Both the position numbers and the translations under genes were made by a program. A DNA stretch of 64,000 nucleotides, from the NCBI GenBank assembly GCA_903864275.1, contig CAIPFE010000014.1, forward strand, positions 248,001 through 312,000. Direction: 5' to 3'. Each line of letters begins with the position of its first letter. Positions within the stretch are counted from its first letter, which is position 1. A model generated the notes under the pieces. The model saw only the letters and a program-made list of their open reading frames with translations, had not been told where the DNA came from and made no database searches. Below, piece after piece: positions 1 to 64,000 of this stretch. The DNA comes from an uncultured Mucilaginibacter sp. GTDB lineage: Bacteria > Bacteroidota > Bacteroidia > Sphingobacteriales > Sphingobacteriaceae.

Positions 1-58
1 TTTTGGCGGATTTGTATTGGGGCGTTCGAAAGACAAAGGAAAACAGAATTCGATCGGG

Positions 59-781
59 TTATTCCCTCCTTAACGATTTCCCGCTAACTACACTTTTTTG
101 AAAGGAATCCTTAAAATTCCTGCTCAACGGTATGTGAATTTCATTGATAATGATCTCCGACCCGTTGATCTGATCAATATGCCCCCGAGAAACGATGTAC
201 GACTTGTGCACCTTTACAAATTGATTTAAAGGCAACTGCCCTTCTATCCCTTTAAGTGTATGATAAGTAATAAACCGCTTACCAGCAGTGTGGATCAATA
301 CATAATTATTAGCGGCCTCAACATAAAGGATTTCAGAGAAGCGTATTTTCTCGTACTTCCCATTACATTTAACATATAAAAAATCGTTTTTTTCTTGTTC
401 AACTGACTCCTGGTTCTTTAAAAGATACCATTCTTTCGCCTTATTAACGGCGATCTCTAACCTTTCCAGCGAAATTGGTTTAAGCAAATAATCCATCACC
501 CCCAATTCAAAACCGTTGATGGCAAATTGCTGGTAAGCAGTTGTGATAATAACTATAGGCTTAACGCGCACAAGTTTCAAAAAATCTAAGCCACTTAGCC
601 CCGGCATATCAATATCCAAGAACAAAAGATCAATAGGTTCGGGGCTATTTAAAAATTGCAGCGCCTGGAAAGCATTTTCAGCCAGGCCGGTGATATGAAG
701 AAAGTCGAATTCCTTAATATCTTCAGCAAGGCCATTCCGGGCAATGGGCTCATCATCCACAATTAAACAGTTCAATTTCAT
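59..781 (-). CDS. LytTR-family response regulator
   Basis: Cytoplasmic two-component response regulator of the LytR/AlgR type, expected to bind DNA through its LytTR domain. Residues 1-120 form a receiver domain: acidic pair D9-D10, probable phosphoacceptor D56 in FLDIDMPG, switch Thr 80/81 and K101. Residues about 132-235 are the LytTR domain, with YVEAANNYVLIHT and HKSYIVSRGHI. At 240 residues it has the usual family length. It is the second gene of a pair: its start overlaps the end of the upstream sensor kinase by 4 bp, so the two are probably translationally coupled and act together. The signal and target genes cannot be read from the sequence. Confidence 0.93.
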   Translation of the reverse strand: MKLNCLIVDDEPIARNGLAEDIKEFDFLHITGLAENAFQALQFLNSPEPIDLLFLDIDMPGLSGLDFLKLVRVKPIVIITTAYQQFAINGFELGVMDYLLKPISLERLEIAVNKAKEWYLLKNQESVEQEKNDFLYVKCNGKYEKIRFSEILYVEAANNYVLIHTAGKRFITYHTLKGIEGQLPLNQFVKVHKSYIVSRGHIDQINGSEIIINEIHIPLSRNFKDSFQKSVVSGKSLRRE

Positions 782-1833
782 CCGATGTTAATTTTTAGCC
801 TCAATTTGAACATTTCATCCTCCATCCCGGTTAAAAGCGAATATTTTTCCGGGTAGATCAGATCCAGCCTTTTGGCTACATTAGTTAACCCGATCCCGGG
901 TTTATTGTCCGCCCCGCTCTCATCAATGGTATTGATCGTACCAAAATAAAAACATCCGCCCTCTTCTTTGCAGTTAACCGTGATCATGTTTTCTTTATTA
1001 CGGTGCTGCGAGATATGTTTAAAACAGTTTTCAACCAGTGGCATTAAAATAAAAGGGGCAATAAAAAACCCATTAACATTTTTTAAATCACCGCAAGCTA
1101 TTGTTACTTTTTGGCTCAGTCTTTCCCGCTGCAGCTCAATATAATCAGCTATGAATTTAAGCTCCTGTTCAATGGCAACTTCGGGCTCATTACACTCATA
1201 TAGCTGGTATCGCAGCAGGGACGAAAACTGTTCAACCATTAACCTGGCCGGGGTATTTGCACGGTCTATCTTATAATAAATAGTATTAAGGGCATTGAAT
1301 AAAAAATGTGGGTTTATCTGATTTTTGAGCATTTCCAGTTCAGCATTGCTCCTTTCCTTTTCCATGCTTTCCATTTGCCTGGCTGTAATGATCCTGTCGA
1401 AAGAAAGTCGTATGGCGAACCCACCCAAAGCGATGAATGTTATCAGAAAATACGATCCAAGCACCAGGTCCGACCAAAACCAATAATAAAAATGTTCTTT
1501 GTACCGTGCTGTATTTTTTTGATAATAATTACCAAGGGAATGTCCTTCCAGCCTTATTTGCGAGATAATAGTAGAAGAGCCGGTTATTGCTATTACCAAA
1601 ACGAAGAAGATAACAAATAAGCCATAGCGCTGCTTATAAAATAAGCGGGGCAACAACAACTCCACGGTAATAATTAAAGCTAAAACACTGAAAAAAATGT
1701 CAATAAGCGTCGAAAACAATGCCCTGAGCGGCTGGGGATTACCGCCTAACTTAAATAAATACCAAACAAAACCAAAAGCTATGGCAAACGATACATAATA
1801 AAATTGACGGCTGGACCGATGAAATTTAAACAT
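778..1833 (-). CDS. LytS-type membrane sensor histidine kinase
   Basis: Inner-membrane sensor kinase, the likely phosphodonor of the LytTR regulator it overlaps by 4 bp. Four hydrophobic segments (about residues 11-30, 38-62, 70-90, 120-145) are followed by a short coiled linker (about 148-170) and a His_kinase domain. The phosphoacceptor is H176 in NQINPHFLFNALN. An N-box (LVENCFKH, about residue 265) and a G-box (GIGLTNVAKRL, about 315) form the ATP-binding half. It has no periplasmic sensor domain of any size, as is usual for the Bacteroidota members of this family. The stimulus is unknown. Confidence 0.93.
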   Translation of the reverse strand: MFKFHRSSRQFYYVSFAIAFGFVWYLFKLGGNPQPLRALFSTLIDIFFSVLALIITVELLLPRLFYKQRYGLFVIFFVLVIAITGSSTIISQIRLEGHSLGNYYQKNTARYKEHFYYWFWSDLVLGSYFLITFIALGGFAIRLSFDRIITARQMESMEKERSNAELEMLKNQINPHFLFNALNTIYYKIDRANTPARLMVEQFSSLLRYQLYECNEPEVAIEQELKFIADYIELQRERLSQKVTIACGDLKNVNGFFIAPFILMPLVENCFKHISQHRNKENMITVNCKEEGGCFYFGTINTIDESGADNKPGIGLTNVAKRLDLIYPEKYSLLTGMEDEMFKLRLKINIG

Positions 1834-1983
1834 TTAGCAGTGTATGGATAAAGTTATGACAAAAACCTTTTGCCGGACATAATTTTATGTGTAATGCAGA
1901 TTTTTCGGGGTGAAGGGGGGCAGTGATTTTTGGTTGTTATAAAGATTGTAAGTGTTGTACAGGTTAAAATTGTTGGTAGACTT

Positions 1984-2025
1984 CCCGTCTTTCGGACTTT
2001 ACTGACTTTCGGACTTTCCCAAATC
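1984..2025. repeat. Word-like short repeat (CTTTCGGACTTT)
   Basis: Imperfect direct repeats of CTTTCGGACTT lie in the 190-bp gap between the kinase start and the small gene ending at 2024. They resemble the other intergenic word-like repeats of this window. The rest of the gap shows nothing recognisable. Confidence 0.5.
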
Positions 2026-2296
2026 AATCACAATTCAGCAGCAGGTCGTAATACTTTTGCATTAAAACAATGTCATAGTTGACCAATGAAGCGTAAGCTT
2101 CAGAAACAAGCTCGTTGAGAATAGATGAGCCAAGCTGGCCGGCGCCGTTCGGGATGGAATCGTAATACTTTATTAATTCTTTAACCCTGACGATCTCGTA
2201 TAACAACAACTGTACTAAATCCGATTGTAAACCCGGCTGAATCCCCGCAGAGTTGTTATTGATAAAATCCAAAGGATCGTTGCTTTCAGGGACCAT
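2024..2296 (-). CDS. Small protein of unknown function
   Basis: A 90-residue acidic protein that I do not recognise. It has no signal peptide or membrane segment and is predicted mostly helical, with Leu/Val-rich stretches such as LVQLLLYEIVRVKELIKYYD and ASLVNYDIVLMQKYYDLLLN. The ATG start is followed by a normal cytoplasmic N-terminus. It lies downstream of pnp on the same strand, about 240 bp away and separated from it by a terminator, so it is probably transcribed separately. Coding status rests on composition and an uninterrupted frame only. Confidence 0.6.
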   Translation of the reverse strand: MVPESNDPLDFINNNSAGIQPGLQSDLVQLLLYEIVRVKELIKYYDSIPNGAGQLGSSILNELVSEAYASLVNYDIVLMQKYYDLLLNCD

Positions 2297-2393
2297 TTAA
2301 AATAGGGACAAGGGAATACGGGCTATTACAATTAATATTTAACTTTATAAAACCAAAACAAAATAACTTTTGTTTTAAATTTTTGAAAAAAAT

Positions 2394-2432
2394 ATTTTAA
2401 AAAAATAAAGCCCTCATTGCGAAGGCTTTATT
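2394..2432 (-). terminator. Rho-independent terminator after pnp
   Basis: Perfect 9-bp stem AATAAAGCC / GGCTTTATT (2404-2412 and 2424-2432) with an 11-nt loop. On the minus strand it is followed by a T-rich run (2395-2403 on the plus strand is A-rich), so it suits transcripts leaving pnp. Confidence 0.75.
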
Positions 2433-2538
2433 GTGAGTGGTCAGTGGTGAATGATGAGTAAGTGAGAGGTGAGTTGTGAATGGTGAGTAGCATATTTGCA
2501 AATCTATGCCTGATTACTCACCACTGACCATTCACCAA
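2433..2538. repeat. GTGAGTGGTGAATGG-type inverted word repeat
   Basis: A run of imperfect GTGAGTGGT/GTGAATGGT words (2433-2487) is answered by the complementary CACCACTGACCATTCACC (about 2520-2537). This gives a long imperfect hairpin directly downstream of the pnp stop. The same family recurs at 47933-47998. Confidence 0.75.
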
Positions 2539-2539
2539 C

Positions 2540-4663
2540 TTAGGTCCTTTCCGGGCGCGGCAATAAAGCTTTTCTCGAAAGCTTCAATTTACCCTGCTTA
2601 TCAATATCAAGCAGTTTTACACGCACTTCATCGCCTACTTCAAATATCCCGTCCATGGTTTCAATACGACGGTGGTCAATTTCCGAAATATGCAATAAAC
2701 CATCCTTACCGGGCATGATCTCTACAAATGCCCCAAATGGCATAATCGACCTTACCTTGCCTTCATATATTTCGCCAACTTCAGGCCTTGCAGCAATATT
2801 TTTTATCCGTGTAACAGCTTTATCAATTGATTCCTTGTTATCAGCAAATATTTGTACAACACCCTGGTTGCCTACTTCCTCAATGGAGATAGTAGCGCCT
2901 GTTTCGCGCTGCATTTCCTGGATGATCTTGCCCCCGGGTCCGATAACCGCACCGATAAACTCTTTATCGATCCTGATGGTGATAATACGTGGTGCATGCG
3001 GTTTGTAATCTTCGCGTGGTTTCTCGATGGTTTTCTTCATTTCATTTAAGATATGAAGACGGCCGTCTTTTGCCTGGTGCAGCGCCTTCCCTAAAACTTC
3101 GTACGAAAGACCGTTTATCTTTAAGTCCATCTGTACCGCAACGATACCTTTTTCAGTACCCGTTACCTTGAAGTCCATATCTCCTAAATGATCTTCGTCA
3201 CCAAGAATATCAGACAGGATCGCGTATTTGGTCCCCATTTCATTGGTGATCAACCCCATCGCGATACCTGATACCGGCGCTTTGATTTTTACACCTGCAT
3301 CCATCAGTGCTAATGTACCGGCACAAACCGTAGCCATTGATGACGAACCGTTCGACTCCAAAATATCAGAAACTATACGGATGGTATATGGATTTTCTTC
3401 GTCAGAAGGTAGTACCTGTTTTAACGAGCGCATCGCTAAATTACCATGACCGATCTCCCTGCGGCCTGCTCCCCTGTTAGGGCGAACTTCGCCGGTTGAA
3501 AAACCAGGGAAATTATAGTGTAACAGGAATTTTGAATAACCGTTAATAAAGGCACCGTCGATCATCTGTTCATCATCCTTAGCACCCAGGGTAACGCTGG
3601 TTAACGATTGTGTTTCGCCGCGGGTAAACACTGCAGAACCGTGTGCAGCAGGTAAATAACCTATTTCGCTCCATATCGGGCGTATCTGGGTGGTGGTACG
3701 ACCGTCGAGACGTTTGCCTTCATCTAATACAAGGTTACGGATAGCGTCATACTCAACATCATGGTAATATTTTTTTGCCAGGAATTTAGTAACGTCATCT
3801 GTCTCGCCCATCGTAGCAATGTAAGCATCGCGCACTTCTTTAAATTTAACAGCACGCTCATCTTTTGCTGAAGCCGATCCTGCAATCGCGTAAACTTCCT
3901 CGTAAGTTGAAGCATAAATAGCTTTCTTTAACTCTTCGTTGCTGTTTTCGTGGCTGTAAACGCGTTTTTCGGTTTTGCCAACTTCAATAGTCAGTTCTTT
4001 TTGAATAAAGCACTGGTGTTTTATTGCGGCATGCGCAAACTTTATGGCTTCAACCAATTCATCTTCCTGTATTTCTTTCGATTCGCCTTCAACCATGTTA
4101 ACGTCATGCTCCGAGCCTGCAACAATAAATTCTAAAGTGGCAGTTTGCAGCTGGCTTAAGGTTGGGTTGATAATTAATTTACCATCAACTTTAGCTACAC
4201 GTACTTCGGAGATTGGGCCGTTAAACGGGATATCAGAAACTGATAACGCCGCTGAAGCCGCTAAACCTGCAAGGCAATCAGGCATAATATCTTTATCAGC
4301 CGAGATCAGCGAGATCATCACCTGTACATCAGCGTGATAATCTTCGGGGAACATCGGGCGTAAAGCGCGGTCGACCAAACGTGAAATTAAAACTTCATAA
4401 TCTGATAAACGTGCCTCGCGGCGTAAAAATCCGCCAGGGATACGGCCGGTTGCCGCATATTTTTCCTGGTAATCAACAGAAAGCGGTAAAAAATCAACCC
4501 CTTCTTTTGCTTCAAGTGTAGATACCACAGTAGCCAATAACATGGTATCACCCATCTTTATTACTACCGAGCCATCTGCTTGTTTGGCCAGTTTCCCGGT
4601 TTCGATCTCAATGGTGCGGCCGTCACCTAAATCGATAACCTTTTTAATTACATTTAAACTCAT
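2540..4663 (-). CDS. pnp: Polyribonucleotide nucleotidyltransferase (PNPase)
   Basis: Phosphorolytic 3'-5' exoribonuclease of the RNA degradation machinery. Its 707 residues match the family. Two RNase PH-like domains occupy about residues 1-550, with the second core visible at [20 protein letters not shown] and [19 protein letters not shown] domain follows at about 560-625 ([16 protein letters not shown]) and an S1 RNA-binding domain at 630-700 ([18 protein letters not shown]). The ATG start agrees with the conserved N-terminus. It lies downstream of rpsO on the same strand, the widespread rpsO-pnp order, with a hairpin terminator between them that may set its expression relative to S15. Confidence 0.98.
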
Positions 4664-4739
4664 CTTTTTTTGCGTTGTGGTGCGCTTTCATCTTTTAGGC
4701 GCACCGGTTTTTTATGTTTGTGTATGTTACTTACAATGT

Positions 4740-4773
4740 AAAAAGCCACCCCCTAAATTTGAGATGGCTTTTT
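4740..4773 (-). terminator. Hairpin between rpsO and pnp
   Basis: Stem AAAAAGCCA / TGGCTTTTT (4740-4748 and 4765-4773) with a 16-nt loop, ending in a T-run on the minus strand. It lies between the rpsO stop and the pnp start, so it would end rpsO transcripts or act as a partial terminator before pnp. Confidence 0.7.
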
Positions 4774-4791
4774 ACTAAAAACGTAGAAAGG

Positions 4792-5070
4792 TTACTTAAT
4801 GATATCCCTGAGCTGCAAGGCTTTGATGATGGCACGGTATCTTTCAATATCTTTTTTAAACAGGTAAGCCAGCAATGCGCGGCGTTTACCTACTAATTTT
4901 TGCAGTGATAACTGGGTCGAAAAATCGTGTTTGTTTTTTTTCAAATGCCCGGTTAAATGTGCTATGCGGTAAGTGAATAATGCTACCTGTCCTTCGGCCG
5001 AGCCGGTATCCGCAGCGCCCTTACCATGTTTTGCAAAAATCTCTGTTTTTGCTTCTGTACTTAAATACAT
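4792..5070 (-). CDS. rpsO: 30S ribosomal protein S15
   Basis: Small-subunit ribosomal protein that binds 16S rRNA early in assembly. Its 92 residues are close to the usual 89. The conserved S15 core is present: DTGSAEGQVALFTYRIAHLT, then HLKKNKHDFSTQ, then LVGKRRALLAYL. The N-terminus (MYLSTEAKTEIFAKHGK) matches Bacteroidota S15 and supports this ATG. It is the first gene of the rpsO-pnp pair. A hairpin with a T-run follows its stop. Confidence 0.98.
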   Translation of the reverse strand: MYLSTEAKTEIFAKHGKGAADTGSAEGQVALFTYRIAHLTGHLKKNKHDFSTQLSLQKLVGKRRALLAYLFKKDIERYRAIIKALQLRDIIK

Positions 5071-5371
5071 TACCTGAATAATATTAAAGCGTAAATAATT
5101 TGATTAATTGAGGGGCAAAGGTAGGTTTATTATTGCAGAAATGCAAGTGGAGATTTGTTAATGGTTCATAGTTCATCGATAATGGTTCATAGCCGAAATA
5201 ATGGAGCCTTTTCATCGTCTTTAACTTGGCGTTTTATTCTATCTATTCAAGGGTGTACTCTTTAGCCGGCCCACATTTTGTTCTCAAAAACTAAATCCGA
5301 AATCGAAATTCCGAAACGGCGAAGCCCTCTTGAACGCTTTAAAAAAACAAACAATAGCGAAAAATCCGAAA
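5071..5371. repeat. Gene-free stretch with two repeat types
   Basis: This 301-bp gap between rpsO and the M16-like gene has no convincing gene. It holds two ATGGTTCATAG words (5161-5193) and CCGAAATC/CCGAAAC words (5292-5317 and 5361-5372). The last of these runs directly into the stop codon of the gene ending at 5372. Promoters for rpsO would lie at its left end, but no clear TAnnTTTG box was identified. Confidence 0.6.
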
Positions 5372-6652
5372 TCAATACTTTCCTACTATAACCTTATAAA
5401 AACGGTCAAAATTCAAATACTCATTCGCCATTTGCTGTAACCTATCCGCCGTCACAGTTTTTACTGTTTCCACATACCGGTCATAATAATCGTAATCCAA
5501 TCCGGCGAAATACAGGTTTTTAAATTTATCGGCATGCGAAAACACATTTTCAAGGCTGCCCAATAACGATCCTAGCATAAAGTTGCGTACCAAGGACAGT
5601 TCTTCGGCAGGGATAAGGTCAGTTTTTAATAAATTAAGCTCCTTTTCAATTTCAGTAATTGCCGCTTTACAAACATCGGCGCCCACTTCTGTAGCGATAA
5701 ACATGGAACCGCTTTGTTTTAACGATGTCATGCCCGAACCAATGCCATAAGTGTAGCCTTTGTCCTCACGGATATTGGCCATCAGCCTTGAGCCAAAATA
5801 ACCACCTAAAACAGTATTCAATACCTGCAAAGCCGGGAAATCAGGATGGGTACGGTTTATAATTGGGATCCCCATACGTATAGCGGATTGCAGCGCTTCA
5901 GGTTTTTCGGTAAAATAAAAACGTTCTGCTGACGATTCGAGTTCGGGCTGGGTTGTGTCCGCCGGTACAACGGCATTTTTCCAGTCCTTGTCAAAAGTAT
6001 CTGTGATCAGCTCTAAAATATCCGGTTCTATCTTACCGGCAATAATTATCGTGCAGTTGGATGGCTGGTACATTTGTTTAAAATGGGCCAGCATATCATC
6101 GCGGTGCAGGGTTTTGTAGGTATCGGCATCCGCGCCTAAGCCGTATAAAGTATTGCCGTACAAGGCTTTGTTAAAAATACGGCGGGCCACATAATCGTTC
6201 TTTTGCAGTTGCACCTGTAACTTCTGTTGCTGGTTACGGATATAGGTTTCCAACTCATTTTCCGGAAAAACAGAATTAGTAATAATATCCCTTATGACCG
6301 GCAAAGTATGCTGCAGGTGCTTGTTTAAACTATATAAGGTTACCTGCGACTGGTCATAACCATAATCAACCTGCAAAAAAGCGCCGTAAAAATCAACCTT
6401 GTCAGCAATTTGCGAAGCGGTTAAAGTGCCGGTACCCTCGGTAAGCATAGTATTTACCCCGGTGTTCAACAAAGGTTTGTCCGGGTTAAAACGTTCGTTG
6501 CCGAATACCCATTCGATCCGCACCAATTCCTGGTCGCCTGAGTTAAAGCAAAATATGTTGCAGCCATTGCCCAGCTTTTGATGAGCGGGTCTTAACAGGG
6601 TTATATTATCGATCGCCCTGAATTCGGGGGGTGTTTTTCTGTTTAGTATCAT
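5372..6652 (-). CDS. M16-family peptidase-like protein, no zinc motif
   Basis: Member of the M16 (pitrilysin/processing peptidase) family, 426 residues. It has the conserved C-terminal R/Y region (YFGSRLMANIREDKGYTYGIGS, about residues 285-305) that shapes the substrate chamber. The zinc site is absent: where active members have HxxEH, this protein has NTGVNTMLTEG. It is therefore probably the non-catalytic partner of the active M16 peptidase encoded just upstream on the same strand (8007-6766), as in known two-subunit M16 enzymes. It has no signal peptide. The gap between the genes is 113 bp and filled with GTTGTAAGG repeats. The substrate is unknown. Confidence 0.9.
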   Translation of the reverse strand: MILNRKTPPEFRAIDNITLLRPAHQKLGNGCNIFCFNSGDQELVRIEWVFGNERFNPDKPLLNTGVNTMLTEGTGTLTASQIADKVDFYGAFLQVDYGYDQSQVTLYSLNKHLQHTLPVIRDIITNSVFPENELETYIRNQQQKLQVQLQKNDYVARRIFNKALYGNTLYGLGADADTYKTLHRDDMLAHFKQMYQPSNCTIIIAGKIEPDILELITDTFDKDWKNAVVPADTTQPELESSAERFYFTEKPEALQSAIRMGIPIINRTHPDFPALQVLNTVLGGYFGSRLMANIREDKGYTYGIGSGMTSLKQSGSMFIATEVGADVCKAAITEIEKELNLLKTDLIPAEELSLVRNFMLGSLLGSLENVFSHADKFKNLYFAGLDYDYYDRYVETVKTVTADRLQQMANEYLNFDRFYKVIVGKY

Positions 6653-6768
6653 TGTTGTAAGGGTTGTAAGGGGTTGTAAAGGTTGTGAGGGCTGTAGTGC
6701 TTTAGATGTACCGTTTTTTTAACTTTTACAACCATTACAACCTCTAAAACCTTTATTAACCTCTATTA
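6653..6768. repeat. GTTGTAAGG-type word repeat between M16 genes
   Basis: Successive TTGTAAGGG / TTGTAAAGG words fill the space from the start codon of the downstream M16-like gene. Complementary words (TTACAACCATTACAACC, about 6724-6741) continue up to the stop of the upstream M16 gene, so the arms can pair. The stop codon of the upstream gene lies inside the repeat. Confidence 0.7.
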
Positions 6769-8007
6769 ACTTTTCTCCGCCAAATAAATAAGTGTCGACG
6801 AATTATCTCTCCTGAATAGTTTATTTGCCAGCGCTTTAACCTGTTTAGGAGTTACTGCAAGGTATTTCTCTGTTTCGTGATTGAGCAGGCCGGCATCGCC
6901 AAGCAATTCAAACTGTGCCAGGTTCATCGCCTTATCTAACAGCGCCATTTCCGAAAATATCATGGTCGATTCGGTTTTGTTTTGCACTTTGGTGAGCTCA
7001 TCTGCCGGTATTTCTTCTGTTTTCAAGCGTTCAAGTTCTTCCCATATCGCAGCTTCGGCGGTTTCAATGCTCACATTTTCAAGCGGTTTGCCTTCAAATA
7101 CAAATATGCCTTTGTCAAGGCTGCCTGACATATGAGCATGCACTTCGCTGAACAATTGTTTCTCTTTAACCAAATTGCGGTACAAACGCGAGGAATTGCC
7201 GCGCGACAGGATATCCGACATCAACTCGGCTACATAATAATCCGCATCAAGTCTGTCGCCCATTAGGAATGCGATATAAACATCATTGAGGGGCACTTTG
7301 GCGGTAACCGTGGCGCGGCGTTCCTCGTGCTGGTCCGGCTCTTGCGGTAAATTGCGATGATATTTTTCACCCGGCGGTATAGGCCCGAACCATTTTTCGG
7401 CTAATAATTTAGCATCGGCTGTTTTAACATCGCCGCCGACAACCATAATGGCGTTTTGCGGGTTATAGTGCTTTTTAAAGAAAGCTTTTACATCCTCAAT
7501 TTTGGCATCTTCGATGTGCTTGATCTCCTTGCCAATGGTAGCCCACTGGTAGGGGTGTTTTTTATAAACCATGGGCCGCAATTTAAGCCAAACATCCCCG
7601 TATGGCTGGTTAAGGTAACGCTGCTTAAATTCCTCGATGACCACATTGCGCTGTACTTCCAGGCTTTTTTTGCTGAAGGCCAGGCTAAGCATCCGGTCGC
7701 TCTCCAGCCAGAAAGCGGTCTCAATGTTTGCCGATGGCAGCGTGATATAATAATTGGTAAGGTCATTACTGGTAAAGGCATTATTTTCGCCGCCCACGCG
7801 CTGCAGGGGCTGGTCATAATCGGGTATATTTACCGAACCGCCAAACATCAAATGTTCAAATAAATGCGCAAAACCAGTTTGATCGGGGTCTTCATCGCGG
7901 GCGCCGACATCGTATAAAATATTAAGCACTACCATTGGGGTAGTGTCGTCCTCGTGCACAATAGCCCGAAGGCCATTGTCTAATGTAAATCGGTTGAATT
8001 TAACCAT
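6766..8007 (-). CDS. M16-family zinc metallopeptidase (catalytic)
   Basis: Active member of the M16 peptidase family, 413 residues. The inverted zinc motif HLFEH is at residues 48-52, and a downstream glutamate in VVIEEFKQRYLNQPYG (about 128) completes the usual site. The start is placed at the ATG giving MVKFNRFTLDNGL; an upstream in-frame ATG at 8034 would add nine residues not seen in the family. No export signal is visible. The next gene on the strand is an M16 protein lacking the zinc motif, so the two probably form a heterodimer. It likely degrades peptides; the substrate is unknown. Confidence 0.93.
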   Translation of the reverse strand: MVKFNRFTLDNGLRAIVHEDDTTPMVVLNILYDVGARDEDPDQTGFAHLFEHLMFGGSVNIPDYDQPLQRVGGENNAFTSNDLTNYYITLPSANIETAFWLESDRMLSLAFSKKSLEVQRNVVIEEFKQRYLNQPYGDVWLKLRPMVYKKHPYQWATIGKEIKHIEDAKIEDVKAFFKKHYNPQNAIMVVGGDVKTADAKLLAEKWFGPIPPGEKYHRNLPQEPDQHEERRATVTAKVPLNDVYIAFLMGDRLDADYYVAELMSDILSRGNSSRLYRNLVKEKQLFSEVHAHMSGSLDKGIFVFEGKPLENVSIETAEAAIWEELERLKTEEIPADELTKVQNKTESTMIFSEMALLDKAMNLAQFELLGDAGLLNHETEKYLAVTPKQVKALANKLFRRDNSSTLIYLAEKS

Positions 8008-8055
8008 GTATAAAATCCTTTTAACGGAAGGCAAAGGTAGAATTTTTGTTGAAAG

Positions 8056-8100
8056 GGTTGTTATGGTTGTAAAAGTTGTAGGGGTTGTAATGGTTATAAA
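8056..8100. repeat. GTTGTAA-type word repeat
   Basis: Tandem GGTTGTTATGGTTGTAAAAGTTGTAGG-like words lie about 50 bp upstream of the catalytic M16 start. They are the same family as 6653-6768 and 40345-40412. Confidence 0.6.
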
Positions 8101-8145
8101 AGTATTGATTTCATTTGTATCATTTAATACCTTTAACCTTCCGCC

Positions 8146-8163
8146 TCCCGATCGCTATCGGGA
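8146..8163. repeat. TCCCGATnGCTATCGGGA palindrome
   Basis: Near-perfect 18-bp palindrome TCCCGATCGCTATCGGGA upstream of the gene starting at 8183. Related copies lie at 63361-63378 and 63620-63637, and a compensated variant at 53201-53218. Confidence 0.7.
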
Positions 8164-8182
8164 TTCCTTTCACCTCAAAAAA

Positions 8183-8734
8183 ATGATCAGCAGTGAAGAA
8201 CTCATAAAGCAAATATCAAACACCATTGGCAAAACCAAAGTGCTTGAGCTTAGCAGGATACTGACGGAACAGCATTTCGCTTTACGCGACCTTATTGACC
8301 TTACTTTTGACGGCGATAGAGATATTGCCTTTCGCGCAGCGTGGATATTAGAAAACATTTTTTTACAGGACCCAACCCGTTATGAATCCGAGCTGGAATA
8401 CATGGTTTCCAGGATAAAAGAGGTTACACATGCCAGCTGCAAGCGGCATTACGCCAAGATCATGATGCACATTACCGCCAAAAACACACCGGCAACTATA
8501 AAACAAAAGCTGCAGGAACTTGACCTGGAACCTGTTGTTGAACAATGTTTCGATTGGATGATAGACCCAAAAGTTCTCGTAGCGGTAAAAGTTTTTGCAA
8601 GCGAAGCTTTGTTTAACATGCGGCGCCGATATCCGTGGATAAAGGAAGAACTGGCGGAACAAATTAGGTTTTTGATGAGAGATGGATCTACAGCAATTCA
8701 AACCCGCGGGAGAAAATTGCTAGCGCAGCTTTAA
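8183..8734 (+). CDS. Helical repeat-like protein of unknown function
   Basis: A 183-residue soluble protein rich in helices with HEAT-like spacing: DLTFDGDRDIAFRAAWILENIF, then ELEYMVSRIKEV, and near the end KVFASEALFNMRRRYPWIKEELAEQIRFLM. The ATG at 8183 (MISSEELIKQIS) is chosen because the frame upstream of it is low-complexity repeat sequence and overlaps the divergent M16 gene. The domain type suggests protein binding, but I cannot name a partner. It is divergent from the M16 pair and probably not in an operon. Confidence 0.75.
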   Translation: MISSEELIKQISNTIGKTKVLELSRILTEQHFALRDLIDLTFDGDRDIAFRAAWILENIFLQDPTRYESELEYMVSRIKEVTHASCKRHYAKIMMHITAKNTPATIKQKLQELDLEPVVEQCFDWMIDPKVLVAVKVFASEALFNMRRRYPWIKEELAEQIRFLMRDGSTAIQTRGRKLLAQL

Positions 8735-8791
8735 TTTGCAGTTCGCAACTTTTATAAACCTTTTAATCCTACCCTGCCAGATGCCAACTTT

Positions 8792-9136
8792 CTACTGCAT
8801 CGGTTTATCATCCCTGTGCAGGTTATCGCTCACCTGGTCGTGGTTCAATTTTGCGGCAATAGCCGATGAGCTGTTATTGGCATAAGTACCATAGGCATTT
8901 ACCAGGATACCTTTTATATTGTACTTTTTAGAAGTAACCGCGTACACAATTGACATATCCGACGGATTACTTGCACCTTCAAAACGGTAAAACTCGTCGA
9001 TTTCAATATCTTCGGCCGTCATCTGTATATTTTTATCTTTATCGTCAACCGTATCCCCCTCCAAACTCAGGTTTTCGGTATATCCCCTTTTCATCAGGTC
9101 GTTAGTGGCTTCCACTAAATTGTTATATGTTTTCAT
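8792..9136 (-). CDS. Small conserved-looking protein, function unknown
   Basis: A 114-residue acidic cytoplasmic protein. It begins MKTYNNLVEATNDLMKRGYT and has a central segment with alternating strands (EDIEIDEFYRFEG, SIVYAVTSKKYNIKGILVNAYGTY). Similar 100-residue proteins are common in Bacteroidota. As I recall, some carry the label phosphoribosylpyrophosphate synthetase, which this protein is far too short to be. I see no catalytic motif. It is convergent with the helical-repeat gene ending at 8734. Confidence 0.7.
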   Translation of the reverse strand: MKTYNNLVEATNDLMKRGYTENLSLEGDTVDDKDKNIQMTAEDIEIDEFYRFEGASNPSDMSIVYAVTSKKYNIKGILVNAYGTYANNSSSAIAAKLNHDQVSDNLHRDDKPMQ

Positions 9137-9399
9137 GGTGATTTATGCTCAACTTAATTTATTACGTCCATTCAATTGTCTTATCACACAACTATAAAAG
9201 GAAGGCTTTGTTTGAAATTCCAGCCGATTGGACAGTAAAAATTACCATATCGTCACTTAGGAACGCTAAAACCCTACACACATTCCTGCATTTATATTCA
9301 GATAATTTACTGCTGGAATAGTAGTATTGTTGCTATATTTAGCTTTTGAATGATCCCTGTTAAAAATCTAAAACGCTCCAATTTATTAAACCACTTATC

Positions 9400-11196
9400 A
9401 TGAAGTCTTTTACGCTTATCGTTTCATTTTTATTTATCACAATCAGTTTAAGTTACGCCCAAAATACGGTCCAGGACACGCATCCCGGTTCAGATATTTT
9501 CGCAATTGATTATTCCACCGGCCAGGAAACACTAGTAACCTTTGACGCTGCGGTTTTATTTAAAGACGCACTGATCGATTTAGTTAGCAATACCACTACA
9601 GCGAGGATGCAATTAAGCCGCGCTGTAGGCGGACGCAGAAACTTTGTAATTACCCAAATGGACCCGGCAACGAGCGGAAACGCTTACCAGCTTGTGTTGC
9701 AAGCCAGGTCTTTCAATCAAACTAATATTATATATACGTTCATGTATAATGTTGATCAAAACGTTCTGAGTTTTTTTGATGCGCAAACGCAAAACTATGG
9801 ACCGGTACCCGTACAGGGATATAATTTAAACAACCTGAACAATTGCTACACTTATGGCAAATTTAATATTCAGAATACCCAGGCAGCCGTTGACCCGGCC
9901 ACCCAGCCGGTAGATCCTGCTACGGAAGCGCCTGTGGACGTAAATGTAACAGCTAATACCATGCCGCCTGCAATGCCTGAGTATCAGCAGCCTGAATGCC
10001 CTGCCGATGGGTATTTATGGCAACCCGGATATTGGGCATTCAGCCCGGGAGGCGGCTATTATTGGGTACCCGGCGCATGGGTAGCCCCGCCGTCTATTGG
10101 CCTGTTATGGACCCCGCCTTACTGGGCATTTGTGAACGGGATTTATGTTTTCAATGCAGGTTATTGGGGAAATAATGTAGGTTACTATGGCGGCGTTTAC
10201 TATGGCTACGGTTACGGTGGCGAAGGGTTTCACGGCGGCAATTGGCACGAAGGCCGTTTCCGCTACAACACGGCTGTAGTAAGGGTAAACACAGTGGTAG
10301 TACACAATACTTATATAGATAGAACGGTTGTAGTTGAAAACCACCAGGCAAATCGGCCCAGTTTCAACGGCAGGGGCGGTGTTATAGCGACACCGAACAC
10401 CCGTGAAGTGGCTGAAATGCATGAACACCATGTAATGGCAACTCCTGAACAAAACAGGAACCAGCAGCTAGCAAGGGCCGATAAAAGTCAGTTTGTTTCA
10501 GCCAACGGGGGAAAACCGGTTAATTTAGCCAGGGCAAAGGCCCCCGCAAGAAGCGAACTTGTCAACCCTGCCCTGAAGGGAGGGGTAGCCGAACCAGGCG
10601 GCGCAAAACCCGGCACTCCGGGATCAGCAGTTTCAAGGCCTGTATCACCGGCGGCGAAACCTGGTCTGGGCGGGGCACCGGGTGCAGCACCGACCGGCCC
10701 GGCAGGACCCGGCGCAAAAACAGGCGTAGCTGGAGCACCAGGTGCAAAACCTGGCGTAGCCGGAATACCAGGCGCGGTACCTACGGGACCTGCAGGACCG
10801 GGTGCAAAACCGGGTGTAGCTGGAGTACCGGGCGCGGTACCGTCAGTGCCCGGGGGACCGGGTGCAAAACCCGGCATACCCGGAGCTGTTGGAACAAAAC
10901 CTGTCGGACCCGGTGGGCCCGGTACAAGGGCCGACGTGCCCACATTACCGGGTGCGAAACCTGGCATACCCGGAATACCGGGTGCAAAACCTGGCATTCC
11001 AGGGGCAACACCTCCCGTACAGGGGGCACCGGGCGCCAGACCCAACGCACCTACCGGGCCCGGTGCAAGACCCGGCCCAACAGGGTTACCGGGTGCAAAA
11101 CCCGGAGTTGGTGGGACAAGATCAGCCCCTGCGCGGACTCCTCCTCCTCCTAAAAACGAGCCAAAGCAAAAAGATCCCCCTCCTAAAAAATCGTAG
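9400..11196 (+). CDS. Secreted YxW/PGYW protein with Gly/Pro-rich collagen-like tail
   Basis: Exported protein of 598 residues. Residues 1-21 are a signal peptide ending in SYAQ. A mixed domain follows to about residue 155. Residues about 195-275 hold Trp/Tyr/Gly-rich repeats (YLWQPGYW, YYWVPGAW, LLWTPPYW, FNAGYW) of the WxxGxW/YxWGxW type found in cell-envelope proteins. Residues about 400-580 are a Gly/Pro/Ala tail built from units like PGAKPGVAG and PTGPAGPG, ending PPPPKNEP and PPPKKS. The tail resembles collagen but glycine spacing is 2, 3, 4 or 5, so a true triple helix is doubtful. It stands alone, followed by a hairpin terminator. Confidence 0.85.
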   Translation: MKSFTLIVSFLFITISLSYAQNTVQDTHPGSDIFAIDYSTGQETLVTFDAAVLFKDALIDLVSNTTTARMQLSRAVGGRRNFVITQMDPATSGNAYQLVLQARSFNQTNIIYTFMYNVDQNVLSFFDAQTQNYGPVPVQGYNLNNLNNCYTYGKFNIQNTQAAVDPATQPVDPATEAPVDVNVTANTMPPAMPEYQQPECPADGYLWQPGYWAFSPGGGYYWVPGAWVAPPSIGLLWTPPYWAFVNGIYVFNAGYWGNNVGYYGGVYYGYGYGGEGFHGGNWHEGRFRYNTAVVRVNTVVVHNTYIDRTVVVENHQANRPSFNGRGGVIATPNTREVAEMHEHHVMATPEQNRNQQLARADKSQFVSANGGKPVNLARAKAPARSELVNPALKGGVAEPGGAKPGTPGSAVSRPVSPAAKPGLGGAPGAAPTGPAGPGAKTGVAGAPGAKPGVAGIPGAVPTGPAGPGAKPGVAGVPGAVPSVPGGPGAKPGIPGAVGTKPVGPGGPGTRADVPTLPGAKPGIPGIPGAKPGIPGATPPVQGAPGARPNAPTGPGARPGPTGLPGAKPGVGGTRSAPARTPPPPKNEPKQKDPPPKKS

Positions 11197-11238
11197 CCGG
11201 GTTATTATTTCGACAATAAAAACGTACCTTAAATAAAA

Positions 11239-11273
11239 AGAGGCTGCCCCGGGAATTAACCAAGGCAGCCTCT
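11239..11273 (-). terminator. Shared hairpin terminator between the collagen-like gene and clpB
   Basis: Perfect 10-bp stem AGAGGCTGCC / GGCAGCCTCT (11239-11248 and 11264-11273). On the minus strand it is followed by CTTTTTATTT, so it best serves clpB, leaving a 3' leader of about 115 nt. It could also stop plus-strand transcripts. Confidence 0.7.
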
Positions 11274-11306
11274 CTACTTATTTATATGATGGTGTTGTTG
11301 TTTTAG

Positions 11307-11387
11307 TTCATGGTTCATAGTCAAAGATTATTGTTTTCAACGCGCATTGCAGTTGCCTTGAACAATGAACCATCAACTATGAACCAT
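11307..11387. repeat. TTCATGGTTCATAG inverted word repeat
   Basis: TTCATGGTTCATAG (11307-11320) and the complementary ATGAACCATCAACTATGAA (from 11365) form a hairpin. The right arm ends exactly at the clpB stop codon (11388-11390). Confidence 0.75.
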
Positions 11388-13994
11388 TTAACCAACCAAT
11401 TCAGGTGCATTCAAAAAAACGAAGTTGTTATCAAACATATCCAGCCTTATTTTACTGTCGCGGCTCACTTTGCCGGCTAATATTTGTTTGGATAGCTCAT
11501 TAAGTATCTTCTTCTGAATCACGCGCTTTAATGGCCTTGCGCCAAATTGGGGATCATACCCTAATTGTGCCAGCCAGTCCAAAGCTTCTTCGGATGCATC
11601 AAGGGTTACACCCATTTCGGCAAGCGTAGCCTGTACCTGTTTAAATTGTAGTTTTACAATTTCAGTGATCTCGTCGCGGCTGAGCGGGGTGAACATAATG
11701 ATCTCATCGATCCTGTTCAAAAACTCAGGGCGGATAGTTTTCCTCAGCAGCTCAAACAACTGGTTTTTGGTTTTGGCCATCACTTCGTCTTTATCAAACT
11801 CATTATAATCCTGGAAATTTTCCTGGATAATGTTCGAGCCAATATTGGAAGTCATGATGATGATGGTATTTTTAAAGTTCACCACCCTCCCCTTGTTATC
11901 AGTTAAGCGGCCGTCATCCAAAACCTGCAGCAATATGTTAAACACATCCGGGTGTGCTTTTTCTATCTCATCCAGCAACACCACACTATAAGGTTTACGG
12001 CGCACGGCTTCGGTTAACTGTCCGCCTTCATCGTAACCTACATAGCCCGGAGGCGCGCCGATCAGCCTTGAAACCGCGTGCCGCTCCTGGTATTCCGACA
12101 TATCAATGCGGATCATCGCACCTTCATCATTAAACAGGTATTCAGCTAATGCTTTTGCCAGTTCTGTCTTACCAACGCCCGTGGTCCCTAAAAATATGAA
12201 TGAACCTATAGGTTTCTTTTTGTCCTGCAAACCGGCACGGCTGCGGCGTATCGCGTCGCTGATGGCTTCAATAGCTTCCTGTTGCCCGGCTACACGTTTA
12301 TGCAGCTCATCCTCAAGGTTTAGCAGCTTCTCGCGTTCACTTTGTATCATTTTCGAAACCGGTATACCTGTCCACCTCGAAACTACGCCCGCAATGTCTT
12401 CTGCGGTAACCTCTTCCTTCAGCATGCGGCTATCGCTTTGGTTTTCCAGCAGTGCGGCCTTTAACTGTTCAACTTCCTGCTGGGCCTTTACGATGGTGCC
12501 ATAGCGTAACTCAGCAACTTTGCCATAGTCACCTGCGCGCTCCGCTTGTTCGGCTTCCAACTTGTAGTTTTCTATCAGTTCAACTTTAATATTGATGCCG
12601 TCCACCAGGTCTTTTTCACCCTGCCATTTGGCACGGAGCGAATCGCGTTCTGCGGATAAATTGGCTATTTCCTCGCTAAGTTCTTTTACTTTTACAGTAT
12701 CTTTTTCGCGTTTTATGGCTTCGCGTTCAATCTCCAGCTGCATTATTCGGCGTTCAAGTTCGTCAACCACTTCGGGAACAGAATCCATTTCCAACCGTAA
12801 CTTCGAAGCGGCCTCATCCATTAAGTCTATCGCCTTATCCGGCAAAAATCGGTCAGCAATATAGCGCTGCGACATTTCGACGGCCGCGATGATGGCCTCA
12901 TCCTTTATGCGTACTTTGTGGTGGGTTTCGTAACGTTCCTTTAATCCCCTTAATATGGAAATAGCATCGGCGGTATCCGGCTCGCCAACCAGCACCATCT
13001 GGAAACGGCGTTCCAAAGCTTTATCCTTTTCCATGTATTTCTGGTACTCATTTAAAGTAGTAGCGCCGATTGCCCTTAATTCGCCGCGGGCCAGGGCCGG
13101 TTTTAATATATTGGCAGCATCCATCGCACCTTCGCCGCCGCCTGCACCAACAAGGGTGTGTATCTCGTCGATAAACAAAATAATCTCGCCGTCACTCTGG
13201 GTAACTTCTTTAATAACGGCTTTTAACCGCTCTTCAAACTCGCCTTTATATTTAGCGCCGGCTATCAAAGCACCCATATCGAGGGAATAAACGGTTTTAG
13301 ATTTGAGGCTTTCGGGAACGTCGCCCTTGATGATACGGAAAGCGATACCCTCGGCAATGGCGGTTTTACCTACGCCAGGCTCACCCACCAATATAGGGTT
13401 GTTTTTGGTACGGCGGGAAAGGATCTGTATCACCCGCCTGATCTCCTCATCACGCCCGATCACCGGGTCCAGCCTGCCCGATTCGGCGAACTCGTTCAAA
13501 TTACGGGCGTATTTATTCAGCGCGTTATAAGTTGCTTCGGCGTTCTGGTCGGTTACTTTGCTGTCGCCGCGTAATTCGATGATGGCTTTCTTCAGGTCTT
13601 TTTCGGTTACGCCGTAATCCTTTAAAGCGCCGCTGGTTTTATCATTAACTGCTAATATGCCCAGCAAAATATGCTCGACAGAGACAAATTCATCCTTGAA
13701 CTCTTTAAGGTACGATGTCGCCTTTTGCAGAACCGAGTTTGAGCCCGACGATAAGTAAACATTGCTGCCGCTCACTTTAGGGAACGAGGCGATCTGCTCA
13801 TCGAGCGTTTCGTTTAATCGGTTAATGTTAACGTTTAATTTTTTTAATAAATAGGTGATCACATTTTCATCAACCAGCAATAAGCCTTTCAGTAAATGAG
13901 CGGGTTCGATTGCCTGTTGTTGGTTCCCGGTTGCAATCTCCGAAGCCTTTTGCACGGCATCCTGTGCCTTTATGGTAAAATTGTTAAAATTCAT
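11388..13994 (-). CDS. clpB: ATP-dependent disaggregase ClpB
   Basis: Hexameric AAA+ chaperone that, with DnaK, pulls polypeptides out of aggregates. Its 868 residues are full length. The Clp N-domain pair is at about 1-145. AAA-1 carries Walker A GEPGVGKT at 204-211 and Walker [13 protein letters not shown]. The long coiled-coil middle domain (about 395-525) distinguishes ClpB from ClpA/ClpC. AAA-2 carries GTTGVGKT and [13 protein letters not shown]. The start [17 protein letters not shown] is the family's normal N-terminus. It is monocistronic; no heat-shock operator was recognised upstream, where a GATTGAGTTGATT hairpin lies. Confidence 0.98.
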
Positions 13995-14000
13995 GTTTTC

Positions 14001-14140
14001 GTTGATTAAGTTGATTGTGTTGAGTAGTTGATTGAGTTGATGGGCCGTCCTAATTGACTATGGTGATTAACATATTTATAAGCCGCCACACGCCCAAATC
14101 AACAATTTTATTTAATCAATTCTACTCAATCAAATTGCCT
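14001..14140. repeat. TTGATTGAGTTGAT-type inverted word repeat
   Basis: GTTGATTAAGTTGATTGTG and TTGAGTAGTTGATTGAGTTG words (14001-14040) are answered by complementary AATCAATTCTACTCAATCAA words (about 14095-14140). They flank the probable clpB promoter region. The same family lies after the M56 gene at 44311-44418. Confidence 0.7.
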
Positions 14141-14234
14141 GCCAGTAAAGTCTCATATGTTAAAATGTCGCTTTAAAATAAATTAACAAGTTACTTTGTC
14201 ATAGGCTGATAAACAGGTTTTTATTACGCGCAGG

Positions 14235-15611
14235 TTGAACAAAATTCCTTACTTTTGTCTACTCTTTTTAATTAATAGCTTGGATACGCATTTCTTCAAA
14301 CACCTGCCGGGTAAATACAAATTATCCTGGCGCGATTACTATACTGGGCAAAACTTGTCATCAGTACGTGTTGCGTGTGTTATTTTTCTGATGCTCAATG
14401 TGGTGATAAGGATACTGTACCAGGCTTTCCCTTTAAGGCTTACCCGCGCCGAAAATTTCCCTGAATTTGATGTGGCCAATTGGGTCTTTATAGGTTCAGG
14501 CACGATATTTTACATTTTCAGTCATTTATTAGTAGAACAATACCAGAAAAGCAAAATAGCAACTGCCATAATGTCGCTGTTTATTTTCCTCTTCTCGCTC
14601 TATATCATCGCATGCGGTATGTACTCCAGCTTTATCGCCTCCGGCGATCCCCGAAACACCTTGACGCTGTATTTGATAGCGTTAATGGTGATCAGCGTGC
14701 TTTGTGTTTTTGAATATTTTGAGACCCTTATTTTGATATTAGCCGCTGAATTGCTGTTCACAACGCTATTGGTTTTTAGCCGTACCGACCCAACTGAAAT
14801 GATCTATAACCAACTTGTATCGGCGATATTGCTTGGCGGGTTCTATTTAGTTTCGAGGTACTTTTTCTCGTCGAAGGCCAACTATTTCCTGCAACTGATG
14901 GAGATCAAGGAAAAAAATCTCGAGATTGAGCGTGGGAGCGAATTAAAAAGCCAACTATTGGGTATGGTAGCGCACGATCTGCGTAACCCCATTGCCGCTG
15001 TTGAATCAATTGCCATGCTGATGGAAATGGATGAAATAAGTGAAGACACAAAAGAAAATTTAGATTTAATAAAGGCTTCCTGCCTTAAGGCACGTACTAT
15101 CATCGAAGACCTGCTCGAGACGGCACGTAATGAAAATGCAATTAATTTCGCAACCGTAAAAACCGAGCTCAATAAGTATTTAAGTGATATTATTGATATC
15201 TGGAAAATACAGAAAGATAGTAAAAACATCGAGCTGATCAGCCGGGTAAGTCCCGCTTATGCACAGATCAACCACGAAAAATTTCAGCGGGTATTGGATA
15301 ACCTTATCAACAACGCCCTCAAATTCTCGAAAGAACAGAGCAAAGTTGAGATATTTCTACGCAAAAATGGCCCGAATATCGTTATTGAAGTAAAAGACCA
15401 CGGTATCGGTATCTCCAAAGATAAACTGGCCATCGTTTTTGATCCATTTACAAAAGCGGGGCGCCCCGGGCTGAAAGGGGAACAATCTACGGGCCTGGGC
15501 CTTAGCATAGTAAAGCAAATTATTGAAAAACATAAAGGCAAAATTGAGGTGGAAAGCGAGGAAGGGAAGGGATCAATATTCAGGATTACTTTGCCGGCTG
15601 AGGATTCTTAG
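14235..15611 (+). CDS. Membrane sensor histidine kinase
   Basis: Orphan two-component sensor kinase, up to 458 residues. Six or so hydrophobic segments span about residues 50-210. A HisKA dimerisation domain has its phosphoacceptor His in LLGMVAHDLRNPIAAVES (about 250). The HATPase domain shows LINNALKFS, VKDHGIGI and STGLGLSIVKQIIEKH. The start is uncertain: no ATG precedes the first membrane segment. TTG at 14235 gives the listed frame, and TTG at 14280 (giving LDTHFFKHLPGK) is equally possible. No response regulator is adjacent. Its stop codon opens a TAGTTCGTAGTTGATGG repeat. Confidence 0.9.
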   Translation: MNKIPYFCLLFLINSLDTHFFKHLPGKYKLSWRDYYTGQNLSSVRVACVIFLMLNVVIRILYQAFPLRLTRAENFPEFDVANWVFIGSGTIFYIFSHLLVEQYQKSKIATAIMSLFIFLFSLYIIACGMYSSFIASGDPRNTLTLYLIALMVISVLCVFEYFETLILILAAELLFTTLLVFSRTDPTEMIYNQLVSAILLGGFYLVSRYFFSSKANYFLQLMEIKEKNLEIERGSELKSQLLGMVAHDLRNPIAAVESIAMLMEMDEISEDTKENLDLIKASCLKARTIIEDLLETARNENAINFATVKTELNKYLSDIIDIWKIQKDSKNIELISRVSPAYAQINHEKFQRVLDNLINNALKFSKEQSKVEIFLRKNGPNIVIEVKDHGIGISKDKLAIVFDPFTKAGRPGLKGEQSTGLGLSIVKQIIEKHKGKIEVESEEGKGSIFRITLPAEDS

Positions 15612-15690
15612 TTCGTAGTTGATGGTTCATAGTCAAAGACGACAGCTTTTCAACCATATTGCAGCGGCTATGAACTATCTACTATCAACT
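15609..15690. repeat. TAGTTCGTAGTTGATGG inverted word repeat
   Basis: The histidine kinase TAG stop is the first triplet of TAGTTCGTAGTTGATGG. A complementary arm CTATGAACTATCTACTATCA follows about 40 bp on. It lies between convergent genes and can form a terminator-like hairpin. Confidence 0.7.
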
Positions 15691-15698
15691 GCAACGCA

Positions 15699-16118
15699 TC
15701 ATAAAGCTATCCCGTTTATATTTTTAACCTGGTTTAAATTAGGGTTAAATGTAAATCTGCAGGTATCGGTTCTGGTAATGCCTTTCTTATCTTTTGCACG
15801 GTATATCAACTTTACATCCCAGCCGACTACCTTATTATGATAGGTTTTTATTTCGTTTGCCAAAAATGAGCTTAGTTCGGCAGCTTCCTTAGTATTATTC
15901 TCGCTTTGCAAACTGTCAATTTTGTATTTCAGGTTATAGTATACCTTGGTATCGTAAAAAGAGGTGTATATACTGTCGGGCTTAAAGAATTTAATGGTGT
16001 CCAGTGAAGCGGGATTATCAATTTTGCTTTTTAAGTATTCGATGGCTGCCGCCTTGTAATTCGGTCCCGAACAACCAAATAAACAGAGTGCTATTGCAAT
16101 AACCAGGTTTCGTTTCAT
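15699..16118 (-). CDS. Putative lipoprotein of unknown function
   Basis: A 139-residue secreted protein. The N-terminus MKRNLVIAIALCLFGCSG is a lipoprotein signal with Cys 16 as the likely lipidated residue, so it should be anchored in the periplasm or outer membrane. The start at 16118 is preferred over the upstream ATG at 16163 because it places the charged residues directly before the hydrophobic stretch. The mature part is polar and has one segment (VGWDVKLIYRAKDKKG) typical of small secreted beta proteins. It is convergent with the histidine kinase gene. Confidence 0.8.
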   Translation of the reverse strand: MKRNLVIAIALCLFGCSGPNYKAAAIEYLKSKIDNPASLDTIKFFKPDSIYTSFYDTKVYYNLKYKIDSLQSENNTKEAAELSSFLANEIKTYHNKVVGWDVKLIYRAKDKKGITRTDTCRFTFNPNLNQVKNINGIAL

Positions 16119-16408
16119 AGCCCAAATATACTTAAAGCAAAATACCTTAACAAAATGCCCCATACAATTTTCAGCAACTGCAAAACCAATTTACGACCAT
16201 GCAAACGAACCGTACACCCAATGTATCAAAAACGCACAGTCGTCTTATAATAGTTAATCATAAACTATTAATTTTCAAATACTTAGAATCGTGGCATTTT
16301 TTTGGCAGAAAATCGCTGAAGTTCAAACTAAGGTCCTTATTCGCATTGCGATAAAATAGCCTTTTTAGAACATTTTCAACTTTTTAAACGCTTTTAACAA
16401 TTGTCATC

Positions 16409-18847
16409 ATGTTTAAAAACTACCTGACCATTTCATTACGCAACCTTAGCAGGCGCAGAGGTTACGCCCTGCTTAATATTTTCGGGCTTGCCATTGGCAT
16501 AACCTGCTGCCTTATCATATTTCAATATGTGGCTTTTGAAAAAAGCTATGATAAATTTAGCAATACTGCGGAAAACGTTGTAAGGATACGGCTGGATAGT
16601 TACCAGCAGGGTAAACTTGCCTATAAATCTGCCACCAGCTACCCCGCCATTGGCCCGACGGCAAAAAAGGAGCTTCCTGATGTGCAGGATTTTTGTCGTT
16701 TATACAATGTACAGCAGCTATTGCTGAATGAGCAAAAAAATGTAAAATTCAATGAGCGGAAAGGCTATTATGCCGATCCTTCAGCCATCAGCATGCTTGG
16801 GGTAAATTTGGTAAAAGGCAACGCAAAGGATGTGCTGAACGGCGTTGATAAAATGATCGTGTCGGAATCATTTGCAAAAAAGTATTTTAACGGCGACGAC
16901 CCTGTTGGGAAAACATTGGTCTCCAAAGATCCAGACTATACGGAATCGTATATCATATCAGGAGTATTTAAGGACTATCCTTCTAATTCCCATTTAGTTA
17001 TTGATTACATCATTTCGTATGCAACATTTGGAAAAGTTCAGCGGCTGCAAGGGGATAAGGAGAATTCAACAGAGACTGCCTGGGGATGGTATGATTTTTA
17101 CACCTACCTGAAACTAAAACCCGGAACTGACCTTAAAAAATTTGAGGCAAAGCTGGTGGGTTTTTGCAACGCCCATATCAATAACAGGAAAGGGTTCAAA
17201 GCAAACAATTATAAGGATGAATTACACGTGATACCGCTTACTTCCATCCATTTATATTCCAATGCCAACCAGGAGGCCGAGGTAAACGGAAATGGTGAAG
17301 TTGTTTCATTTCTTTTTTTGATCGGCATTTTTATTATCCTTATCGCCTGGATAAATTATATTAACCTGGCTACCGCCCGGTCAGTTGAGCGGGCAAAAGA
17401 AGTTGGGGTTCGCAAAGTGCTGGGGGCAGGCCGTCCGGCGCTGATAAGGCAATTTTTAGCCGAGAGTTTTTTGTTGAATTTTATTTCGCTTGCGATAGCT
17501 TTCTTTGCTGTCTACCTGCTTACGCCCGCATTTAACCACTTTGTGGGTAGGGAAACCACGATGGGCTTCTCGCTTCCATGGGAATATTTTACGGGGTTTT
17601 TAGTGTTGTTTTTTGCCGGGAGTTTTTTAGCAGGCATTTATCCCGCCTTTGTGTTGTCAGGCTATCAGCCGGTAAAGGTATTAAAAGGCAATTTTAAAAA
17701 TACAAGCAGTGGGATACTGTTACGCAAGGCGCTGATCACCGGGCAATTTATTACATCGGTTGTATTGGTAGCGGGGACTATTATCGTTTACCAGCAGGTT
17801 AGTTATATGCGCAGTCAGAAACTGGGCGCCAATATCAATCAAACCTTGGTTATAGAAGGCGTCGGATCACTGCGCGACACCCTTTATTCAAAGGTTTTCC
17901 AACCTTTTAAACAGGACGTGCTGAACATCACCAATGTAAAAAATGTTACTGCGTCAACAAACGTGCTGGGCCAGGAAATTTACTGGACAACCGGGGTTAA
18001 AAGATTGGCGCCTAACAGCGCCTCTGTTACCTTGTATCATTTAGGTATCGACTACGACTTTCTTCCCGCCTTTGGGATAGCCCTGAAAGCAGGCAGGAAT
18101 TTCTCGAAGGATTTTACCACCGACAAAAAAAGCGTATTGCTGAATGAAGACGCCGCTATGCTTTTAGGTTTTAAGGGCGCGGGAAGCGCCATTAATCAAA
18201 AAGTGATCCGCGGTGACACTTTAAACGTAGTGGGAGTAGTTGCCAATTTTCACCAGGAGGGCCTGAAGAAAAGTGTACAGCCAATGATCTTATTGCTTCG
18301 GCCAAACGCACGCGGTTATTATTCAGTTAAAATAGCAGGCGGGAATGTGAGCGCCACCGTAGCTTCCATAAAAAATACCTGGGATAAATATTTCCCATCC
18401 GATCCATTCAATTATTCATTCCTTGACGAATCCTTTAACAGGCAGTACAAATCCGACGAACTTTTCGGGAGCATCTTTACAATGTTTGCCCTGCTGGCCA
18501 TACTCATTGCCTGTTTCGGGCTTGCAGGTTTATCGGCCTATAATATTTTACAAAGAAGAAAAGAGATCGGCATACGGAAAGTCGTTGGCGCCTCCATTCA
18601 GCAATTATTGGCGCTGCTGGTCAGTGATTTTTTACGTTTGGTAATCGTGGCCTTCCTGATCTCCATACCCATCACATGGCTTGTGATGAACCAGTGGCTG
18701 CAAGGGTTTGCCTACCGGATCAATATCAGTTGGCTGGTGTTTGCCGTTGCCGGGATAGTTATTATTGTGATTGTGCTTGCTACCATCAGTTTCCAGGCCA
18801 TAAAAGCAGCCACGGCGAACCCGGTAAAAAGTTTGAGGACGGAGTAG
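16409..18847 (+). CDS. MacB/FtsX-type ABC transporter permease
   Basis: Inner-membrane permease of the MacB/FtsX superfamily, 812 residues, in the double-length form common in Bacteroidota. There are two halves, each with a periplasmic MacB-PCD domain and FtsX membrane helices. TM1 is near residue 20 (LLNIFGLAIGITCCLIIFQY). The first FtsX core is at about 295-430 (ARSVERAKEVGVRKVLGAGR) and the second at about 690-800 (LQRRKEIGIRKVVGASIQQL). No ATP-binding subunit is encoded nearby, so a partner encoded elsewhere is inferred. Members often export or sense envelope-active compounds; the substrate here is unknown. Confidence 0.93.
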   Translation: MFKNYLTISLRNLSRRRGYALLNIFGLAIGITCCLIIFQYVAFEKSYDKFSNTAENVVRIRLDSYQQGKLAYKSATSYPAIGPTAKKELPDVQDFCRLYNVQQLLLNEQKNVKFNERKGYYADPSAISMLGVNLVKGNAKDVLNGVDKMIVSESFAKKYFNGDDPVGKTLVSKDPDYTESYIISGVFKDYPSNSHLVIDYIISYATFGKVQRLQGDKENSTETAWGWYDFYTYLKLKPGTDLKKFEAKLVGFCNAHINNRKGFKANNYKDELHVIPLTSIHLYSNANQEAEVNGNGEVVSFLFLIGIFIILIAWINYINLATARSVERAKEVGVRKVLGAGRPALIRQFLAESFLLNFISLAIAFFAVYLLTPAFNHFVGRETTMGFSLPWEYFTGFLVLFFAGSFLAGIYPAFVLSGYQPVKVLKGNFKNTSSGILLRKALITGQFITSVVLVAGTIIVYQQVSYMRSQKLGANINQTLVIEGVGSLRDTLYSKVFQPFKQDVLNITNVKNVTASTNVLGQEIYWTTGVKRLAPNSASVTLYHLGIDYDFLPAFGIALKAGRNFSKDFTTDKKSVLLNEDAAMLLGFKGAGSAINQKVIRGDTLNVVGVVANFHQEGLKKSVQPMILLLRPNARGYYSVKIAGGNVSATVASIKNTWDKYFPSDPFNYSFLDESFNRQYKSDELFGSIFTMFALLAILIACFGLAGLSAYNILQRRKEIGIRKVVGASIQQLLALLVSDFLRLVIVAFLISIPITWLVMNQWLQGFAYRINISWLVFAVAGIVIIVIVLATISFQAIKAATANPVKSLRTE

Positions 18848-18939
18848 TTTAGTGATTATAGATAAGTTGCATTTGCACTTTCGCCCGCATGTCGAGGGCG
18901 CTTGAAAAGGAGACGAATTCAAATTCGATATATTTGTTC

Positions 18940-19383
18940 CTACCCTTTTAAGGTATAGTCAGGGTGCCTGCGTACTTGTATCATTACAGCGATGATCAGG
19001 ATACAAATAATTAAACTCGTTACAGTGGGTATCATAAAAACATACAGGAAATCGGTAATTGTAAAACCAATGAGGCACATTAAAATGGGCCAAAGCAAAA
19101 TATAAACTACGCTCGAGTATTTTTCCACCATTCCCGAAAGCATCCAAAATATACTGGCAAAAACCACCAAAACTAAGGCAGAATCCAAACTTAAAGCTAC
19201 ATAAAAATCGTCCCAGCTCCGCATGGCCCCGTTGACATTGAACTTATATTGTTCCATCTGCCGGATCACCTCTTTATCAACAGGGTCAGTAGTTTGCTTG
19301 CGGGTAAGGTGCCCGATAACATGGCCAAAAGCATAAAATAAAGTCACGAAAACAGTAACTCTGAGCAGTATTTTAGGTTTCAT
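18940..19383 (-). CDS. Four-helix membrane protein, LIC_13387-like
   Basis: Small integral membrane protein, 147 residues with four predicted helices (about 5-25, 62-85, 92-112, 115-137). The pattern of an N-terminal FGHVIGHLT, a soluble loop, then MRSWDDFYVALSLDSALVLVVFASIFWML resembles the LIC_13387 family of uncharacterised membrane proteins. That likeness is recalled, not computed. It is convergent with the permease gene and probably monocistronic. No catalytic residues are evident. Confidence 0.75.
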   Translation of the reverse strand: MKPKILLRVTVFVTLFYAFGHVIGHLTRKQTTDPVDKEVIRQMEQYKFNVNGAMRSWDDFYVALSLDSALVLVVFASIFWMLSGMVEKYSSVVYILLWPILMCLIGFTITDFLYVFMIPTVTSLIICILIIAVMIQVRRHPDYTLKG

Positions 19384-19647
19384 TTTTCAATTGGGTTTGG
19401 TCTTTTGAGGTTATCAAAACAAAACTATGTAAGTTGTATTTAGTTCACTCAATTTATAATCGAGAGATTTGGCCGTCAATCAATCTGGTTATAAGTTTAT
19501 CAAAAATTTAGTTCAGGAAATGCTATGTCAACTAAAATACATAAAATCAATTGAAAGTTTGATATGCGAAAACCACCTTTAATCCAGCGCCGGTAACAAC
19601 ACCGACAAAAGCGAAAACGTCCTTTTCGATGGCTTCCCTTGTCGGCT
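19384..19647. other. Intergenic stretch with a single repeat word
   Basis: No gene is supported here. Positions 19591-19618 hold GTAACAACACCGACAAAAGC, close to the GATAACACCAACAAAAGC word upstream of purE (59721-59740). It is therefore probably a degenerate copy of that palindrome family. Confidence 0.4.
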
Positions 19648-19938
19648 TCAATCTAGAAATTGTAATACTAACTGCTCCCATTCCTCTTCCAGGGATATGT
19701 TCGGGCGGGTTTGCTGTGCTTTTTTATACCAGTAGTCGGCATTCCAAATATCCCCCTCTTTACGGTGCAGGTAGCCATGGACCCATGCCGATGCCTGATC
19801 TGCTAAATGATCCACCCCGGCATGCGCCCGGCGCCAATCGCCTTTGCCATCATACCAAAGGCTTCTTAACTGTACGTTCAGTCCGGCAATAGGTTCTTCT
19901 AAATTCAACGACGCTTTAAATTCAGTTAAGGTTTTCAT
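19648..19938 (-). CDS. Small protein of unknown function
   Basis: A 96-residue soluble protein starting MKTLTEFKASLNLEEP; two codons upstream another ATG is possible. It is rich in Trp and helices, for example HAGVDHLADQASAWVHGYLHR and WNADYWYKKAQQTRPN. The layout resembles one or two TPR-like helix pairs. It lies 17 bp downstream of the acyl-CoA ligase stop on the same strand and is therefore probably co-transcribed with it. I know no function for the family. Confidence 0.75.
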   Translation of the reverse strand: MKTLTEFKASLNLEEPIAGLNVQLRSLWYDGKGDWRRAHAGVDHLADQASAWVHGYLHRKEGDIWNADYWYKKAQQTRPNISLEEEWEQLVLQFLD

Positions 19939-19955
19939 TGGCATTAATCTCTAAA

Positions 19956-21503
19956 TCACGCCCCCCTCAACTCCCTTTTCAAAATCTTCCCCGTCGCGTT
20001 CATAGGCAACGCTGCGATAAACTCAATATGGCGGGGGTATTTATAAGCGGCTATGCGCTCTCTGGTCCAAGCAATCAGGTCATTTTCGGGGACTGTGTGG
20101 CCTTCTTTTAGAACTACAAATGCTTTCACATCTTCGCCCATTTCTTCGTGCGGGATGCCGATCACGGCAACGAGGGAAACCGCTTCATGCTTTATCATTA
20201 ACTCTTCCACTTCCCGGGGGTATATTTTCATGCCGCCGCGGATGATCATGTCCTTGGTGCGGTCCACAATAAAGTAGTACCCGTCTTCATCTTTTATGGC
20301 AATATCGCCTGAGTGCAGCCAGCCATTTTGAAGGGCTTTTGCCGTTTCTTCGGGCTTTTTGTAATAGCCCTTCATCACATTATGGCCGCGGTAAAGTAAC
20401 TCGCCTTTCTCACCCGCTGGCACTTCTGCCCCATCAGCATCCACCAATTTTACTTCAACACCCCAAAATGTCCTCCCGATTGATCCTGGCTTTCGCACAG
20501 CATTCAATTGGTTAAAGGTAACCACAGGCGAACCTTCTGACATGCCATAACCTTCAAGGATCGGCACATTAAAACGTCTTTCAAAGTCTTCCAGCACCTT
20601 TACCGGCAAAGAAGCTCCGCCCGAGCAGCTTATCTTTAAATTTTTGGCAATGCTTTCGTAATCAAATTTTGGGTCTGTATAATTCAATAAGCCCCAGTAC
20701 ATCGTCGGTACACCTGCAAAAATGGTTACTTTGTGTTTTTGCATCACATCATATACCGTTTCGGCATCAAAACGTGTCAGCAATACACCCGTGCCACCCT
20801 TGTAAATACCTGCGTTCATCATCACCGTCATCCCAAAAATATGGAACAGTGGCAAAACAACAAGGCCGACATCATCTGCGCTTGTGTCCGTCAGGTCAGC
20901 TATCATAACAGCGTTAAGCAGCAAATTTGAATGTGTCAGCTCCGCTCCTTTCGGTTTGCCTGTAGTGCCAGAGGTATAAATAATTACGCAGGTATCTTCG
21001 GCATTGCTTTGGTGCATTTCGAAAGCAGGGGACTGCCCGGCCATAAGATCACTCAAAGTAGCTGTGCCGTCGATATGTGAGGGCATCCCGGGCCTGGGCG
21101 TGATCATAAAAAAATGGTAGCATTCATTTACCGCGCCAAAGGCCGCATAGCCGATCTCGCCCAAAGGAAAATCGGGCGTCCCCGAAAAACAGAAATAGGC
21201 CTTGGCGTCGCTGTCGCGCAGGTGATATTCAACCTCGTCTTTTTTTAGCAAACAATTAAGCGGCACCACCACCGCACCGGTCTTTAAAATTCCAAAATAA
21301 ATGATGGGGAAATAAGGTAAGTTAGGGCAGCTTAAAGCCACTTTGTCACCAATGCCGATACTCCTCGCCCTCAAACCGTTCGCCACCCGGTTGGCCGCGT
21401 CATTAATCTGACCGTACGAAAGCGTGGTGTCCATAAAAATAAATGCGGCCTTTTCAGGATAACGCCTGGCACTGTCTTCCAGGATGACGGATAGGTTTAA
21501 CAT
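19956..21503 (-). CDS. Long-chain acyl-CoA ligase (AMP-binding)
   Basis: Member of the acyl-adenylate-forming superfamily, 515 residues, expected to activate a fatty or aryl acid to its CoA thioester at the expense of ATP. Motif A3 is IIYTSGTTGKPKGAELTHSN (about residue 175). GYGMSEGSPV is motif A5. LHSGDIAIKDEDGYYFIVDR is motif A7/A8, and the C-terminal catalytic lysine lies in NATGKILKRELR. Size and motif order fit a FadD13-like ligase. The chain length of the substrate cannot be told. A small unknown gene follows 17 bp downstream. Confidence 0.92.
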   Translation of the reverse strand: MLNLSVILEDSARRYPEKAAFIFMDTTLSYGQINDAANRVANGLRARSIGIGDKVALSCPNLPYFPIIYFGILKTGAVVVPLNCLLKKDEVEYHLRDSDAKAYFCFSGTPDFPLGEIGYAAFGAVNECYHFFMITPRPGMPSHIDGTATLSDLMAGQSPAFEMHQSNAEDTCVIIYTSGTTGKPKGAELTHSNLLLNAVMIADLTDTSADDVGLVVLPLFHIFGMTVMMNAGIYKGGTGVLLTRFDAETVYDVMQKHKVTIFAGVPTMYWGLLNYTDPKFDYESIAKNLKISCSGGASLPVKVLEDFERRFNVPILEGYGMSEGSPVVTFNQLNAVRKPGSIGRTFWGVEVKLVDADGAEVPAGEKGELLYRGHNVMKGYYKKPEETAKALQNGWLHSGDIAIKDEDGYYFIVDRTKDMIIRGGMKIYPREVEELMIKHEAVSLVAVIGIPHEEMGEDVKAFVVLKEGHTVPENDLIAWTRERIAAYKYPRHIEFIAALPMNATGKILKRELRGA

Positions 21504-21668
21504 ATTTTATTACAATTAATGAAAGCGGGTTTAAGAAATAATTGGCTGAATCAAATATATCCAAAAATTGCAGAGGCATTATGCTTTTCGGAACAAAATA
21601 ATTTTTTTGCGGGATTATAATCTTCCCAATAAAATTTAATCGGGCGCAAAGTATTTTACATTTGTACT

Positions 21669-21800
21669 ATGAGGTTTTTGCTTTATATTGACCAGGGGTC
21701 GGGGAGTTTAATTTTCCAGGCATTACTATCCGGTTTTTTAACCGTATTAATATTTTTTAAAAGGATCATTGCCTATATCAAATCCAAATTCAAAAAATAA
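21669..21800 (+). CDS. 43-residue membrane protein, YIDxGSGS type
   Basis: Short gene: ATG at 21669, TAA at 21798. The protein begins MRFLLYIDQGSGSLIFQALL and continues through one hydrophobic helix to a basic tail (KRIIAYIKSKFKK), so the tail should face the cytoplasm. The motif YID-Q/P-GSGS-x3-QALL is one I recall in tiny proteins found immediately upstream of NoeA-like methyltransferase and sulfatase-like genes in other bacteria. It ends 23 bp before the methyltransferase start, so the two should be co-transcribed. Its role is unknown; it may help place or activate the membrane partner. Confidence 0.8.
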   Translation: MRFLLYIDQGSGSLIFQALLSGFLTVLIFFKRIIAYIKSKFKK

Positions 21801-21823
21801 TAATAAAGAAATTGATTTTACAA

Positions 21824-23197
21824 ATGACCGGACCTAATTATTACTCATACCGTGATGCCGATGCCCGTGTAGTAAAGAAAAAGGATGGATGGTACCGGTA
21901 TATTTTCAATACTTATAAGAATGAATATGAACACCTTATGCAATCCGGCTTACACCAGGAATTAGTTGAAAATGATTTACTGATCAGCCACGAAGAAGTT
22001 GGTGTTGACACCGATGACCCGAATGTTCACAAACTTATACGCCCCGGTCAAGTTCAATTTCAGAGCTATCCGTTTGAATGGTCATACACCCAATGGCGAA
22101 AATCGATCCTGGCTTTTTTAGATATCAATTTGACCGCTTTGAAACATGGGATGCTATTAAAGGACGGTACGCCCTTTAACTTTTATTTAATAAACGGTAA
22201 GAGCCGTCTGCTGGACACCAGTTCATTTATGTTCTTCAAGAAAAATGATTTCTGGCTTGCCTACCGGCAATTTTGCGAAGAATTTTTAAGCCCCTTTGCA
22301 TTAATGCATTTTAATGGCCCCCAGTGGGCGAAAATAACGCAGACTTATTTAAGGGGCCTGCCGTTAGACTTTGTCAGTAAACAGCTAAGTTGGAGAACGT
22401 GGTTAAACCCAACTTGCTTTTTTCATATTCATTTGCACTCGAGGTATGGTAACGATGATGAATCGTTAACCCGGGAGAAACCGAAAAAAGGTTTTGATAC
22501 CGAAAAGCTGTCAAGCTTATTGACCATGATCAGATCAACTGTTTTATCATGGGATAAACCCTATCGGTTTAAAGATTGGTGGACTAACTATTATGAGAAC
22601 GATATTGAATCGGCAGACTACCTTATCGACAAAGAAAAAGTACTAACTGAATGGTTATCGTACACACACCCAAAAACCGTGATTGATTTAGGGGCCAATA
22701 CCGGGAAATTTTCGCTGCTTGCCGCCAAACATGCTGATTATGTGATCGCTTTGGAAAAGGATGAAAATTGTGTAGATATAATTGAAAGCGAAATTGAAAA
22801 GGGCCCTTTAGGCAATATCACAGCTTTAACTGGCGACCTTGCAGCAACAAGCCCTGACCTGGGGGTGTTGAACCGCGAATATGCTTCAATTTATACCAGG
22901 GGAAGATCGGAAATGGTCATCGGGCTTGCTTTGATCAATCATTTATGTATTGCTGCCAATATTTCGACAAACCAGGTTGCAGAATTATTCTCGCAGTTTA
23001 CCACGAAATTTGCCTTGGTTGAGTTTATCCCAAAAGAAGACAAAAAAGTGACCCAGCTATTAAAAAACAGGAAAGATGTTTTTAGTGATTATAACGAGGC
23101 CAATTTTATCAGCATATTTTCCATTTACTTTGACCTGCTAAAAGTTGAAACGTTGAGTGGCTCAAAAAGGAAGTTGTTTTTATGGAAAAAAAAGTGA
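21824..23197 (+). CDS. NoeA-like SAM-dependent methyltransferase
   Basis: A 457-residue cytoplasmic protein. The class I methyltransferase fold is in the C-terminal half: motif I VIDLGANTGKFSLLAAKHA (about residues 283-300), then IALEKDENCVDIIE and GLALINHLCIA. The N-terminal 250 residues resemble the NoeA nodulation-protein type, with YRDADARVVKKKDGWYRYI and LKDGTPFNFYLINGKSRLLD. The start at the ATG 21824 (MTGPNYYSY) is preferred to the upstream TTG. It lies between the 43-residue gene and the sulfatase-like gene (1 bp to the next start). The acceptor, likely a surface glycan or lipid, is inferred. Confidence 0.88.
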   Translation: MTGPNYYSYRDADARVVKKKDGWYRYIFNTYKNEYEHLMQSGLHQELVENDLLISHEEVGVDTDDPNVHKLIRPGQVQFQSYPFEWSYTQWRKSILAFLDINLTALKHGMLLKDGTPFNFYLINGKSRLLDTSSFMFFKKNDFWLAYRQFCEEFLSPFALMHFNGPQWAKITQTYLRGLPLDFVSKQLSWRTWLNPTCFFHIHLHSRYGNDDESLTREKPKKGFDTEKLSSLLTMIRSTVLSWDKPYRFKDWWTNYYENDIESADYLIDKEKVLTEWLSYTHPKTVIDLGANTGKFSLLAAKHADYVIALEKDENCVDIIESEIEKGPLGNITALTGDLAATSPDLGVLNREYASIYTRGRSEMVIGLALINHLCIAANISTNQVAELFSQFTTKFALVEFIPKEDKKVTQLLKNRKDVFSDYNEANFISIFSIYFDLLKVETLSGSKRKLFLWKKK

Positions 23198-23198
23198 T

Positions 23199-24482
23199 AT
23201 GAAAACAACAGCAAATTATTTTTGGTCATTTTCAAAAATAAACCTATTAATTTTCGTTACGAACTTTATTTATATTGCTTCAGCCTTACTGGGAATATAT
23301 AAAGACAATGCTGAGTTTTTCGTTGAAAACGCCTTCCAGGCGGTTGATATAATTTTTTATTGCTTTGTGTTGCTTTCATTTTTATTTATAAAGAATGAGA
23401 AACTGTATTTTTTAATTTCCTTGTTCCTGATCCTCGATCTCCCGGTTAATTTAAAGCTGTCCTTGCAGGGCTTATTGATTAAATATTTAAATTTTCCCGG
23501 CGGACCGGCGAACCAGTTTGTAACTTATGCCCTCCTTTTTTGCATTTTTGGTTTAGTAGTTTTTTTAGTAGTAAAGTTCAATTCGGTCCGGTATTTTCAG
23601 ATATATTTACTTATTTTCTATTCCATTTCTTTAATAAACATTGCCTTTCGCTCTAAAAAAGTAAATAACCCCTCACTGCGTTTGGGCAACCAGGTTTCGT
23701 CCATATCTAAAAATTACTACTTCTTCCTTTTTGATGAATATCCTAATGAACAGGTCATCAGGAAATATAATCTTTGCGAACCAACCTCCTACCCTTCTGT
23801 TTTGCTTGGCAGAGAAAGCTTTATAAATGACCAAAATGTTTATTCCAACTTTATAAGTACCGAAAAAAGTACTTTAACCTTCCTGACAGGCAGTTTTCAA
23901 GCAGATTATAATGTAAACAAAACCATTCATGCCATTTATAATAACGCCTTCGCAAAGGGCACAAACTATTCATTTTATACTTATTCCCTGTTTGATAATG
24001 AGCACAGGCCCAATTCCGAATTTTCTGTTTTTTATTTTAAAGATTTCAACAACCTGTCAACGCGCAAACTGATCCCATCCGCCATCAAGCTTTTTACCGG
24101 AAAAGGGTTAGGCAGAGCTACTGATTGGGAGGTATATAACGCTGGTACAATCGGCAAATTGGCCGCGCTTTCGAGTCTTAAGCGCCGACATGTTGTTTAT
24201 ATGCATTTTTTTACGCCGCACATTTATCCTCTGGTTTGGGGTCAACCCATGTCCGAAAGAATTAAAAATGCAAATCAATGGATGCTCAAAGCAATCAAAT
24301 TACTTGATGAAAACGACCCCAAAGCCGGCGTGGTTATTTTTTCAGACCATGGCTTAAGGGAGCCATATATCCGGAATAAATTATGGAACAAAAACCTGCT
24401 TTATTTCAGGAATATTAAAATTGACACCACCCTGGTTAACAAAAATGGTTTAGTTGATTTGATAAAAAGTATAAATTACTAA
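23199..24482 (+). CDS. Membrane-anchored sulfatase/phosphotransferase-like protein
   Basis: Alkaline-phosphatase-fold enzyme tied to the membrane, 427 residues. About five hydrophobic segments occupy residues 8-150. A catalytic-like domain follows: metal-site motif FFLFDEYPNEQVI (about 165-180), a nucleophile region near NFISTEKSTLTFLTGS, YMHFFTPHIYP, and the second metal motif VVIFSDHGLRE. It could hydrolyse or transfer a sulfate, phosphate or phosphoalcohol group on a surface polymer; the group is not determined. The start is the ATG one base after the methyltransferase stop. It is convergent with the APS kinase gene, 3 bp away. Confidence 0.83.
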   Translation: MKTTANYFWSFSKINLLIFVTNFIYIASALLGIYKDNAEFFVENAFQAVDIIFYCFVLLSFLFIKNEKLYFLISLFLILDLPVNLKLSLQGLLIKYLNFPGGPANQFVTYALLFCIFGLVVFLVVKFNSVRYFQIYLLIFYSISLINIAFRSKKVNNPSLRLGNQVSSISKNYYFFLFDEYPNEQVIRKYNLCEPTSYPSVLLGRESFINDQNVYSNFISTEKSTLTFLTGSFQADYNVNKTIHAIYNNAFAKGTNYSFYTYSLFDNEHRPNSEFSVFYFKDFNNLSTRKLIPSAIKLFTGKGLGRATDWEVYNAGTIGKLAALSSLKRRHVVYMHFFTPHIYPLVWGQPMSERIKNANQWMLKAIKLLDENDPKAGVVIFSDHGLREPYIRNKLWNKNLLYFRNIKIDTTLVNKNGLVDLIKSINY

Positions 24483-24485
24483 AGA

Positions 24486-25007
24486 TCAACACCGTTCAAT
24501 AATAAAATCAAACAAAATGTCCGTGCATTCCTTGACCGATTGGGTTCCCGAATCCAGGTAAAGATCAGGATTTTCGGGAACGTCAAACCTGTCATTTATG
24601 CCTGTAAGGTTATATAATTTTTGAGGGTGCCCATCCGGTAATAATGCCCTTGCATAAAGCCCTTTTGTGTCCCTTTCGATCAAAATTTCGACCGGGCAAT
24701 AGAGGGATACTATTTTAACATCATCGTAATTTCGACAAAGTTCCTGCCTGATCTCTTCGAACGGGTTTATCGCGCTTACTATTGCGATTATGCCTTGTTT
24801 GGAAAATTTGTTCCCAATAAAGCCCAGCCTGCGTATATTTTCGAAACGGTCCTCCTGCGAGTATGACAACTCTTTGAAAAGCATTTTGCGGTATTCGTCC
24901 CCGTCTAATATTTCTGTAGCTTTTCCGATAGCCACTAATTTATTTCTTACATTTTCGGCAAGTGTTGTTTTGCCTGCTCCCGAAAGTCCGCATATTAATA
25001 CGATCAT
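24486..25007 (-). CDS. cysC: Adenylyl-sulfate kinase (APS kinase)
   Basis: Phosphorylates adenosine 5'-phosphosulfate to PAPS, the sulfate donor for sulfotransferases. Its 173 residues fit the stand-alone enzyme. The P-loop GLSGAGKT is at 7-14. DGDEYRK, SYSQEDRFENIRRLG, ERDTKGLYARA and LTGINDRFDVPENPDL are the family signatures. No sulfate adenylyltransferase (cysND) or reductase gene is near, so the PAPS may serve sulfation rather than assimilation, or it may phosphorylate an analogue. It ends 3 bp from the sulfatase-like gene, on the opposite strand. Confidence 0.92.
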   Translation of the reverse strand: MIVLICGLSGAGKTTLAENVRNKLVAIGKATEILDGDEYRKMLFKELSYSQEDRFENIRRLGFIGNKFSKQGIIAIVSAINPFEEIRQELCRNYDDVKIVSLYCPVEILIERDTKGLYARALLPDGHPQKLYNLTGINDRFDVPENPDLYLDSGTQSVKECTDILFDFIIERC

Positions 25008-25057
25008 TTATTTGTTATAAGTAAACATTTAGATATCTAAGGATTTTACAAGCTAAT

Positions 25058-25110
25058 TTAGTAATTCATTAATTCACTAACTCATCAATTCATTAATTCA
25101 TTAATTCTCA
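25058..25110. repeat. AATTCATTAATTCACTAA-type tandem repeat
   Basis: Five or so imperfect copies of AATTCATTAATTC-like words lie in the gap between cysC and the metallopeptidase-like gene. The last copy ends 1 bp before that gene's stop triplet (25112-25114). Confidence 0.65.
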
Positions 25111-25111
25111 C

Positions 25112-27961
25112 CTAAAACACGGTCACCGGCACAATGATCTCGAACCGGTTGCGGCTGCTGCCGCCGAAAACATCCCTGTCGATAAGGTAGCTATACCTGA
25201 AACCAAAGGAAACGGCCCCCTGGTTAAACCATCGCGAATCGAAATACACCTCGGCCCCGGTAGATCGGAACGTGCCTTTAAACTGGCGGCCGTCGGTATA
25301 AAAATCGGTGGCGTAGGTGTAGTCGTAAAAAGCATTGCCCCTTATCCGCAGCAGGTAAAATGTATCGGCAAAGCCGGCATCCGGGTAAGCTATCGGGAAA
25401 TGATAATTTACGCCGGCTTTATTCATGTTGTACAGGTTTTCGGCAGTATATCCCCTTGAAAATGGGAAATCATTAGAAAAATCGATCACGCTGTTTTTAT
25501 CTTTTTGCTGATGCGCTAGATTGATCACCAGGTTGTGATTAATGTTAAACCCGGGGAAATAAAACGACCCATTAGCCAAAAACTGCCCGGCGCTTATCCC
25601 GCTGATTGCCGATTTGTAATTTAAAGCAATAGCTTGCCCAAAGCGTGGGAAAATGTTTTGCCGGGCCTGTTGAATGTTGTTGCTGAAATTGATGTAATCG
25701 TTACTATAGGTATACGACCGGTCGGCAAACATGGCCCTGAAAGGCTGTTGAAAGGCGCTTTGGGTATAATACAGGTCGCTGCCAACCTGTAATTGGGTTA
25801 AGTTTTTTCCATAGCTCAAATTCAAAGGCAGTTCCAGGCCGGCATGCAGGTTGGTTTCGTTCCAGTAAATGTGGTTGCCGTTAAAATAACTACGCCGGTC
25901 AAGCGTATAATCAGCCCCAGCCGAAATAAAAGGGAACAAAGCCCCATAGACCGCATCAAAGCCAAACTGCTTATACCCTTCATCCCGGTTGTAAGTAAAC
26001 GAAAGCTCGGATTGCAGGGTGTTCAGCACGTTTTCCCCCTCAAGGCTTAACGTATAGTTAGGATCATTAAAATTAGGGAAAAGGCTATGAAAATTAATTA
26101 AGTGATGCGACTTGCGATATTTTGTAATTGGCAATGAGTCGTTTTTTACTTTAGCCAGCAGGTCAGTTGAGCTATCGCGTTTTAGTGCACTGATGCCAAA
26201 ATCAGGAAGATTGCCACGTAACTGGTCAGGCTCGATTGCAGCCCACTGCAGGCTTTTTTTATCTGCCTCGTTTACCCGGTAGCCAAACGCGGTAAACCCT
26301 ACCCAGGCAAATTTGTTATCAATTATCGCCGGCTCGTAGTTACCAATAGAGCCATTAGTATTATAGCTTTTTAGCTGGAAAAGTTTAGAAGTTTTTAAAC
26401 TTAAAGCAAATATACGGTCATCAATCCCTGAGGTAGCTGAAAAATAGACCGTATCATTTTTTATCGTGGGAAAAGCTATAGGCTGTTCGGAAAACGGTAG
26501 TAAATACTGGTTGCCGCCGGTCTTAATATTGATCAGGTCAAGCGACATCTTACCCTTTTTTGTGCGTATGGCCGCGATCAAATGATCATTGCCGTAAAAC
26601 TTTGGATAAGTGTAAAACAGGTTTTCTTTATTTGGCAGGACAGAAATTAGCTTACCGGTTTCAGCATCTATAAGATGAAGATCGCACTTTCCGTTAGCAC
26701 CTTGATTAACCGTTACAATGGTTTTCCCATCCGGACTAAAATCCGGCGAAAAATATTTGGTATTTTTTGTGATACGATGCTCTTTACCCGTACTCACATC
26801 AAGCAGCATTAGTTCGCTGTAATCGCGGTAGTTCCAGCGCAAATCCGGCCGGTAAGCAGTATAAACTATTTTACCATTATGGTAAGCAAAATAAGAATCC
26901 AAGGAAACGCTTCTTATGCTGATGCTCGTTTCCTGGCCGCCGGTTTTCATTACGAACGCAGGGATATGATCATAAGTGCTTTTCAAATAGATCATCGTGC
27001 TGTCGTTTATAAAAACAGGGTACTCCCGGTTGGCGTCAAAATGCTTTTTAGTTGGCGCATTAGTCGTAGGATAATGGAGTGATTGATCGGCGCTGAATAT
27101 CTGTCTATAGTGATTCAATCCTTCATTCCTGAATTGGGTAAAATCCTCACGGGTATATCGTTTAATAGCTTTCTGAAAAGGATAAAAGCCGCCACGGTAA
27201 GCGGCAGCATCATGGGTTACTTTTTTCCAGAAATCATCGCCGTACTTATCACGGCCATAGCTAACCAGCATATAACCAAGGGGGTACCAGTCGGGAGTAA
27301 AATCTTGTAATGACCCGTTACGTATTTTCATATAGCTGTAATCCCTGCCATCAGCCCATAAGGCACGGAAACCGTTATAGAAAAACGGGAGCCTTCCCCT
27401 GCCTTGCTCACTTACATGAGTTTCATTAAAAACGGCATCGCCTTCAAAAAACCAGTTGGGCACAGCCAGGTCATTGGCCAGCGCCTGGCCGCCTTCGCCA
27501 AAAAGCACTTTAAGCGTATGCGAAAAGCCCACATTAAAATTATTATATTGCTGTACGTGCCTGAACTCGTGTATAGCCAGCTGCTCGGGCCACCACAAGC
27601 TGCCGATGTCAAAACTGTTCTGTCCGGGCGTTAAATAAAACTCGCTCCTGAAAGGCGCTAGGCCAACATAAGCATTGGGTACGGTTGTTTGGTTTTGCAA
27701 TAAAATACTGATCTGTCGCTGCTTAAAGCCAATAGTAGGTTGTATGGCCCCGCTCATTTGGCGTATTATGTTGGCCACCCGTAACCCCGCTGAATCAAGC
27801 CCTACCGGGAAGATCACTTTGGCGGCCGGCATATCAATTTGGTTCCATTTGATGGACGGTGGATTACCGCCGAATTCCTGGGCTTTTGTGATAGTGGCAG
27901 TAGCAGTAAGGAGTAGCAGTAGCAGGAGGATTTGCAGAGCTATTTTGGGCAGTTTTGTCAT
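25112..27961 (-). CDS. Secreted HEFRH peptidase-like protein with propeller and barrel-like C-terminus
   Basis: Exported protein of 949 residues. The signal peptide is residues 1-27 (ending TKA). A gluzincin-type zinc site HEFRH is at 131-135, with E173 in WFFEGDAVFNE as the likely third ligand. Residues about 300-570 contain TolB/WD40-like blades (FSPDFSPDGKTIVTV, DLHLIDAETGKLIS). Residues about 610-949 are alternating aromatic beta strands ending in Phe (FEIIVPVTVF), the pattern of an outer-membrane barrel. It is read here as a surface or periplasm-facing peptidase anchored by its own barrel. Similar long proteins occur in Bacteroidota without assigned function. Confidence 0.85.
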   Translation of the reverse strand: MTKLPKIALQILLLLLLLTATATITKAQEFGGNPPSIKWNQIDMPAAKVIFPVGLDSAGLRVANIIRQMSGAIQPTIGFKQRQISILLQNQTTVPNAYVGLAPFRSEFYLTPGQNSFDIGSLWWPEQLAIHEFRHVQQYNNFNVGFSHTLKVLFGEGGQALANDLAVPNWFFEGDAVFNETHVSEQGRGRLPFFYNGFRALWADGRDYSYMKIRNGSLQDFTPDWYPLGYMLVSYGRDKYGDDFWKKVTHDAAAYRGGFYPFQKAIKRYTREDFTQFRNEGLNHYRQIFSADQSLHYPTTNAPTKKHFDANREYPVFINDSTMIYLKSTYDHIPAFVMKTGGQETSISIRSVSLDSYFAYHNGKIVYTAYRPDLRWNYRDYSELMLLDVSTGKEHRITKNTKYFSPDFSPDGKTIVTVNQGANGKCDLHLIDAETGKLISVLPNKENLFYTYPKFYGNDHLIAAIRTKKGKMSLDLINIKTGGNQYLLPFSEQPIAFPTIKNDTVYFSATSGIDDRIFALSLKTSKLFQLKSYNTNGSIGNYEPAIIDNKFAWVGFTAFGYRVNEADKKSLQWAAIEPDQLRGNLPDFGISALKRDSSTDLLAKVKNDSLPITKYRKSHHLINFHSLFPNFNDPNYTLSLEGENVLNTLQSELSFTYNRDEGYKQFGFDAVYGALFPFISAGADYTLDRRSYFNGNHIYWNETNLHAGLELPLNLSYGKNLTQLQVGSDLYYTQSAFQQPFRAMFADRSYTYSNDYINFSNNIQQARQNIFPRFGQAIALNYKSAISGISAGQFLANGSFYFPGFNINHNLVINLAHQQKDKNSVIDFSNDFPFSRGYTAENLYNMNKAGVNYHFPIAYPDAGFADTFYLLRIRGNAFYDYTYATDFYTDGRQFKGTFRSTGAEVYFDSRWFNQGAVSFGFRYSYLIDRDVFGGSSRNRFEIIVPVTVF

Positions 27962-28098
27962 TGAGCGTGAAAGTAAGCACTATTTGTCAATTGTCTGAAT
28001 CAGGACTTGCAGAATTTTAGAATTAACAGAATTATAGTGGATTTGATTTTGACGACTCATAATTATTTGTTCTTAAAATTTTAAAATTCATAAAATAA

Positions 28099-28137
28099 AT
28101 AAATCCGAAATCGAACATCCGAAACCCGAAATCAATA
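28099..28137. repeat. CCGAAATC-type word repeat
   Basis: TCCGAAATCG, TCCGAAACC and CCGAAATCAA words lie upstream of the Hsp70 gene. They are the same family as 5292-5375 and the inverted pair at 63341-63655. Confidence 0.6.
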
Positions 28138-28174
28138 CCAACACTTAAATGACATACAATAAGCCAAAACTCTA

Positions 28175-28182
28175 TACATTTG
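28175..28182 (+). promoter_or_regulatory. Candidate -7 box for hscA
   Basis: TACATTTG matches the Bacteroidota -7 consensus TAnnTTTG and lies 18 bp before the chosen ATG, giving a short leader. The -33 element is weak, so this is tentative. Confidence 0.4.
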
Positions 28183-28200
28183 CCGATTGTTATAACAACC

Positions 28201-30057
28201 ATGGCTAAAGTTTCTATCAACCTGGCAACAGGCTCCATACAAAAAGAAGAATTGATCGTCGGCATCGACCTGGGCACCACAAACTCCCTGGTGGCTTTTA
28301 TAAATCCGGATAAAAACGCGCAGGTCATTAATGATATGGGCAAGGGTGTGCTTGTGCCCTCCGTTGTGCATTTCGGCGCGGCAGGAGATATTACTGTGGG
28401 TAACGAAGCGAGGGATTATTTGATCACCGACCCGCAAAACACTGTTTTTTCGGTAAAACGTTTGTTGGGGCGGTCGTATAAGGACATTGAGAATTATAAA
28501 GATTTTTTCTCGTACAAGGTTATTGACGATGACTCGGAAAGCCCGGTAAAAATTAGGGTTGGGGATAAATTTTATACGCCCATTGAGCTTTCATCGCTTA
28601 TATTAAAAGAACTTAAAGCGCGTGCGGAGCACGCCTTGAAAACCCCGGTTAACCGTGCGGTGATTACTGTTCCCGCCTATTTTAACGATTCGCAGCGCCA
28701 GGCTACGCGGGATGCCGGTAAACTGGCCGGTTTGGATGTTTTACGTATTGTTAACGAGCCGACGGCTGCAAGTCTTGCTTATGGTATCGGTTTAAATCCC
28801 GAAGAAACAAAAACGATTGCTGTGTATGACCTCGGCGGGGGTACCTTTGATGTATCCATCCTTCAAATACAAAACGGGATTTTCGAGGTATTATCCACCA
28901 ATGGCAATACCTTTTTAGGCGGTGATGATTTCGACAGCGCCATTGTAGATTACTGGATTGAAAAAAACCAATTGAACAAAGCTGATATCCTCACCGATAA
29001 TAAACTTGCCCAAAAGCTGCGCCTCAAGGCTGAAGAAGCAAAAAAAGCGTTTGCCCATCAAAGTATGGTTAATGATAAGATCGGCGACATTTGGTGCACC
29101 ATTACCCGCGAAACTTTTGAGGGCCTTATTTTGCCAAAGGTGGAAGAAACCATCACGTGCTGTAAAAATGCTTTGAAAGATGCTAAACTGGATATTTTGC
29201 AGATTGACGAAGTAATTATGGTCGGCGGTTCAACCCGCACGGCATTGGTTAAAAAAATGGTGGCTGAATTTTTCGGCCGGCCTGTGCATGACGAGCTTAA
29301 TCCTGATGAAGTGGTTGCTCTCGGCGCGGCCATACAAGCGGATATTTTAGCCGGCAACCGCACAGATATTTTATTGCTGGATGTTACGCCGCTTTCTTTG
29401 GGTATCGAAACTATGGGTGGCCTGATGGATGTGATCATCCCACGTAACTCCAAAGTGCCCACCAAAGCAGGCCGGCAGTACACGACCTCGATTGACGGCC
29501 AGGTAAATATGAAAATAGCCGTTTACCAGGGTGAGCGCGACCTGATCAAAGAAAACCGCAAGCTGGCCGAATTTGATTTGAAAGGCATCCCCTCCATGCC
29601 TGCAGGTTTTCCGAAAGTGGAAATCAACTTTTTGCTGAACGCAGATGGCATTTTAAAGATACAAGCCATGGAGCTGCGCTCCGGTGTAAAACAGGAAGTG
29701 GAAGTAAAACCCACCTACGGTATTACCGACGACCAGGTGGAACAAATGCTGATGGATAGCATCACCCATGCCAAAGACGACGTTAGCCAGCGTATGCTGA
29801 TTGAGGCCCGCACCGAAGGCGAACAAATGGTTTATACCGTTGAGCGCTTTGTGCAAAAGAATACTGATTTCTTATCAGTAGAAGAAGTCGCCGAAACCGA
29901 TCAATACCTAAAAACTTTAAAAGAGGCGCTTAATAGTGGTGAAAAAGATGTGATCCACCACGCCATCGATGCGATAAATGAATTTACCCGGCCTTTCGCC
30001 GAACGTTTGATGGACCAGGCGATAAGTGTTGCGATGAAGGGGAAAAGCGTGGAATAA
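28201..30057 (+). CDS. hscA: Hsp70-family chaperone, HscA type
   Basis: Hsp70 chaperone of 618 residues, the length of HscA rather than DnaK, and lacking the long disordered DnaK tail. The ATPase domain begins after an N-terminal extension typical of HscA ([20 protein letters not shown]) with GIDLGTTNS; later [14 protein letters not shown] and [14 protein letters not shown]. The substrate domain follows at about 390-540. HscA helps transfer iron-sulfur clusters from the scaffold IscU. No isc or hscB gene is adjacent, so this role is inferred from length and N-terminus. The start at 28201 is preferred over the upstream ATG at 28180. Confidence 0.88.
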
Positions 30058-30066
30058 GGAAGAGCT

Positions 30067-30151
30067 GAAAGGTAAAAGGCGAAAGGCAAAAGGTTTTAAA
30101 ACCTCTTTTACTTTTTACCTTTCGCCTTTTTCCTTTTACCTTTCGCCTTTT
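30067..30151. terminator. AAAGGTAAAAGGCG inverted-repeat hairpin after hscA
   Basis: AAAGGTAAAAGGCGAAAGGC and the complementary GCCTTTTACCTTTCGCC-like words fold back on each other with an inner AAGGTTTTAAAACCT palindrome. It begins just after the hscA stop. It is both a repeat-family member and a likely transcription terminator. Confidence 0.6.
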
Positions 30152-30174
30152 AATATATCTTAAAACCACCTGTT

Positions 30175-30222
30175 TTGAAAAATATAAAATTCGCTCCCAT
30201 CCTGTTCTTTTCTTTTTATTTA
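30175..30222 (+). pseudogene. 5' fragment of IS-split secreted-protein gene
   Basis: Sixteen codons from a TTG start: the encoded MKNIKFAPILFFSFYL is the front of a signal peptide. The frame is broken exactly at the end of the 8-bp TTTATTTA that precedes the IS element. Joining base 30222 to 33437 restores one frame with MKNIKFAPILFFSFYLLSHT and then TVFAKKAGC, a complete secretion signal. An in-frame TAA lies at 30151-30153 and no ATG intervenes, so TTG is the only plausible start. Confidence 0.85.
30215..30222. repeat. Left target-site duplication TTTATTTA
   Basis: An 8-bp direct repeat flanking the IS element, identical to 33429-33436. Eight base pairs is the usual IS1595-family duplication. 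Confidence 0.95.
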
Positions 30223-30247
30223 GGCAATGATATATCTATTTACACCA
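30223..30247 (+). repeat. Left terminal inverted repeat
   Basis: Begins GGCAATGATATAT and ends ATTTACACCA. It pairs with 33404-33428 with two mismatches in 25 bp. Confidence 0.95.
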
Positions 30248-30253
30248 GTTTAT

Positions 30254-30285
30254 TTTGTTATTTCAAATCAAGTAGTTTAACTTTG
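30254..30285 (+). promoter_or_regulatory. Bacteroidota-type promoter at the IS left end
   Basis: TTTG at 30254-30257 and TAACTTTG at 30278-30285, 20 bp apart, match the -33/-7 pattern TTTG and TAnnTTTG. It points into the element towards the 69-residue gene whose ATG is 22 bp downstream. Confidence 0.55.
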
Positions 30286-30307
30286 ATTAATAAATAACAA
30301 AGCAATT

Positions 30308-30517
30308 ATGGGATTAATTGAGTTTCAAGCAGCCGTATCACAAATACAGGAAAACAACCCCGATATATTTTATGAAAAAAGGCCGATTATAAGCTACTAT
30401 GCACTTGATCGTGACAGGAGCACAGAAAGTTATAATCTTTCATTATTTGAAAATGATCCGTTACCTGAACATATTCAACAAGCGATCATAGATGTATTCC
30501 TGTTACATTTGCGCTGA
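30308..30517 (+). CDS. Small IS passenger protein, 69 residues
   Basis: Unrecognised 69-residue protein beginning MGLIEFQAAVSQIQENNPDI, with no membrane segment. It is the only plus-strand gene in the element and lies just inside the left terminal repeat, behind a good promoter-like sequence (30254-30285). Its last 43 bp overlap the convergent small gene ending at 30475. A role in the element's life cycle, such as regulation or an antitoxin-like function, is only a guess; the promoter is the main support for it being real. Confidence 0.55.
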   Translation: MGLIEFQAAVSQIQENNPDIFYEKRPIISYYALDRDRSTESYNLSLFENDPLPEHIQQAIIDVFLLHLR

Positions 30518-30693
30518 TCAGAAAAGTAATCGTTAAGGGCCTCTTTTAAAACCCATACAGGTAATGTGGCATATTCTTTCCCATCTTCAAAAGTGAGTTT
30601 AATATTTTCATCGAAAATAGTGAACGCTTCTCCGGTGGTAATAACTCCGTTTAATTTCTCTACGATAATGGTTGATGTTTTTTGATTTTCCAT
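30475..30693 (-). CDS. Small IS passenger protein, 72 residues
   Basis: Unrecognised 72-residue protein starting MENQKTSTIIVEKLNGVITT. The start at 30693 is chosen because the longer frame to 30786 would begin with a low-complexity stretch. The central segment (AFTIFDENIKLTFEDGKEYA) suggests a small beta sheet, followed by a helix (LPVWVLKEALNDYF). It is the last gene on the minus strand of the element, 141 bp after the membrane-protein gene, and overlaps the end of the opposing 69-residue gene. Confidence 0.55.
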   Translation of the reverse strand: MENQKTSTIIVEKLNGVITTGEAFTIFDENIKLTFEDGKEYATLPVWVLKEALNDYFSDQRKCNRNTSMIAC

Positions 30694-30833
30694 ATTGATT
30701 TTTTGATAATAAAATTCTACCTTTGATAAAATCTTATCAAAATCAAATGGTTGTTTGCAGTACTGGCATACTGCAATAATTATCAAATATAATTAATTTT
30801 CACAATAACCGCATGAATGGGTAGTGTCTTTAA

Positions 30834-31334
30834 TTAATATCCTGTTCCGTTAAGCAGTTCCTCCCTTCTTATATCATTAAACTTTTTTAGGGATTTAACT
30901 ATATCCCTTGCAAAAGTCCAGTTTACCCATAATAATAAAAAGCCTAATAGCCACCATTTAAAATCATGGCTGCTATTATCACCCCAATAACCTATGAAAA
31001 GCATTAGAATACTCAAAACACACATAAACGTCACCCATCTTTCCGGGAATTTGTGATTCATCAACGCCCACGTAGGGCAAATCATCGCAATTAAATTAAT
31101 TACACAAGTTGAAATAAATGCTGCTACATACCTTACTAATAGAATAATAGATAGGCCAACTAAAAAAAATAAAATCCAAAAGATCAGCCAAAACATATTT
31201 TCCTTTAGTTTAAAAAATAAAGTAAGCCCATACAAGCATAACCAGTTAAAGCCAGCAAATATCGCCGGGATAACAAAAAACATTACAATTGCGTAGATTG
31301 TAAATCTAATTTTTATTTCAATATGAGCTTTCAT
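30834..31334 (-). CDS. IS passenger membrane protein, four helices
   Basis: A 166-residue integral membrane protein that I do not recognise. Hydrophobic segments lie at about residues 10-34, 45-75, 80-110 and 118-142, followed by a basic cytoplasmic tail (ARDIVKSLKKFNDIRREELL). It starts 30 bp after the P63C gene stop on the same strand and is probably in one transcript with the transposase and P63C genes. No enzyme motif is visible; functions in immunity, transport or maintenance cannot be told apart. Confidence 0.65.
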   Translation of the reverse strand: MKAHIEIKIRFTIYAIVMFFVIPAIFAGFNWLCLYGLTLFFKLKENMFWLIFWILFFLVGLSIILLVRYVAAFISTCVINLIAMICPTWALMNHKFPERWVTFMCVLSILMLFIGYWGDNSSHDFKWWLLGFLLLWVNWTFARDIVKSLKKFNDIRREELLNGTGY

Positions 31335-31364
31335 AATTGGGTAATGAACGTTAAAGAAAAAAGT

Positions 31365-32363
31365 TTATTTTTCCGGTTTTCCGGCCTTTGCAACTGCACC
31401 TAATAGTTTGCCAAAAGGTGCTTTTTCAAGTTTAATTACTGGTTTTTTTGGGGTATCTAATAAATCTTCATTAAATAATTCCTGTTGTCCAAATTTTTTA
31501 TTCCATACTTTTTCAAATTGTTTCCAACTGTCGGAAATGTTCATTAAGGTAACCGTACTAATGATTTGTTTATTTAGATGTTCGATACCCTGCTCCCTTG
31601 TCAAATGTCTATGTAAATGGGTTTTTAATTTACCTTTATCATTTCGTTCTGTTTTATCTAATAATGCCTGTAAAACACCTTTTGGCAGTACCGAGTAGAT
31701 ATATTTTTTTGTCCAAGTTCCAATAATTCCAGGCCTTGAAGTTATTTGTGAAGGAGTGAAACTCCAGTTATTTAACCTGAATATTTCTCTATAAAATTCA
31801 TCTGGAAAGCGTTTCCCCCATGCCAATAATTCCTCTGAAATATAAGCCTTGAGTATTTTTTGTAGTTCATCCTTTTCGCGATCAAATTGGTATCCGGTAG
31901 CTTCGTCAACGAGCGCAATAATACCAATAGTAGCAAAACCCCTTACTAATATTTCGCATCGTTTTGCTATCGCTATTTGCGAGTTATTTAAAGCAGCGTT
32001 TTTTTCAGCATCGATAAAAACATAACATACAGACGGCAAAATTTCAGCCTTATACCCGTATGCCATTCTACCACCGGGAAGTTCAAAAATGATAGGTTGT
32101 GAAGACGTGATTAGTTCACTATTAATGAACGGTTTAAGGTTATTTGCACTTAAAAAAAGAGGTAACTTGAAGACCTGATTTTCGCCTCCATCCGTCAAGT
32201 CTTCTTTATATTTTGGCTTTCCGGTTCTACCCATTACCCTTAAAAATCCTTCACGAGCTAACACTCTTTCACCAGTATTAAGGTTATAGGCACGGATTTC
32301 AAAATCACCAATTTTCAGGATACCAGTATAAGTGGCCTTTGGTATGTTTTGTTCTTTACTCAT
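31365..32363 (-). CDS. P63C-domain protein, IS passenger
   Basis: A 332-residue protein with the P63C domain, a domain known from phage and mobile-element proteins. Recognisable parts are the N-terminal GDFEIRAYNLNTGERVLAREGFLRVMGR, the middle YVFIDAEKNAALNNSQIAIAKRCEILVRGFA, and the C-terminal half with RFPDEFYREIFRLNNW. The ATG overlaps the transposase stop in an ATGA, so it is translationally coupled to transposition. The biochemical function of P63C is unknown to me. The C-terminal region also contains a basic TREQGIEHLNKQII segment. Confidence 0.85.
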   Translation of the reverse strand: MSKEQNIPKATYTGILKIGDFEIRAYNLNTGERVLAREGFLRVMGRTGKPKYKEDLTDGGENQVFKLPLFLSANNLKPFINSELITSSQPIIFELPGGRMAYGYKAEILPSVCYVFIDAEKNAALNNSQIAIAKRCEILVRGFATIGIIALVDEATGYQFDREKDELQKILKAYISEELLAWGKRFPDEFYREIFRLNNWSFTPSQITSRPGIIGTWTKKYIYSVLPKGVLQALLDKTERNDKGKLKTHLHRHLTREQGIEHLNKQIISTVTLMNISDSWKQFEKVWNKKFGQQELFNEDLLDTPKKPVIKLEKAPFGKLLGAVAKAGKPEK

Positions 32364-33346
32364 TTTATCAACTCCTTATAAGTTAAACGACCAACAACGT
32401 TAGCCAAAATTAAATCAAATCTGCCGGAAGTAGTCATTTTTCGGGTGTTAAAACGCAATGAAAATTCATTAACATAAGCAGGAAGATGCTCTGTTGAAAC
32501 CCAATGATAAATACCGTCAACACCTCTTTTTAAATGGCTCCAAAAGTTTTCTACACCGTTAGTATATGCCATTTCGTTAACATATTCCTTAGCACCGTGA
32601 TTGACTTTAGCGTGTTGGTATTCTTTATCTAATCCGTTGTATGAACTGTATTCGTCAGTAATGATAGTTGACGTTGTGGTAATATTTTCCTTAATGATGG
32701 GATGGATTGTTTCGGCTTTGGTATCGCCTACTACTTCACATTTGATAACAGAAAGTGATTTGATAACCTTCTCTTTTACGATCTTATCGGCTATAACTTT
32801 GTGAGGGCGTTCTACTATTTCAGAAACTTCTCTTTGCAACATTCCGATAACAGGCGTTTTAGTATCGTTGTTGCGGCCTCTCTTATGGCTCTTTTTATGC
32901 TCATGCTTGTTCTTATCTTCACCGCCCATATATGTTTCATCTATCTCAACAATACCCTCAAATTCGGCCTTAAAAGATGCGCTGTTAAAAGCAAAACGCA
33001 AACGGTGAAGTATAAACCATGCTGTTTTTTGGGTTACGTCAATATCCTTAGATAACTGGTGACTTGATATACCTTTCTTATGGCTTGAAAATACGTATAA
33101 AGCCATGTACCATTTGATCAATGGTATCTTAGTATCTTCAAATATTGTACCTACCTTAGCAGTAAAGTATTTGCCTGTATTCTTACATTTGTATTTGTTC
33201 CCGACACATTTATAAACTTTGCTTGTTTTGTCAAACGGAGAAACAACAACACCGTTCCAACGCATTTCAGCAAGGTAATCCATGCAGGTTTGTTCATCCG
33301 GGAACGCTTTAACTAAATCTAAGATGCTTTTGAAGTCGAAATCCAT
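32360..33346 (-). CDS. IS1595-family (ISXO2-like) transposase
   Basis: DDE-type transposase of 328 residues. The N-terminal region (about 20-120) has the family's short Cys-containing motif (KVYKCVGNKYKCKNTGKYF) and helix-turn-helix (SHQLSKDIDVTQKTAWFILHRLR). The catalytic core holds D136 in GIVEIDETYMGG, D231 in TIITDEYSSYNG, and E266/N267 in NGVENFWSHLKRG. The frame is intact, so the enzyme is probably active. A TAnnTTTG-like box (TAAATTTG, complement of 33394-33401) lies between the right terminal repeat and the start codon. The P63C gene overlaps its end. Confidence 0.95.
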   Translation of the reverse strand: MDFDFKSILDLVKAFPDEQTCMDYLAEMRWNGVVVSPFDKTSKVYKCVGNKYKCKNTGKYFTAKVGTIFEDTKIPLIKWYMALYVFSSHKKGISSHQLSKDIDVTQKTAWFILHRLRFAFNSASFKAEFEGIVEIDETYMGGEDKNKHEHKKSHKRGRNNDTKTPVIGMLQREVSEIVERPHKVIADKIVKEKVIKSLSVIKCEVVGDTKAETIHPIIKENITTTSTIITDEYSSYNGLDKEYQHAKVNHGAKEYVNEMAYTNGVENFWSHLKRGVDGIYHWVSTEHLPAYVNEFSLRFNTRKMTTSGRFDLILANVVGRLTYKELIK

Positions 33347-33403
33347 AACTGTAATGATTATGGTGTAAATATCGACATAATAAAATTAAGAAACAAATTT
33401 ATT

Positions 33404-33428
33404 TGGTGTAAATTTATATATCATTGCC
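33404..33428 (-). repeat. Right terminal inverted repeat
   Basis: Inverse of 30223-30247 with two mismatches in 25 bp. A second copy of its inner motif GGTGTAAAT lies at 33363-33371, probably another transposase contact. Confidence 0.95.
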
Positions 33429-33436
33429 TTTATTTA
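33429..33436. repeat. Right target-site duplication TTTATTTA
   Basis: Identical to 30215-30222 on the other side of the element. Confidence 0.95.
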
Positions 33437-34387
33437 TTAAGCCATACGACGGTCTTTGCAAAAAAGGCGGGCTGCGTAAAATTTACAGACACTACCCGCA
33501 AGCCTTTAGATACCTTGCTGTATGATTCGCTGATGCGCAGGCTCGCCAATGGCGATAAAACAGGTAAATGGCCGGTAAAAAAAGCGCCGCGCCCGCTGCC
33601 GGGTGCTATTTTGCCGTTTTATAGGGTGGTGGCTTATTATGGCAATATGTACTCGAAGAACATGGGGGTATTGGGCGAATACAGGCCAAAAGTGATGCTG
33701 GCCAAGCTGCAGGCCGAGGTAAAGGTTTGGGAGAAGGCGGATACATCAACACCCGTAAAGCCTGCACTGCATTATATATGCGTCACGGCCCAGGCAGCTG
33801 CAGGCAGCAATGGCCTGCATAACCTGCGGATGCCGTTTAAGCAAATAGACAGCGTGATCCACATGGCGCACTCCATAAACGCTATCATTTTCCTGGACCT
33901 GCAGGTTGGCTTTAGTACCGTACAAACAGAAGTACCACGGCTCGAAAAATATCTGCAGATGCCCGATGTACATTTAGGTATTGACCCTGAATTTTCGATG
34001 AAGGAAGGCAGTGTCCCGGGCAAACGGATTGGCACTTTTGATGCCGCCGATATAAATTACGTAAGCCAGTACCTTGCGGATATTGCTAAAAAATACAACC
34101 TGCCGCCAAAAATATTTGTGGTACACCGCTTTACGCAAAAGATGGTGACCAACTATCAAAACATTAAATTACACCCCGAAGTACAGTTTGTGATGGACAT
34201 GGATGGCTGGGGCGGCGTGCGGTTGAAACAGGATACCTATCATTATATTACCGCCCACGAGCCGGTGCAATTTACCGGCTTTAAACTATTCTATAAAAAT
34301 GATATTACAAAAGATAAGCACCGGATGCTAACCCCGAAAGAGGTCTTGCAGCTGAAGCCTGTACCTGTTTATATTCAATACCAGTAG
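33437..34387 (+). pseudogene. 3' fragment of IS-split secreted protein
   Basis: Open frame from the IS junction to the TAG at 34387 (316 codons). It carries the end of the signal peptide (LLSHTTVFA), then about 300 residues with the order of an alpha/beta barrel: AILPFYRVVAYYGN, ALHYICVTAQAAAGSNG, AIIFLDLQVGFS, HLGIDPEFSM, PKIFVVHRFTQKM and QFVMDMDGWGG. Similar secreted proteins occur in other phyla without assigned function. The insertion removes the secretion signal and natural start, so the gene is inactive unless an internal start such as 33515 is used, which would give a cytoplasmic product. Confidence 0.85.
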
Positions 34388-34414
34388 TGGGTGAAAGGTA
34401 AAAGGCAACCCAAA

Positions 34415-34459
34415 GACCGACTTACGAAGTTTTAAAAACTTCGTAAGCCTGAATCGGTC
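34415..34459. terminator. Long hairpin between convergent genes
   Basis: Inner palindrome CTTACGAAGTTTT...AACTTCGTAAG (34421-34447) with an outer GACCGA / TCGGTC pair (34415-34420, 34454-34459). It sits between the split gene and the convergent 96-residue gene. Confidence 0.65.
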
Positions 34460-34470
34460 CGTGTAAAACC

Positions 34471-34761
34471 CTAAATCTTATCAATCGCTTCCTGTTCTTT
34501 CAGTGCCGCAATGTTATTTTTATCACTGAAGGTTTCAGTTTGTGTGGCAAAATCTTCCAATATCCCTGCTATAGCATCCAGGTTATCTGCTACGCGCTGG
34601 TGCATATCGGGCAAATCTTTTTCGAGCCTTTTATTCCCAAGCTCCATATTATCCACTTCTATTTTCGATAATTTTACCATAATGGCCTGCTGACTGTTTT
34701 TCAAATCGTCCAATTCATTAACGATCTTTTCCATTAACCCGAATTTCTTTAACTTATCCAT
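34471..34761 (-). CDS. Small coiled-coil protein
   Basis: A 96-residue soluble protein that is helical throughout with heptad spacing: MEKIVNELDDLKNSQQAIMV, then KLSKIEVDNMELGNKRLEKDLPDMHQRV. It likely forms a coiled coil. The start at MDKLKKFGL (34761) avoids eleven upstream residues of unusual composition in the longer frame. No function is recognised. It is divergent from the TPR-protein gene, 93 bp away. Confidence 0.7.
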   Translation of the reverse strand: MDKLKKFGLMEKIVNELDDLKNSQQAIMVKLSKIEVDNMELGNKRLEKDLPDMHQRVADNLDAIAGILEDFATQTETFSDKNNIAALKEQEAIDKI

Positions 34762-34854
34762 AATGTTGTTCTTTTGTTTATGGTGATAGAACACTATTTG
34801 GCATAAAATGTTTGAAAATTTGGATATATCATTTATAACTAATAATTTAGTTAT

Positions 34855-36003
34855 ATGAAAAGTATCCTCCTTTTTCTCGCGGTATTTTCCTCAACTATCT
34901 CTGTATTCGCACAGCAAAACCAAAAGGCTGATGATGCTTTATTATTAGATTATTACCAAAACCAGCATTTTGCGGAAGCTGCTGATTATCTAAAAAAGAC
35001 CTACCCCGAACCGGTTACTGATGTAAAAATTTTATCAAGCCTTGCCTATGCATCCTCGATGGCCGGGCGGCTGCCCGATGCCGATGGCTATTACCAGCGC
35101 ATTTATGCCACTGATACCACCAACAATGCAATACTGTTTAACCTGGGCAGCATCAATGCCCGGCGCGGGGATAATATAAAGGCCCTTAGCTTTTACAAAA
35201 AGATATTGATAAGGGACAGTACCAATTTCAATGTCTATAAACAAATGGCAACCTTGTCACAAAACACCGGGAACGTACTGGATGCCGTCACCTATCTAAT
35301 AAAGGCAAATAAAATTAACCCCGTTGAGCCGGATGTGGCTTATGACCTTACTTCGTTCTACATCAACCTTAAACTTTATAAAAAAGCCGACACTGTAGTT
35401 AATGCCGCCTTGGAAGCAGATACCGCAAACCTGTTGCTCCTGCTTGGCAAGGCGGAAATTGATTACCGCCTTGAAAAATACCCCGAAACAGTTGTAGTAT
35501 GCAACAAACTTATACAATCCGGCGACCAGATCAGTATAGTCATCAGTATGCTGGGCACATCTTATTTTAACTTAAGAAATTACACCAGCTGCATCAACAC
35601 CTTCAAGCTTTTGGAACAAAGCAAAACATCCACCGAAACTTCTTATTATTATACTGCGATGAGTTACAAGGCATTAGGCGGCCAACCTACAGCGCTTATT
35701 TATTTTGATAAAGCCATAAAAGAGGCCATGTCAGGAAACGTAAACTCGTATTACGGCGAAATGGCCGGTGCTTACGATAAAATGCACCAGGTAAAAAAGG
35801 CTATAAATGCTTATCAAAAAAGTTTGTTGTATGGTGTTATGCCCTTAACCTATTACGCCCTGGCTAATTTGTACGATACGGAATTGAAGGACAAGGCGCA
35901 GGCTTTGCGTTATTACAAAAAGTATGTAGGGAGTAATCCGCCGGAAGAACAGCGGTCGTATGTAACTTATTCCAAGGCGCGGGAAAGGGAATTAGGCCGT
36001 TAG
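34855..36003 (+). CDS. Periplasmic TPR-repeat protein
   Basis: Exported scaffold-like protein of 382 residues. The signal peptide is residues 1-19 (MKSILLFLAVFSSTISVFAQ). Tetratricopeptide helices fill the rest, for example AILFNLGSINARRGDNIKAL, NFNVYKQMATLSQNTGNVLD and PLTYYALANLYDTELKDKAQ. TPR proteins mediate protein binding; the partner is unknown. Its stop lies inside the last codons of the convergent ribE gene, a 4-bp overlap. It has no enzyme motif. Confidence 0.9.
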   Translation: MKSILLFLAVFSSTISVFAQQNQKADDALLLDYYQNQHFAEAADYLKKTYPEPVTDVKILSSLAYASSMAGRLPDADGYYQRIYATDTTNNAILFNLGSINARRGDNIKALSFYKKILIRDSTNFNVYKQMATLSQNTGNVLDAVTYLIKANKINPVEPDVAYDLTSFYINLKLYKKADTVVNAALEADTANLLLLLGKAEIDYRLEKYPETVVVCNKLIQSGDQISIVISMLGTSYFNLRNYTSCINTFKLLEQSKTSTETSYYYTAMSYKALGGQPTALIYFDKAIKEAMSGNVNSYYGEMAGAYDKMHQVKKAINAYQKSLLYGVMPLTYYALANLYDTELKDKAQALRYYKKYVGSNPPEEQRSYVTYSKARERELGR

Positions 36004-36584
36004 CGCTGCATTAGCCGCGCCACGTATTTCCCTATAATATCAAACTCCAGGTTTACCACTGAACCTTTGCATACCTGCTGCAAATTGGTATGTTCAAAGG
36101 TGTAAGGAATAATCGCCACAGAAAAACTGTTGGCTTTTGAATTTACGACGGTTAAGCTGATACCGTTTACACAAACCGAGCCTTTTTCAACGGTAACGTT
36201 TCCAGGCGCGGCATCATATTCAAAAGTATATTCCCAGCTGCCGTCCAGTTCCTTAAAATCAATACAAACAGCAGTTTGATCTACATGGCCCTGTACAATA
36301 TGGCCATCCAGCCGGGCATTCATCTGCATACAGCGTTCAAGGTTAACAAGGTCGCCCGTTTTCAATTGACCCAGGCTGGTTTTGTTTAAGGTTTCCTCGA
36401 TAGCAGTAACTGTATGTTTGTCGTCAGCCAGTGCGATCACCGTTAAACATACGCCGTTATGAGCCACCGATTGATCGATCTTTAACTCACCTGCGATAGC
36501 TGACTCAACGGTAATATGCAGGTTTCCATGGTCGTGCCGCAGATCAGATATTTTACCTAATGTTTCAATGATGCCTGTAAACAT
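36000..36584 (-). CDS. ribE: Riboflavin synthase alpha chain
   Basis: Last enzyme of riboflavin synthesis: dismutates two 6,7-dimethyl-8-ribityllumazine molecules to riboflavin and a pyrimidine. Its 194 residues contain two lumazine-binding repeats: the first from MFTGIIETLGKI with SVAHNGVCLTV, the second with LDGHIVQGHVDQTA and VCVNGISLTVV. It stands apart from other rib genes. No FMN riboswitch was seen in the 113 bp upstream, which instead carry an inverted CCCCCTAAAGGGGG repeat element. It overlaps the TPR gene end by 4 bp. Confidence 0.97.
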   Translation of the reverse strand: MFTGIIETLGKISDLRHDHGNLHITVESAIAGELKIDQSVAHNGVCLTVIALADDKHTVTAIEETLNKTSLGQLKTGDLVNLERCMQMNARLDGHIVQGHVDQTAVCIDFKELDGSWEYTFEYDAAPGNVTVEKGSVCVNGISLTVVNSKANSFSVAIIPYTFEHTNLQQVCKGSVVNLEFDIIGKYVARLMQR

Positions 36585-36590
36585 ATAACG

Positions 36591-36695
36591 CAGCCCCCTA
36601 ACCCCCTAAAGGGGGAATTCTTGATTTGCAAAGCTAATGGATTTACGTCAATATTAGATATAAAACTCCCTCTATAGGGGGTCGGGGGGGCTTGG
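36591..36695. repeat. Inverted CCCCTAAAGGGGG element
   Basis: The left arm (36591-36618) contains CCCCCTAACCCCCTAAAGGG. The right arm (36664-36695) contains CTCCCTCTATAGGGGGTCGG. The arms are inverse copies around a 45-bp AT-rich centre. It fills the gap between ribE and the SRPBCC gene and resembles palindromic elements dispersed in Sphingobacteriaceae. Confidence 0.7.
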
Positions 36696-36697
36696 CT

Positions 36698-37195
36698 TCA
36701 TTTAAAATTACTGCTTACTTCCAGTCTCTTATTCCGCAGGTCAACCCCTCCCTCTATGATCGACTTAAGGTTGGTCATGTAAAACAACCACCCTGTCTGG
36801 CATTGTACAAAAAGGTTTTTGGACGGGTCGTTTTCAAGCGGGATATTTTCCTGGGTAAGTTCGACCAGCGAAATACCGTTGCGGCTGCTTACCTCAACTG
36901 TTACAATACAATCTTTCGCAAAGGTAAATTTTATAAGGTCGGTGCCGTTTGCTTCCAATATCTGGCCTTTTTCAACGCTTTCATCACCCCAGCCGTACCA
37001 GTACCATTCATAAACGTCTTCTTTCAGAATAAACTCCTCCGGTTCCCGCAGGCGCCTGGGGATGGTAAAAAAGTCGGCTTTTCTTAAAAACCATTTTTCG
37101 AGCCCGCCCGGGGTTGCCCAGGCCTCATATAAGGTTCTTATATCCGTATTGTAATCACCAGTTACTTTGAAGCTGGTCCATTTATCGTCAATCAT
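36698..37195 (-). CDS. SRPBCC/AHSA1-like domain protein
   Basis: A 165-residue soluble protein of the START/Bet v1-like (SRPBCC, AHSA1) superfamily, which forms a helix-grip cavity for hydrophobic ligands. Typical elements are an N-terminal DIRTLYEAWATPGGLEKWFL, a central strand region WYWYGWGDESVEKGQILEA, and a C-terminal helix QTGWLFYMTNLKSIIEGGVD. No ligand or enzyme role can be assigned. It lies upstream of ribE on the same strand, but the repeat element between them argues against one operon. Confidence 0.85.
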   Translation of the reverse strand: MIDDKWTSFKVTGDYNTDIRTLYEAWATPGGLEKWFLRKADFFTIPRRLREPEEFILKEDVYEWYWYGWGDESVEKGQILEANGTDLIKFTFAKDCIVTVEVSSRNGISLVELTQENIPLENDPSKNLFVQCQTGWLFYMTNLKSIIEGGVDLRNKRLEVSSNFK

Positions 37196-37257
37196 ACTGG
37201 CATTTATTTTAATTATGATTTTGGGTAACTATAAACAAAACGGGACAAATAGATAAT

Positions 37258-37518
37258 TTAATCAATATGGCGGTTACCCGCGCTCCTTTTATTTCTCTTG
37301 CGGTCATGGGAACAAAAAGGGCAAGGTGTGCGACGATATCTCCTAACTGCATCAATTAAAGGCACCCTTATTAATGAGCCTTTGCAATTGAACAGTTCTT
37401 TGCACAATATTGTATTATGATAAACATGATAATTAACGCCGGTACACAGCCAAACATAAGTTGTTTCAGGTGGCGGTTTTGGCGTAATTAATAGCAGGAA
37501 TAGAATTAGTGTTTTCAT
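37258..37518 (-). CDS. Small secreted Cys-containing protein
   Basis: An 86-residue protein with a short hydrophobic N-terminus (MKTLILFLLLIT) that may export it. The mature part has VWLCTGVNYHVYHNTILC, ELFNCKGSLIRVPL, then RRYRRTPCPFCSHD. This is a pattern I recall in short Bacteroidota proteins (YVC..S..YH...C..L..C....I..V....A....R..C..C). The conserved cysteines suggest a disulfide-bonded or metal-binding fold. Function unknown. The tail is very basic. Confidence 0.65.
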   Translation of the reverse strand: MKTLILFLLLITPKPPPETTYVWLCTGVNYHVYHNTILCKELFNCKGSLIRVPLIDAVRRYRRTPCPFCSHDRKRNKRSAGNRHID

Positions 37519-37689
37519 TCGTTATCTGTTTTGCCTTATTCCGTTTCAATATTTTGTACAAATATTTTAAATGCTTAAATATAATAAGAGCCTTTTATAA
37601 AATCAAGAGGTATTCTGCTAAGTTGAATAAATTCGCCACTGTGCGAAAGCTGCTTTTGAAAGTGTTAACTTAGTTTCAAATCTTTACCA

Positions 37690-38148
37690 ATGCCAAAACA
37701 AAGCGCCGGGATATTATTGTACCGGGAAATAAATAACCAGCTTCAATTTTTCCTCGTGCATCCGGGCGGCCCATTTTTTAAAAACAAGGATGCCGACGTA
37801 TGGTCGATACCCAAAGGTGAATTTTTGGATGATGAGGATGCACTAGTAGCTGCCAAACGCGAATTTAAAGAGGAAACCGGGCAAGCTATTGACGGCGATT
37901 TTATCGCGCTAAACCCGGTCACGCTAAAAAGCGGCAAAATTGTACATGCATGGGCCATTAAGGGCGATATTAATCATGAAACCATTTTCAGCAATTTATT
38001 TGAAATGGAATGGCCGCCAAAATCAGGCAAAAGGCAATCATTCCCTGAAATTGACAGGGCAGGATGGTTTGAAGCGGGAGAGGCGAAACTTAAAATTAAC
38101 GGCGCACAAGCAGGTTTGATTGAAGACTTCTTAACAAAACAAACCTAA
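37690..38148 (+). CDS. Nudix hydrolase
   Basis: Hydrolase of nucleoside-diphosphate-linked compounds, 152 residues. The Nudix box is complete at residues 43-64: G, five residues, E, seven residues, REFKEETG, with the metal-binding glutamates in REFKEE. The N-terminus MPKQSAGILLYREINNQLQF with HPGGPFFKNKDADVWSIPKGE is typical of a DUF4743/MutT-like subgroup acting on NUDP-type or dinucleoside substrates. The exact substrate is unknown. It is monocistronic. Confidence 0.93.
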   Translation: MPKQSAGILLYREINNQLQFFLVHPGGPFFKNKDADVWSIPKGEFLDDEDALVAAKREFKEETGQAIDGDFIALNPVTLKSGKIVHAWAIKGDINHETIFSNLFEMEWPPKSGKRQSFPEIDRAGWFEAGEAKLKINGAQAGLIEDFLTKQT

Positions 38149-38247
38149 TTTTATTACTTACGTAAAAGAGTATCAGCTGTTTTTTCTTACTTTTAACAAC
38201 CCCTATGCCTTCGTTATCAATCAATACCGTAATACGCAACCCATAAA

Positions 38248-38844
38248 ATGAATACAAAATTATTTAGCGCAATTTACCTGGTAACCATTTTGTTTTGCTC
38301 GTGTAATAGCCCTGATAAAAAAATTAAGCATAAACCTGTAACGCAAAAATTAACCTTTTTCGACAGCGTTACTGCCCGGGCCGACCTTTCGCCCACCCAG
38401 GTAAAACTGCATCTAGCAGATACTAATTATTTTCCGAAAGAATCAAATTTTGAAGGTGATACCGTTTTTCATCCAGGTACAAATTATCATTTAGTGCTTC
38501 TGAATTGCAGCAGCAATAAAACATCCAAAAAAAAGTACCTGCTGGTTTTTAAACCCGATGCGTCAAAATGCAGTTCCATATTATTGGTTGGGACAATTGA
38601 TCTTAAAGATCAGAGCAGCGATTTTAGCCAATCATCTATGCAAATGTTTAATGATTACCAATTTTTTACCAGGAACGTGAAATACCTGAGAGATGCAGGG
38701 CAAAACACAACATTAGCAGTGATTGATAAATTTTACCAGGTGAATAAAAACGGCGGCATCGACCAATTAAAGGGGAAACCCGATGGCCTAGATGTACCCC
38801 CTTACGACCCGGGGCCGGATCTTGTGGATGATGAAGCAAGGTAG
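38248..38844 (+). CDS. Putative lipoprotein
   Basis: A 198-residue secreted protein with a lipoprotein signal (MNTKLFSAIYLVTILFCSCN; the lipidated residue is probably Cys 19). The mature part is polar with beta strands (YHLVLLNCSSNK, KYLLVFKPDASKCSSILLVG) and ends in an acidic Pro/Asp tail (DVPPYDPGPDLVDDE). No family recognised. It is convergent with the biotin carboxylase gene, 10 bp away. Confidence 0.75.
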   Translation: MNTKLFSAIYLVTILFCSCNSPDKKIKHKPVTQKLTFFDSVTARADLSPTQVKLHLADTNYFPKESNFEGDTVFHPGTNYHLVLLNCSSNKTSKKKYLLVFKPDASKCSSILLVGTIDLKDQSSDFSQSSMQMFNDYQFFTRNVKYLRDAGQNTTLAVIDKFYQVNKNGGIDQLKGKPDGLDVPPYDPGPDLVDDEAR

Positions 38845-38854
38845 CGCTGCCTTA

Positions 38855-40333
38855 TCATTCCCTCCTGTTCTTCGCCCAATTACTTATTTCGCCCCCGGCA
38901 ACATCCGCAGTGCGAACATGCTGCCCGTTTAACAGCTTTTCCATCACCATAGCGGCTATTAAAGCCTCATCTGCGTTACCGTTTTTCAATACGCCCGGCG
39001 TGAAATATTTTTGTACAAAATGCGTATCAAAATTCCCTGTCGTAAAGGCTTCATGCTGCATCACAAATTTTCCGAACCCCAAAGTAGTGGTGATACCCGT
39101 AATCCGGTACTCGTCAATAGCACGTACCATGCGCCCTATAGCTTCCTTCCGGTCCTTGCCATAGGTTACCAGTTTTGCTATCATCGGGTCGTAATAAATT
39201 GGTATTTCCATGCCTTGCTCAAAGCCATCATCCACCCTGACGCCGGGCCCCTTTGGAGTTATATAAGTTTGTAGCGTGCCAATATCGGGTAAAAAGTTAT
39301 TGTCGGGGTCTTCCGCATAAACACGGAGTTCAATGGCATGCCCATTAATTTGCAGGTCCTCCTGCTTAAAGCTGATGGCTTCGCCCCTGGCAATGCGGAT
39401 CTGCTCTTTAACTAAATCAATTCCCGTGATTAGTTCTGTTACCGGGTGTTCCACCTGCAGGCGCGTATTCATTTCAAGGAAGTAGAAGTTCAGTTGTTCA
39501 TCCATGATAAACTCAACCGTCCCAGCGCCGGTATAATTAACTGACCTTGCCACATCCACCGCGCATTTGCCCATTTGCGCCCTGATCTGCGGTGTAAGTA
39601 CTGACGATGGTGCTTCTTCAATAACTTTCTGGTGGCGGCGCTGCACCGAGCAATCGCGCTCAAAAAGGTGCAATATATTGCCGTGGGTATCGCCAAGCAC
39701 CTGTATTTCAATATGCCGCGGGGAAGACACATAGCGTTCGATAAAAACCGAGCCATCGCCGAAAGCAGAAGTCGCTTCGGATACGGCCAAATGCATTTGT
39801 TCTTCAAAATCACCCGGAGTTTCAACAATGCGCATCCCCTTACCCCCACCGCCTGCCGCAGCTTTGATCAATATCGGGAAACCTACCTCAACTGCACGCA
39901 CTTTGGCTTCATTAATATCGGTTATAGCTTCCTCAGTACCCGGGACCATCGGGATATTGTATTTCAGGGCAGCTGCCTTCGCCGATAACTTATTGCCCAT
40001 TACTTCCATAGCCTCGGGCGAAGGGCCTATCAATATCAAGCCCGCATCCCTTACCTGCCTTGCAAACGCGGCATTTTCACTCAAAAAACCGTAGCCTGGA
40101 TGGACTCCTACAGCGCCGGTTCTGCGACAGGCTTCAATGATCTTGTCGCCAACGAGATATGATTTACTTGAGGGCGCCTCACCTATATAAACGGCTTCAT
40201 CGGCATAGCGTACATGAAGGGCATCGCGGTCGGCTTCGGAATAAACGGCGACTGTCTTAATGCCCATTTCACGTGCCGAACGCATTACCCGCAAGGCTAT
40301 TTCGCCACGATTGGCGATGAGTATTTTTTGCAT
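38855..40333 (-). CDS. accC: Biotin carboxylase subunit (acyl-CoA carboxylase)
   Basis: ATP-grasp enzyme that carboxylates biotin on a carrier protein, the first half of acetyl-, propionyl- or pyruvate-type carboxylation. It has 492 residues, somewhat longer than E. coli AccC (449). The N-terminus MQKILIANRGEIALRVMRSA supports the start at 40333; 40 further upstream residues are repeat-derived. The ATP loop GGGGKGMRIV is at 161-170 and the active-site EMNTRLQVEHPVTE at about 290. No carrier or carboxyltransferase gene is adjacent, so the acyl-CoA partner is unclear. A GTTGTAAGG repeat precedes it. Confidence 0.92.
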   Translation of the reverse strand: MQKILIANRGEIALRVMRSAREMGIKTVAVYSEADRDALHVRYADEAVYIGEAPSSKSYLVGDKIIEACRRTGAVGVHPGYGFLSENAAFARQVRDAGLILIGPSPEAMEVMGNKLSAKAAALKYNIPMVPGTEEAITDINEAKVRAVEVGFPILIKAAAGGGGKGMRIVETPGDFEEQMHLAVSEATSAFGDGSVFIERYVSSPRHIEIQVLGDTHGNILHLFERDCSVQRRHQKVIEEAPSSVLTPQIRAQMGKCAVDVARSVNYTGAGTVEFIMDEQLNFYFLEMNTRLQVEHPVTELITGIDLVKEQIRIARGEAISFKQEDLQINGHAIELRVYAEDPDNNFLPDIGTLQTYITPKGPGVRVDDGFEQGMEIPIYYDPMIAKLVTYGKDRKEAIGRMVRAIDEYRITGITTTLGFGKFVMQHEAFTTGNFDTHFVQKYFTPGVLKNGNADEALIAAMVMEKLLNGQHVRTADVAGGEISNWAKNRRE

Positions 40334-40344
40334 AGGAAACAAAT

Positions 40345-40412
40345 GTAATGGATTTGTTGTTGTTGTTGTAAGGTTGTAAGAAGTTGTGATGGTTTTAAGA
40401 AGTTGTAATGGA
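40345..40412. repeat. GTTGTAAGG-type word repeat upstream of accC
   Basis: GTTGTTGTTGTAAGGTTG and GAAGTTGTGATGG words. Same family as 6653-6768 and 8056-8100. A 10-bp stem AATGGCTAAA / TTTAGCCATT (40417-40426 and 40459-40468) follows. Confidence 0.6.
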
Positions 40413-40581
40413 AAAAAATGGCTAAAAACCAACAATTGCAGCCTGCCTTTCACGCTGATTTAGCCATTATTCAACGGCTTTTACTGTTTTTCGTTATTTA
40501 TAAAAATTATAAATAAAAATATAAAACCATGAAACAAAAAGACTTTTCCATCCGTAAAAAGTGATAAATAAATTATTAAGT

Positions 40582-40794
40582 ATGAACATCCTGATAGTAT
40601 TCGTAAAAGTTTTAATGTGTATATCGGTCATCCTGTTCCTGGGCGTGCTGTTTTTCAGTTATCTGAAATATCTAAAAAGGACCTATTTCCCGAAATGGAA
40701 ATTCCCCGATTACTTTAGCGTAGGGTATGCCGAGTATCTGTACAAAAAGTACATTGAGGAATTTGTTAAGAAGAGCGCTAAGAAGTTTTGGTAG
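40582..40794 (+). CDS. Small membrane protein
   Basis: A 70-residue protein with one long hydrophobic segment (MNILIVFVKVLMCISVILFL, continuing GVLFFSYL) and a basic, Tyr-rich cytoplasmic tail (KYLKRTYFPKWKFPDYF and later VKKSAKKFW). The ATG at 40582 is preferred over GTG at 40561. Its end overlaps the convergent GNAT gene by 17 bp. No family is recognised, and coding status rests on the membrane-plus-tail layout. Confidence 0.6.
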   Translation: MNILIVFVKVLMCISVILFLGVLFFSYLKYLKRTYFPKWKFPDYFSVGYAEYLYKKYIEEFVKKSAKKFW

Positions 40795-41302
40795 TACTGC
40801 TTAACATCAGTTCAAAGAACTTAAGATCGAGCCATCTGCCAAATTTATAACCAACTTCTTTAAAATGGGCCACCTCCTGAAATCCAAAGGAAGAGTGAAG
40901 CTTTATGCTTATATCGTTATCGGCGCTGATGCCGGCAATTACCGCATGCATGCCCATCGCCATAGCCCGATCGATCAATTCCTGCAATAACAATTTACTT
41001 ATCCCCCTTCCGCGATAGGAAGTATCCACGTACACTGATACTTCCACTGTATAGCGGTAACATGGCCAAACCCTGAAATGGCCGAAACTGCTGAAACCAG
41101 CCACCACTCCATCCGCATCTGCAACAAATACCGGGAAGTTACTATTGATCCTGTCATTATACCAATCTTGCCGCATTTGTAAAGTATGGGGCTTTTCGCT
41201 ATAAACCGCGGTCGTATTCATAATTACATCATTATAAATATCAAGAATAGCCGGAAGATCATCTTCACGGGCATCGCGGACAATTATTACATTATTAAGC
41301 AT
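40778..41302 (-). CDS. GNAT N-acetyltransferase, Pat/MnaT-like
   Basis: Acetyl-CoA-dependent N-acetyltransferase of 174 residues, most like phosphinothricin/methionine-sulfoximine acetyltransferases. VRDAREDDLPAILDIYNDVI opens the fold. RYTVEVSVYVDTSYRGRGIS is the acetyl-CoA loop (R/Q-x-x-G-x-G/A). GISADNDISIKLHSSFGFQEV and FKEVGYKFGRWLDLKFFEL complete the subgroup signature. It probably acetylates small amino-acid-like compounds. It lies downstream of the cytochrome gene on the same strand, separated by a hairpin. Confidence 0.92.
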   Translation of the reverse strand: MLNNVIIVRDAREDDLPAILDIYNDVIMNTTAVYSEKPHTLQMRQDWYNDRINSNFPVFVADADGVVAGFSSFGHFRVWPCYRYTVEVSVYVDTSYRGRGISKLLLQELIDRAMAMGMHAVIAGISADNDISIKLHSSFGFQEVAHFKEVGYKFGRWLDLKFFELMLSSTTKTS

Positions 41303-41319
41303 AATTTTATTAAAACAAA

Positions 41320-41348
41320 ACGCCCCTTAACTTAAAGCTAAAGGGCGT
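41320..41348 (-). terminator. Hairpin terminator after the cytochrome gene
   Basis: Stem ACGCCCCTT / AAGGGCGT with one bulge. On the minus strand it is followed by TTTTGTTTTAAT, so it fits termination of the cytochrome transcript. Confidence 0.6.
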
Positions 41349-41356
41349 CCTCTATA

Positions 41357-41860
41357 TTATTGTTTTGGCGGGGCACCATCCGGCGGAGTGCTGCCAGGAG
41401 GAGTACCACCCGGAGGAGGAACACCTGGGGCCGGAGCTGGACCTCGTCTCATTTCCGGAAGTTTAACTTCAGGATGAGAACTGCCACGGTGACAAGTATA
41501 GCAGTTAATACCTGTTTTCGCCATCATCCCTAACGAGTCTTTCTCAGCTTTGAAATATTTAGCATTGATCTTACTCATCATTTTGAACATATGACGTGCC
41601 ATTTCCTTCTCAGGCTTGGCATCGCTTGCAAAATCCAATCCTTTTCCCGCCGGATCAGCAGCATGGCAAAAATCACAGCGTACACCTAATGAAACCGCCC
41701 ATTCGCGCATTACCTGGTGTAATTGCTGATCAGTAAGGGTTTTGGGTAATACTTTTACATTTTTAAAACCAGGGTCATCTGGTGCCATTGATGTTAAGGC
41801 CACAATTGTTACAATGGAGCATAAACCCATTGCAACCAGGATTTTTTTATTGATCAGCAT
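41357..41860 (-). CDS. Dihaem c-type cytochrome, reaction-centre cytochrome-like
   Basis: Exported or membrane-anchored electron carrier of 167 residues. The hydrophobic N-terminal segment (about 6-25) is a signal or anchor. Two haem-binding CxxCH motifs are present: CDFCH at 62-66 and CYTCH at 120-124. Surrounding sequence (VMREWAVSLGVRCDFCHAAD, GINCYTCHRGSSHP) matches the cytochrome family related to the photosynthetic reaction-centre subunit, which in Bacteroidota is not linked to photosynthesis. The tail is Pro/Gly-rich (APGVPPPGGTPPG). No cytochrome-maturation or oxidase gene is adjacent. Confidence 0.88.
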   Translation of the reverse strand: MLINKKILVAMGLCSIVTIVALTSMAPDDPGFKNVKVLPKTLTDQQLHQVMREWAVSLGVRCDFCHAADPAGKGLDFASDAKPEKEMARHMFKMMSKINAKYFKAEKDSLGMMAKTGINCYTCHRGSSHPEVKLPEMRRGPAPAPGVPPPGGTPPGSTPPDGAPPKQ

Positions 41861-41978
41861 ATTGTCATGATTAAGTCACCTAAAGTAAATCTTTTCTTTG
41901 AATGTTGCAACAATTAATTACAGTAACTTTTGCGTTACATTCAACGGTAACGGGCACTTTCCCCAAAAAAAATGAAAA

Positions 41979-42026
41979 TATATTTGGATGTTTACGAAAC
42001 ATTCGTAGATTTACGAAATAATCGTA
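41979..42026 (+). promoter_or_regulatory. BlaI promoter with two operator-like palindromes
   Basis: TATATTTG (41979-41986) matches the Bacteroidota -7 box. Immediately after lie TACGAAACATTCGTA (41993-42007, perfect 6-bp arms, 3-bp centre) and TACGAAATAATCGTA (42012-42026, one mismatch), 19 bp apart centre to centre. A BlaI-type repressor bound here would cover the transcription start, so the pair downstream is probably autoregulated. Confidence 0.65.
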
Positions 42027-42033
42027 ATTAACA

Positions 42034-42396
42034 ATGGAAAAGTTATCAAAACAAGAGGAAGAAGCCATGCAGGCGGTATGGCAAAACGGCACCGGCTTTA
42101 TAAAAGATTTCCTCGACCTGCTAGAAGAACCGAGGCCGCCATACACTACCCTTGCATCAACCATAAAAAATCTTGAACGGAAAGGCTTTGTAAAAAGCGA
42201 AAAACTGGGTAACTCTTTCTGTTATGCGCCGTCAATCCAGGAGGAAGAATACAAAAAGAAGTTCATGAGCGGTTTTGTAAACGATTATTTTCAAAACTCC
42301 TATAAAGACCTGGTCACCTTTTTCGCCAATGAAAAAAAAATCAGCGCAAATGAACTGAAAGAGATCATTAAACTTATTGAAAACCCTAAAAAATAA
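42034..42396 (+). CDS. BlaI/MecI-family transcriptional repressor
   Basis: Winged-helix repressor of 120 residues, released from DNA when a membrane peptidase of the M56 type is activated. Family features are MEKLSKQEEEAMQAVWQNG at the start, the recognition helix region PPYTTLASTIKNLERKGFV, and the dimerisation half with the usual cleavage-site area around SGFVNDYF. The next gene, 5 bp downstream, is the M56 peptidase, the standard partner. Two palindromes in its own promoter are likely operators. The target genes beyond itself are unknown. Confidence 0.95.
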   Translation: MEKLSKQEEEAMQAVWQNGTGFIKDFLDLLEEPRPPYTTLASTIKNLERKGFVKSEKLGNSFCYAPSIQEEEYKKKFMSGFVNDYFQNSYKDLVTFFANEKKISANELKEIIKLIENPKK

Positions 42397-42401
42397 ACGC
42401 C

Positions 42402-44306
42402 ATGCCAGCTTTGTTTGTTTTCCTGTTAAAAGTAAATATAGCCCTGCTGTTATTTTGCGCTGGCTATTACCTGGTGCTTAGGCGCCTTACCTTTTACACG
42501 CTCAACCGCATTTATTTGGTTACCGCTATCGTGTTTGCGTCAATTTATCCTAAAATTAACTTGTCAGATTTTGCACAACGGCACCAGCAAATAGCAAAGC
42601 CGGTGCAAGCCATTGTTTTTAACTGGCAGGCGCCGGCAAGGGCTTTGGCTAAACCGTTCGAAAAACCAAATTACTGGCACTGGGCCGAAATTGTTTTCTG
42701 GGCGGGTGCATTGCTATTAGCCGTGCGCCTGGCTGTGCAATTGTATTCGTTATACAGGATATACCGCAATTCAACGGCCGCCAGGATCTTTAACCACGAT
42801 GTCAGGGTGATTAAAGGTAATTCAGGTCCGTTCTCCTTCTGGAACAGCATTTATGTTAACCCTTCGCGGCACGAACAGGCCGATCTGAAGGCTATACTGC
42901 AGCATGAACAGGTACACGTTAATGAATGGCATACTTTAGATATCCTGCTGGCCGAATTAAGCACCATATTTTATTGGTTTAACCCCGGTATCTGGTTAAT
43001 GAAAAAAGCCATCCGTGAAAATATAGAATTCATTACCGACCAAAAAATATTAAAAAAGGGCACCGACAGCAAGCAATACCAATATAGCCTGGTGAGTGTA
43101 AGCTTCGCATCCTCGTCAAACACAATAGTTAATCACTTTAATATATCAACAATTAAAAAAAGAATCATCATGATGAACGCTAAAAGATCTTCGAAAGTTA
43201 CGCTAACCAGGTATGCGTTCTTAGTACCTGCCGTGATCGCATTATTACTGATTTTCAGCATATCAAAAGCGGCTTTGATCAAGGACAAAAACGCCTATAT
43301 AGCGCTGGCCGTAGGTATGAATAACGCTGGCACGCACATAAAAACAGGCAGAACAGCTAAACCGCCGGTTTCAACTAATTCAAAAACTGTTACGGCCAAT
43401 CTGCTATTTAAAACAGCACCCTATAAAACCATAGATACGATCAGGAAAGGCGATACTTTTATAAGTACCGCAGCAAGTTCCGATTCCTTAACTTATGTGA
43501 TCAATGGCAAGAAGGTTACGAAAGCAGCATTTAAGGCCCTGGATCCCGATCAGATCTATTCCATCGAAATTGTATCAGGAGAAGAAGCAGCAAAAATTAT
43601 CGATAATGTCGACAGCAACCACGAGGTGCTATTTGTAACTACTGACGATTCGGAAGCCGGTAAAAGATTCAAAGAAAAATTAGACAAGCTGAATGGCAAC
43701 GGCTATATCAACGATGCCAGTTCAATGTCCGTTTATAGTTATGGCCAAAATGGGGCATCAGGGAATGGATATTCAAGTGGGGCCGTTACAGTAAATGGAA
43801 CCCTCAAAATGGATTCAAACTTTTCCACTATGCGCTACAACGTGAAACCATTAAAATTGCATAAATTCAAAGCTTTGCCAAAAGGGACCTACACAATTAT
43901 GGCCGACAGCCTTTATACAAATGATGCCCCTATTGCGATGGGCGAAGGCGCTGACTCAGTATCAGTTTATGAATTACATAGTGATAAATCAAAAGGGAAA
44001 CTTTATACTTACAAAATACGCCCCCAGGCATGGGCAAAGAGCAAGTCGATGCCAAACCGCACCTTTGTATATTCACCAAAGCCAACAACAGCAACTGGCT
44101 GGAGCTTTAACAACGAAACCAGCATTGAGCACCTTTCCAGCAAAATAATTATCATCGACGGAAAAAAAGCAACGGAAAGCGATATGAAAAAACTTTCAGC
44201 TGCGGATATTGAAAGCATGAGCGTTAAATCGGGCGACGATATAACAAGAAAGTATGGCAGTAAGGCCAGAGATGGTGTGGTGTTTATTGAAACGAAAAAG
44301 AAATAA
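42402..44306 (+). CDS. M56 (BlaR1-type) membrane metallopeptidase with plug-like repeats
   Basis: Signal-transducing integral-membrane peptidase, 634 residues. Membrane segments are at about 5-28, 35-50, 95-117 and 272-288. The zinc motif HEQVH is at 168-172, in LQHEQVHVNEWHTLD, with E205 or E209 in IRENIEFITD as a further ligand. The periplasmic part after residue 290 lacks the penicillin-binding domain of BlaR1. It has instead two short modules like TonB-receptor plugs: VINGKKVTKAAFKALDPDQI and IIDGKKATESDMKKLSAADI, the second ending KARDGVVFIETKK. It pairs with the BlaI-like repressor 5 bp upstream. Confidence 0.93.
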   Translation: MPALFVFLLKVNIALLLFCAGYYLVLRRLTFYTLNRIYLVTAIVFASIYPKINLSDFAQRHQQIAKPVQAIVFNWQAPARALAKPFEKPNYWHWAEIVFWAGALLLAVRLAVQLYSLYRIYRNSTAARIFNHDVRVIKGNSGPFSFWNSIYVNPSRHEQADLKAILQHEQVHVNEWHTLDILLAELSTIFYWFNPGIWLMKKAIRENIEFITDQKILKKGTDSKQYQYSLVSVSFASSSNTIVNHFNISTIKKRIIMMNAKRSSKVTLTRYAFLVPAVIALLLIFSISKAALIKDKNAYIALAVGMNNAGTHIKTGRTAKPPVSTNSKTVTANLLFKTAPYKTIDTIRKGDTFISTAASSDSLTYVINGKKVTKAAFKALDPDQIYSIEIVSGEEAAKIIDNVDSNHEVLFVTTDDSEAGKRFKEKLDKLNGNGYINDASSMSVYSYGQNGASGNGYSSGAVTVNGTLKMDSNFSTMRYNVKPLKLHKFKALPKGTYTIMADSLYTNDAPIAMGEGADSVSVYELHSDKSKGKLYTYKIRPQAWAKSKSMPNRTFVYSPKPTTATGWSFNNETSIEHLSSKIIIIDGKKATESDMKKLSAADIESMSVKSGDDITRKYGSKARDGVVFIETKKK

Positions 44307-44310
44307 ATTA

Positions 44311-44418
44311 AGTAGTTGATTGGGTGGATTGAGTTGATTAGGTTGAGTGGTTTGGTTAATAAGATCAGTTAGTAGTTAAACCAGGCATAGACCACTTACT
44401 TAATCAACTCAATCCATT
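44311..44418. repeat. TTGATTGGGTTGATT-type inverted word repeat
   Basis: AGTAGTTGATTGGGTGGATT and TTGAGTTGATTAGG words follow the M56 stop. The complement CTTACTTAATCAACTCAATC closes the hairpin near 44395-44415. Same family as 14001-14140. Confidence 0.65.
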
Positions 44419-44510
44419 TGATATAGATTATGGAAGTTTTATTTGTTGAAACGTGAAAAGGTGAAGTCTTAAGTTTGTATAGGATTTTAAAAAAAATAAT
44501 CTTTTTTTAA

Positions 44511-44996
44511 ATGCAGCTGATCCCGATAAAACGAAACCTGGAAGATAACAAGATATTCACTGACAACCCTGATTGCCAGGACAGTATTTTTGTGACGGTT
44601 GAGTTTTATAAAAAGATCGGTTTTAATATGCCCTGGATATGCTATTACGCGCAATTGGATGGCCTGCTGGTCGGCGCGGGAGGTTATAAAGGTGAGCCTG
44701 CAAACGGCCGGATCGAGATCGCATATGGCGCGTTTCCCCGATATATGAACCAGGGCATCGGCACACAAATAGCGGCCGCCCTGGTTGAATTATCGCTTAA
44801 GACTGACCCTTCGGTTATCATCACCGCCAAAACTTTGCCCGAAGAAAATTACTCAGCGAGGATACTTCGTAAAAATAATTTCAGGCTACTAGGAAGCGTG
44901 ATCGATGAGGAAGATGGCGAGGTGTGGGAATGGGAATATCAGCCTCACCCTGCCGTCTCCAAAGGAGAGGGTTCTAAAACCGTAATAACAAAATGA
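44511..44996 (+). CDS. GNAT-family N-acetyltransferase
   Basis: Acetyl-CoA-dependent N-acetyltransferase of 161 residues with the RimJ/RimL-like core: IEIAYGAFPRYMNQGIGTQIAAALVE is the acetyl-CoA loop, and ENYSARILRKNNFRLLGSV the C-terminal strand-helix. The substrate is unknown. The last 18 or so residues, after EWEWEY, are encoded by the first arm of a palindromic repeat (44942-45030). The natural C-terminus was therefore probably shorter and has been extended by repeat invasion. The stop lies in the loop between the repeat arms. Confidence 0.88.
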   Translation: MQLIPIKRNLEDNKIFTDNPDCQDSIFVTVEFYKKIGFNMPWICYYAQLDGLLVGAGGYKGEPANGRIEIAYGAFPRYMNQGIGTQIAAALVELSLKTDPSVIITAKTLPEENYSARILRKNNFRLLGSVIDEEDGEVWEWEYQPHPAVSKGEGSKTVITK

Positions 44997-45030
44997 AAAG
45001 CCCTCTCCGTTGGAGAGGGTTGGGTGAGGC
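44942..45030. repeat. Double palindrome GCCTCACCC...GGGTGAGGC
   Basis: Outer arms are GCCTCACCC (44942-44950) and GGGTGAGGC (45022-45030). Each half holds its own palindrome, CTCCAAAGGAG and CTCTCCGTTGGAGAG. It overlaps the 3' end of the GNAT gene and could terminate its transcript. Confidence 0.75.
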
Positions 45031-45114
45031 AACACTATTATTTTTTACCATCACCTGACCATTCTTTCCCCGCAAACCCCCAATTTTACCTTCACATTCA
45101 AAACCATCAAACTT

Positions 45115-46137
45115 ATGAAATACAATTTTTTAGGAAACACCGGCCTGGTGGTCTCCGAATTATGTTTTGGCACCATGACCTTCGGCGGCAAAGGCATTTG
45201 GGAAGCCATTGGTAAAATACAGCAAAAAGGGGTAAATGACCTGATGAAGGTTGTTGTCAATTCTGGCATTAACTTTATAGATACAGCAAATGTTTACTCG
45301 CACGGCGAATCGGAAAAACTTTTGGGTCAGTCAATAAAAGACCTTGGTTTCAACCGCAACGATCTTGTTATCGCCACCAAAGTACGCGGTCGAATGGGCG
45401 AAGGTTTAAATAATGTTGGACTTTCGCGTTATCATATTTTTTACTCGGTTGACGAAAGCCTGAAGCGACTACAACTGGACCATATAGATATTTTATATGT
45501 GCATGGTTTCGATCCAAAAACACCTGTCGAAGAGATTATGCGCTCATTGAACGATATTGTTCTAACAGGCAAGGTCCGTTACATTGCCATTTGCAACTGG
45601 CCGGCCTGGGTGGTGATGAAGGCCCTGGGCATTGCCGAAAAACATGGCTGGAACAAATTTGTTGGCATGCAATATTTTTATTCGTTAGCCGGCCGCGATA
45701 TTGAGCGGGAAATTATGCCATTGGCCGCCGATCAAAACCTGGCTATGATGCCCTGGAGTCCACTGGCAGGCGGATTCCTTGGGGGTAAATACCATCGCGG
45801 CGCTAAAAATACCGAAGGCTCGCGCCGGCATAGCTTTGATTTCCCGCCTATCAATAAAGAAAAAACCTATGATATCATTGACGTGATAACAGAAATTGGC
45901 AAACAGCACGATGTTTCGGTAGCCGAAATTGCCCTGGCATGGGTACGCCTGCAAAAGGGAGTAACCAGCACCATTATCGGCGCGAAGGATGTGGATCAAC
46001 TGCATGCAAATATCAAATCAACCGAAGTCGTTTTAACAGCTGATGACCTTAAAAAGATAGATGAAGTAAGCTCACTGCCAAAAGAATACCCCGGCTGGAT
46101 GGCTGAACGGCAATCGGCAGACAGGGCGCTGAAGTAG
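45115..46137 (+). CDS. Aldo/keto reductase
   Basis: NADPH-dependent oxidoreductase of the aldo/keto reductase superfamily, 340 residues, a TIM barrel. The catalytic tetrad is complete: D56 and Y61 in FIDTANVYSHGESE, K89 in VIATKV, H130 in DILYVHG. The cofactor region near the end is TSTIIGAKDVDQLHANI. It resembles the YajO/Tas-like group with broad carbonyl substrates. It stands alone. The stop is followed within two bases by a GGTTCATGGTTGATAG repeat shared with the convergent threonine aldolase. Confidence 0.94.
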   Translation: MKYNFLGNTGLVVSELCFGTMTFGGKGIWEAIGKIQQKGVNDLMKVVVNSGINFIDTANVYSHGESEKLLGQSIKDLGFNRNDLVIATKVRGRMGEGLNNVGLSRYHIFYSVDESLKRLQLDHIDILYVHGFDPKTPVEEIMRSLNDIVLTGKVRYIAICNWPAWVVMKALGIAEKHGWNKFVGMQYFYSLAGRDIEREIMPLAADQNLAMMPWSPLAGGFLGGKYHRGAKNTEGSRRHSFDFPPINKEKTYDIIDVITEIGKQHDVSVAEIALAWVRLQKGVTSTIIGAKDVDQLHANIKSTEVVLTADDLKKIDEVSSLPKEYPGWMAERQSADRALK

Positions 46138-46138
46138 G

Positions 46139-46200
46139 GTTTGGTTCATGGTTGATAGTTCATGGTTCATAGCAGCTGCAATTCAGCTATGAACCATGAA
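46139..46200. repeat. TTCATGGTTGATAGTTCATGG inverted word repeat
   Basis: GGTTCATGGTTGATAGTTC and CATGGTTCATAG words fold with CTATGAACCATGAA (46188-46200). It separates two convergent genes. It supplies the stop codon and last residues (VHGS) of the threonine aldolase. Confidence 0.75.
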
Positions 46201-47209
46201 CTCCCCTAAGCACCTTCACCGCATACTCCACCTGCTCAGGGTGCACGTCCAAATGCAAAACGAAACGGATGCGGTTGGGGCCTGTTGACGATGCTTTTAT
46301 AGCATGCGCAGCAAGTTTTTGCAAAACAATACTTGCAGGTTCCACTGTATCAAACGAAATAAGGTTGGTTTCCACAGGGAGGATATTAGTCACCCAATTG
46401 CATTTTGCCAACTCTTCAGCTAATATTTGGGCATGAGCATGGTCAATTTTTAAGCGTTCTACATGGTGATCGAGTGCGTAAATACCCGCAGCAGCCAAAA
46501 AACCGGCCTGGCGCATCCCGCCGCCAAAAGCCTTGCGTACCCTGCGGGCATATTTTATAGTTTCTCTACTTGCCAGGAATACAGACCCCACTGGTGCCCC
46601 TAAGCCTTTCGACAGGCAAATTGAAATACCGTCGAAATATTTGCCGTAATCAGCTGCTTTGTCGCCTGTTCTTGTTAATGCATTAAATATGCGCGCGCCA
46701 TCCATGTGAAGTTTTAAGCCTTTAGCTTTGCATAAGGCAGCGATCTGTTTAATTTGTTCAAGCGTATAGCAACTGCCCCCTCCCCTGTTCACGGTGTTTT
46801 CCAAAACCACCAAACTGGTGCGCGGATAATGGTCATTAATGGGATTAATTTCAGGCGCTATCATTTCGGCGGTAAGTATGCCGCGCTCTCCATACAGCAA
46901 ACGGGCGGATACTGAAGAATTAAACGCGATCCCCCCACCTTCGTAACGATATACGTGCGCAGTTTGATCGGTAATTAATTCGTCCAATGGCTGAGTGAAA
47001 CATTTGATGCCGATCTGGTTGGTCATAGTGCCCGACGGGCAGAAGATACCTGCCTCCATACCGAAGATTCCGGCTGCTTTTGCCTCCAGCTCATTGATGG
47101 ATTCATCCTCGCCGAAGACATCGTCCCCAACTTTTGCACTGAACATAGCCTCCAGCATCCCGGGCGTTGGTTTGGTAACGGTATCGCTCCGTAAGTCGAC
47201 AGTCATCAT
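46187..47209 (-). CDS. ltaE: Low-specificity L-threonine aldolase
   Basis: PLP enzyme that cleaves L-threonine or allo-threonine to glycine and acetaldehyde. It has 340 residues. The N-terminus MMTVDLRSDTVTKPTPGMLE is the family signature; ATG at 47209 or 47206 is possible. LHMDGARIFNAL is the PLP-binding aspartate region. ISICLSKGLGAPVGS carries the Schiff-base lysine K201. The C-terminal residues VHGS and the stop are encoded by a word repeat. The divergent glycine-rich gene starts about 40 bp away. Confidence 0.95.
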   Translation of the reverse strand: MMTVDLRSDTVTKPTPGMLEAMFSAKVGDDVFGEDESINELEAKAAGIFGMEAGIFCPSGTMTNQIGIKCFTQPLDELITDQTAHVYRYEGGGIAFNSSVSARLLYGERGILTAEMIAPEINPINDHYPRTSLVVLENTVNRGGGSCYTLEQIKQIAALCKAKGLKLHMDGARIFNALTRTGDKAADYGKYFDGISICLSKGLGAPVGSVFLASRETIKYARRVRKAFGGGMRQAGFLAAAGIYALDHHVERLKIDHAHAQILAEELAKCNWVTNILPVETNLISFDTVEPASIVLQKLAAHAIKASSTGPNRIRFVLHLDVHPEQVEYAVKVLRGVHGS

Positions 47210-47249
47210 ATTAAATGTGTTAAATATGCGTTATTTGTATTTTATAAAT

Positions 47250-47936
47250 ATGCGCTCAATTTTAATCATTTTATTTTTCATGCTGGCGATTGTATCAGCA
47301 AAATCATACGCCCAAAAATGGCAGCCCGGTCGTTTTACCGATGTAAAAGGGAATGTTGAAAGCGGCTTTATCAATGCTAACCCATCCGGCAGAGGGCCGA
47401 TAAAAAACGAAGGTTTCATTGAGTTTAAAGAAGACAATAAAGCCGAACCCTACAAACTGAGCGCCAGCGATTTGCGGTCATTTGTGGTGGGTAAAGATAG
47501 TTTTGTAGTAGCGCATCCTCCCGGCAACGAGTCCTGGGCAAAAAACGAGTTTGATTTTGTAAAAGTAGCGCTTGATGACGACATCAAAATATACGTAACC
47601 AAAAATGGTAGCCGCGGGGGCGGTAGCGGCATAGGTTTTGAGCCCGGCATCGGCGCGGGCGTAGGCACCAGCGGCTATGGCGGCGGTGTTGGCGGCGGCA
47701 TCTCCATCCCTATTGGCGGCGGCGGTGGCGGAGGAAGCCATGAAAAAACCATTTGGTATTATGGCGATAGTACCGCCGGAATGAAACGCTTAACCGACCT
47801 TAATTTTGAAGATGTGATGACCGACATCATGGGCGATTACCCCGATGTGGTCAATAAAATTAATAACAAGGTTTATGTGTTGGCCAATATTGAAAAGCTG
47901 ATTGCCTATTATAAGCAGGTGAAGGCTGGTAAGTGA
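47250..47936 (+). CDS. Secreted protein with glycine-rich segment
   Basis: A 228-residue exported protein. The signal peptide is residues 1-22 (MRSILIILFFMLAIVSAKSY, then AQ). It has a beta-rich first half (WQPGRFTDVKGNVESGFINA, EGFIEFKEDNKAEPYKLSAS) and a long Gly/Ser run at about 125-165 (GGGSGIGFEPGIGAGVG, GGGVGGG, GGGGGGG). A polar C-terminus follows. An ATG at 47226 would add eight residues. The first half resembles secreted proteins that sense or bind other envelope components, but no family is assigned. Its stop codon lies inside the GTGAGTGGTGA repeat. Confidence 0.82.
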   Translation: MRSILIILFFMLAIVSAKSYAQKWQPGRFTDVKGNVESGFINANPSGRGPIKNEGFIEFKEDNKAEPYKLSASDLRSFVVGKDSFVVAHPPGNESWAKNEFDFVKVALDDDIKIYVTKNGSRGGGSGIGFEPGIGAGVGTSGYGGGVGGGISIPIGGGGGGGSHEKTIWYYGDSTAGMKRLTDLNFEDVMTDIMGDYPDVVNKINNKVYVLANIEKLIAYYKQVKAGK

Positions 47937-47998
47937 GTGGTGAATTGTGAGTGGTGAGTGGTTTGAATACTCACTATTCACCACTCACCACTCACTCA
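47933..47998. repeat. GTGAGTGGTGA hairpin shared by two convergent stops
   Basis: The left arm GTGAGTGGTGAATTGTGAGT and right arm CACTATTCACCACTCACC pair. The left arm contains the stop of the gene ending at 47936 and the right arm the stop of the gene ending at 47996. It probably terminates transcription in both directions. Confidence 0.8.
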
Positions 47999-49210
47999 GA
48001 TCCCCTGCGCTATCACAAACCCGCTGGCCCAGGCCCATTGAAAATTATAGCCGCCCAGCCATCCGGTAACATCCACACATTCGCCGCCATAGTACAGGCC
48101 GGGGACTTTTTTTACTTCGAGTGTTTTTGAGGATAGCTCATCGGTTGACACGCCGCCGCGCATTACTTCAGCTTTATCATAGCCCTTATCCCCTGCCGGC
48201 TTTACCTTAAATTGGTGTATCAATTGATCGATGTTCTCTATATCCGTTTTAGTTAGCGACGCCAGGTTTTTATCAACAGGCAATTTATCGCTCAAAGCTT
48301 CGGCAAATTTGCGGGTGAATAAATTGGCTAAATAAGCGAGCAGCATTTTTTTGCCGCTTGTTTCCCGTTCCTGCTGTATCAGCTCAGCAATATTTTGATG
48401 GGGCAAAAGGTCGATATAAATATATTCGCCCGGACGCCAGTAGGATGATATTTGCAATATAGCGGGGCCACTTAAGCCCCAGTGGGTAAATAATATATTC
48501 TCCTCGAAGCTTGCCCTGTCGTTCCATACCCTGCAAAAAATGCTATTACCCGATAGCTGCTCATACCAGGGCTGATCTTTCCCGGTAATTGTAAGCGGCA
48601 CCAATGCCGGGGCGGTTTCATTAATTCTCAAACCAAAATTGCGGGCAGCCCTCAGGCCAAAATCCGTTGCCCCCATCTTGGGTATTGGCAGGCCGCCGCT
48701 GGCAATCACTACTTTAGGGGAAGATAAGGTTTCGGGCTGTCCATTTCTTTCCATCGAAACAATAAAACCATCCGCAGTTTTTTCAATACTTCTAACATCT
48801 GTGCCGCACCATATCTCCTGGCCAAGGTCGGCACACAAGCCGGTAAAAACCTTTACAACATCTTTGGCATTGTCGCTTACCGGGAAAAGCTGCCCAAGCG
48901 TTTTCTCTTTACCTTCGATCCCATAAGTTTCAAAAAAACTTATTGTATCTTCAACGGTCCACCGTGAAAGGGGCGATTTGCAAAAATGTTCATTCTGTGA
49001 AATAAACTGCTGAGGCGTGGCGTACAGGTTGGTATAATTGCAGCGCCCGCCGCCGCTGATCAATATTTTTGCGCCGACTTTATCGTTCTTCTCCAAAACC
49101 AGTGTTCGTTTGCCTAAAAAGCCTGCTTGTACAGCGCACATTAAACCGCATGCGCCGCCGCCAATAATTATCGCATCAAAATCTGTTTGTTTTGTTAAAT
49201 TTGTCGTCAT
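47996..49210 (-). CDS. HI0933-family FAD-dependent oxidoreductase
   Basis: Flavoprotein of 404 residues belonging to the HI0933/YhiN family. FAD-binding motifs: the N-terminal dinucleotide fold ADFDAIIIGGGACGLMCAVQ-like start (AIIIGGGACGLMC), LISGGGRCNYTN, and VIASGGLPIPKMGATDFGL. The C-terminal GLYYGGECVDVTGWLGGYNF closes the flavin site. The reaction is not established. The start at 49210 (MTTNLTKQT) is chosen because the longer frame runs into nuoA. Its start codon shares the four bases CATG with the divergent nuoA start, so both promoters must lie inside the opposite genes. Confidence 0.92.
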   Translation of the reverse strand: MTTNLTKQTDFDAIIIGGGACGLMCAVQAGFLGKRTLVLEKNDKVGAKILISGGGRCNYTNLYATPQQFISQNEHFCKSPLSRWTVEDTISFFETYGIEGKEKTLGQLFPVSDNAKDVVKVFTGLCADLGQEIWCGTDVRSIEKTADGFIVSMERNGQPETLSSPKVVIASGGLPIPKMGATDFGLRAARNFGLRINETAPALVPLTITGKDQPWYEQLSGNSIFCRVWNDRASFEENILFTHWGLSGPAILQISSYWRPGEYIYIDLLPHQNIAELIQQERETSGKKMLLAYLANLFTRKFAEALSDKLPVDKNLASLTKTDIENIDQLIHQFKVKPAGDKGYDKAEVMRGGVSTDELSSKTLEVKKVPGLYYGGECVDVTGWLGGYNFQWAWASGFVIAQGI

Positions 49211-49814
49211 GGCGGCAGTTTCGCAAATATCGGAATTTGGAAAGGTACTTATCTTTATTATTACAGGGATAATCATGGTAAGCTTTGCTTTCTTCGTGAA
49301 CAGGTCGCTTGCGCCGCATAACCCCAATCCCGAAAAGCTGACCTCGTATGAATGCGGCGAAGAACCAACCGGCAATGCCTGGATACCTTTTAACTCGCGT
49401 TTTTACGTCATCGCCCTAATTTTTTTATTGTTTGATGTGGAGATGGTTTTCATTTTCCCCTGGGCAATTGTTTTTGGTAGTCACGAAATGAACCATGCCG
49501 ATCCGCGCTGGGGATGGTTGGCTTTGACGGAAATGTTTTTGTTTTTAGGCGTATTGATCCTTGGCCTTGTTTATGTTTGGGTAAAAGGCGATCTCGACTG
49601 GATAAAACCAAAACCCATCGTACCAACTACTGATACTTATATCCCGCCATCGGTATACGAAAAACTTAATACAGAGCAAAGCGGCTACCAGGTAAAAGAT
49701 TTCACCCCCGATCCGCAACCAGATGCTGCTACTGCTACTACAACTGCCACTCCTCAAACTCCCATCCGCAAACCCATGTTTAAACCAACCTTTAAAAAGC
49801 CAGGCAATGAGTAG
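49209..49814 (+). CDS. nuoA: NADH-quinone oxidoreductase subunit A
   Basis: Membrane subunit of respiratory complex I, 201 residues, longer than E. coli NuoA (147) because of a polar C-terminal extension. Three membrane helices lie at about 10-32, 63-85 and 95-118. The signature [19 protein letters not shown] is followed by [15 protein letters not shown]. The start [16 protein letters not shown] fits the family. The C-terminal half after residue 130 is rich in Thr/Pro/Ala ([19 protein letters not shown]) and lacks a known role. It overlaps nuoB by 8 bp and starts back to back with the HI0933-type gene. Confidence 0.95.
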
Positions 49815-50283
49815 CAATATAACCGATGAAAGCGGCGGTGTGGTGATCACCAAAATGAACGATCTGCTTAATTGGGCAAGGTTGTCATCCCTGTGGCCCC
49901 TGAGTTTTGGCATTGCGTGCTGCGCCATTGAATTTATGGGCGCGTTCGCCTCCACCTATGACCTCGATCGATACGGCGTTTTCCCCCGCCCGTCAGCCCG
50001 CCAGGCCGACGTGCTCATTATTGCCGGTACGGTCACCTTCAAAATGGCCGAACGCATCAAACGCCTGTACGAGCAAATGCCCGAACCAAAATATGTTATT
50101 TCCATGGGCTCCTGCTCTAACTGCGGCGGCCCTTACTGGCAGCACGGCTACCATGTAGTAAAAGGTGTTGACCGGGTAATACCGGTAGATATTTACGTGC
50201 AAGGCTGCCCTCCCCGACCTGAATCATTGATCGGCGCCATACTAGAGCTACAGAAGAAGATTGAAATGGAAAGTTTGGTTTGA
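49807..50283 (+). CDS. nuoB: NADH-quinone oxidoreductase subunit B
   Basis: Peripheral-arm subunit of complex I holding iron-sulfur cluster N2, the last electron carrier before quinone. It has 158 residues. Cluster ligands: C38-C39 in [12 protein letters not shown]103 in [12 protein letters not shown], and C134 in [10 protein letters not shown]. The ATG at 49807 lies inside the end of nuoA; the longer open frame has an unrelated leucine-rich start. The next complex I gene, nuoC, is not adjacent but 11.4 kb downstream, so nuoA-nuoB form their own unit here. Confidence 0.97.
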
Positions 50284-50301
50284 GCCGAAAACCTCATCTT
50301 C

Positions 50302-50378
50302 CGATGGGCTATACCCATCGCAGACATATTTCGCCCTTCCAGGGCTGAAACGGACGAAAAAGAAGCCCTGAAAGGGCG
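50302..50378. repeat. Paired palindromes downstream of nuoB
   Basis: CGATGGG / CCCATCG (50302-50320) and the inverse copies CGCCCTTCCAGGGCT (50332-50346) and AGCCCTGAAAGGGCG (50364-50378). It sits where nuoC would be expected and resembles a dispersed palindromic element. Confidence 0.7.
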
Positions 50379-50488
50379 TTTTATACGGCGAAGAGCAATA
50401 CAACATTTTACATTTATCATCTCTAACATAAAATTCATACCTTTAATACGATAAACTCGAAGCCACTATTGCCTATCTTAAACTGAAT

Positions 50489-51394
50489 ATGAAAAAAATA
50501 TTTCCTTGCATTATTATCCTATTTTACATCTTTGTCAATAACGCCTCCGCCCAATCCCCAAATTCCAAAGCCGATATTTTCCCAAAAGGCACAACTATTT
50601 ACGAAAATATTCCTTACGCCAATGACACCCTAAAAAAGCACCAGCTTGATATTTACCTGCCGCCGGTTAAAAAATTAAGCTATCCTTTGATCGTATGGAT
50701 ACACGGCGGCGCATGGATGTCGAACGATAAACGTGCCGACATGGACTATATGGCCAACACCGTAAAATTATTCATGGACAAAGGTTATGCGCTGGCTTCT
50801 ATTGATTACAGGCACAGCACAACTGCACCGTTCCCGGCGCAGATACAGGATTGTAACCAGGCTATTGAATTTTTATACGAAAATGCGGCGCAATATAGTA
50901 TTGATGATAGTAAGATAGCCCTGATCGGCTTTTCGGCGGGTGGCCACCTGGCATCCTTACTGGCTTTGTCGAACAATAATCATATAAAGGCCTTTTACCC
51001 CCGCGGAAGCACGCCAAAATTTAAAATAAGTGTTGTTTTTGATTTTTATGGCCCCTCAGATCTTTTGACACTTAAGGGAAACGACAACAAAGACCCGAAA
51101 AACCCGGTCACTTTATTGCTTGGCGCAATGGCAACAGAACGCCCTGATTTGGCAAAAAGGGCCAGCCCCATTTATTATGTTGACAAAGGCGACCCACCGT
51201 TTTTAATAGTCCAGGGCGAAAAAGATCAATCCGTAAACCCCGAACAGTCTGTTTCGTTAAGCGACAAGTTGAAAAAAGTTGGCGTAAAAAATGAACTGAT
51301 CATTGTGCCCGGCGCACCACATTACGGTGTGATGTTTGACACTGAATCGATCAGGATAAGTATCAGGGAATTTTTGGATCAGTATATGAAATAG
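50489..51394 (+). CDS. Secreted alpha/beta-hydrolase (esterase-like)
   Basis: Exported serine hydrolase of 301 residues. The signal peptide is residues 1-22 (ending ASAQ). The fold is typical of the BD-FAE/carboxylesterase group: oxyanion motif IHGGAWMSNDKR, nucleophile S149 in ALIGFSAGGHLASL, acid D in VQGEKDQSVNPEQSV, and His in GAPHYGVMF. It probably cleaves esters of plant or microbial polymers or small esters; the substrate is unknown. It stands between the nuoB region and the oxoprolinase genes, about 40 bp before pxpB. Confidence 0.9.
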   Translation: MKKIFPCIIILFYIFVNNASAQSPNSKADIFPKGTTIYENIPYANDTLKKHQLDIYLPPVKKLSYPLIVWIHGGAWMSNDKRADMDYMANTVKLFMDKGYALASIDYRHSTTAPFPAQIQDCNQAIEFLYENAAQYSIDDSKIALIGFSAGGHLASLLALSNNNHIKAFYPRGSTPKFKISVVFDFYGPSDLLTLKGNDNKDPKNPVTLLLGAMATERPDLAKRASPIYYVDKGDPPFLIVQGEKDQSVNPEQSVSLSDKLKKVGVKNELIIVPGAPHYGVMFDTESIRISIREFLDQYMK

Positions 51395-51433
51395 AATTTC
51401 AAGTCGACCCCTATAGCCAACAACCGTTTTTAT

Positions 51434-52168
51434 ATGCAAGCCAGTTCGCAGGCTGATCATCAGCTGAAAATTTATAGTTTGAGTGAGCAGGGGGTTACTA
51501 TTGAGTTCGGGCAGGCAATAAGCGAGGATCTATTGCAACTGATCACTAATTTCCATCAACTCGTAAATCAAAACCCATTCCCCGGTTTTTACACCGCCGT
51601 ACCGGCTTATACAACGCTGAGTGTATTTTTTGATCCGGTAAAAGTTATCCAATCGCGTGAATTGCCTGGCGAAGATTGCTTCGAAAAAGTATCCGGTTAT
51701 ATATTGCGTCTCAAAGCAACCTTAAAAAATACTCTGGCGTCCCAAGGTAATACGATAACTATACCTGTTTGTTACGGCGGTAAATTCGGGCCTGATATTG
51801 ATGAAGTTGCCAGCATTCACAACCTGGCGGTCGACGAGGTGATCCGCCTGCATAGTTCCGCCGAATATAAAGTGTATATGATCGGTTTTGTGCCCGGCTT
51901 TGCCTATATGGGTGGATTGAATGATCTACTGGCAACCCCACGAAAGGCTACGCCGCGAAGCGCTGTACCCGCAGGCGCTGTAGGGATCGCCGGTAAGCAA
52001 ACAGGCGTTTATCCGCTGAAAACGCCGGGAGGATGGCAGATCATTGGTCAAACACCCGTTAAAATGTTTGATGCAACGCGCCCGCAGCCTTCGTTATTAA
52101 AAGCCGGGGACAGGGTAGTTTTTAAGTCCATAGACCTACCTGAATTCAATCTTTTAGCTGCAAAGTAA
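51434..52168 (+). CDS. pxpB: 5-oxoprolinase subunit B (KipI type)
   Basis: Component of the PxpABC 5-oxoprolinase that converts 5-oxoproline (pyroglutamate) to glutamate using ATP; also the KipI family. It has 244 residues. Signature MIGFVPGFAYMGGL, then TPRSAVPAGAVGIAGKQTGVYP and LKTPGGWQIIGQTP. It begins the pxpB-pxpC-pxpA cluster and ends one base before pxpC. The N-terminal 15 residues may be shorter if a later start is used, but the conserved IYSLSEQGVTIEFG follows at once. Confidence 0.95.
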   Translation: MQASSQADHQLKIYSLSEQGVTIEFGQAISEDLLQLITNFHQLVNQNPFPGFYTAVPAYTTLSVFFDPVKVIQSRELPGEDCFEKVSGYILRLKATLKNTLASQGNTITIPVCYGGKFGPDIDEVASIHNLAVDEVIRLHSSAEYKVYMIGFVPGFAYMGGLNDLLATPRKATPRSAVPAGAVGIAGKQTGVYPLKTPGGWQIIGQTPVKMFDATRPQPSLLKAGDRVVFKSIDLPEFNLLAAK

Positions 52169-52169
52169 A

Positions 52170-53162
52170 ATGAATATCCGTATCCTTAAACCAGGTCTGC
52201 TCAGCACTTTACAGGATATGGGCCGTCGTTATTTTCTTTCACAGGGGGTACCTCTTTCGGGATCGATGGATACTTTATCGGCAAGGGTCGCCAACAAGGC
52301 TGTGGGGAATGATGATGATGCGGCCGTGATTGAATTTACTTATGCCGATGCTCAATTCAAAGCAGAAACCGACCTGCTGATTGCTTATGCCGGTGATGGT
52401 GCGAAATTAATAGCCGGAGAACAAAAACTACCTGCAGAACGGCCCCTTTTTATCCCTGCCGGGAGTATAATTGAGTTGATCAATAATTCCGCCGGCAGCC
52501 ACACTTACCTTTCGATTGCCGGCGGATGGGATGTCCCCGAAATACTGGGCAGTAAGAGCACTTATATAACGGCCGCCTTTGGTGGCCTGGAGGGCAGGCC
52601 GTTCAGGGCAGGTGATGTATTAAACAGCGCTGACCCGTTGACAGAGCTTTCGGCAAAGATCCTGGAAAGCCTCGGAGGGGCCCAGATCAGTTATCCTGAA
52701 TGGAGCATACCCCGCCAGCTTTTATTGCCGTCTGAAAGAAAAAATATAAGGGTCATGCGAGGCCCGGAGTTCACCTGGTTTGAGAGCACCTCCATTGTCG
52801 ATTTTTTTTCGACGCCATATACATTGAGCAGGCAAAGCAACAGGATGGGCTATCATTTAGAGGGGGCTGTTATTCGTCGCACCAAAACAGATGAGTTACT
52901 TTCAACGGCAGTGACGCCGGGAACTATACAGGTGGCAGGCGGCGGAAGTATGGTACTGCTAATGGCCGACTGCCAGACCACCGGCGGTTATCCGCGTATT
53001 GCGCAGGTCGCAGCCGTCGATCTGCCGCTGTGCGGTCAGCTAAAACCGGGGGATAGTATAAATTTTAAAGGAATAAGCAGGCAGGATGCAGAAAAGCTTT
53101 ACCTTGAAGGGGAACAACATCTGCATAAATTATCTATCGCCATAAAAAATAGGTACTTATGA
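52170..53162 (+). CDS. pxpC: 5-oxoprolinase subunit C (KipA type)
   Basis: Second component of the PxpABC 5-oxoprolinase, 330 residues, of the biotin-dependent-carboxyltransferase-like KipA family. Motifs: LSTLQDMGRRYFLSQGVPLS, SGSMDTLSARVANKAVGND, FSTPYTLSRQSNRMGYHLEG, and the C-terminal GGYPRIAQVAAVDLPLCGQL. It follows pxpB by 1 bp. A 195-bp spacer with a palindrome (53201-53218) then separates it from pxpA. Confidence 0.95.
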   Translation: MNIRILKPGLLSTLQDMGRRYFLSQGVPLSGSMDTLSARVANKAVGNDDDAAVIEFTYADAQFKAETDLLIAYAGDGAKLIAGEQKLPAERPLFIPAGSIIELINNSAGSHTYLSIAGGWDVPEILGSKSTYITAAFGGLEGRPFRAGDVLNSADPLTELSAKILESLGGAQISYPEWSIPRQLLLPSERKNIRVMRGPEFTWFESTSIVDFFSTPYTLSRQSNRMGYHLEGAVIRRTKTDELLSTAVTPGTIQVAGGGSMVLLMADCQTTGGYPRIAQVAAVDLPLCGQLKPGDSINFKGISRQDAEKLYLEGEQHLHKLSIAIKNRYL

Positions 53163-53200
53163 TGTGGGATTTCGGATATTAGATGCAACAAAAGCCCTTG

Positions 53201-53218
53201 CCCCGCCAGCTGGCGGGA
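53201..53218. repeat. CCCCGCCAGCTGGCGGGA palindrome
   Basis: Perfect 16-bp palindrome (53202-53217) in the pxpC-pxpA gap. It has the same skeleton as the TCCCGATAGCTATCGGGA copies, with AT/AT replaced by CC/GG in both arms. Confidence 0.75.
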
Positions 53219-53357
53219 CATATCGCAATGGTATCCAATTTCTTATATAAAAGTCACGGTATATTAATTAATTTCACACAAATAGAAATAAGGTAACTGA
53301 TTCAACATTTTAGCTTTCTGCTTTGTGCACTCAGCTTTCAGCTTTAATAAGAAACAC

Positions 53358-54119
53358 ATGCAAACAATAGATTTAAACTGTGACATGGGCGAGGCATTTG
53401 GCAATTATCCAATGCCAAATGATGATATTTTGATGGATTACATCAGTTCGTCCAATATAGCCTGTGGCTTCCACGCCGGCGATCCCGAAGTTATGCAGCA
53501 TACTGTGAACATGGCTGTAAAAAAAGGCGTGGCTATTGGCGCGCATCCGGGGCTGCCGGATTTGCAGGGATTCGGTAGACGGGACATGAAAATATCCGTT
53601 AACGAAACTTACCAGATGACGCTCTACCAGATTGGCGCATTGTTTGGATTTGTAAAAGCAGCAGGCGGTAAGCTTCATCATGTAAAGGCACATGGCGCTT
53701 TATATAATATGGCCGCAAAAGATCCTGCATTAGCTAAAGCAATTGTAGAAGCAGTGCATGATTTTGATCCTACCCTGATATTATACGCACTTGCAGGCAG
53801 TGAAATGGTGCAGGCGGCTAAAAAGACAGGCATAGTAGTCGCATCTGAAGTGTTTGCCGACCGCACCTACCAGGACGACGGGTCGCTAACCCCACGCACA
53901 CAAAGCAACGCTTTGATAACCAACGAGCAACAGTCGACAGAACAGGTGCTTTTGATGGTGAAACATCAGCAGGTAGTATCGGTAAACAATAAAACTATTG
54001 ACCTGAAAGCGGAAACGTTGTGCCTGCATGGAGATGGGGCACATGCGGTGGACTTTGCAAAAATGATCAATGAGAAACTAAAAAGCGAAGGCATAGCAAT
54101 AAACGCTCCGGTTTCATGA
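53358..54119 (+). CDS. pxpA: 5-oxoprolinase subunit A (LamB/YcsF)
   Basis: Third component of the PxpABC 5-oxoprolinase, 253 residues, of the LamB/YcsF family with a polysaccharide-deacetylase-like barrel. Signature QTIDLNCDMGEAFGNYPMP near the start, IACGFHAGDP, GAHPGLPDLQGFGRRDM, VKAHGALYNMAAKDP and EVFADRTYQDDGSLTPR. The ATG at 53358 fits this N-terminus; the upstream ATG at 53325 does not. It overlaps the following NRAMP-like gene by 4 bp, so the transporter is probably made with it. Confidence 0.95.
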   Translation: MQTIDLNCDMGEAFGNYPMPNDDILMDYISSSNIACGFHAGDPEVMQHTVNMAVKKGVAIGAHPGLPDLQGFGRRDMKISVNETYQMTLYQIGALFGFVKAAGGKLHHVKAHGALYNMAAKDPALAKAIVEAVHDFDPTLILYALAGSEMVQAAKKTGIVVASEVFADRTYQDDGSLTPRTQSNALITNEQQSTEQVLLMVKHQQVVSVNNKTIDLKAETLCLHGDGAHAVDFAKMINEKLKSEGIAINAPVS

Positions 54120-55297
54120 CAAAAAAATATAACTGGAGTGTTTTATTAGGTGCCGCTTTCCTGATGGCCTCATCCGCTATCGGTCCTGGTTTTTTAACAC
54201 AAACCGCAGTTTTTACAGCCGAGCTTGGCGCAAGCTTTGGCTTTGTGATATTGTTTTCCATCGTACTGGATGCCGTAGCGCAGCTAAACATCTGGCGAAT
54301 TATAGCCGTGGCCGACAAACCTGCGCAGGATATTGCCAATAAAGTATTCCCGGGCCTTGGCTATTTTATTTCCTTACTGGTATTTTTAGGCGGCATGGCT
54401 TTTAATATCGGCAATATTGCAGGCGCCGGTTTGGGTTTAAATGTATTGTTGGGTGTAAGTGTTGGCCAGGGCGCCGCGATGAGCGCGATTATCGCCATCG
54501 GTATTTTTGTTTACAAAGAATCGGGTAAGGTGATGGACGCATTTGCCAAAACCATGGGTATGCTTAAAATATCACTGGCACTTTTTATAGCCTATGTTAG
54601 TAAGCCGCCATTAGCCGAAGCAGCGCTCAGGGCAGTAAATCCTACGCATTTTAGCTTTACCGCAGTACTGACCATCGTAGGCGGAACCGTAGGCGGATAC
54701 ATTACTTTCTCAGGCGCACACCGCCTGCTTGATGCAAGGCAAACGGGGATAGAAAATTTGCCTGCGGTAAATAAAGGCGCGCTGAGCGCTATCGGGCTGG
54801 CATCTGTGATGCGGCTTTTATTGTTTATAGCAGCTTTAGGTGTAGTTAGCGCCGGGGGCAAATTAGATCCTGCTAACCCGGCGGCTTCGATATTTCAATT
54901 AGCTGCAGGCGAGGTCGGTTATAAGATATTTGGCCTGATCATGTTCTCAGCAGGGATTTCTTCTGTTGTAGGTTCGGCTTACACCTCCGTTTCCTTTATT
55001 AAAAGTTTCCACCCGGTGATATTGAAATTCAACCGGCAGATCATTATCGGCTTTATCATCGTATCCTGCATAATTTTTGAAATTATAGGTAAGCCCGTTA
55101 AAACCCTTTTGACAGTTGGCGCTATTAATGGATTTATTTTACCGATTTCCCTTGGCGTGATGTTGTTGGCGGCCTATCGCACTAAAATTATAGCTACCTA
55201 CCGGCAACCTTTGTGGTTAACTGTTTTGGGGGTTATTGTGGTGGTCACCATGGCATATATGAGCTGCGGGGCTATTGTACAAATGCTGGGTCATTAA
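54116..55297 (+). CDS. NRAMP-fold transporter without the DPGN motif
   Basis: Membrane transporter of 393 residues and about 11 helices, with NRAMP-family layout. Helix 1 reads SSAIGPGFLTQTAVFTAE-like and is followed by ELGASFGFVILFS. True NRAMP metal carriers have DPGN at the first of these positions; here it is GPGF. The helix 6 methionine-containing motif (MPH) is also replaced by GGYITFSGAHR. Mn/Fe transport is therefore unlikely. It overlaps pxpA by 4 bp, as ycsG does in the Bacillus kip cluster, so uptake or export linked to 5-oxoproline is inferred. Confidence 0.88.
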   Translation: MTKKYNWSVLLGAAFLMASSAIGPGFLTQTAVFTAELGASFGFVILFSIVLDAVAQLNIWRIIAVADKPAQDIANKVFPGLGYFISLLVFLGGMAFNIGNIAGAGLGLNVLLGVSVGQGAAMSAIIAIGIFVYKESGKVMDAFAKTMGMLKISLALFIAYVSKPPLAEAALRAVNPTHFSFTAVLTIVGGTVGGYITFSGAHRLLDARQTGIENLPAVNKGALSAIGLASVMRLLLFIAALGVVSAGGKLDPANPAASIFQLAAGEVGYKIFGLIMFSAGISSVVGSAYTSVSFIKSFHPVILKFNRQIIIGFIIVSCIIFEIIGKPVKTLLTVGAINGFILPISLGVMLLAAYRTKIIATYRQPLWLTVLGVIVVVTMAYMSCGAIVQMLGH

Positions 55298-55812
55298 CGC
55301 CGCAATCCCGTCTTATCCCGATGTTTTGTATCATGACTTTTATTATCTTTATGTATTAAATCATCCCTAATTTCATCTTTCACTTCCGCAATAGCATCTT
55401 CCACCGTATGGCTTTGGGTACTTGATTCGGCTTTATGGGTTAGTTCAACCAATTTACGGTAATGTTCGTACAGCGTTTTTAATTCCTCTTCGCTAAGGTC
55501 CTGGATATTTAATAAACGGTTGCTGGCGTGGTTGCTGGCAGCGATCAACTCATTCAGCTTAAGTTGTACTGCTATCGATTCTTTATTTTGCGATTTTTGG
55601 ATTAAAAAAACCATCAAAAAAGTAATAATGGATGTGCCGGTATTTACAATTAAAAGCCAGGTATTTGAATAATTAAACACCGGGCCGGTTATTCCCCAGA
55701 GCAGTATTAAACCAAACGCTGCAATAAAAACAGGCGAACTGCCACTGTGGACAGTGATGATGTTGCTTATTTTTTCAAAGCCCGAAATATTTTCATTACC
55801 CTGGTCGCTCAT
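55294..55812 (-). CDS. Low-affinity iron permease-family membrane protein
   Basis: A 172-residue protein with two membrane helices (about 24-45 and 50-70) and a long cytoplasmic helical tail (LKLNELIAASNHASNRLLNI, SEEELKTLYEHYRKLVELTH). This two-helix arrangement after SGSSPVFIAAFGLILLWGITG matches the family named low-affinity iron permease. The family name comes from a yeast protein, and iron transport by bacterial members is not established. It is convergent with the NRAMP-like gene (4-bp overlap of stops). Confidence 0.8.
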   Translation of the reverse strand: MSDQGNENISGFEKISNIITVHSGSSPVFIAAFGLILLWGITGPVFNYSNTWLLIVNTGTSIITFLMVFLIQKSQNKESIAVQLKLNELIAASNHASNRLLNIQDLSEEELKTLYEHYRKLVELTHKAESSTQSHTVEDAIAEVKDEIRDDLIHKDNKSHDTKHRDKTGLRR

Positions 55813-55877
55813 ATTTACAATTTTATTTTTACCTTAAAAGGCGTAAATGCCAAAATTGTTTTACCAGGATATAATGT

Positions 55878-56450
55878 ATGGATATGCAACTTGAAGGCCC
55901 CTCACAATTTCCATCCTTAACAACCGGGCGCCTTGTTTTAAGGATGCTGGAGCTAAGCGACGCGGCAGAAATAATGAAACTAAGGTCGGATGAGCGTGTA
56001 AACAAATATCTCGACAGGCCAAAAACCACTACCATCAATGAAGCTGTTGAATTTATTAATAAGATCAATAATGGCATAAAAAATGAGGAATCCTATTATT
56101 GGGTTATCTGCCTGAGAAAGGACCATAAACTGGCCGGAACCATTTGTTTATGGAATATTGACAAAGAAAACGCCCGCATCGAAGTCGGTTATGAATTGCT
56201 GCCTTCTTCCCAGGGAAAAGGCCTGGCACATGAGGCGCTGTCGACAATAATTAATTATGGATTTAATACTTTAAAATTCAGGACCATGGTTGCCTATCCC
56301 CATTCAGGCAATGAACGATCTATAAAACTATTAGAAAAAAATAATTTCAAAAGGGATGCGGCGCTTGAGGATGAGTTTTACAAAACTGAACCCACTGCCA
56401 AAGAAGTTATTTATTCATTAAAATCACCGTTAGGGACGATGCCGAAATAG
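55878..56450 (+). CDS. GNAT acetyltransferase, RimJ-like
   Basis: N-acetyltransferase of 190 residues, of the type that acetylates ribosomal protein N-termini or small amines. Motifs: the start FPSLTTGRLVLRMLELSDAA, the central ARIEVGYELLPSSQGKGLAH (acetyl-CoA loop Q-G-K-G-L-A), then FRTMVAYPHSGNERSIKLLE and NNFKRDAALEDEFYK. The substrate is unknown. It is monocistronic and followed by a hairpin terminator. Confidence 0.9.
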   Translation: MDMQLEGPSQFPSLTTGRLVLRMLELSDAAEIMKLRSDERVNKYLDRPKTTTINEAVEFINKINNGIKNEESYYWVICLRKDHKLAGTICLWNIDKENARIEVGYELLPSSQGKGLAHEALSTIINYGFNTLKFRTMVAYPHSGNERSIKLLEKNNFKRDAALEDEFYKTEPTAKEVIYSLKSPLGTMPK

Positions 56451-56454
56451 AACA

Positions 56455-56486
56455 GCCCGGCCCTTTTTTAAAGGCCAGGCCGTTTT
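56455..56486 (+). terminator. Hairpin terminator after the GNAT gene
   Basis: GCCCGGCCCTTT / AAAGGCCAGGC with one mismatch or bulge, followed on the plus strand by TTTTATAATTT. It lies between convergent genes and may also serve the fasciclin gene. Confidence 0.6.
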
Positions 56487-56503
56487 ATAATTTAAAGATT
56501 AAA

Positions 56504-57178
56504 TTATTTAGTCATTAATACGCCGTTAATACCATCAATTATCCCATTTGTAGCAGGCGTATCAAACGAGGTAACCTCAACTACGGTGCCGTGTGCATCG
56601 GTAATAGCTAGTTTTTTATTTACTACCGATAAAGTAAGTGTTTGCCCGTCCATGGTTTTTAAAGTTGCTTTGCCTTTACCATCTGTTAAAGCTTTTATAA
56701 ATGCCGCCTTGTCATATTTACCGGCAATGATATGCCCCCTCAAAATTGTCGCTGCCTTAGTTGGATCCTTCATCAGGCTATCTAATTTGCCTTTCGGGAT
56801 GGCATCAAAAGCGCCATTATTTGGTGCAAGCACTGTGAACGGGCCCGGCCCCTTTAATTCTGTCTCCAGGTTAGCGGTTTTAATTGCTGCAACCAAAGTT
56901 GATTCTTCAGCAACATTAGCCAGTGTAGCAACTATATCCTTTACAGCTGCAGTATCCTTTGTTACTGTAGTTGTTGTAGTAGTTGTGGTGGTCTTTTTGG
57001 AAGTATCAACCGGTACTACCTTTTTTGCAGGGTCCGTCGGTATTGGTGGGGGCCTCTTTATAGTGTCCCTTGGTATGGTCTTCTTCGTGGTATCCCGTGG
57101 TTTGGTTTGGGCAAATAAATTATTTGATAAAAACCCTATTGATAATACAGCGATCGCTGTTAAAACTAACTTTCTCAT
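56504..57178 (-). CDS. Secreted fasciclin-domain protein with Thr/Pro linker
   Basis: Exported adhesion-type protein of 224 residues. The signal peptide is residues 1-24 (ending NNLFAQ). A low-complexity linker (about 25-72) of Pro/Lys/Thr (PRDTIKRPPPIPTDPAKK, then nine threonines) follows, then one fasciclin (FAS1) domain at about 80-224: LVAAIKTANLETELKGPGPF, TVLAPNNGAFDAIPKG and a C-terminal NGIIDGINGVLM. FAS1 domains bind surfaces or matrix molecules. A closely similar gene lies upstream on the same strand; the signal peptides are nearly identical, so the two probably arose by tandem duplication. Confidence 0.93.
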   Translation of the reverse strand: MRKLVLTAIAVLSIGFLSNNLFAQTKPRDTTKKTIPRDTIKRPPPIPTDPAKKVVPVDTSKKTTTTTTTTTVTKDTAAVKDIVATLANVAEESTLVAAIKTANLETELKGPGPFTVLAPNNGAFDAIPKGKLDSLMKDPTKAATILRGHIIAGKYDKAAFIKALTDGKGKATLKTMDGQTLTLSVVNKKLAITDAHGTVVEVTSFDTPATNGIIDGINGVLMTK

Positions 57179-57416
57179 GTTTACTTATTTTACTTAATAA
57201 TAAATTTATTTATAAGTATGTTTTCTTCAATAGGTAAATATTTTTTCTCTGAAATTAATTACTCAGATATTATATAACCATTAATTACAAAAATGGTTTT
57301 GATTAAAGTAAAAACTGTACTTATAAAAATATTACTGGTAAAACATTTGAGCCACGAAGGGATAGTATTTGAACGTCCGGATCGTTATGACAATTACCTG
57401 CCGTATAAACAAAAAA

Positions 57417-57440
57417 GCCCGGAGTCTCTCGACTCCGGGC
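57417..57440 (-). terminator. Strong terminator after the second fasciclin gene
   Basis: Perfect 10-bp GC-rich stem GCCCGGAGTC / GACTCCGGGC with TCTC loop. On the minus strand it is followed by TTTTTTG, so it terminates the gene ending at 57462. Confidence 0.85.
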
Positions 57441-57461
57441 GCATAAAAATTAAGTGTAATT

Positions 57462-57977
57462 TTATTTCACTAAAACAGCATCAATTCCAATTGCTACGCC
57501 ATTACTGCCTAACATATCAAATGCTATAACTTTGGCTTTATTTCCCTGGCTGTCGGTAATTGTAAGATGTTTATCAGTTACTGATAGCGTAAGTATTTTC
57601 CCATCAATTGTTGTTAAGGTTGGTGTCCCGCTGCCGAGGGTTTTTATTAATGTTGCTTTATCATATTTTCCGTTTACAACATGGCCCTTCAGAATAGTAG
57701 CCAGGTTGGCAGGATCTTTCATCAAACCGTCCAGTTTAGCAGATGGTATATTACTGAACACGGTATTACTTGGCGCAAAAATAGTGTATGGGCCTGCTCC
57801 TCTTACGGTGACTGTCAGGCCAGCCGCCCTGATCATTGCTGCTGAAACATTATAATCGGGACTTGCAGATAATGTATCAAGTACATCACCTTTTGGGGTT
57901 GTAGCTTGTGCAAATAAATTGTTAGATAAAAGGCCTATGGCCAATATTGTCATTACTGTTAAAACTGCTTTTTTCAT
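57462..57977 (-). CDS. Secreted fasciclin-domain protein
   Basis: Exported protein of 171 residues with a signal peptide (MKKAVLTVMTILAIGLLSNN, ending FAQ) and one FAS1 domain: NVSAAMIRAAGLTVTVRGAG, YTIFAPSNTVFSNIPSAKLD, and a C-terminal GSNGVAIGIDAVLVK. It lacks the Thr-rich linker of its neighbour. A strong terminator follows, and the next gene starts 284 bp on, so the two fasciclin genes are transcribed separately. Role in surface attachment is inferred from the domain. Confidence 0.93.
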   Translation of the reverse strand: MKKAVLTVMTILAIGLLSNNLFAQATTPKGDVLDTLSASPDYNVSAAMIRAAGLTVTVRGAGPYTIFAPSNTVFSNIPSAKLDGLMKDPANLATILKGHVVNGKYDKATLIKTLGSGTPTLTTIDGKILTLSVTDKHLTITDSQGNKAKVIAFDMLGSNGVAIGIDAVLVK

Positions 57978-58299
57978 TGTTAAATATTGAATTTAGTTTA
58001 TAAAATTTATTTATTTTTTGAAGTAACGATTTTTTTCAATTAATATGTATTCGTCGCCCTAAAATAAAATTTAAAAAATTCAATACCCATAGATTGGATA
58101 AAATGGAGGAAAAGCAATAAAATTGTTACAAAGGGGCGAGTGGAAGTCAGAGATCGGAGGTCAGAAGTCGGAAGTCTCTGTCATCCCAGATATCATCAGC
58201 CTGGGCATTAAAAAAATCAACACCTCCGCACTTCATATCCATCATCTGCACATCAAAAAAATTCGCACATTTGCACAACTGCATATTTGCACATCATTA
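57978..58299. repeat. Gene-free stretch with two word-repeat families
   Basis: This 322-bp gap has no supported gene. AGTCAGAGATCGGAGGTCAG and GAAGTCGGAAGTC words lie at about 58145-58176. GCACATTTGCACAACTGC and ATTTGCACATC words at about 58262-58295 run up to the purK start codon. The left part, next to the fasciclin start, is AT-rich and probably holds its promoter. Confidence 0.6.
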
Positions 58300-59439
58300 A
58301 TGAAAGCTTTTTACGGAGACCTCAAACTCGGAATTTTAGGCGGCGGCCAGTTAGGCCGCATGTTAATTCAGCAGGCCATTAATTACAATGTTACCGTGAA
58401 AGTCCTCGACCCCGACCGCGAGGCCCCTTGCCGTAAATTGTGCGATGAATTTGTAATTGGCTCCCTGGGCGATTATGAAACCGTTTACAATTTCGGCAAA
58501 AAGGCTGATATGGTGACCATCGAGATTGAAAAGGTAAACGTTGACGCCTTAGAACAATTGGAAAAAGAGGGCGTTTTAGTTTATCCCCAGCCGCGCATCA
58601 TCAGGCTGATACAGGATAAAGGCCTGCAAAAACAATTTTTCAAAGAAAACAATATCCCTACTGCAGATTTCCAGGTAATATCATCGCCACAACAATTACG
58701 GGAAAGCCGGATCCCATTTCCTTATATTCAAAAACTGCGTCGCGATGGCTATGATGGCCGGGGCGTTTATAAAGTTATTGACGAAAGCTACCTGCCAAAT
58801 GCTTTTACCGAACCCAGCCTTGTAGAGAAATGGATCGATTTTGAAAAGGAGATAGGTATTATAGTCGCTCGTAACGAAAGCGGCGAAGTAAAAACCTTCC
58901 CGCTGGTTGAGATGGAATTTAACCCGCAGGTAAATTTGGTCGAATTCCTGATATCACCCTCTACCCTGCCCTTCGAAGTTCACGAAGAAGCGGCCCGGAT
59001 CGCCGCAAAAATTGCAGAAGATCTGAATATTGTCGGCTTACTGGCTGTTGAAATGTTTTTGGATAGGCATGGCAAAATATTGGTCAATGAGCTGGCGCCG
59101 CGTCCGCATAACAGCGGGCATCAAACTATTGAGGGTAATGTAGTTTCGCAGTTCGAACAGCATTTAAGGGCGATATTTAACCAGCCTTTAGGCGATACGG
59201 CCTGCCTCAATAACGCCATCATGGTAAATATTTTAGGCGAAGCCGGTTACGAAGGCCCTGCGGTTTATAAAGGAATTGAAAAAGTATTGAGTTGCGCAGG
59301 AGTTTACGTACATTTATATGGCAAGGCGCTAACCAAACCGTTTCGCAAAATGGGGCATGTAACTATCGTAGATGCAGACCGGGAAAAAGCGATAGAAAAA
59401 GCAAAATTTGTGCAGGAGACGCTGAAGGTGGTTTCTTAG
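58300..59439 (+). CDS. purK: 5-(carboxyamino)imidazole ribonucleotide synthase
   Basis: ATP-grasp enzyme of purine synthesis that carboxylates AIR to N5-CAIR, the substrate of PurE. It has 379 residues. The N-terminus MKAFYGDLKLGILGGGQLGR is the nucleotide-binding start and fixes the ATG at 58300; the upstream frame is repeat-derived. ATP-grasp residues include PYIQKLRRDGYDGRGVYKV and VNELAPRPHNSGHQTIEGNV. purE follows 342 bp downstream. The TAG stop opens a TAGTTCATGGTTGATGG repeat. Confidence 0.97.
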   Translation: MKAFYGDLKLGILGGGQLGRMLIQQAINYNVTVKVLDPDREAPCRKLCDEFVIGSLGDYETVYNFGKKADMVTIEIEKVNVDALEQLEKEGVLVYPQPRIIRLIQDKGLQKQFFKENNIPTADFQVISSPQQLRESRIPFPYIQKLRRDGYDGRGVYKVIDESYLPNAFTEPSLVEKWIDFEKEIGIIVARNESGEVKTFPLVEMEFNPQVNLVEFLISPSTLPFEVHEEAARIAAKIAEDLNIVGLLAVEMFLDRHGKILVNELAPRPHNSGHQTIEGNVVSQFEQHLRAIFNQPLGDTACLNNAIMVNILGEAGYEGPAVYKGIEKVLSCAGVYVHLYGKALTKPFRKMGHVTIVDADREKAIEKAKFVQETLKVVS

Positions 59440-59781
59440 TTCATGGTTGATGGTTCATGGAAGGAAGTCTGAAGCGTAAAATTCAAAAAAAAGCAAGGTC
59501 ATGCCGAACTTGTTTCGGCACCCCATCAGAAAGGTAAGCAATATACCGGTCTGCTACATGCAAAATGTTTACCTGGGAAGCGTCAATATCCTATGGGATG
59601 CCGAAACAAGTTCGGCATGACGGCTTTCTCGCCCTTGTTGGTGATAACACCAACAAGCGTATGATTTTAAGAATGAGTTAGACTTTGTTAACTTTCGCCG
59701 ACCAGCATAATTGTTTGTTGGTGATAACACCAACAAAAGCGAAAAATAACTCCAACAAAGGCAGGAATAAAATAAAGCTAT
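59440..59781. repeat. purK-purE gap with three repeat families
   Basis: No gene is supported in these 342 bp. It contains GTTCATGGTTGATGGTTC words (59439-59460), and an inverted pair GTCATGCCGAACTTGTTTC / GAAACAAGTTCGGCATGAC (59498-59520 and 59599-59621). It also contains two 24-bp palindromes with the core GTTGGTGATAACACCAAC (59634-59657 and 59714-59737). Any promoter for purE lies after the last palindrome. Confidence 0.8.
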
Positions 59782-60273
59782 ATGAGTCAACCCAAAGTAG
59801 GTATAATAATGGGCAGCAAGTCTGACCTTAACGTAATGCAGGATGCCGCCGATGTTTTAAAAGAGCTCGGTGTCCCTTACGAGATCACCGTGGTATCTGC
59901 CCACCGCACACCCGACCGCATGTTCAGCTATGCCCGTGAAGCTGCCGGTCGCGGTTTAAAAGTGATCATAGCAGGCGCAGGCGGCGCGGCCCATTTGCCG
60001 GGCATGGTAGCTTCATTAACACATTTGCCGGTGATCGGCGTTCCCGTAAAATCAAGCAACTCTATTGACGGCTGGGATTCCATACTTTCCATATTACAAA
60101 TGCCAAACGGTATCCCGGTGGCAACGGTAGCCCTTAACGCTGCAAAAAATGCAGGGATACTGGCAGCACAAATTTTATCAACCGCTGATGATCAAATTAC
60201 TCAAAATCTAATCGCTTATAAGGATAATTTAAAGAAAAAGGTAGAAGAGTCGGCTCAAGACATGGAAAAATAG
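59782..60273 (+). CDS. purE: N5-carboxyaminoimidazole ribonucleotide mutase
   Basis: Class I PurE, 163 residues, which moves the carboxyl group of N5-CAIR to C4 to give CAIR, in concert with PurK. Family signature: [36 protein letters not shown], and [20 protein letters not shown]. The catalytic histidines are in AHRTP and AAHLPG. It is 342 bp downstream of purK on the same strand and may be co-transcribed, but the palindromes in the gap may interrupt this. Confidence 0.97.
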
Positions 60274-60279
60274 CAGCTT

Positions 60280-60348
60280 TCACTATGGTCCATTGTCCAT
60301 CGACTATGGACAAAAAGCTATGAACTATGAACCATCATCTATGAACTA
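60280..60348. repeat. ATGGTCCATTGTCCATCGA / TTCATAG word repeat
   Basis: TATGGTCCATTGTCC and CGACTATGGACAAAAAGC words, then CTATGAACTATGAACCATC. It fills the space between the convergent purE and YqgE genes and contains the YqgE stop codon. Confidence 0.7.
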
Positions 60349-60909
60349 ATTGAGCTCCGGATTTTCCGGAAAATTAGCAATATGCGCGTACCGCTGCCCT
60401 AAGCCTTTCACCACTTCGCGCCAAAGGTTTTCCTCATTTTTGCCAAAGATCATTTCCTTGTCCAATTTATCGGTCACCATCCAGCTGTCTTCCTTTATTT
60501 CGTCATCTAATTGCTTTGGCGTCCAGCCGGAATAGCCGGTAAAAAACCTGATCTCATCCATTTTTAGGCTGTAGCCGGTAATTAACTTCTTCACTTCGTC
60601 AAAATCGCCTCCCCAGTATATTCCTGCTCCTATTTCAATGCCGCCTTCAATCTTATCAGGACAGCAATGAATAAAATGCAAAGTATTATTTGCCACCGGG
60701 CCGCCAAAAAATACCGGGATTTCCGAATAAGATACTTCGGGCAAAAGATCGCCCAATAAATACTCACCGGACTGGTTTAAAATAAAGCCCAGCGCGCCGC
60801 CTTCGGAATACTCCGTCAATAAAATAACTGACCTTTTAAAATTCGGATCAAGCATAAAAGGTTCCGAGATCAACAAACAACCGGCAGCCGGCGGAATAGA
60901 ACTGAGCAT
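60346..60909 (-). CDS. UPF0301/YqgE family protein
   Basis: Cytoplasmic protein of 187 residues in the UPF0301 (YqgE/AlgH) family. Signature LLISEPFMLDPNFKRSVILL and TEYSEGGALGFILNQ near the start; PVFFGGPVANNTLHFIHCC and FFTGYSGWTPKQLDDEIKED further on. The molecular function is not established, although AlgH-type members affect regulation in some bacteria. Its TAG stop is the first triplet of TAGTTCATAGATGATGG, a word repeat shared with purK and others. Confidence 0.93.
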   Translation of the reverse strand: MLSSIPPAAGCLLISEPFMLDPNFKRSVILLTEYSEGGALGFILNQSGEYLLGDLLPEVSYSEIPVFFGGPVANNTLHFIHCCPDKIEGGIEIGAGIYWGGDFDEVKKLITGYSLKMDEIRFFTGYSGWTPKQLDDEIKEDSWMVTDKLDKEMIFGKNEENLWREVVKGLGQRYAHIANFPENPELN

Positions 60910-61019
60910 AGCGATAAAATTTCGTTCAATATAACAAGTTTTCCAAAAATATATTGCGTTTTCAATATTTGAAATGCCTTAACATATATACGGGATAATT
61001 AATTTGTAAGTTTGCTGCA

Positions 61020-61667
61020 ATGGACCAGGAAAATTTAGAGAACTTACGGGAAGACTATACAGGCGTTCCCCTTTTAGAAAGCAACACAAAAGCCGACCCT
61101 ATAAAACAATTCGAAATATGGTTTAACGAGGCGCAGGAAGCAAACGTGCCGGAAAAAAATGCAATGACCCTATCGACCGCCACGCATGATGGCAGGCCAT
61201 CGGCCAGGATCGTTTTATTAAAAGGATTTTACGATGCCGGTTTTGTTTTTTATACCAACTACTTAAGCCGCAAAGGAAAAGAGATCACAAAAAACCCTAT
61301 CGGCGCTTTAACTTTCTTTTGGGCAGGTATGGAACGACAGGTGCGCATTGAAGGCACCATAGAAAAAGTAAGCAAGGAGCAATCCGAAAAATATTTCCAC
61401 TCGCGCCCCAAGGGCAGCCAGGTAGGCGCACTGGCTTCGCCCCAAAGCCAGGAAATAGCCGACCGCAGCATACTTGAAAAAAAATGGGCCGAACTGGATG
61501 CTGAATATGCCGATAAAGAAGTTCCCAAACCTTCCTTTTGGGGCGGCTATATCTTAAAACCGCGCATGATCGAGTTCTGGCAGGGCCGCCCAAGCCGCCT
61601 GCACGACCGTATTGTTTATAAAAAGATCGATAACAAAAACTGGAAAAAAGTACGTTTGGCGCCATGA
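61020..61667 (+). CDS. pdxH: Pyridoxamine 5'-phosphate oxidase
   Basis: FMN enzyme that oxidises pyridoxine or pyridoxamine 5'-phosphate to pyridoxal 5'-phosphate. It has 215 residues, the normal length. Motifs: NAMTLSTATHDGRPSARIVL, FVFYTNYLSRKGKEI, RIEGTIEKVSKEQSEKYFHS, RPKGSQVGALASPQSQ, and the C-terminal FWQGRPSRLHDRIVYKK. It overlaps nuoC by 4 bp (ATGA), so complex I subunit C is translationally coupled to a vitamin B6 gene here. Confidence 0.97.
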   Translation: MDQENLENLREDYTGVPLLESNTKADPIKQFEIWFNEAQEANVPEKNAMTLSTATHDGRPSARIVLLKGFYDAGFVFYTNYLSRKGKEITKNPIGALTFFWAGMERQVRIEGTIEKVSKEQSEKYFHSRPKGSQVGALASPQSQEIADRSILEKKWAELDAEYADKEVPKPSFWGGYILKPRMIEFWQGRPSRLHDRIVYKKIDNKNWKKVRLAP

Positions 61668-62164
61668 GCTTTGAGGACATTAAATTATTACTAGTCGAAA
61701 AATTCAGCCCCGAAGTAATTGTTGGCGAAGAAACCGGCGGTCTGCAACCCGCGTTGCTTATTGAGCCGGCTCGTATTGCCGACGTATGCCTGGAACTGCG
61801 CAATAATTCAAAAACTTATTTTGATTTCCTGTCCAGCCTTACCGGTGTTGATTATGGCACAGAAGAAAACCGCTTCGGCGTTGTTTATCACGTGGCATCT
61901 ATCCCATATAAAACACAGCTTACGCTAAAAGTTAGCAATGAAAATAACCGTGACCTGAACGATCTCCCATCATTCCCCAGCATAACCTCCGTTTACCGCA
62001 CTGCCGATTGGCACGAACGCGAAGCTTATGACCTTGTAGGCATATTTTTTGAGGGCCATCCCGACCTGCGCCGCATTTTGCTTCCTGATGACTGGGAAGG
62101 CTTCCCGCTAAGGAAAGATTATAAAACGGCGGAATATTATAAGGGGATACGGATTGATTTTTAA
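61664..62164 (+). CDS. nuoC: NADH-quinone oxidoreductase subunit C
   Basis: Peripheral-arm subunit of complex I without cofactor, 166 residues. Signature WHEREAYDLVGIFFEGHPDL followed by RRILLPDDWEGFPLRKDYKT; this is the 30-kDa subunit motif. It is separated from nuoA-nuoB by 11 kb of unrelated genes and overlaps pdxH by 4 bp. A 318-bp repeat-containing gap and a cupin-like gene then separate it from nuoD. Confidence 0.97.
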   Translation: MSFEDIKLLLVEKFSPEVIVGEETGGLQPALLIEPARIADVCLELRNNSKTYFDFLSSLTGVDYGTEENRFGVVYHVASIPYKTQLTLKVSNENNRDLNDLPSFPSITSVYRTADWHEREAYDLVGIFFEGHPDLRRILLPDDWEGFPLRKDYKTAEYYKGIRIDF

Positions 62165-62482
62165 CCGATAAGAACCGGGATTAAATGCTTGTTTATATGA
62201 ATGCCTTGTTCAACGATGTTTTTCAACGCAGAGCACACCAAGAAGGCACAAAGAACACGGAAAAACAAGTTGAAAATTGAGAATTATCAAAACTCAGTGT
62301 ACTCAGTGTCTTCTCTGCATCACTCTGTTAAAGTTTTTAAATAATGCCATTCAGCGAATAAAATGCCCCCATTATTCGTAAGCTCAGCCCGTTAAATTGC
62401 AGCCGTTTCCCCAACCTTTTTGGCTTAATTTCGTATTAAGCAAGATAACTTCAGTAAAATCAACAAAAGTCAATTTTAAATT
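62165..62482. repeat. Gap with inverted CACAAAGAACACGG-type words
   Basis: No gene is supported in these 318 bp. AACGCAGAGCACACCAAGAA and GGCACAAAGAACACGG words (62223-62261) are answered by CTCAGTGTACTCAGTGTC and TCTGCATCACTCTGTTAA (about 62295-62330). The final 100 bp carry no recognisable signal apart from a T/A-rich leader before the cupin gene. Confidence 0.65.
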
Positions 62483-63340
62483 ATGGATATTATAAGAAGA
62501 GATAATATTTCTTACGAAGAGTTCATGGAGGAACACTACAAACCCGGTATCCCGCTGGTTTTTACAAGCGCCGCAAAAGTTTGGAAAGCAAACGGCCTTT
62601 TTACGCCCGACTGGTTCAGGGAAAATTATCCCGACCGTGTTACCGAATGCCGTGGCAAAAACTATAACATGAAAGAAATAATGGATCTGGTTGAAGCCAG
62701 CACCGAAGAAAAACCGGCGCCATATCCGTTCATATTTAATATCCCGGAACAATTGCCGGAGCTTATGCCCTTAATAAAGCCGCTTGATTTAAACTACGCT
62801 TCGCCAAACTGGCTTAAAAATAAAATGTTCCAATTGGGTAAATGGGGCGGCGCTACCGAGTTATTCATCGGCGGCCCGGGCGGCAAATTCCCTTATATGC
62901 ATATCGATTATTATCACCTTAATGCCTGGATCACCCAGCTTTACGGCGAAAAAAGGTTCACTGTTTTCCCACGTGGCCAAGAGGAAATGTTATATCCCCG
63001 CGCGGATGATCCATGGCGTTCGGAACTAAATGTTTTTGAACCGGATTATGAAAAATTCCCGAAATTTAAAAATGCAACCCCCATAAATTTTGTAGTTGGA
63101 CCCGGTGAAACCCTGTTCATTCCCTTTGGTACCTGGCATACGGCCTATTCGTTAACCCCTACAATTTCAGTAGCTTTTGATACGCTGAACAGCAAAAATC
63201 ATAAAGAGTTTATGAAAGATGTGTGGACGTTTAAAAGCCGGCAAAGTAAATTGAAGGCTGTGGCAATGTACAGCTACGCCTGGCTGGCCACCCAAAGCAG
63301 CAAGATCGGCGAAGGCCTTGGGCAGAAAACGGCTTTTTGA
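62483..63340 (+). CDS. Cupin/JmjC-like Fe(II) oxygenase-type protein
   Basis: A 285-residue protein with the cupin_8/JmjC layout, a family that includes 2-oxoglutarate-dependent hydroxylases of proteins. Metal residues: H140 and D142 in FPYMHIDYYHLNAWITQ, and a later His (219) in IPFGTWHTAYSL. The 2-oxoglutarate site may involve the basic residue in EKRFTVFPRGQE. The N-terminus NISYEEFMEEHYKPGIPLVF is typical. It sits between nuoC and nuoD on the same strand, so a role on a complex I or ribosomal protein is conceivable but unproven. Its TGA stop opens a TTTCGG repeat. Confidence 0.85.
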   Translation: MDIIRRDNISYEEFMEEHYKPGIPLVFTSAAKVWKANGLFTPDWFRENYPDRVTECRGKNYNMKEIMDLVEASTEEKPAPYPFIFNIPEQLPELMPLIKPLDLNYASPNWLKNKMFQLGKWGGATELFIGGPGGKFPYMHIDYYHLNAWITQLYGEKRFTVFPRGQEEMLYPRADDPWRSELNVFEPDYEKFPKFKNATPINFVVGPGETLFIPFGTWHTAYSLTPTISVAFDTLNSKNHKEFMKDVWTFKSRQSKLKAVAMYSYAWLATQSSKIGEGLGQKTAF

Positions 63341-63654
63341 TTTCGGATTTCGGATTTTCGTCCCGATAGCTATCGGGATCGGAATTTTAAAACGAGATAG
63401 ATACAATATAAATGAGCCTGCAGTTTAACATTGCCGGCTTTTCTTTTTTTAAAAATTCATATCGGTTATAATTTCAGACCGAGCACTTTGTGGCCTTTGT
63501 GAAATCCTTTGTGACCTTTGTGGTAAAAACTAACCGCCAAACCATGAAGCGCAAATTCCTCCGCACCCATGCCAATTTCCCGGTAATTTCAATAAATTTG
63601 AAATTCAAAATAAATCCGATCCCGATAGTTATCGGGACGAAAATCCGAAATCAA
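63341..63654. repeat. Inverted repeat pair between the cupin gene and nuoD
   Basis: The left arm (63338-63385: GATTTCGGATTTTCG then TCCCGATAGCTATCGGGA) and the right arm (63610-63654: TCCCGATAGTTATCGGGACG then AAAATCCGAAATCAA) are inverse copies of about 40 bp around a 220-bp core. The core contains CTTTGTGGCCTTTGTG words (about 63488-63524) and no supported gene. Confidence 0.8.
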
Positions 63655-64000
63655 TTGAACAGTCCAAAGTACAGCATCGCTCTAAACAAATACCACCAAA
63701 AGATCGCTTCGGCGGCCACCGAAGATATGGTGCTGAACATGGGCCCGCAGCACCCCTCCACGCATGGTGTTTTACGGCTCGAGCTGATAACTGACGGCGA
63801 GATTGTTAAAGAAGTTATCCCCCACATCGGCTACCTGCACCGCTGTTTCGAAAAACATGCCGAATCGTTAACCTACCAGCAAACTATCCCCTTTACCGAC
63901 AGAATGGATTACCTGGCCTCCATGAATAACAGCCATGCCTTTGTGATGGGTGTTGAGCGGATGATGGGCATTGATAAGGATATCCCCAAACGAATTGAAT
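63655..64000 (+). CDS. nuoD: NADH-quinone oxidoreductase subunit D (cut by window end)
   Basis: N-terminal 115 residues of the 49-kDa complex I subunit, which helps form the quinone site. Recognisable: [37 protein letters not shown] and [20 protein letters not shown]. The likely start is TTG at 63655 ([20 protein letters not shown] follows), since the conserved N-terminus of relatives covers this stretch. An in-frame ATG at 63544 would translate through the repeat arm, and the ATG at 63727 would remove conserved residues. The gene runs off the right end of the window. Confidence 0.93.

Follow-up and report, generated by a model that had tools for sequence, protein, structure and literature searches.

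Evidence for a modular second gene in a clade of IS1595-family transposons

Introduction

The terminal inverted repeats of IS1595-family insertion sequences begin with GG. In the passages of PMC8101967 that deal with the family, its members usually carry a single transposase gene, and an N-terminal zinc finger is present in all groups except IS1016. The element tISCpe8 carries lincomycin resistance, going by a title cited in PMC5704250. BstA, in the account of Owen et al. 2021 (PMC8585504), is an abortive-infection protein, and the word “transposase” is absent from the main text of that account.

Here we describe an IS1595-family element in the window (the whole 64,000-nucleotide stretch of Mucilaginibacter DNA that was analysed) and the gene that follows its transposase, which we call gene B. 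Our results suggest that this well-known transposon family has a partner protein, gene B, that had gone unrecognised, since its tail stays with the transposase while its virus-derived front is swapped between relatives. Searches of an open-licence library gave no earlier description of such a gene B.

Results

The element and its insertion site

An earlier note on this DNA had claimed a complete and recently inserted IS1595-family element with 25-bp inverted repeats (two mismatches), an intact 8-bp duplication and an intact DDE transposase, and our analysis agreed on each point. The transposon spans 3,206 bp (30223..33428), and the genome that carries it contains a single full copy. Like members of the IS1595 family it has inverted ends: the left one opens with GGCAATG at 30223, and its complementary counterpart finishes at 33428. 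The terminal inverted repeat at the far (cargo) end (30223..30247, forward strand) matches that at the transposase end (33404..33428, reverse strand) at 23/25 positions, and the 8-bp target duplication TTTATTTA, again of the length found in the family, lies on both flanks (30215..30222 and 33429..33436). This was the sole end pair returned by a scan of positions 29001-35000 in which the first 20 bp had to be at least 15/20 alike and the two 8-bp copies could differ at no more than one position.

Related copies have the same end sequence, in keeping with the termini placed by the earlier note. The 25 bp at the transposase end are the same as those at the left end of a relative in genome G137 (L071 3735-6881), whose own ends are 24/25 alike and whose 8-bp duplication is intact, and the left 25 bp are unchanged in genome G030 (C135:22247-22271). 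Across 38 transposase loci, the window included, 31 had ends at least 19/25 alike together with an exact 8-bp duplication. A second copy of the inner motif of the inverted repeat, ATATTTACACCA, lies between the repeat and the transposase start (33361..33381, reverse strand; direct repeat D5, 76%) and was found at the same place in L071A, L056, L057 and L009. It is a candidate binding site for the transposase or gene B.

The insertion looks fresh. When the flanks were joined and one copy of the duplication was removed, a single open frame encoding a 332-aa host protein was restored from a 5' piece with a TTG start (30175..30222, forward strand) and a 3' piece (33437..34387, forward strand). Of 149 genomes in the genus, its own among them, 147 encode a relative of this protein, the nearest in another genome being 91% identical over residues 1-332, and the insertion point falls in a signal-peptide-like segment of the host gene. 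At 34.0% G+C the element lies below the remainder of the window (43.2%). This agrees with the AT-rich composition reported earlier but does not show the foreign source suggested there: the three nearest transposases among those compared (87%, 72%, and 71% identity) all come from the same genus.

The transposase (328 aa, 32360..33346, reverse strand) scored 138.8 bits against the Pfam domain DDE_Tnp_IS1595 (1.9e-40, cut-off 27) and 211.7 bits against the NCBIfam IS1595 family (1.1e-62, cut-off 75). Candidate D, D, and E motifs occur as IDETYMGG at 135, ITDEYSSY at 229, and NGVENFWSH at 263, and we take their D, D, and E to be the catalytic residues. The zinc ribbon scored 16.8 bits, below its cut-off of 25.4; SPFD stands in place of the first cysteine pair while Cys47 and Cys54 are kept.

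Gene B of the window

Gene B (332 aa, 31365..32363, reverse strand) overlaps the transposase stop by 4 bp (ATGA). Because its start lies inside the transposase stop codon, the two proteins are probably made together. The earlier note had recognised a P63C protein in the element, and gene B scored 88 bits against P63C (PF10546, 6.3e-25), over the curated cut-off of 26.1, and matched the phage family phrog_2384 (1.6e-98). From its N-terminus it comprises a possible domain of the Bro-N/KilA-N kind, the P63C domain, a linker, and a C-terminal tail, APFGKLLGAVAKAGKPEK (residues 315-332; 31368..31421, reverse strand), for which a helix at 317-326 was predicted with low confidence.

The AlphaFold2 model had a mean pLDDT of 84.4, with a disordered linker and a helical tail of low confidence (block means 55-67). 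When we compared the predicted N-terminal part using VIA-align, the granulovirus Orf22 N-terminal domain was matched with Z 6.0 (3.4 A over 96), followed by the DdrC N-terminal domain (Z 4.8), Ski/Dachshund (Z 3.5-4.1) and Mbp1/PCG2 (Z 2.3-2.7), all middling values in a list that excludes no fold; Z below 8 can reflect a common arrangement. Pfam Bro-N and KilA-N gave no match in the window's gene B, and no solved relative of P63C was found by sequence or by Foldseek at 0.001. P63C takes its name from p63 of Myxococcus phage Mx8, and in a viral structure library p63 of Mx8 was the best named fold match (4.7e-7).

Gene B in related elements

We examined 40 transposases and another 20 that are more distant, 60 in all, and picked 34 by eye as having a tail-like following ORF; the gene B of L120 was added to this set by hand, and it is doubtful whether L067 and L068 have true tails. 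Left out were 26, which comprise broken or cut rows (L061, L062, L077, L107, L123), duplicates (L162, L177), loci where gene B was absent or of a different kind (L071B, L075, L124, L126, L161, L164-L167, L169, L170, L172-L176, L178) and two whose tail-like ORF was unsure (L063, L171). In the more distant set of 20, many of the IS1595 transposases lacked such a gene B, which counts against a partner role.

In 26 of 40 loci no more than 9 bases lay between the start of the chosen gene B ORF and the stop of the transposase, and 14 of these 26 had the ATGA overlap. Five kinds of body precede the tail: P63C, KilA-N, Bro-N, Bro-N with a BstA-like part, and a bare basic form. These labels were assigned partly by eye (L058, L118, L120 for its N-terminal domain only, L121, L159, and L160), and no Pfam support was found for those of L159 and L160. 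Minimal, stand-alone gene B forms of 43-71 aa with a lysine-rich front made up 16 of the 34 rows, and all 16 had a pI of at least 8.0. In L066, the C-terminal half of gene B matches the BstA family (phrog_6287, 8.3e-18).

Tn7-like elements have target-selector subunits. It could be speculated that gene B plays such a part and that its swapped front sets the landing site; it does tie a swappable part, a DNA-binding domain in several members, to a tail that follows the transposase. However, AT-rich target duplications accompany different bodies (TTTATTTA with P63C in the window, TTAAATGA with KilA-N in L057, and AAAATTAA with P63C in L056 and a minimal form in L110) and some are not AT-rich (CCCAAGAG in L060). 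As the duplications look alike across different bodies, we set the front aside as a target selector and consider this explanation very unlikely.

The tail follows the transposase while the body is swapped

As judged by sequence comparison, gene B appears to be modular: a short C-terminal tail tracks the transposase lineage and the part preceding it is swapped among relatives. Both this structure and the occurrence of one tail on unrelated partner proteins had been missed in the earlier note. A fixed-rule test on a 30-residue tail covered all 60 transposases (51 with an ORF, 49 after two duplicates were removed), and likeness of the tail correlated with likeness of the transposase (rho 0.32, 0 of 1000 permutations as high). 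When only pairs whose bodies are unlike were kept (1,097 of 1,176), the correlation was similar (rho 0.29, 1/1000), and it was 0.43 for the 18 full-size gene Bs, which were picked by eye (0/1000). P63C bodies, as compared over 9 rows, did not follow the transposase (rho -0.08, 1211/2000).

Two results count against the partner reading. Among the nine full P63C rows alone, the tail-transposase correlation was weak (rho 0.20, 212/2000), and of the 37 pairs that combine similar transposases with dissimilar bodies, 19 had a tail score within or below the shuffle range. The other 18 pairs scored high, 11 of them with a full-size gene B; the remaining seven were both minimal and say little on swapping, because the 30-residue tail spans most of a minimal protein.

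Individual pairs illustrate the exchange. The window and L071A have transposases 87% identical, bodies 47% identical, and tails alike at 18/18 positions; for the window and L059 the values are 49%, 63%, and 4/15. Between the P63C protein of the window and the KilA-N protein of L057, 14/19 tail positions are alike, the bodies scoring 0.02 of self.

We then compared the C-terminal ends of 81 P63C proteins from viral contigs (the best 80 of a longer list plus L158) with the known tails by alignment. Eight of the 81 genes lie directly after such a transposase. Scores of 63-74 were obtained for six ends, all of them directly after such a transposase, as compared to at most 31 for the other 75. With near-copies removed, the tail was present in 5/7 viral P63C proteins after such a transposase and in 0/53 otherwise (Fisher 3.8e-6). 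In the sets examined, P63C genes away from transposases lack the tail. L179 and L180 appear to be the same element, sampled twice. In L226 and L229 a P63C gene without the tail directly follows a more distant IS1595 transposase, and the pairing of P63C with a transposase therefore does not always need the tail.

One possibility for these observations is that gene B is an ordinary passenger and that its tail is a relic 3' end left by mid-gene recombination, with no docking. Swaps, which have clearly happened, would leave the two ends of the gene in place; L226 and L229 have no tail; and a fusion of tail and body could persist simply through swaps that keep the 3' end, which again counts against a partner role. 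On the other hand, silent changes in the tail codons outnumber changing ones in all three pairs with the window (6 to 0 with L071A, 10 to 4 with L056, and 8 to 5 with L057) and in 12 of 19 tail pairs overall, being equal or fewer in the other seven. These counts show that, within the window's clade, the tail is conserved at the protein level. Moreover, the stand-alone 43-71-aa forms persist as gene B. We therefore regard a relic tail as quite unlikely. That the tail is a conserved DNA site and not a peptide is also less likely in the window's clade, given the excess of silent changes in every pair with the window.

P63C in temperate phages

The P63C part of gene B is a temperate-phage protein; its family, phrog_2384, carries no function annotation in PHROGs. 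In Salmonella phage SPN9CC, a Lederbergvirus, the P63C gene comes directly after cI and the next gene on that strand is N-like; in the Lederbergvirus BTP1, bstA occupies the corresponding site. The P63C gene of Erwinia phage Midgardsormr38 follows an annotated transcriptional regulator and sits beside XRE and CII-like genes, and in several phages the gene is near a repressor or integrase. The upstream neighbors of 49 viral P63C genes fell into 64 families; repressors and regulators were among the commonest with 2-3 members each, numbers that do not support a rule that P63C is always next to a repressor.

These positions bear on the main rival to a partner role, in which gene B would be a BstA-like immunity protein, carried as cargo and directed at the DNA of invading phages: the element would pay its way, and the tail would tie the amount or place of the protein to the transposase. 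The sites in SPN9CC and Midgardsormr38 are consistent with this, as are the BstA-family half of the L066 protein and the SocA/Panacea, PemK-like, Fic, and C5 methylase proteins among the cargo of other elements. However, in phages SEN34 and DC1 the P63C gene is not directly after the repressor, P63C is unlike BstA in sequence (no significant alignment; hhalign profile comparison, probability 2%) and it had no PADLOC match (best 0.034). The NCBIfam model DS41_1 gave 0.042 and 12.8 bits as compared to a cut-off of 370. P63C is thus not supported as a BstA homologue, nor as a known defence protein. Since the bare basic forms have no recognised immunity domain, immunity is unlikely as the shared function of gene B, and we consider the explanation as a whole rather unlikely.

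Cargo genes

Only the P63C gene recurs beside the transposase; the other three genes are variable cargo. The membrane protein (166 aa, 30834..31334, reverse strand; no family over cut-off) has four predicted hydrophobic segments, as the earlier reading of a four-helix protein implied. It has relatives in three other genomes among the 149 of the genus (own included), and a related protein, linked via L141 and L065, lies inside another IS1595 element (L071 11274-11777). The 69-aa protein on the opposite strand (30308..30517, forward strand) has relatives in five other genomes of the same 149.

The 72-aa ORF (30475..30693, reverse strand; no family match) is of uncertain coding status: it may not be a gene, as none of the other 148 genomes in the genus has a relative. 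At its 3' end it shares 43 bp with the 69-aa ORF. The region upstream of it has a 34-bp match elsewhere in the genome, before another small ORF.

The stretches fetched around the relatives of the membrane and 69-aa proteins (L141-L147, L065) contained no transposase of this kind. With cargo relatives so few, and none near such a transposase in the stretches read, we rejected the idea, raised in the earlier note, that the five genes move together as a set.

Discussion

The explanation that we prefer, and to which we give about an even chance, is an IS1595 transposon built on a core of two genes, with cargo that varies, in which gene B would be a partner of the transposase, its tail docking and its front binding DNA or regulating. 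The transposase and gene B would be co-produced through their stop-codon overlap. The tail, a predicted short helix on a flexible linker, may bind the cognate transposase, a role that we infer from co-inheritance alone, and the front may bind DNA or sense phage. DNA binding is suggested by the Bro-N/KilA-N members, the middling fold likeness of the N-terminal part and the lysine-rich minimal fronts. The front probably works at the promoter or the ends of the element itself and would thereby set the timing and amount of movement. Phage regulator or immunity domains (P63C, KilA-N, Bro-N, and BstA-like) seem to have been placed before the tail repeatedly, and these captured domains perhaps make the element responsive to active phages or prophages. 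The remaining genes, for the membrane protein and the two small ORFs, would be cargo from a changing pool.

More tentatively, and with somewhat less than an even chance of being right, an IS1595 clade may possess an unrecognised second subunit: a lineage-specific docking helix, able to function by itself in the form of a very small basic protein, to which such phage domains have been joined time and again as a module that senses phage or binds DNA and can be exchanged.

If IS1595 elements do have a conserved partner gene whose front can be swapped and whose tail matches the transposase, the one-gene picture of the family would gain a component, and the relatives of gene B would offer natural domain-swap pairs for testing regulation, targeting, or defence. 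The position of P63C at the bstA site in a temperate phage, together with its capture by transposons, makes it a candidate immunity or regulatory protein, a role that can be tested.

Compared to known systems, gene B is homologous to the phage P63C proteins of phrog_2384 over about 290 of its 332 residues, while the phage and plasmid copies aligned lack its tail. BstA, as portrayed in the account of Owen et al. (PMC8585504), resembles gene B in being a two-part phage protein with a KilA-N-like front. It occupies the Lederbergvirus site corresponding to that of P63C and has a counterpart in the C-terminal half of the L066 protein, but it has no sequence likeness to the P63C protein of the window. 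Bro-N and KilA-N DNA-binding domains resemble the N-terminal part of gene B only by predicted fold, with middling Z. Like the tIS elements tISCpe8 and MTnSag1, as presented in the relevant portion of PMC5704250, the element combines a DDE_Tnp_IS1595 transposase, inverted ends, an 8-bp duplication, and passengers; unlike tISCpe8, it carries no resistance gene recognised by a Pfam scan. In contrast to the usual family members of the PMC8101967 passages, elements of the clade sampled here commonly have a further gene that begins around the stop of the transposase and ends in what appears to be a lineage-specific tail.

An IS1595-family element with variable cargo

A discrete element at window positions 30223-33428, as the earlier note had claimed, proved to be real: its 25-bp terminal inverted repeats (TIRs) are alike at 23 of 25 positions, TTTATTTA flanks both sides, and the intact IS1595-family transposase ascribed to the unit was likewise borne out. 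Besides the transposase, the unit contains a P63C protein, a 166-aa membrane protein and two short ORFs. It splits a host gene within the signal peptide, and deletion of the unit together with one copy of the duplication restores a 332-aa frame across the joined flanks. The interrupted protein has relatives in 147 of 149 genus genomes (own included), at 91% in the nearest other genome. The G+C content is 34.0% for the element and 43.2% for the remaining window. At 30060-30152, just left of the insertion, a motif resembling GGTAAAAGGCGAAAGG recurs in short repeats, some direct and some inverted.

The source genome (G000) holds one full copy of this element. It also contains two more complete IS1595 elements, which belong to other clades and have exact 8-bp duplications: L068 4299-7361 (G000 C46) and L069 3617-7212 (G000 C10), where L-numbers denote fetched stretches. 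By DNA search, related stretches were found in 18 of 100 related genomes, own included, one of which carries the left 25 bp of the window's element without change; relatives of the P63C protein occur in 13 of 149 genus genomes, own included. Among the fetched stretches, window included, ends at least 19/25 alike and an exact 8-bp duplication surround 31 of 38 transposase loci, and the elements so bounded measure 2.2 to 6.9 kb. Nearest among the relatives is the element in genome G137 (L071 3735-6881): its transposase is 87% identical, and its ends are 24/25 alike.

As to whether the five genes move together, a question raised in the earlier note, the cargo differs between relatives of the element: a SocA/Panacea protein with a 148-aa neighbour in L071A (one of two loci in L071), a C5 methylase in L056, an HNH protein in L009, a PemK-like protein in L063 and a Fic protein in L069. 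Relatives of the window's 166-aa membrane protein occur in three other genomes of the genus, and those of the 69-aa protein in five; no transposase of the window's kind stands beside these relatives in the stretches read. The cargo of a different IS1595 element (L071 7198-11896) includes a membrane protein that matches the relatives in L141 (8e-5) and L065 (9e-5) and gives no hit to the window's own. The 72-aa ORF has no relative among the other 148 genus genomes. A 34-bp stretch at G000 C14:36545-36578, 91% like the region upstream of this ORF, precedes another small ORF reading MENETVKPIKIKV. Divergent from the transposase in L069, L110, L115, L122 and L123 is a protein of 157-213 aa, by eye one family; that of L110 has a weak HEPN_Apea match (0.0034).

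The comparison of element ends covered the first 110 bases on the transposase side for 10 of 12 elements. The stretch that separates the end from the transposase start contains a second copy of the inner TIR motif. The window, L071A, L056, L057 and L009 have it as a direct repeat; in L066 and L072 it is inverted and reads TTGGTGTAA. This repeated motif could be a binding site for self-regulation.

A second gene with a clade-dependent tail

The P63C gene (31365..32363, minus strand; hereafter gene B) overlaps the transposase stop. Across 40 loci, the chosen next ORF begins at most 9 bases from the transposase stop in 26, as ATGA in 14. Many of the encoded proteins share a C-terminal tail of about 18 residues whose form varies with the transposase clade. 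In the window's clade it reads FGxLLGAVxxAGKP; three other clades have LSxFNxxLxxALNYNPKK, SGNKxLDxAI and FxxLLxxLxxVPPPKK.

The part ahead of the tail differs between gene Bs. It is P63C in the window, L009, L010, L056, L059, L071A, L072, L073 and L119; KilA-N in L057 (Pfam 1.7e-19); Bro-N in L109 (4.8e-8); and Bro-N with a BstA-like half in L066 (2.2e-22 and 8.3e-18). By eye, it is an N-terminal domain alone in L058, L118 and L120 (L118 with a weak phrog_2384 match, 0.007). In 16 rows, with proteins of 43-71 aa, it is only a short, mostly lysine-rich stretch. The L066 gene (4600-5454, G025 C7) unites its Bro-N front and BstA-like half with the tail of its transposase clade; the 8-bp flanks of this element differ at 5 positions. 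At the transposase stop, a different IS1595 clade has an ORF for an XRE-type helix-turn-helix protein (L075 3246-3455, HTH_3 1.1e-6; L167 by eye); in L075, P63C is divergently oriented.

Tail likeness tracks transposase likeness

Applied to 60 transposases, a fixed rule yielded 51 ORFs, of which 49 were retained as distinct rows. The more alike two transposases were, the more alike their tails tended to be (rho 0.32; 0 of 1000 permutations as high). Restricting the 1,176 pairs to the 1,097 whose bodies are unlike left the correlation in place (rho 0.29; 1 of 1000). In 37 pairs the transposases are alike (over 0.6) and the bodies are not; of these, the tail score exceeded 40, the maximum reached by 3,000 shuffles, in 18 and did not in 19; a full-size gene B was involved in 11 of the 18. 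Within the nine P63C rows, bodies did not track the transposase (rho -0.08, 1211 of 2000) and tails did so weakly (rho 0.20, 212 of 2000). Between the window and L059 the P63C body is 63% and the transposase 49% identical, and the tail is different; between the window and L071A all 18 tail positions are equal and the bodies are 47% identical. With some labels assigned by eye, six body labels require at least 8 changes on the transposase tree, and the P63C label 7 at fewest, 5 of them forced by well-supported branches.

At the codon level, tails of the window and L071A, L056 and L057 differ by 6, 10 and 8 silent and 0, 4 and 5 changing codons, respectively, and silent exceeded changing in 12 of 19 tail pairs compared. 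We rank the reading of the tail as a mere relic behind that of gene B as a partner of the transposase.

The tail was also sought in P63C genes of viral contigs (81, the best 80 of a longer list plus L158), eight of which lie immediately behind an IS1595 transposase gene of the same orientation. It ends six of these eight proteins (alignment score 63-74), and the other 75 score at most 31. With near-copies removed, the tail was present in 5 of 7 transposase-following genes compared with 0 of 53 others (Fisher 3.8e-6). The exceptions, L226 and L229, sit after more distant transposases. The tail is likewise absent from 15 aligned P63C proteins that do not follow a transposase (L011-L013, L071B, L074, L075, L104, L127-L129 and L149-L153; L152 is short).

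The simplest account is that gene B is a transposase partner. The tail would dock on the transposase, and the front may bind DNA or sense phage. A role in target selection ranks behind this partnership. Among the papers listed from an open-licence library, no title or abstract start dealt with IS1595 elements that have a second conserved gene or such a tail, and by title none of the nine papers containing "P63C" as a whole word concerns transposons. An earlier description may exist beyond that library, for instance in the family's founding paper (Siguier 2009) or in ISfinder.

Predicted structure of gene B

In a structure model from 62 sequences (mean pLDDT 84.4), the window's gene B begins with a mixed N-terminal domain followed by the helical P63C part. 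A linker of low confidence then leads to a separate helix, residues 317-326. This helix is the tail, itself predicted with low confidence (block means 55-67). The PDB yielded no sequence relatives and Foldseek no matches at 0.001. The N-terminal part gave middling matches to a granulovirus Orf22 domain, DdrC, Ski/Dachshund and Mbp1/PCG2, with Z of 6.1 to 2.3, below the tool's caution line of 8. The best named match in the viral library was p63 of phage Mx8 (4.7e-7), followed by Bro-N and repressor-like proteins at 0.01 and weaker.

P63C genes in phages and the comparison with BstA

P63C relatives are carried by temperate phages, by satellite phages of streptococci and by plasmids (47 phage and 16 plasmid records). 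In Erwinia phage Midgardsormr38 the P63C gene comes after an annotated transcriptional regulator; in Gordonia phage Petra it lies near the repressor and integrase; and in Burkholderia phage DC1 it follows a repressor, a nuclease and RecT, with the integrase adjoining. In phage SEN34 it is located elsewhere. In Lederbergvirus SPN9CC (L149 3671-4900) it stands directly after cI, the next gene on that strand being N-like, and we consider it a candidate phage immunity gene. For gene B itself, an anti-phage role ranks behind that of transposase partner.

According to PMC8585504, BstA acts in abortive infection, its front part is KilA-N-like, and its gene commonly lies after the repressor. No homology between P63C and BstA is detectable, so the likeness is one of place and not of sequence: the P63C gene of SPN9CC occupies the place that bstA holds in Lederbergvirus BTP1.
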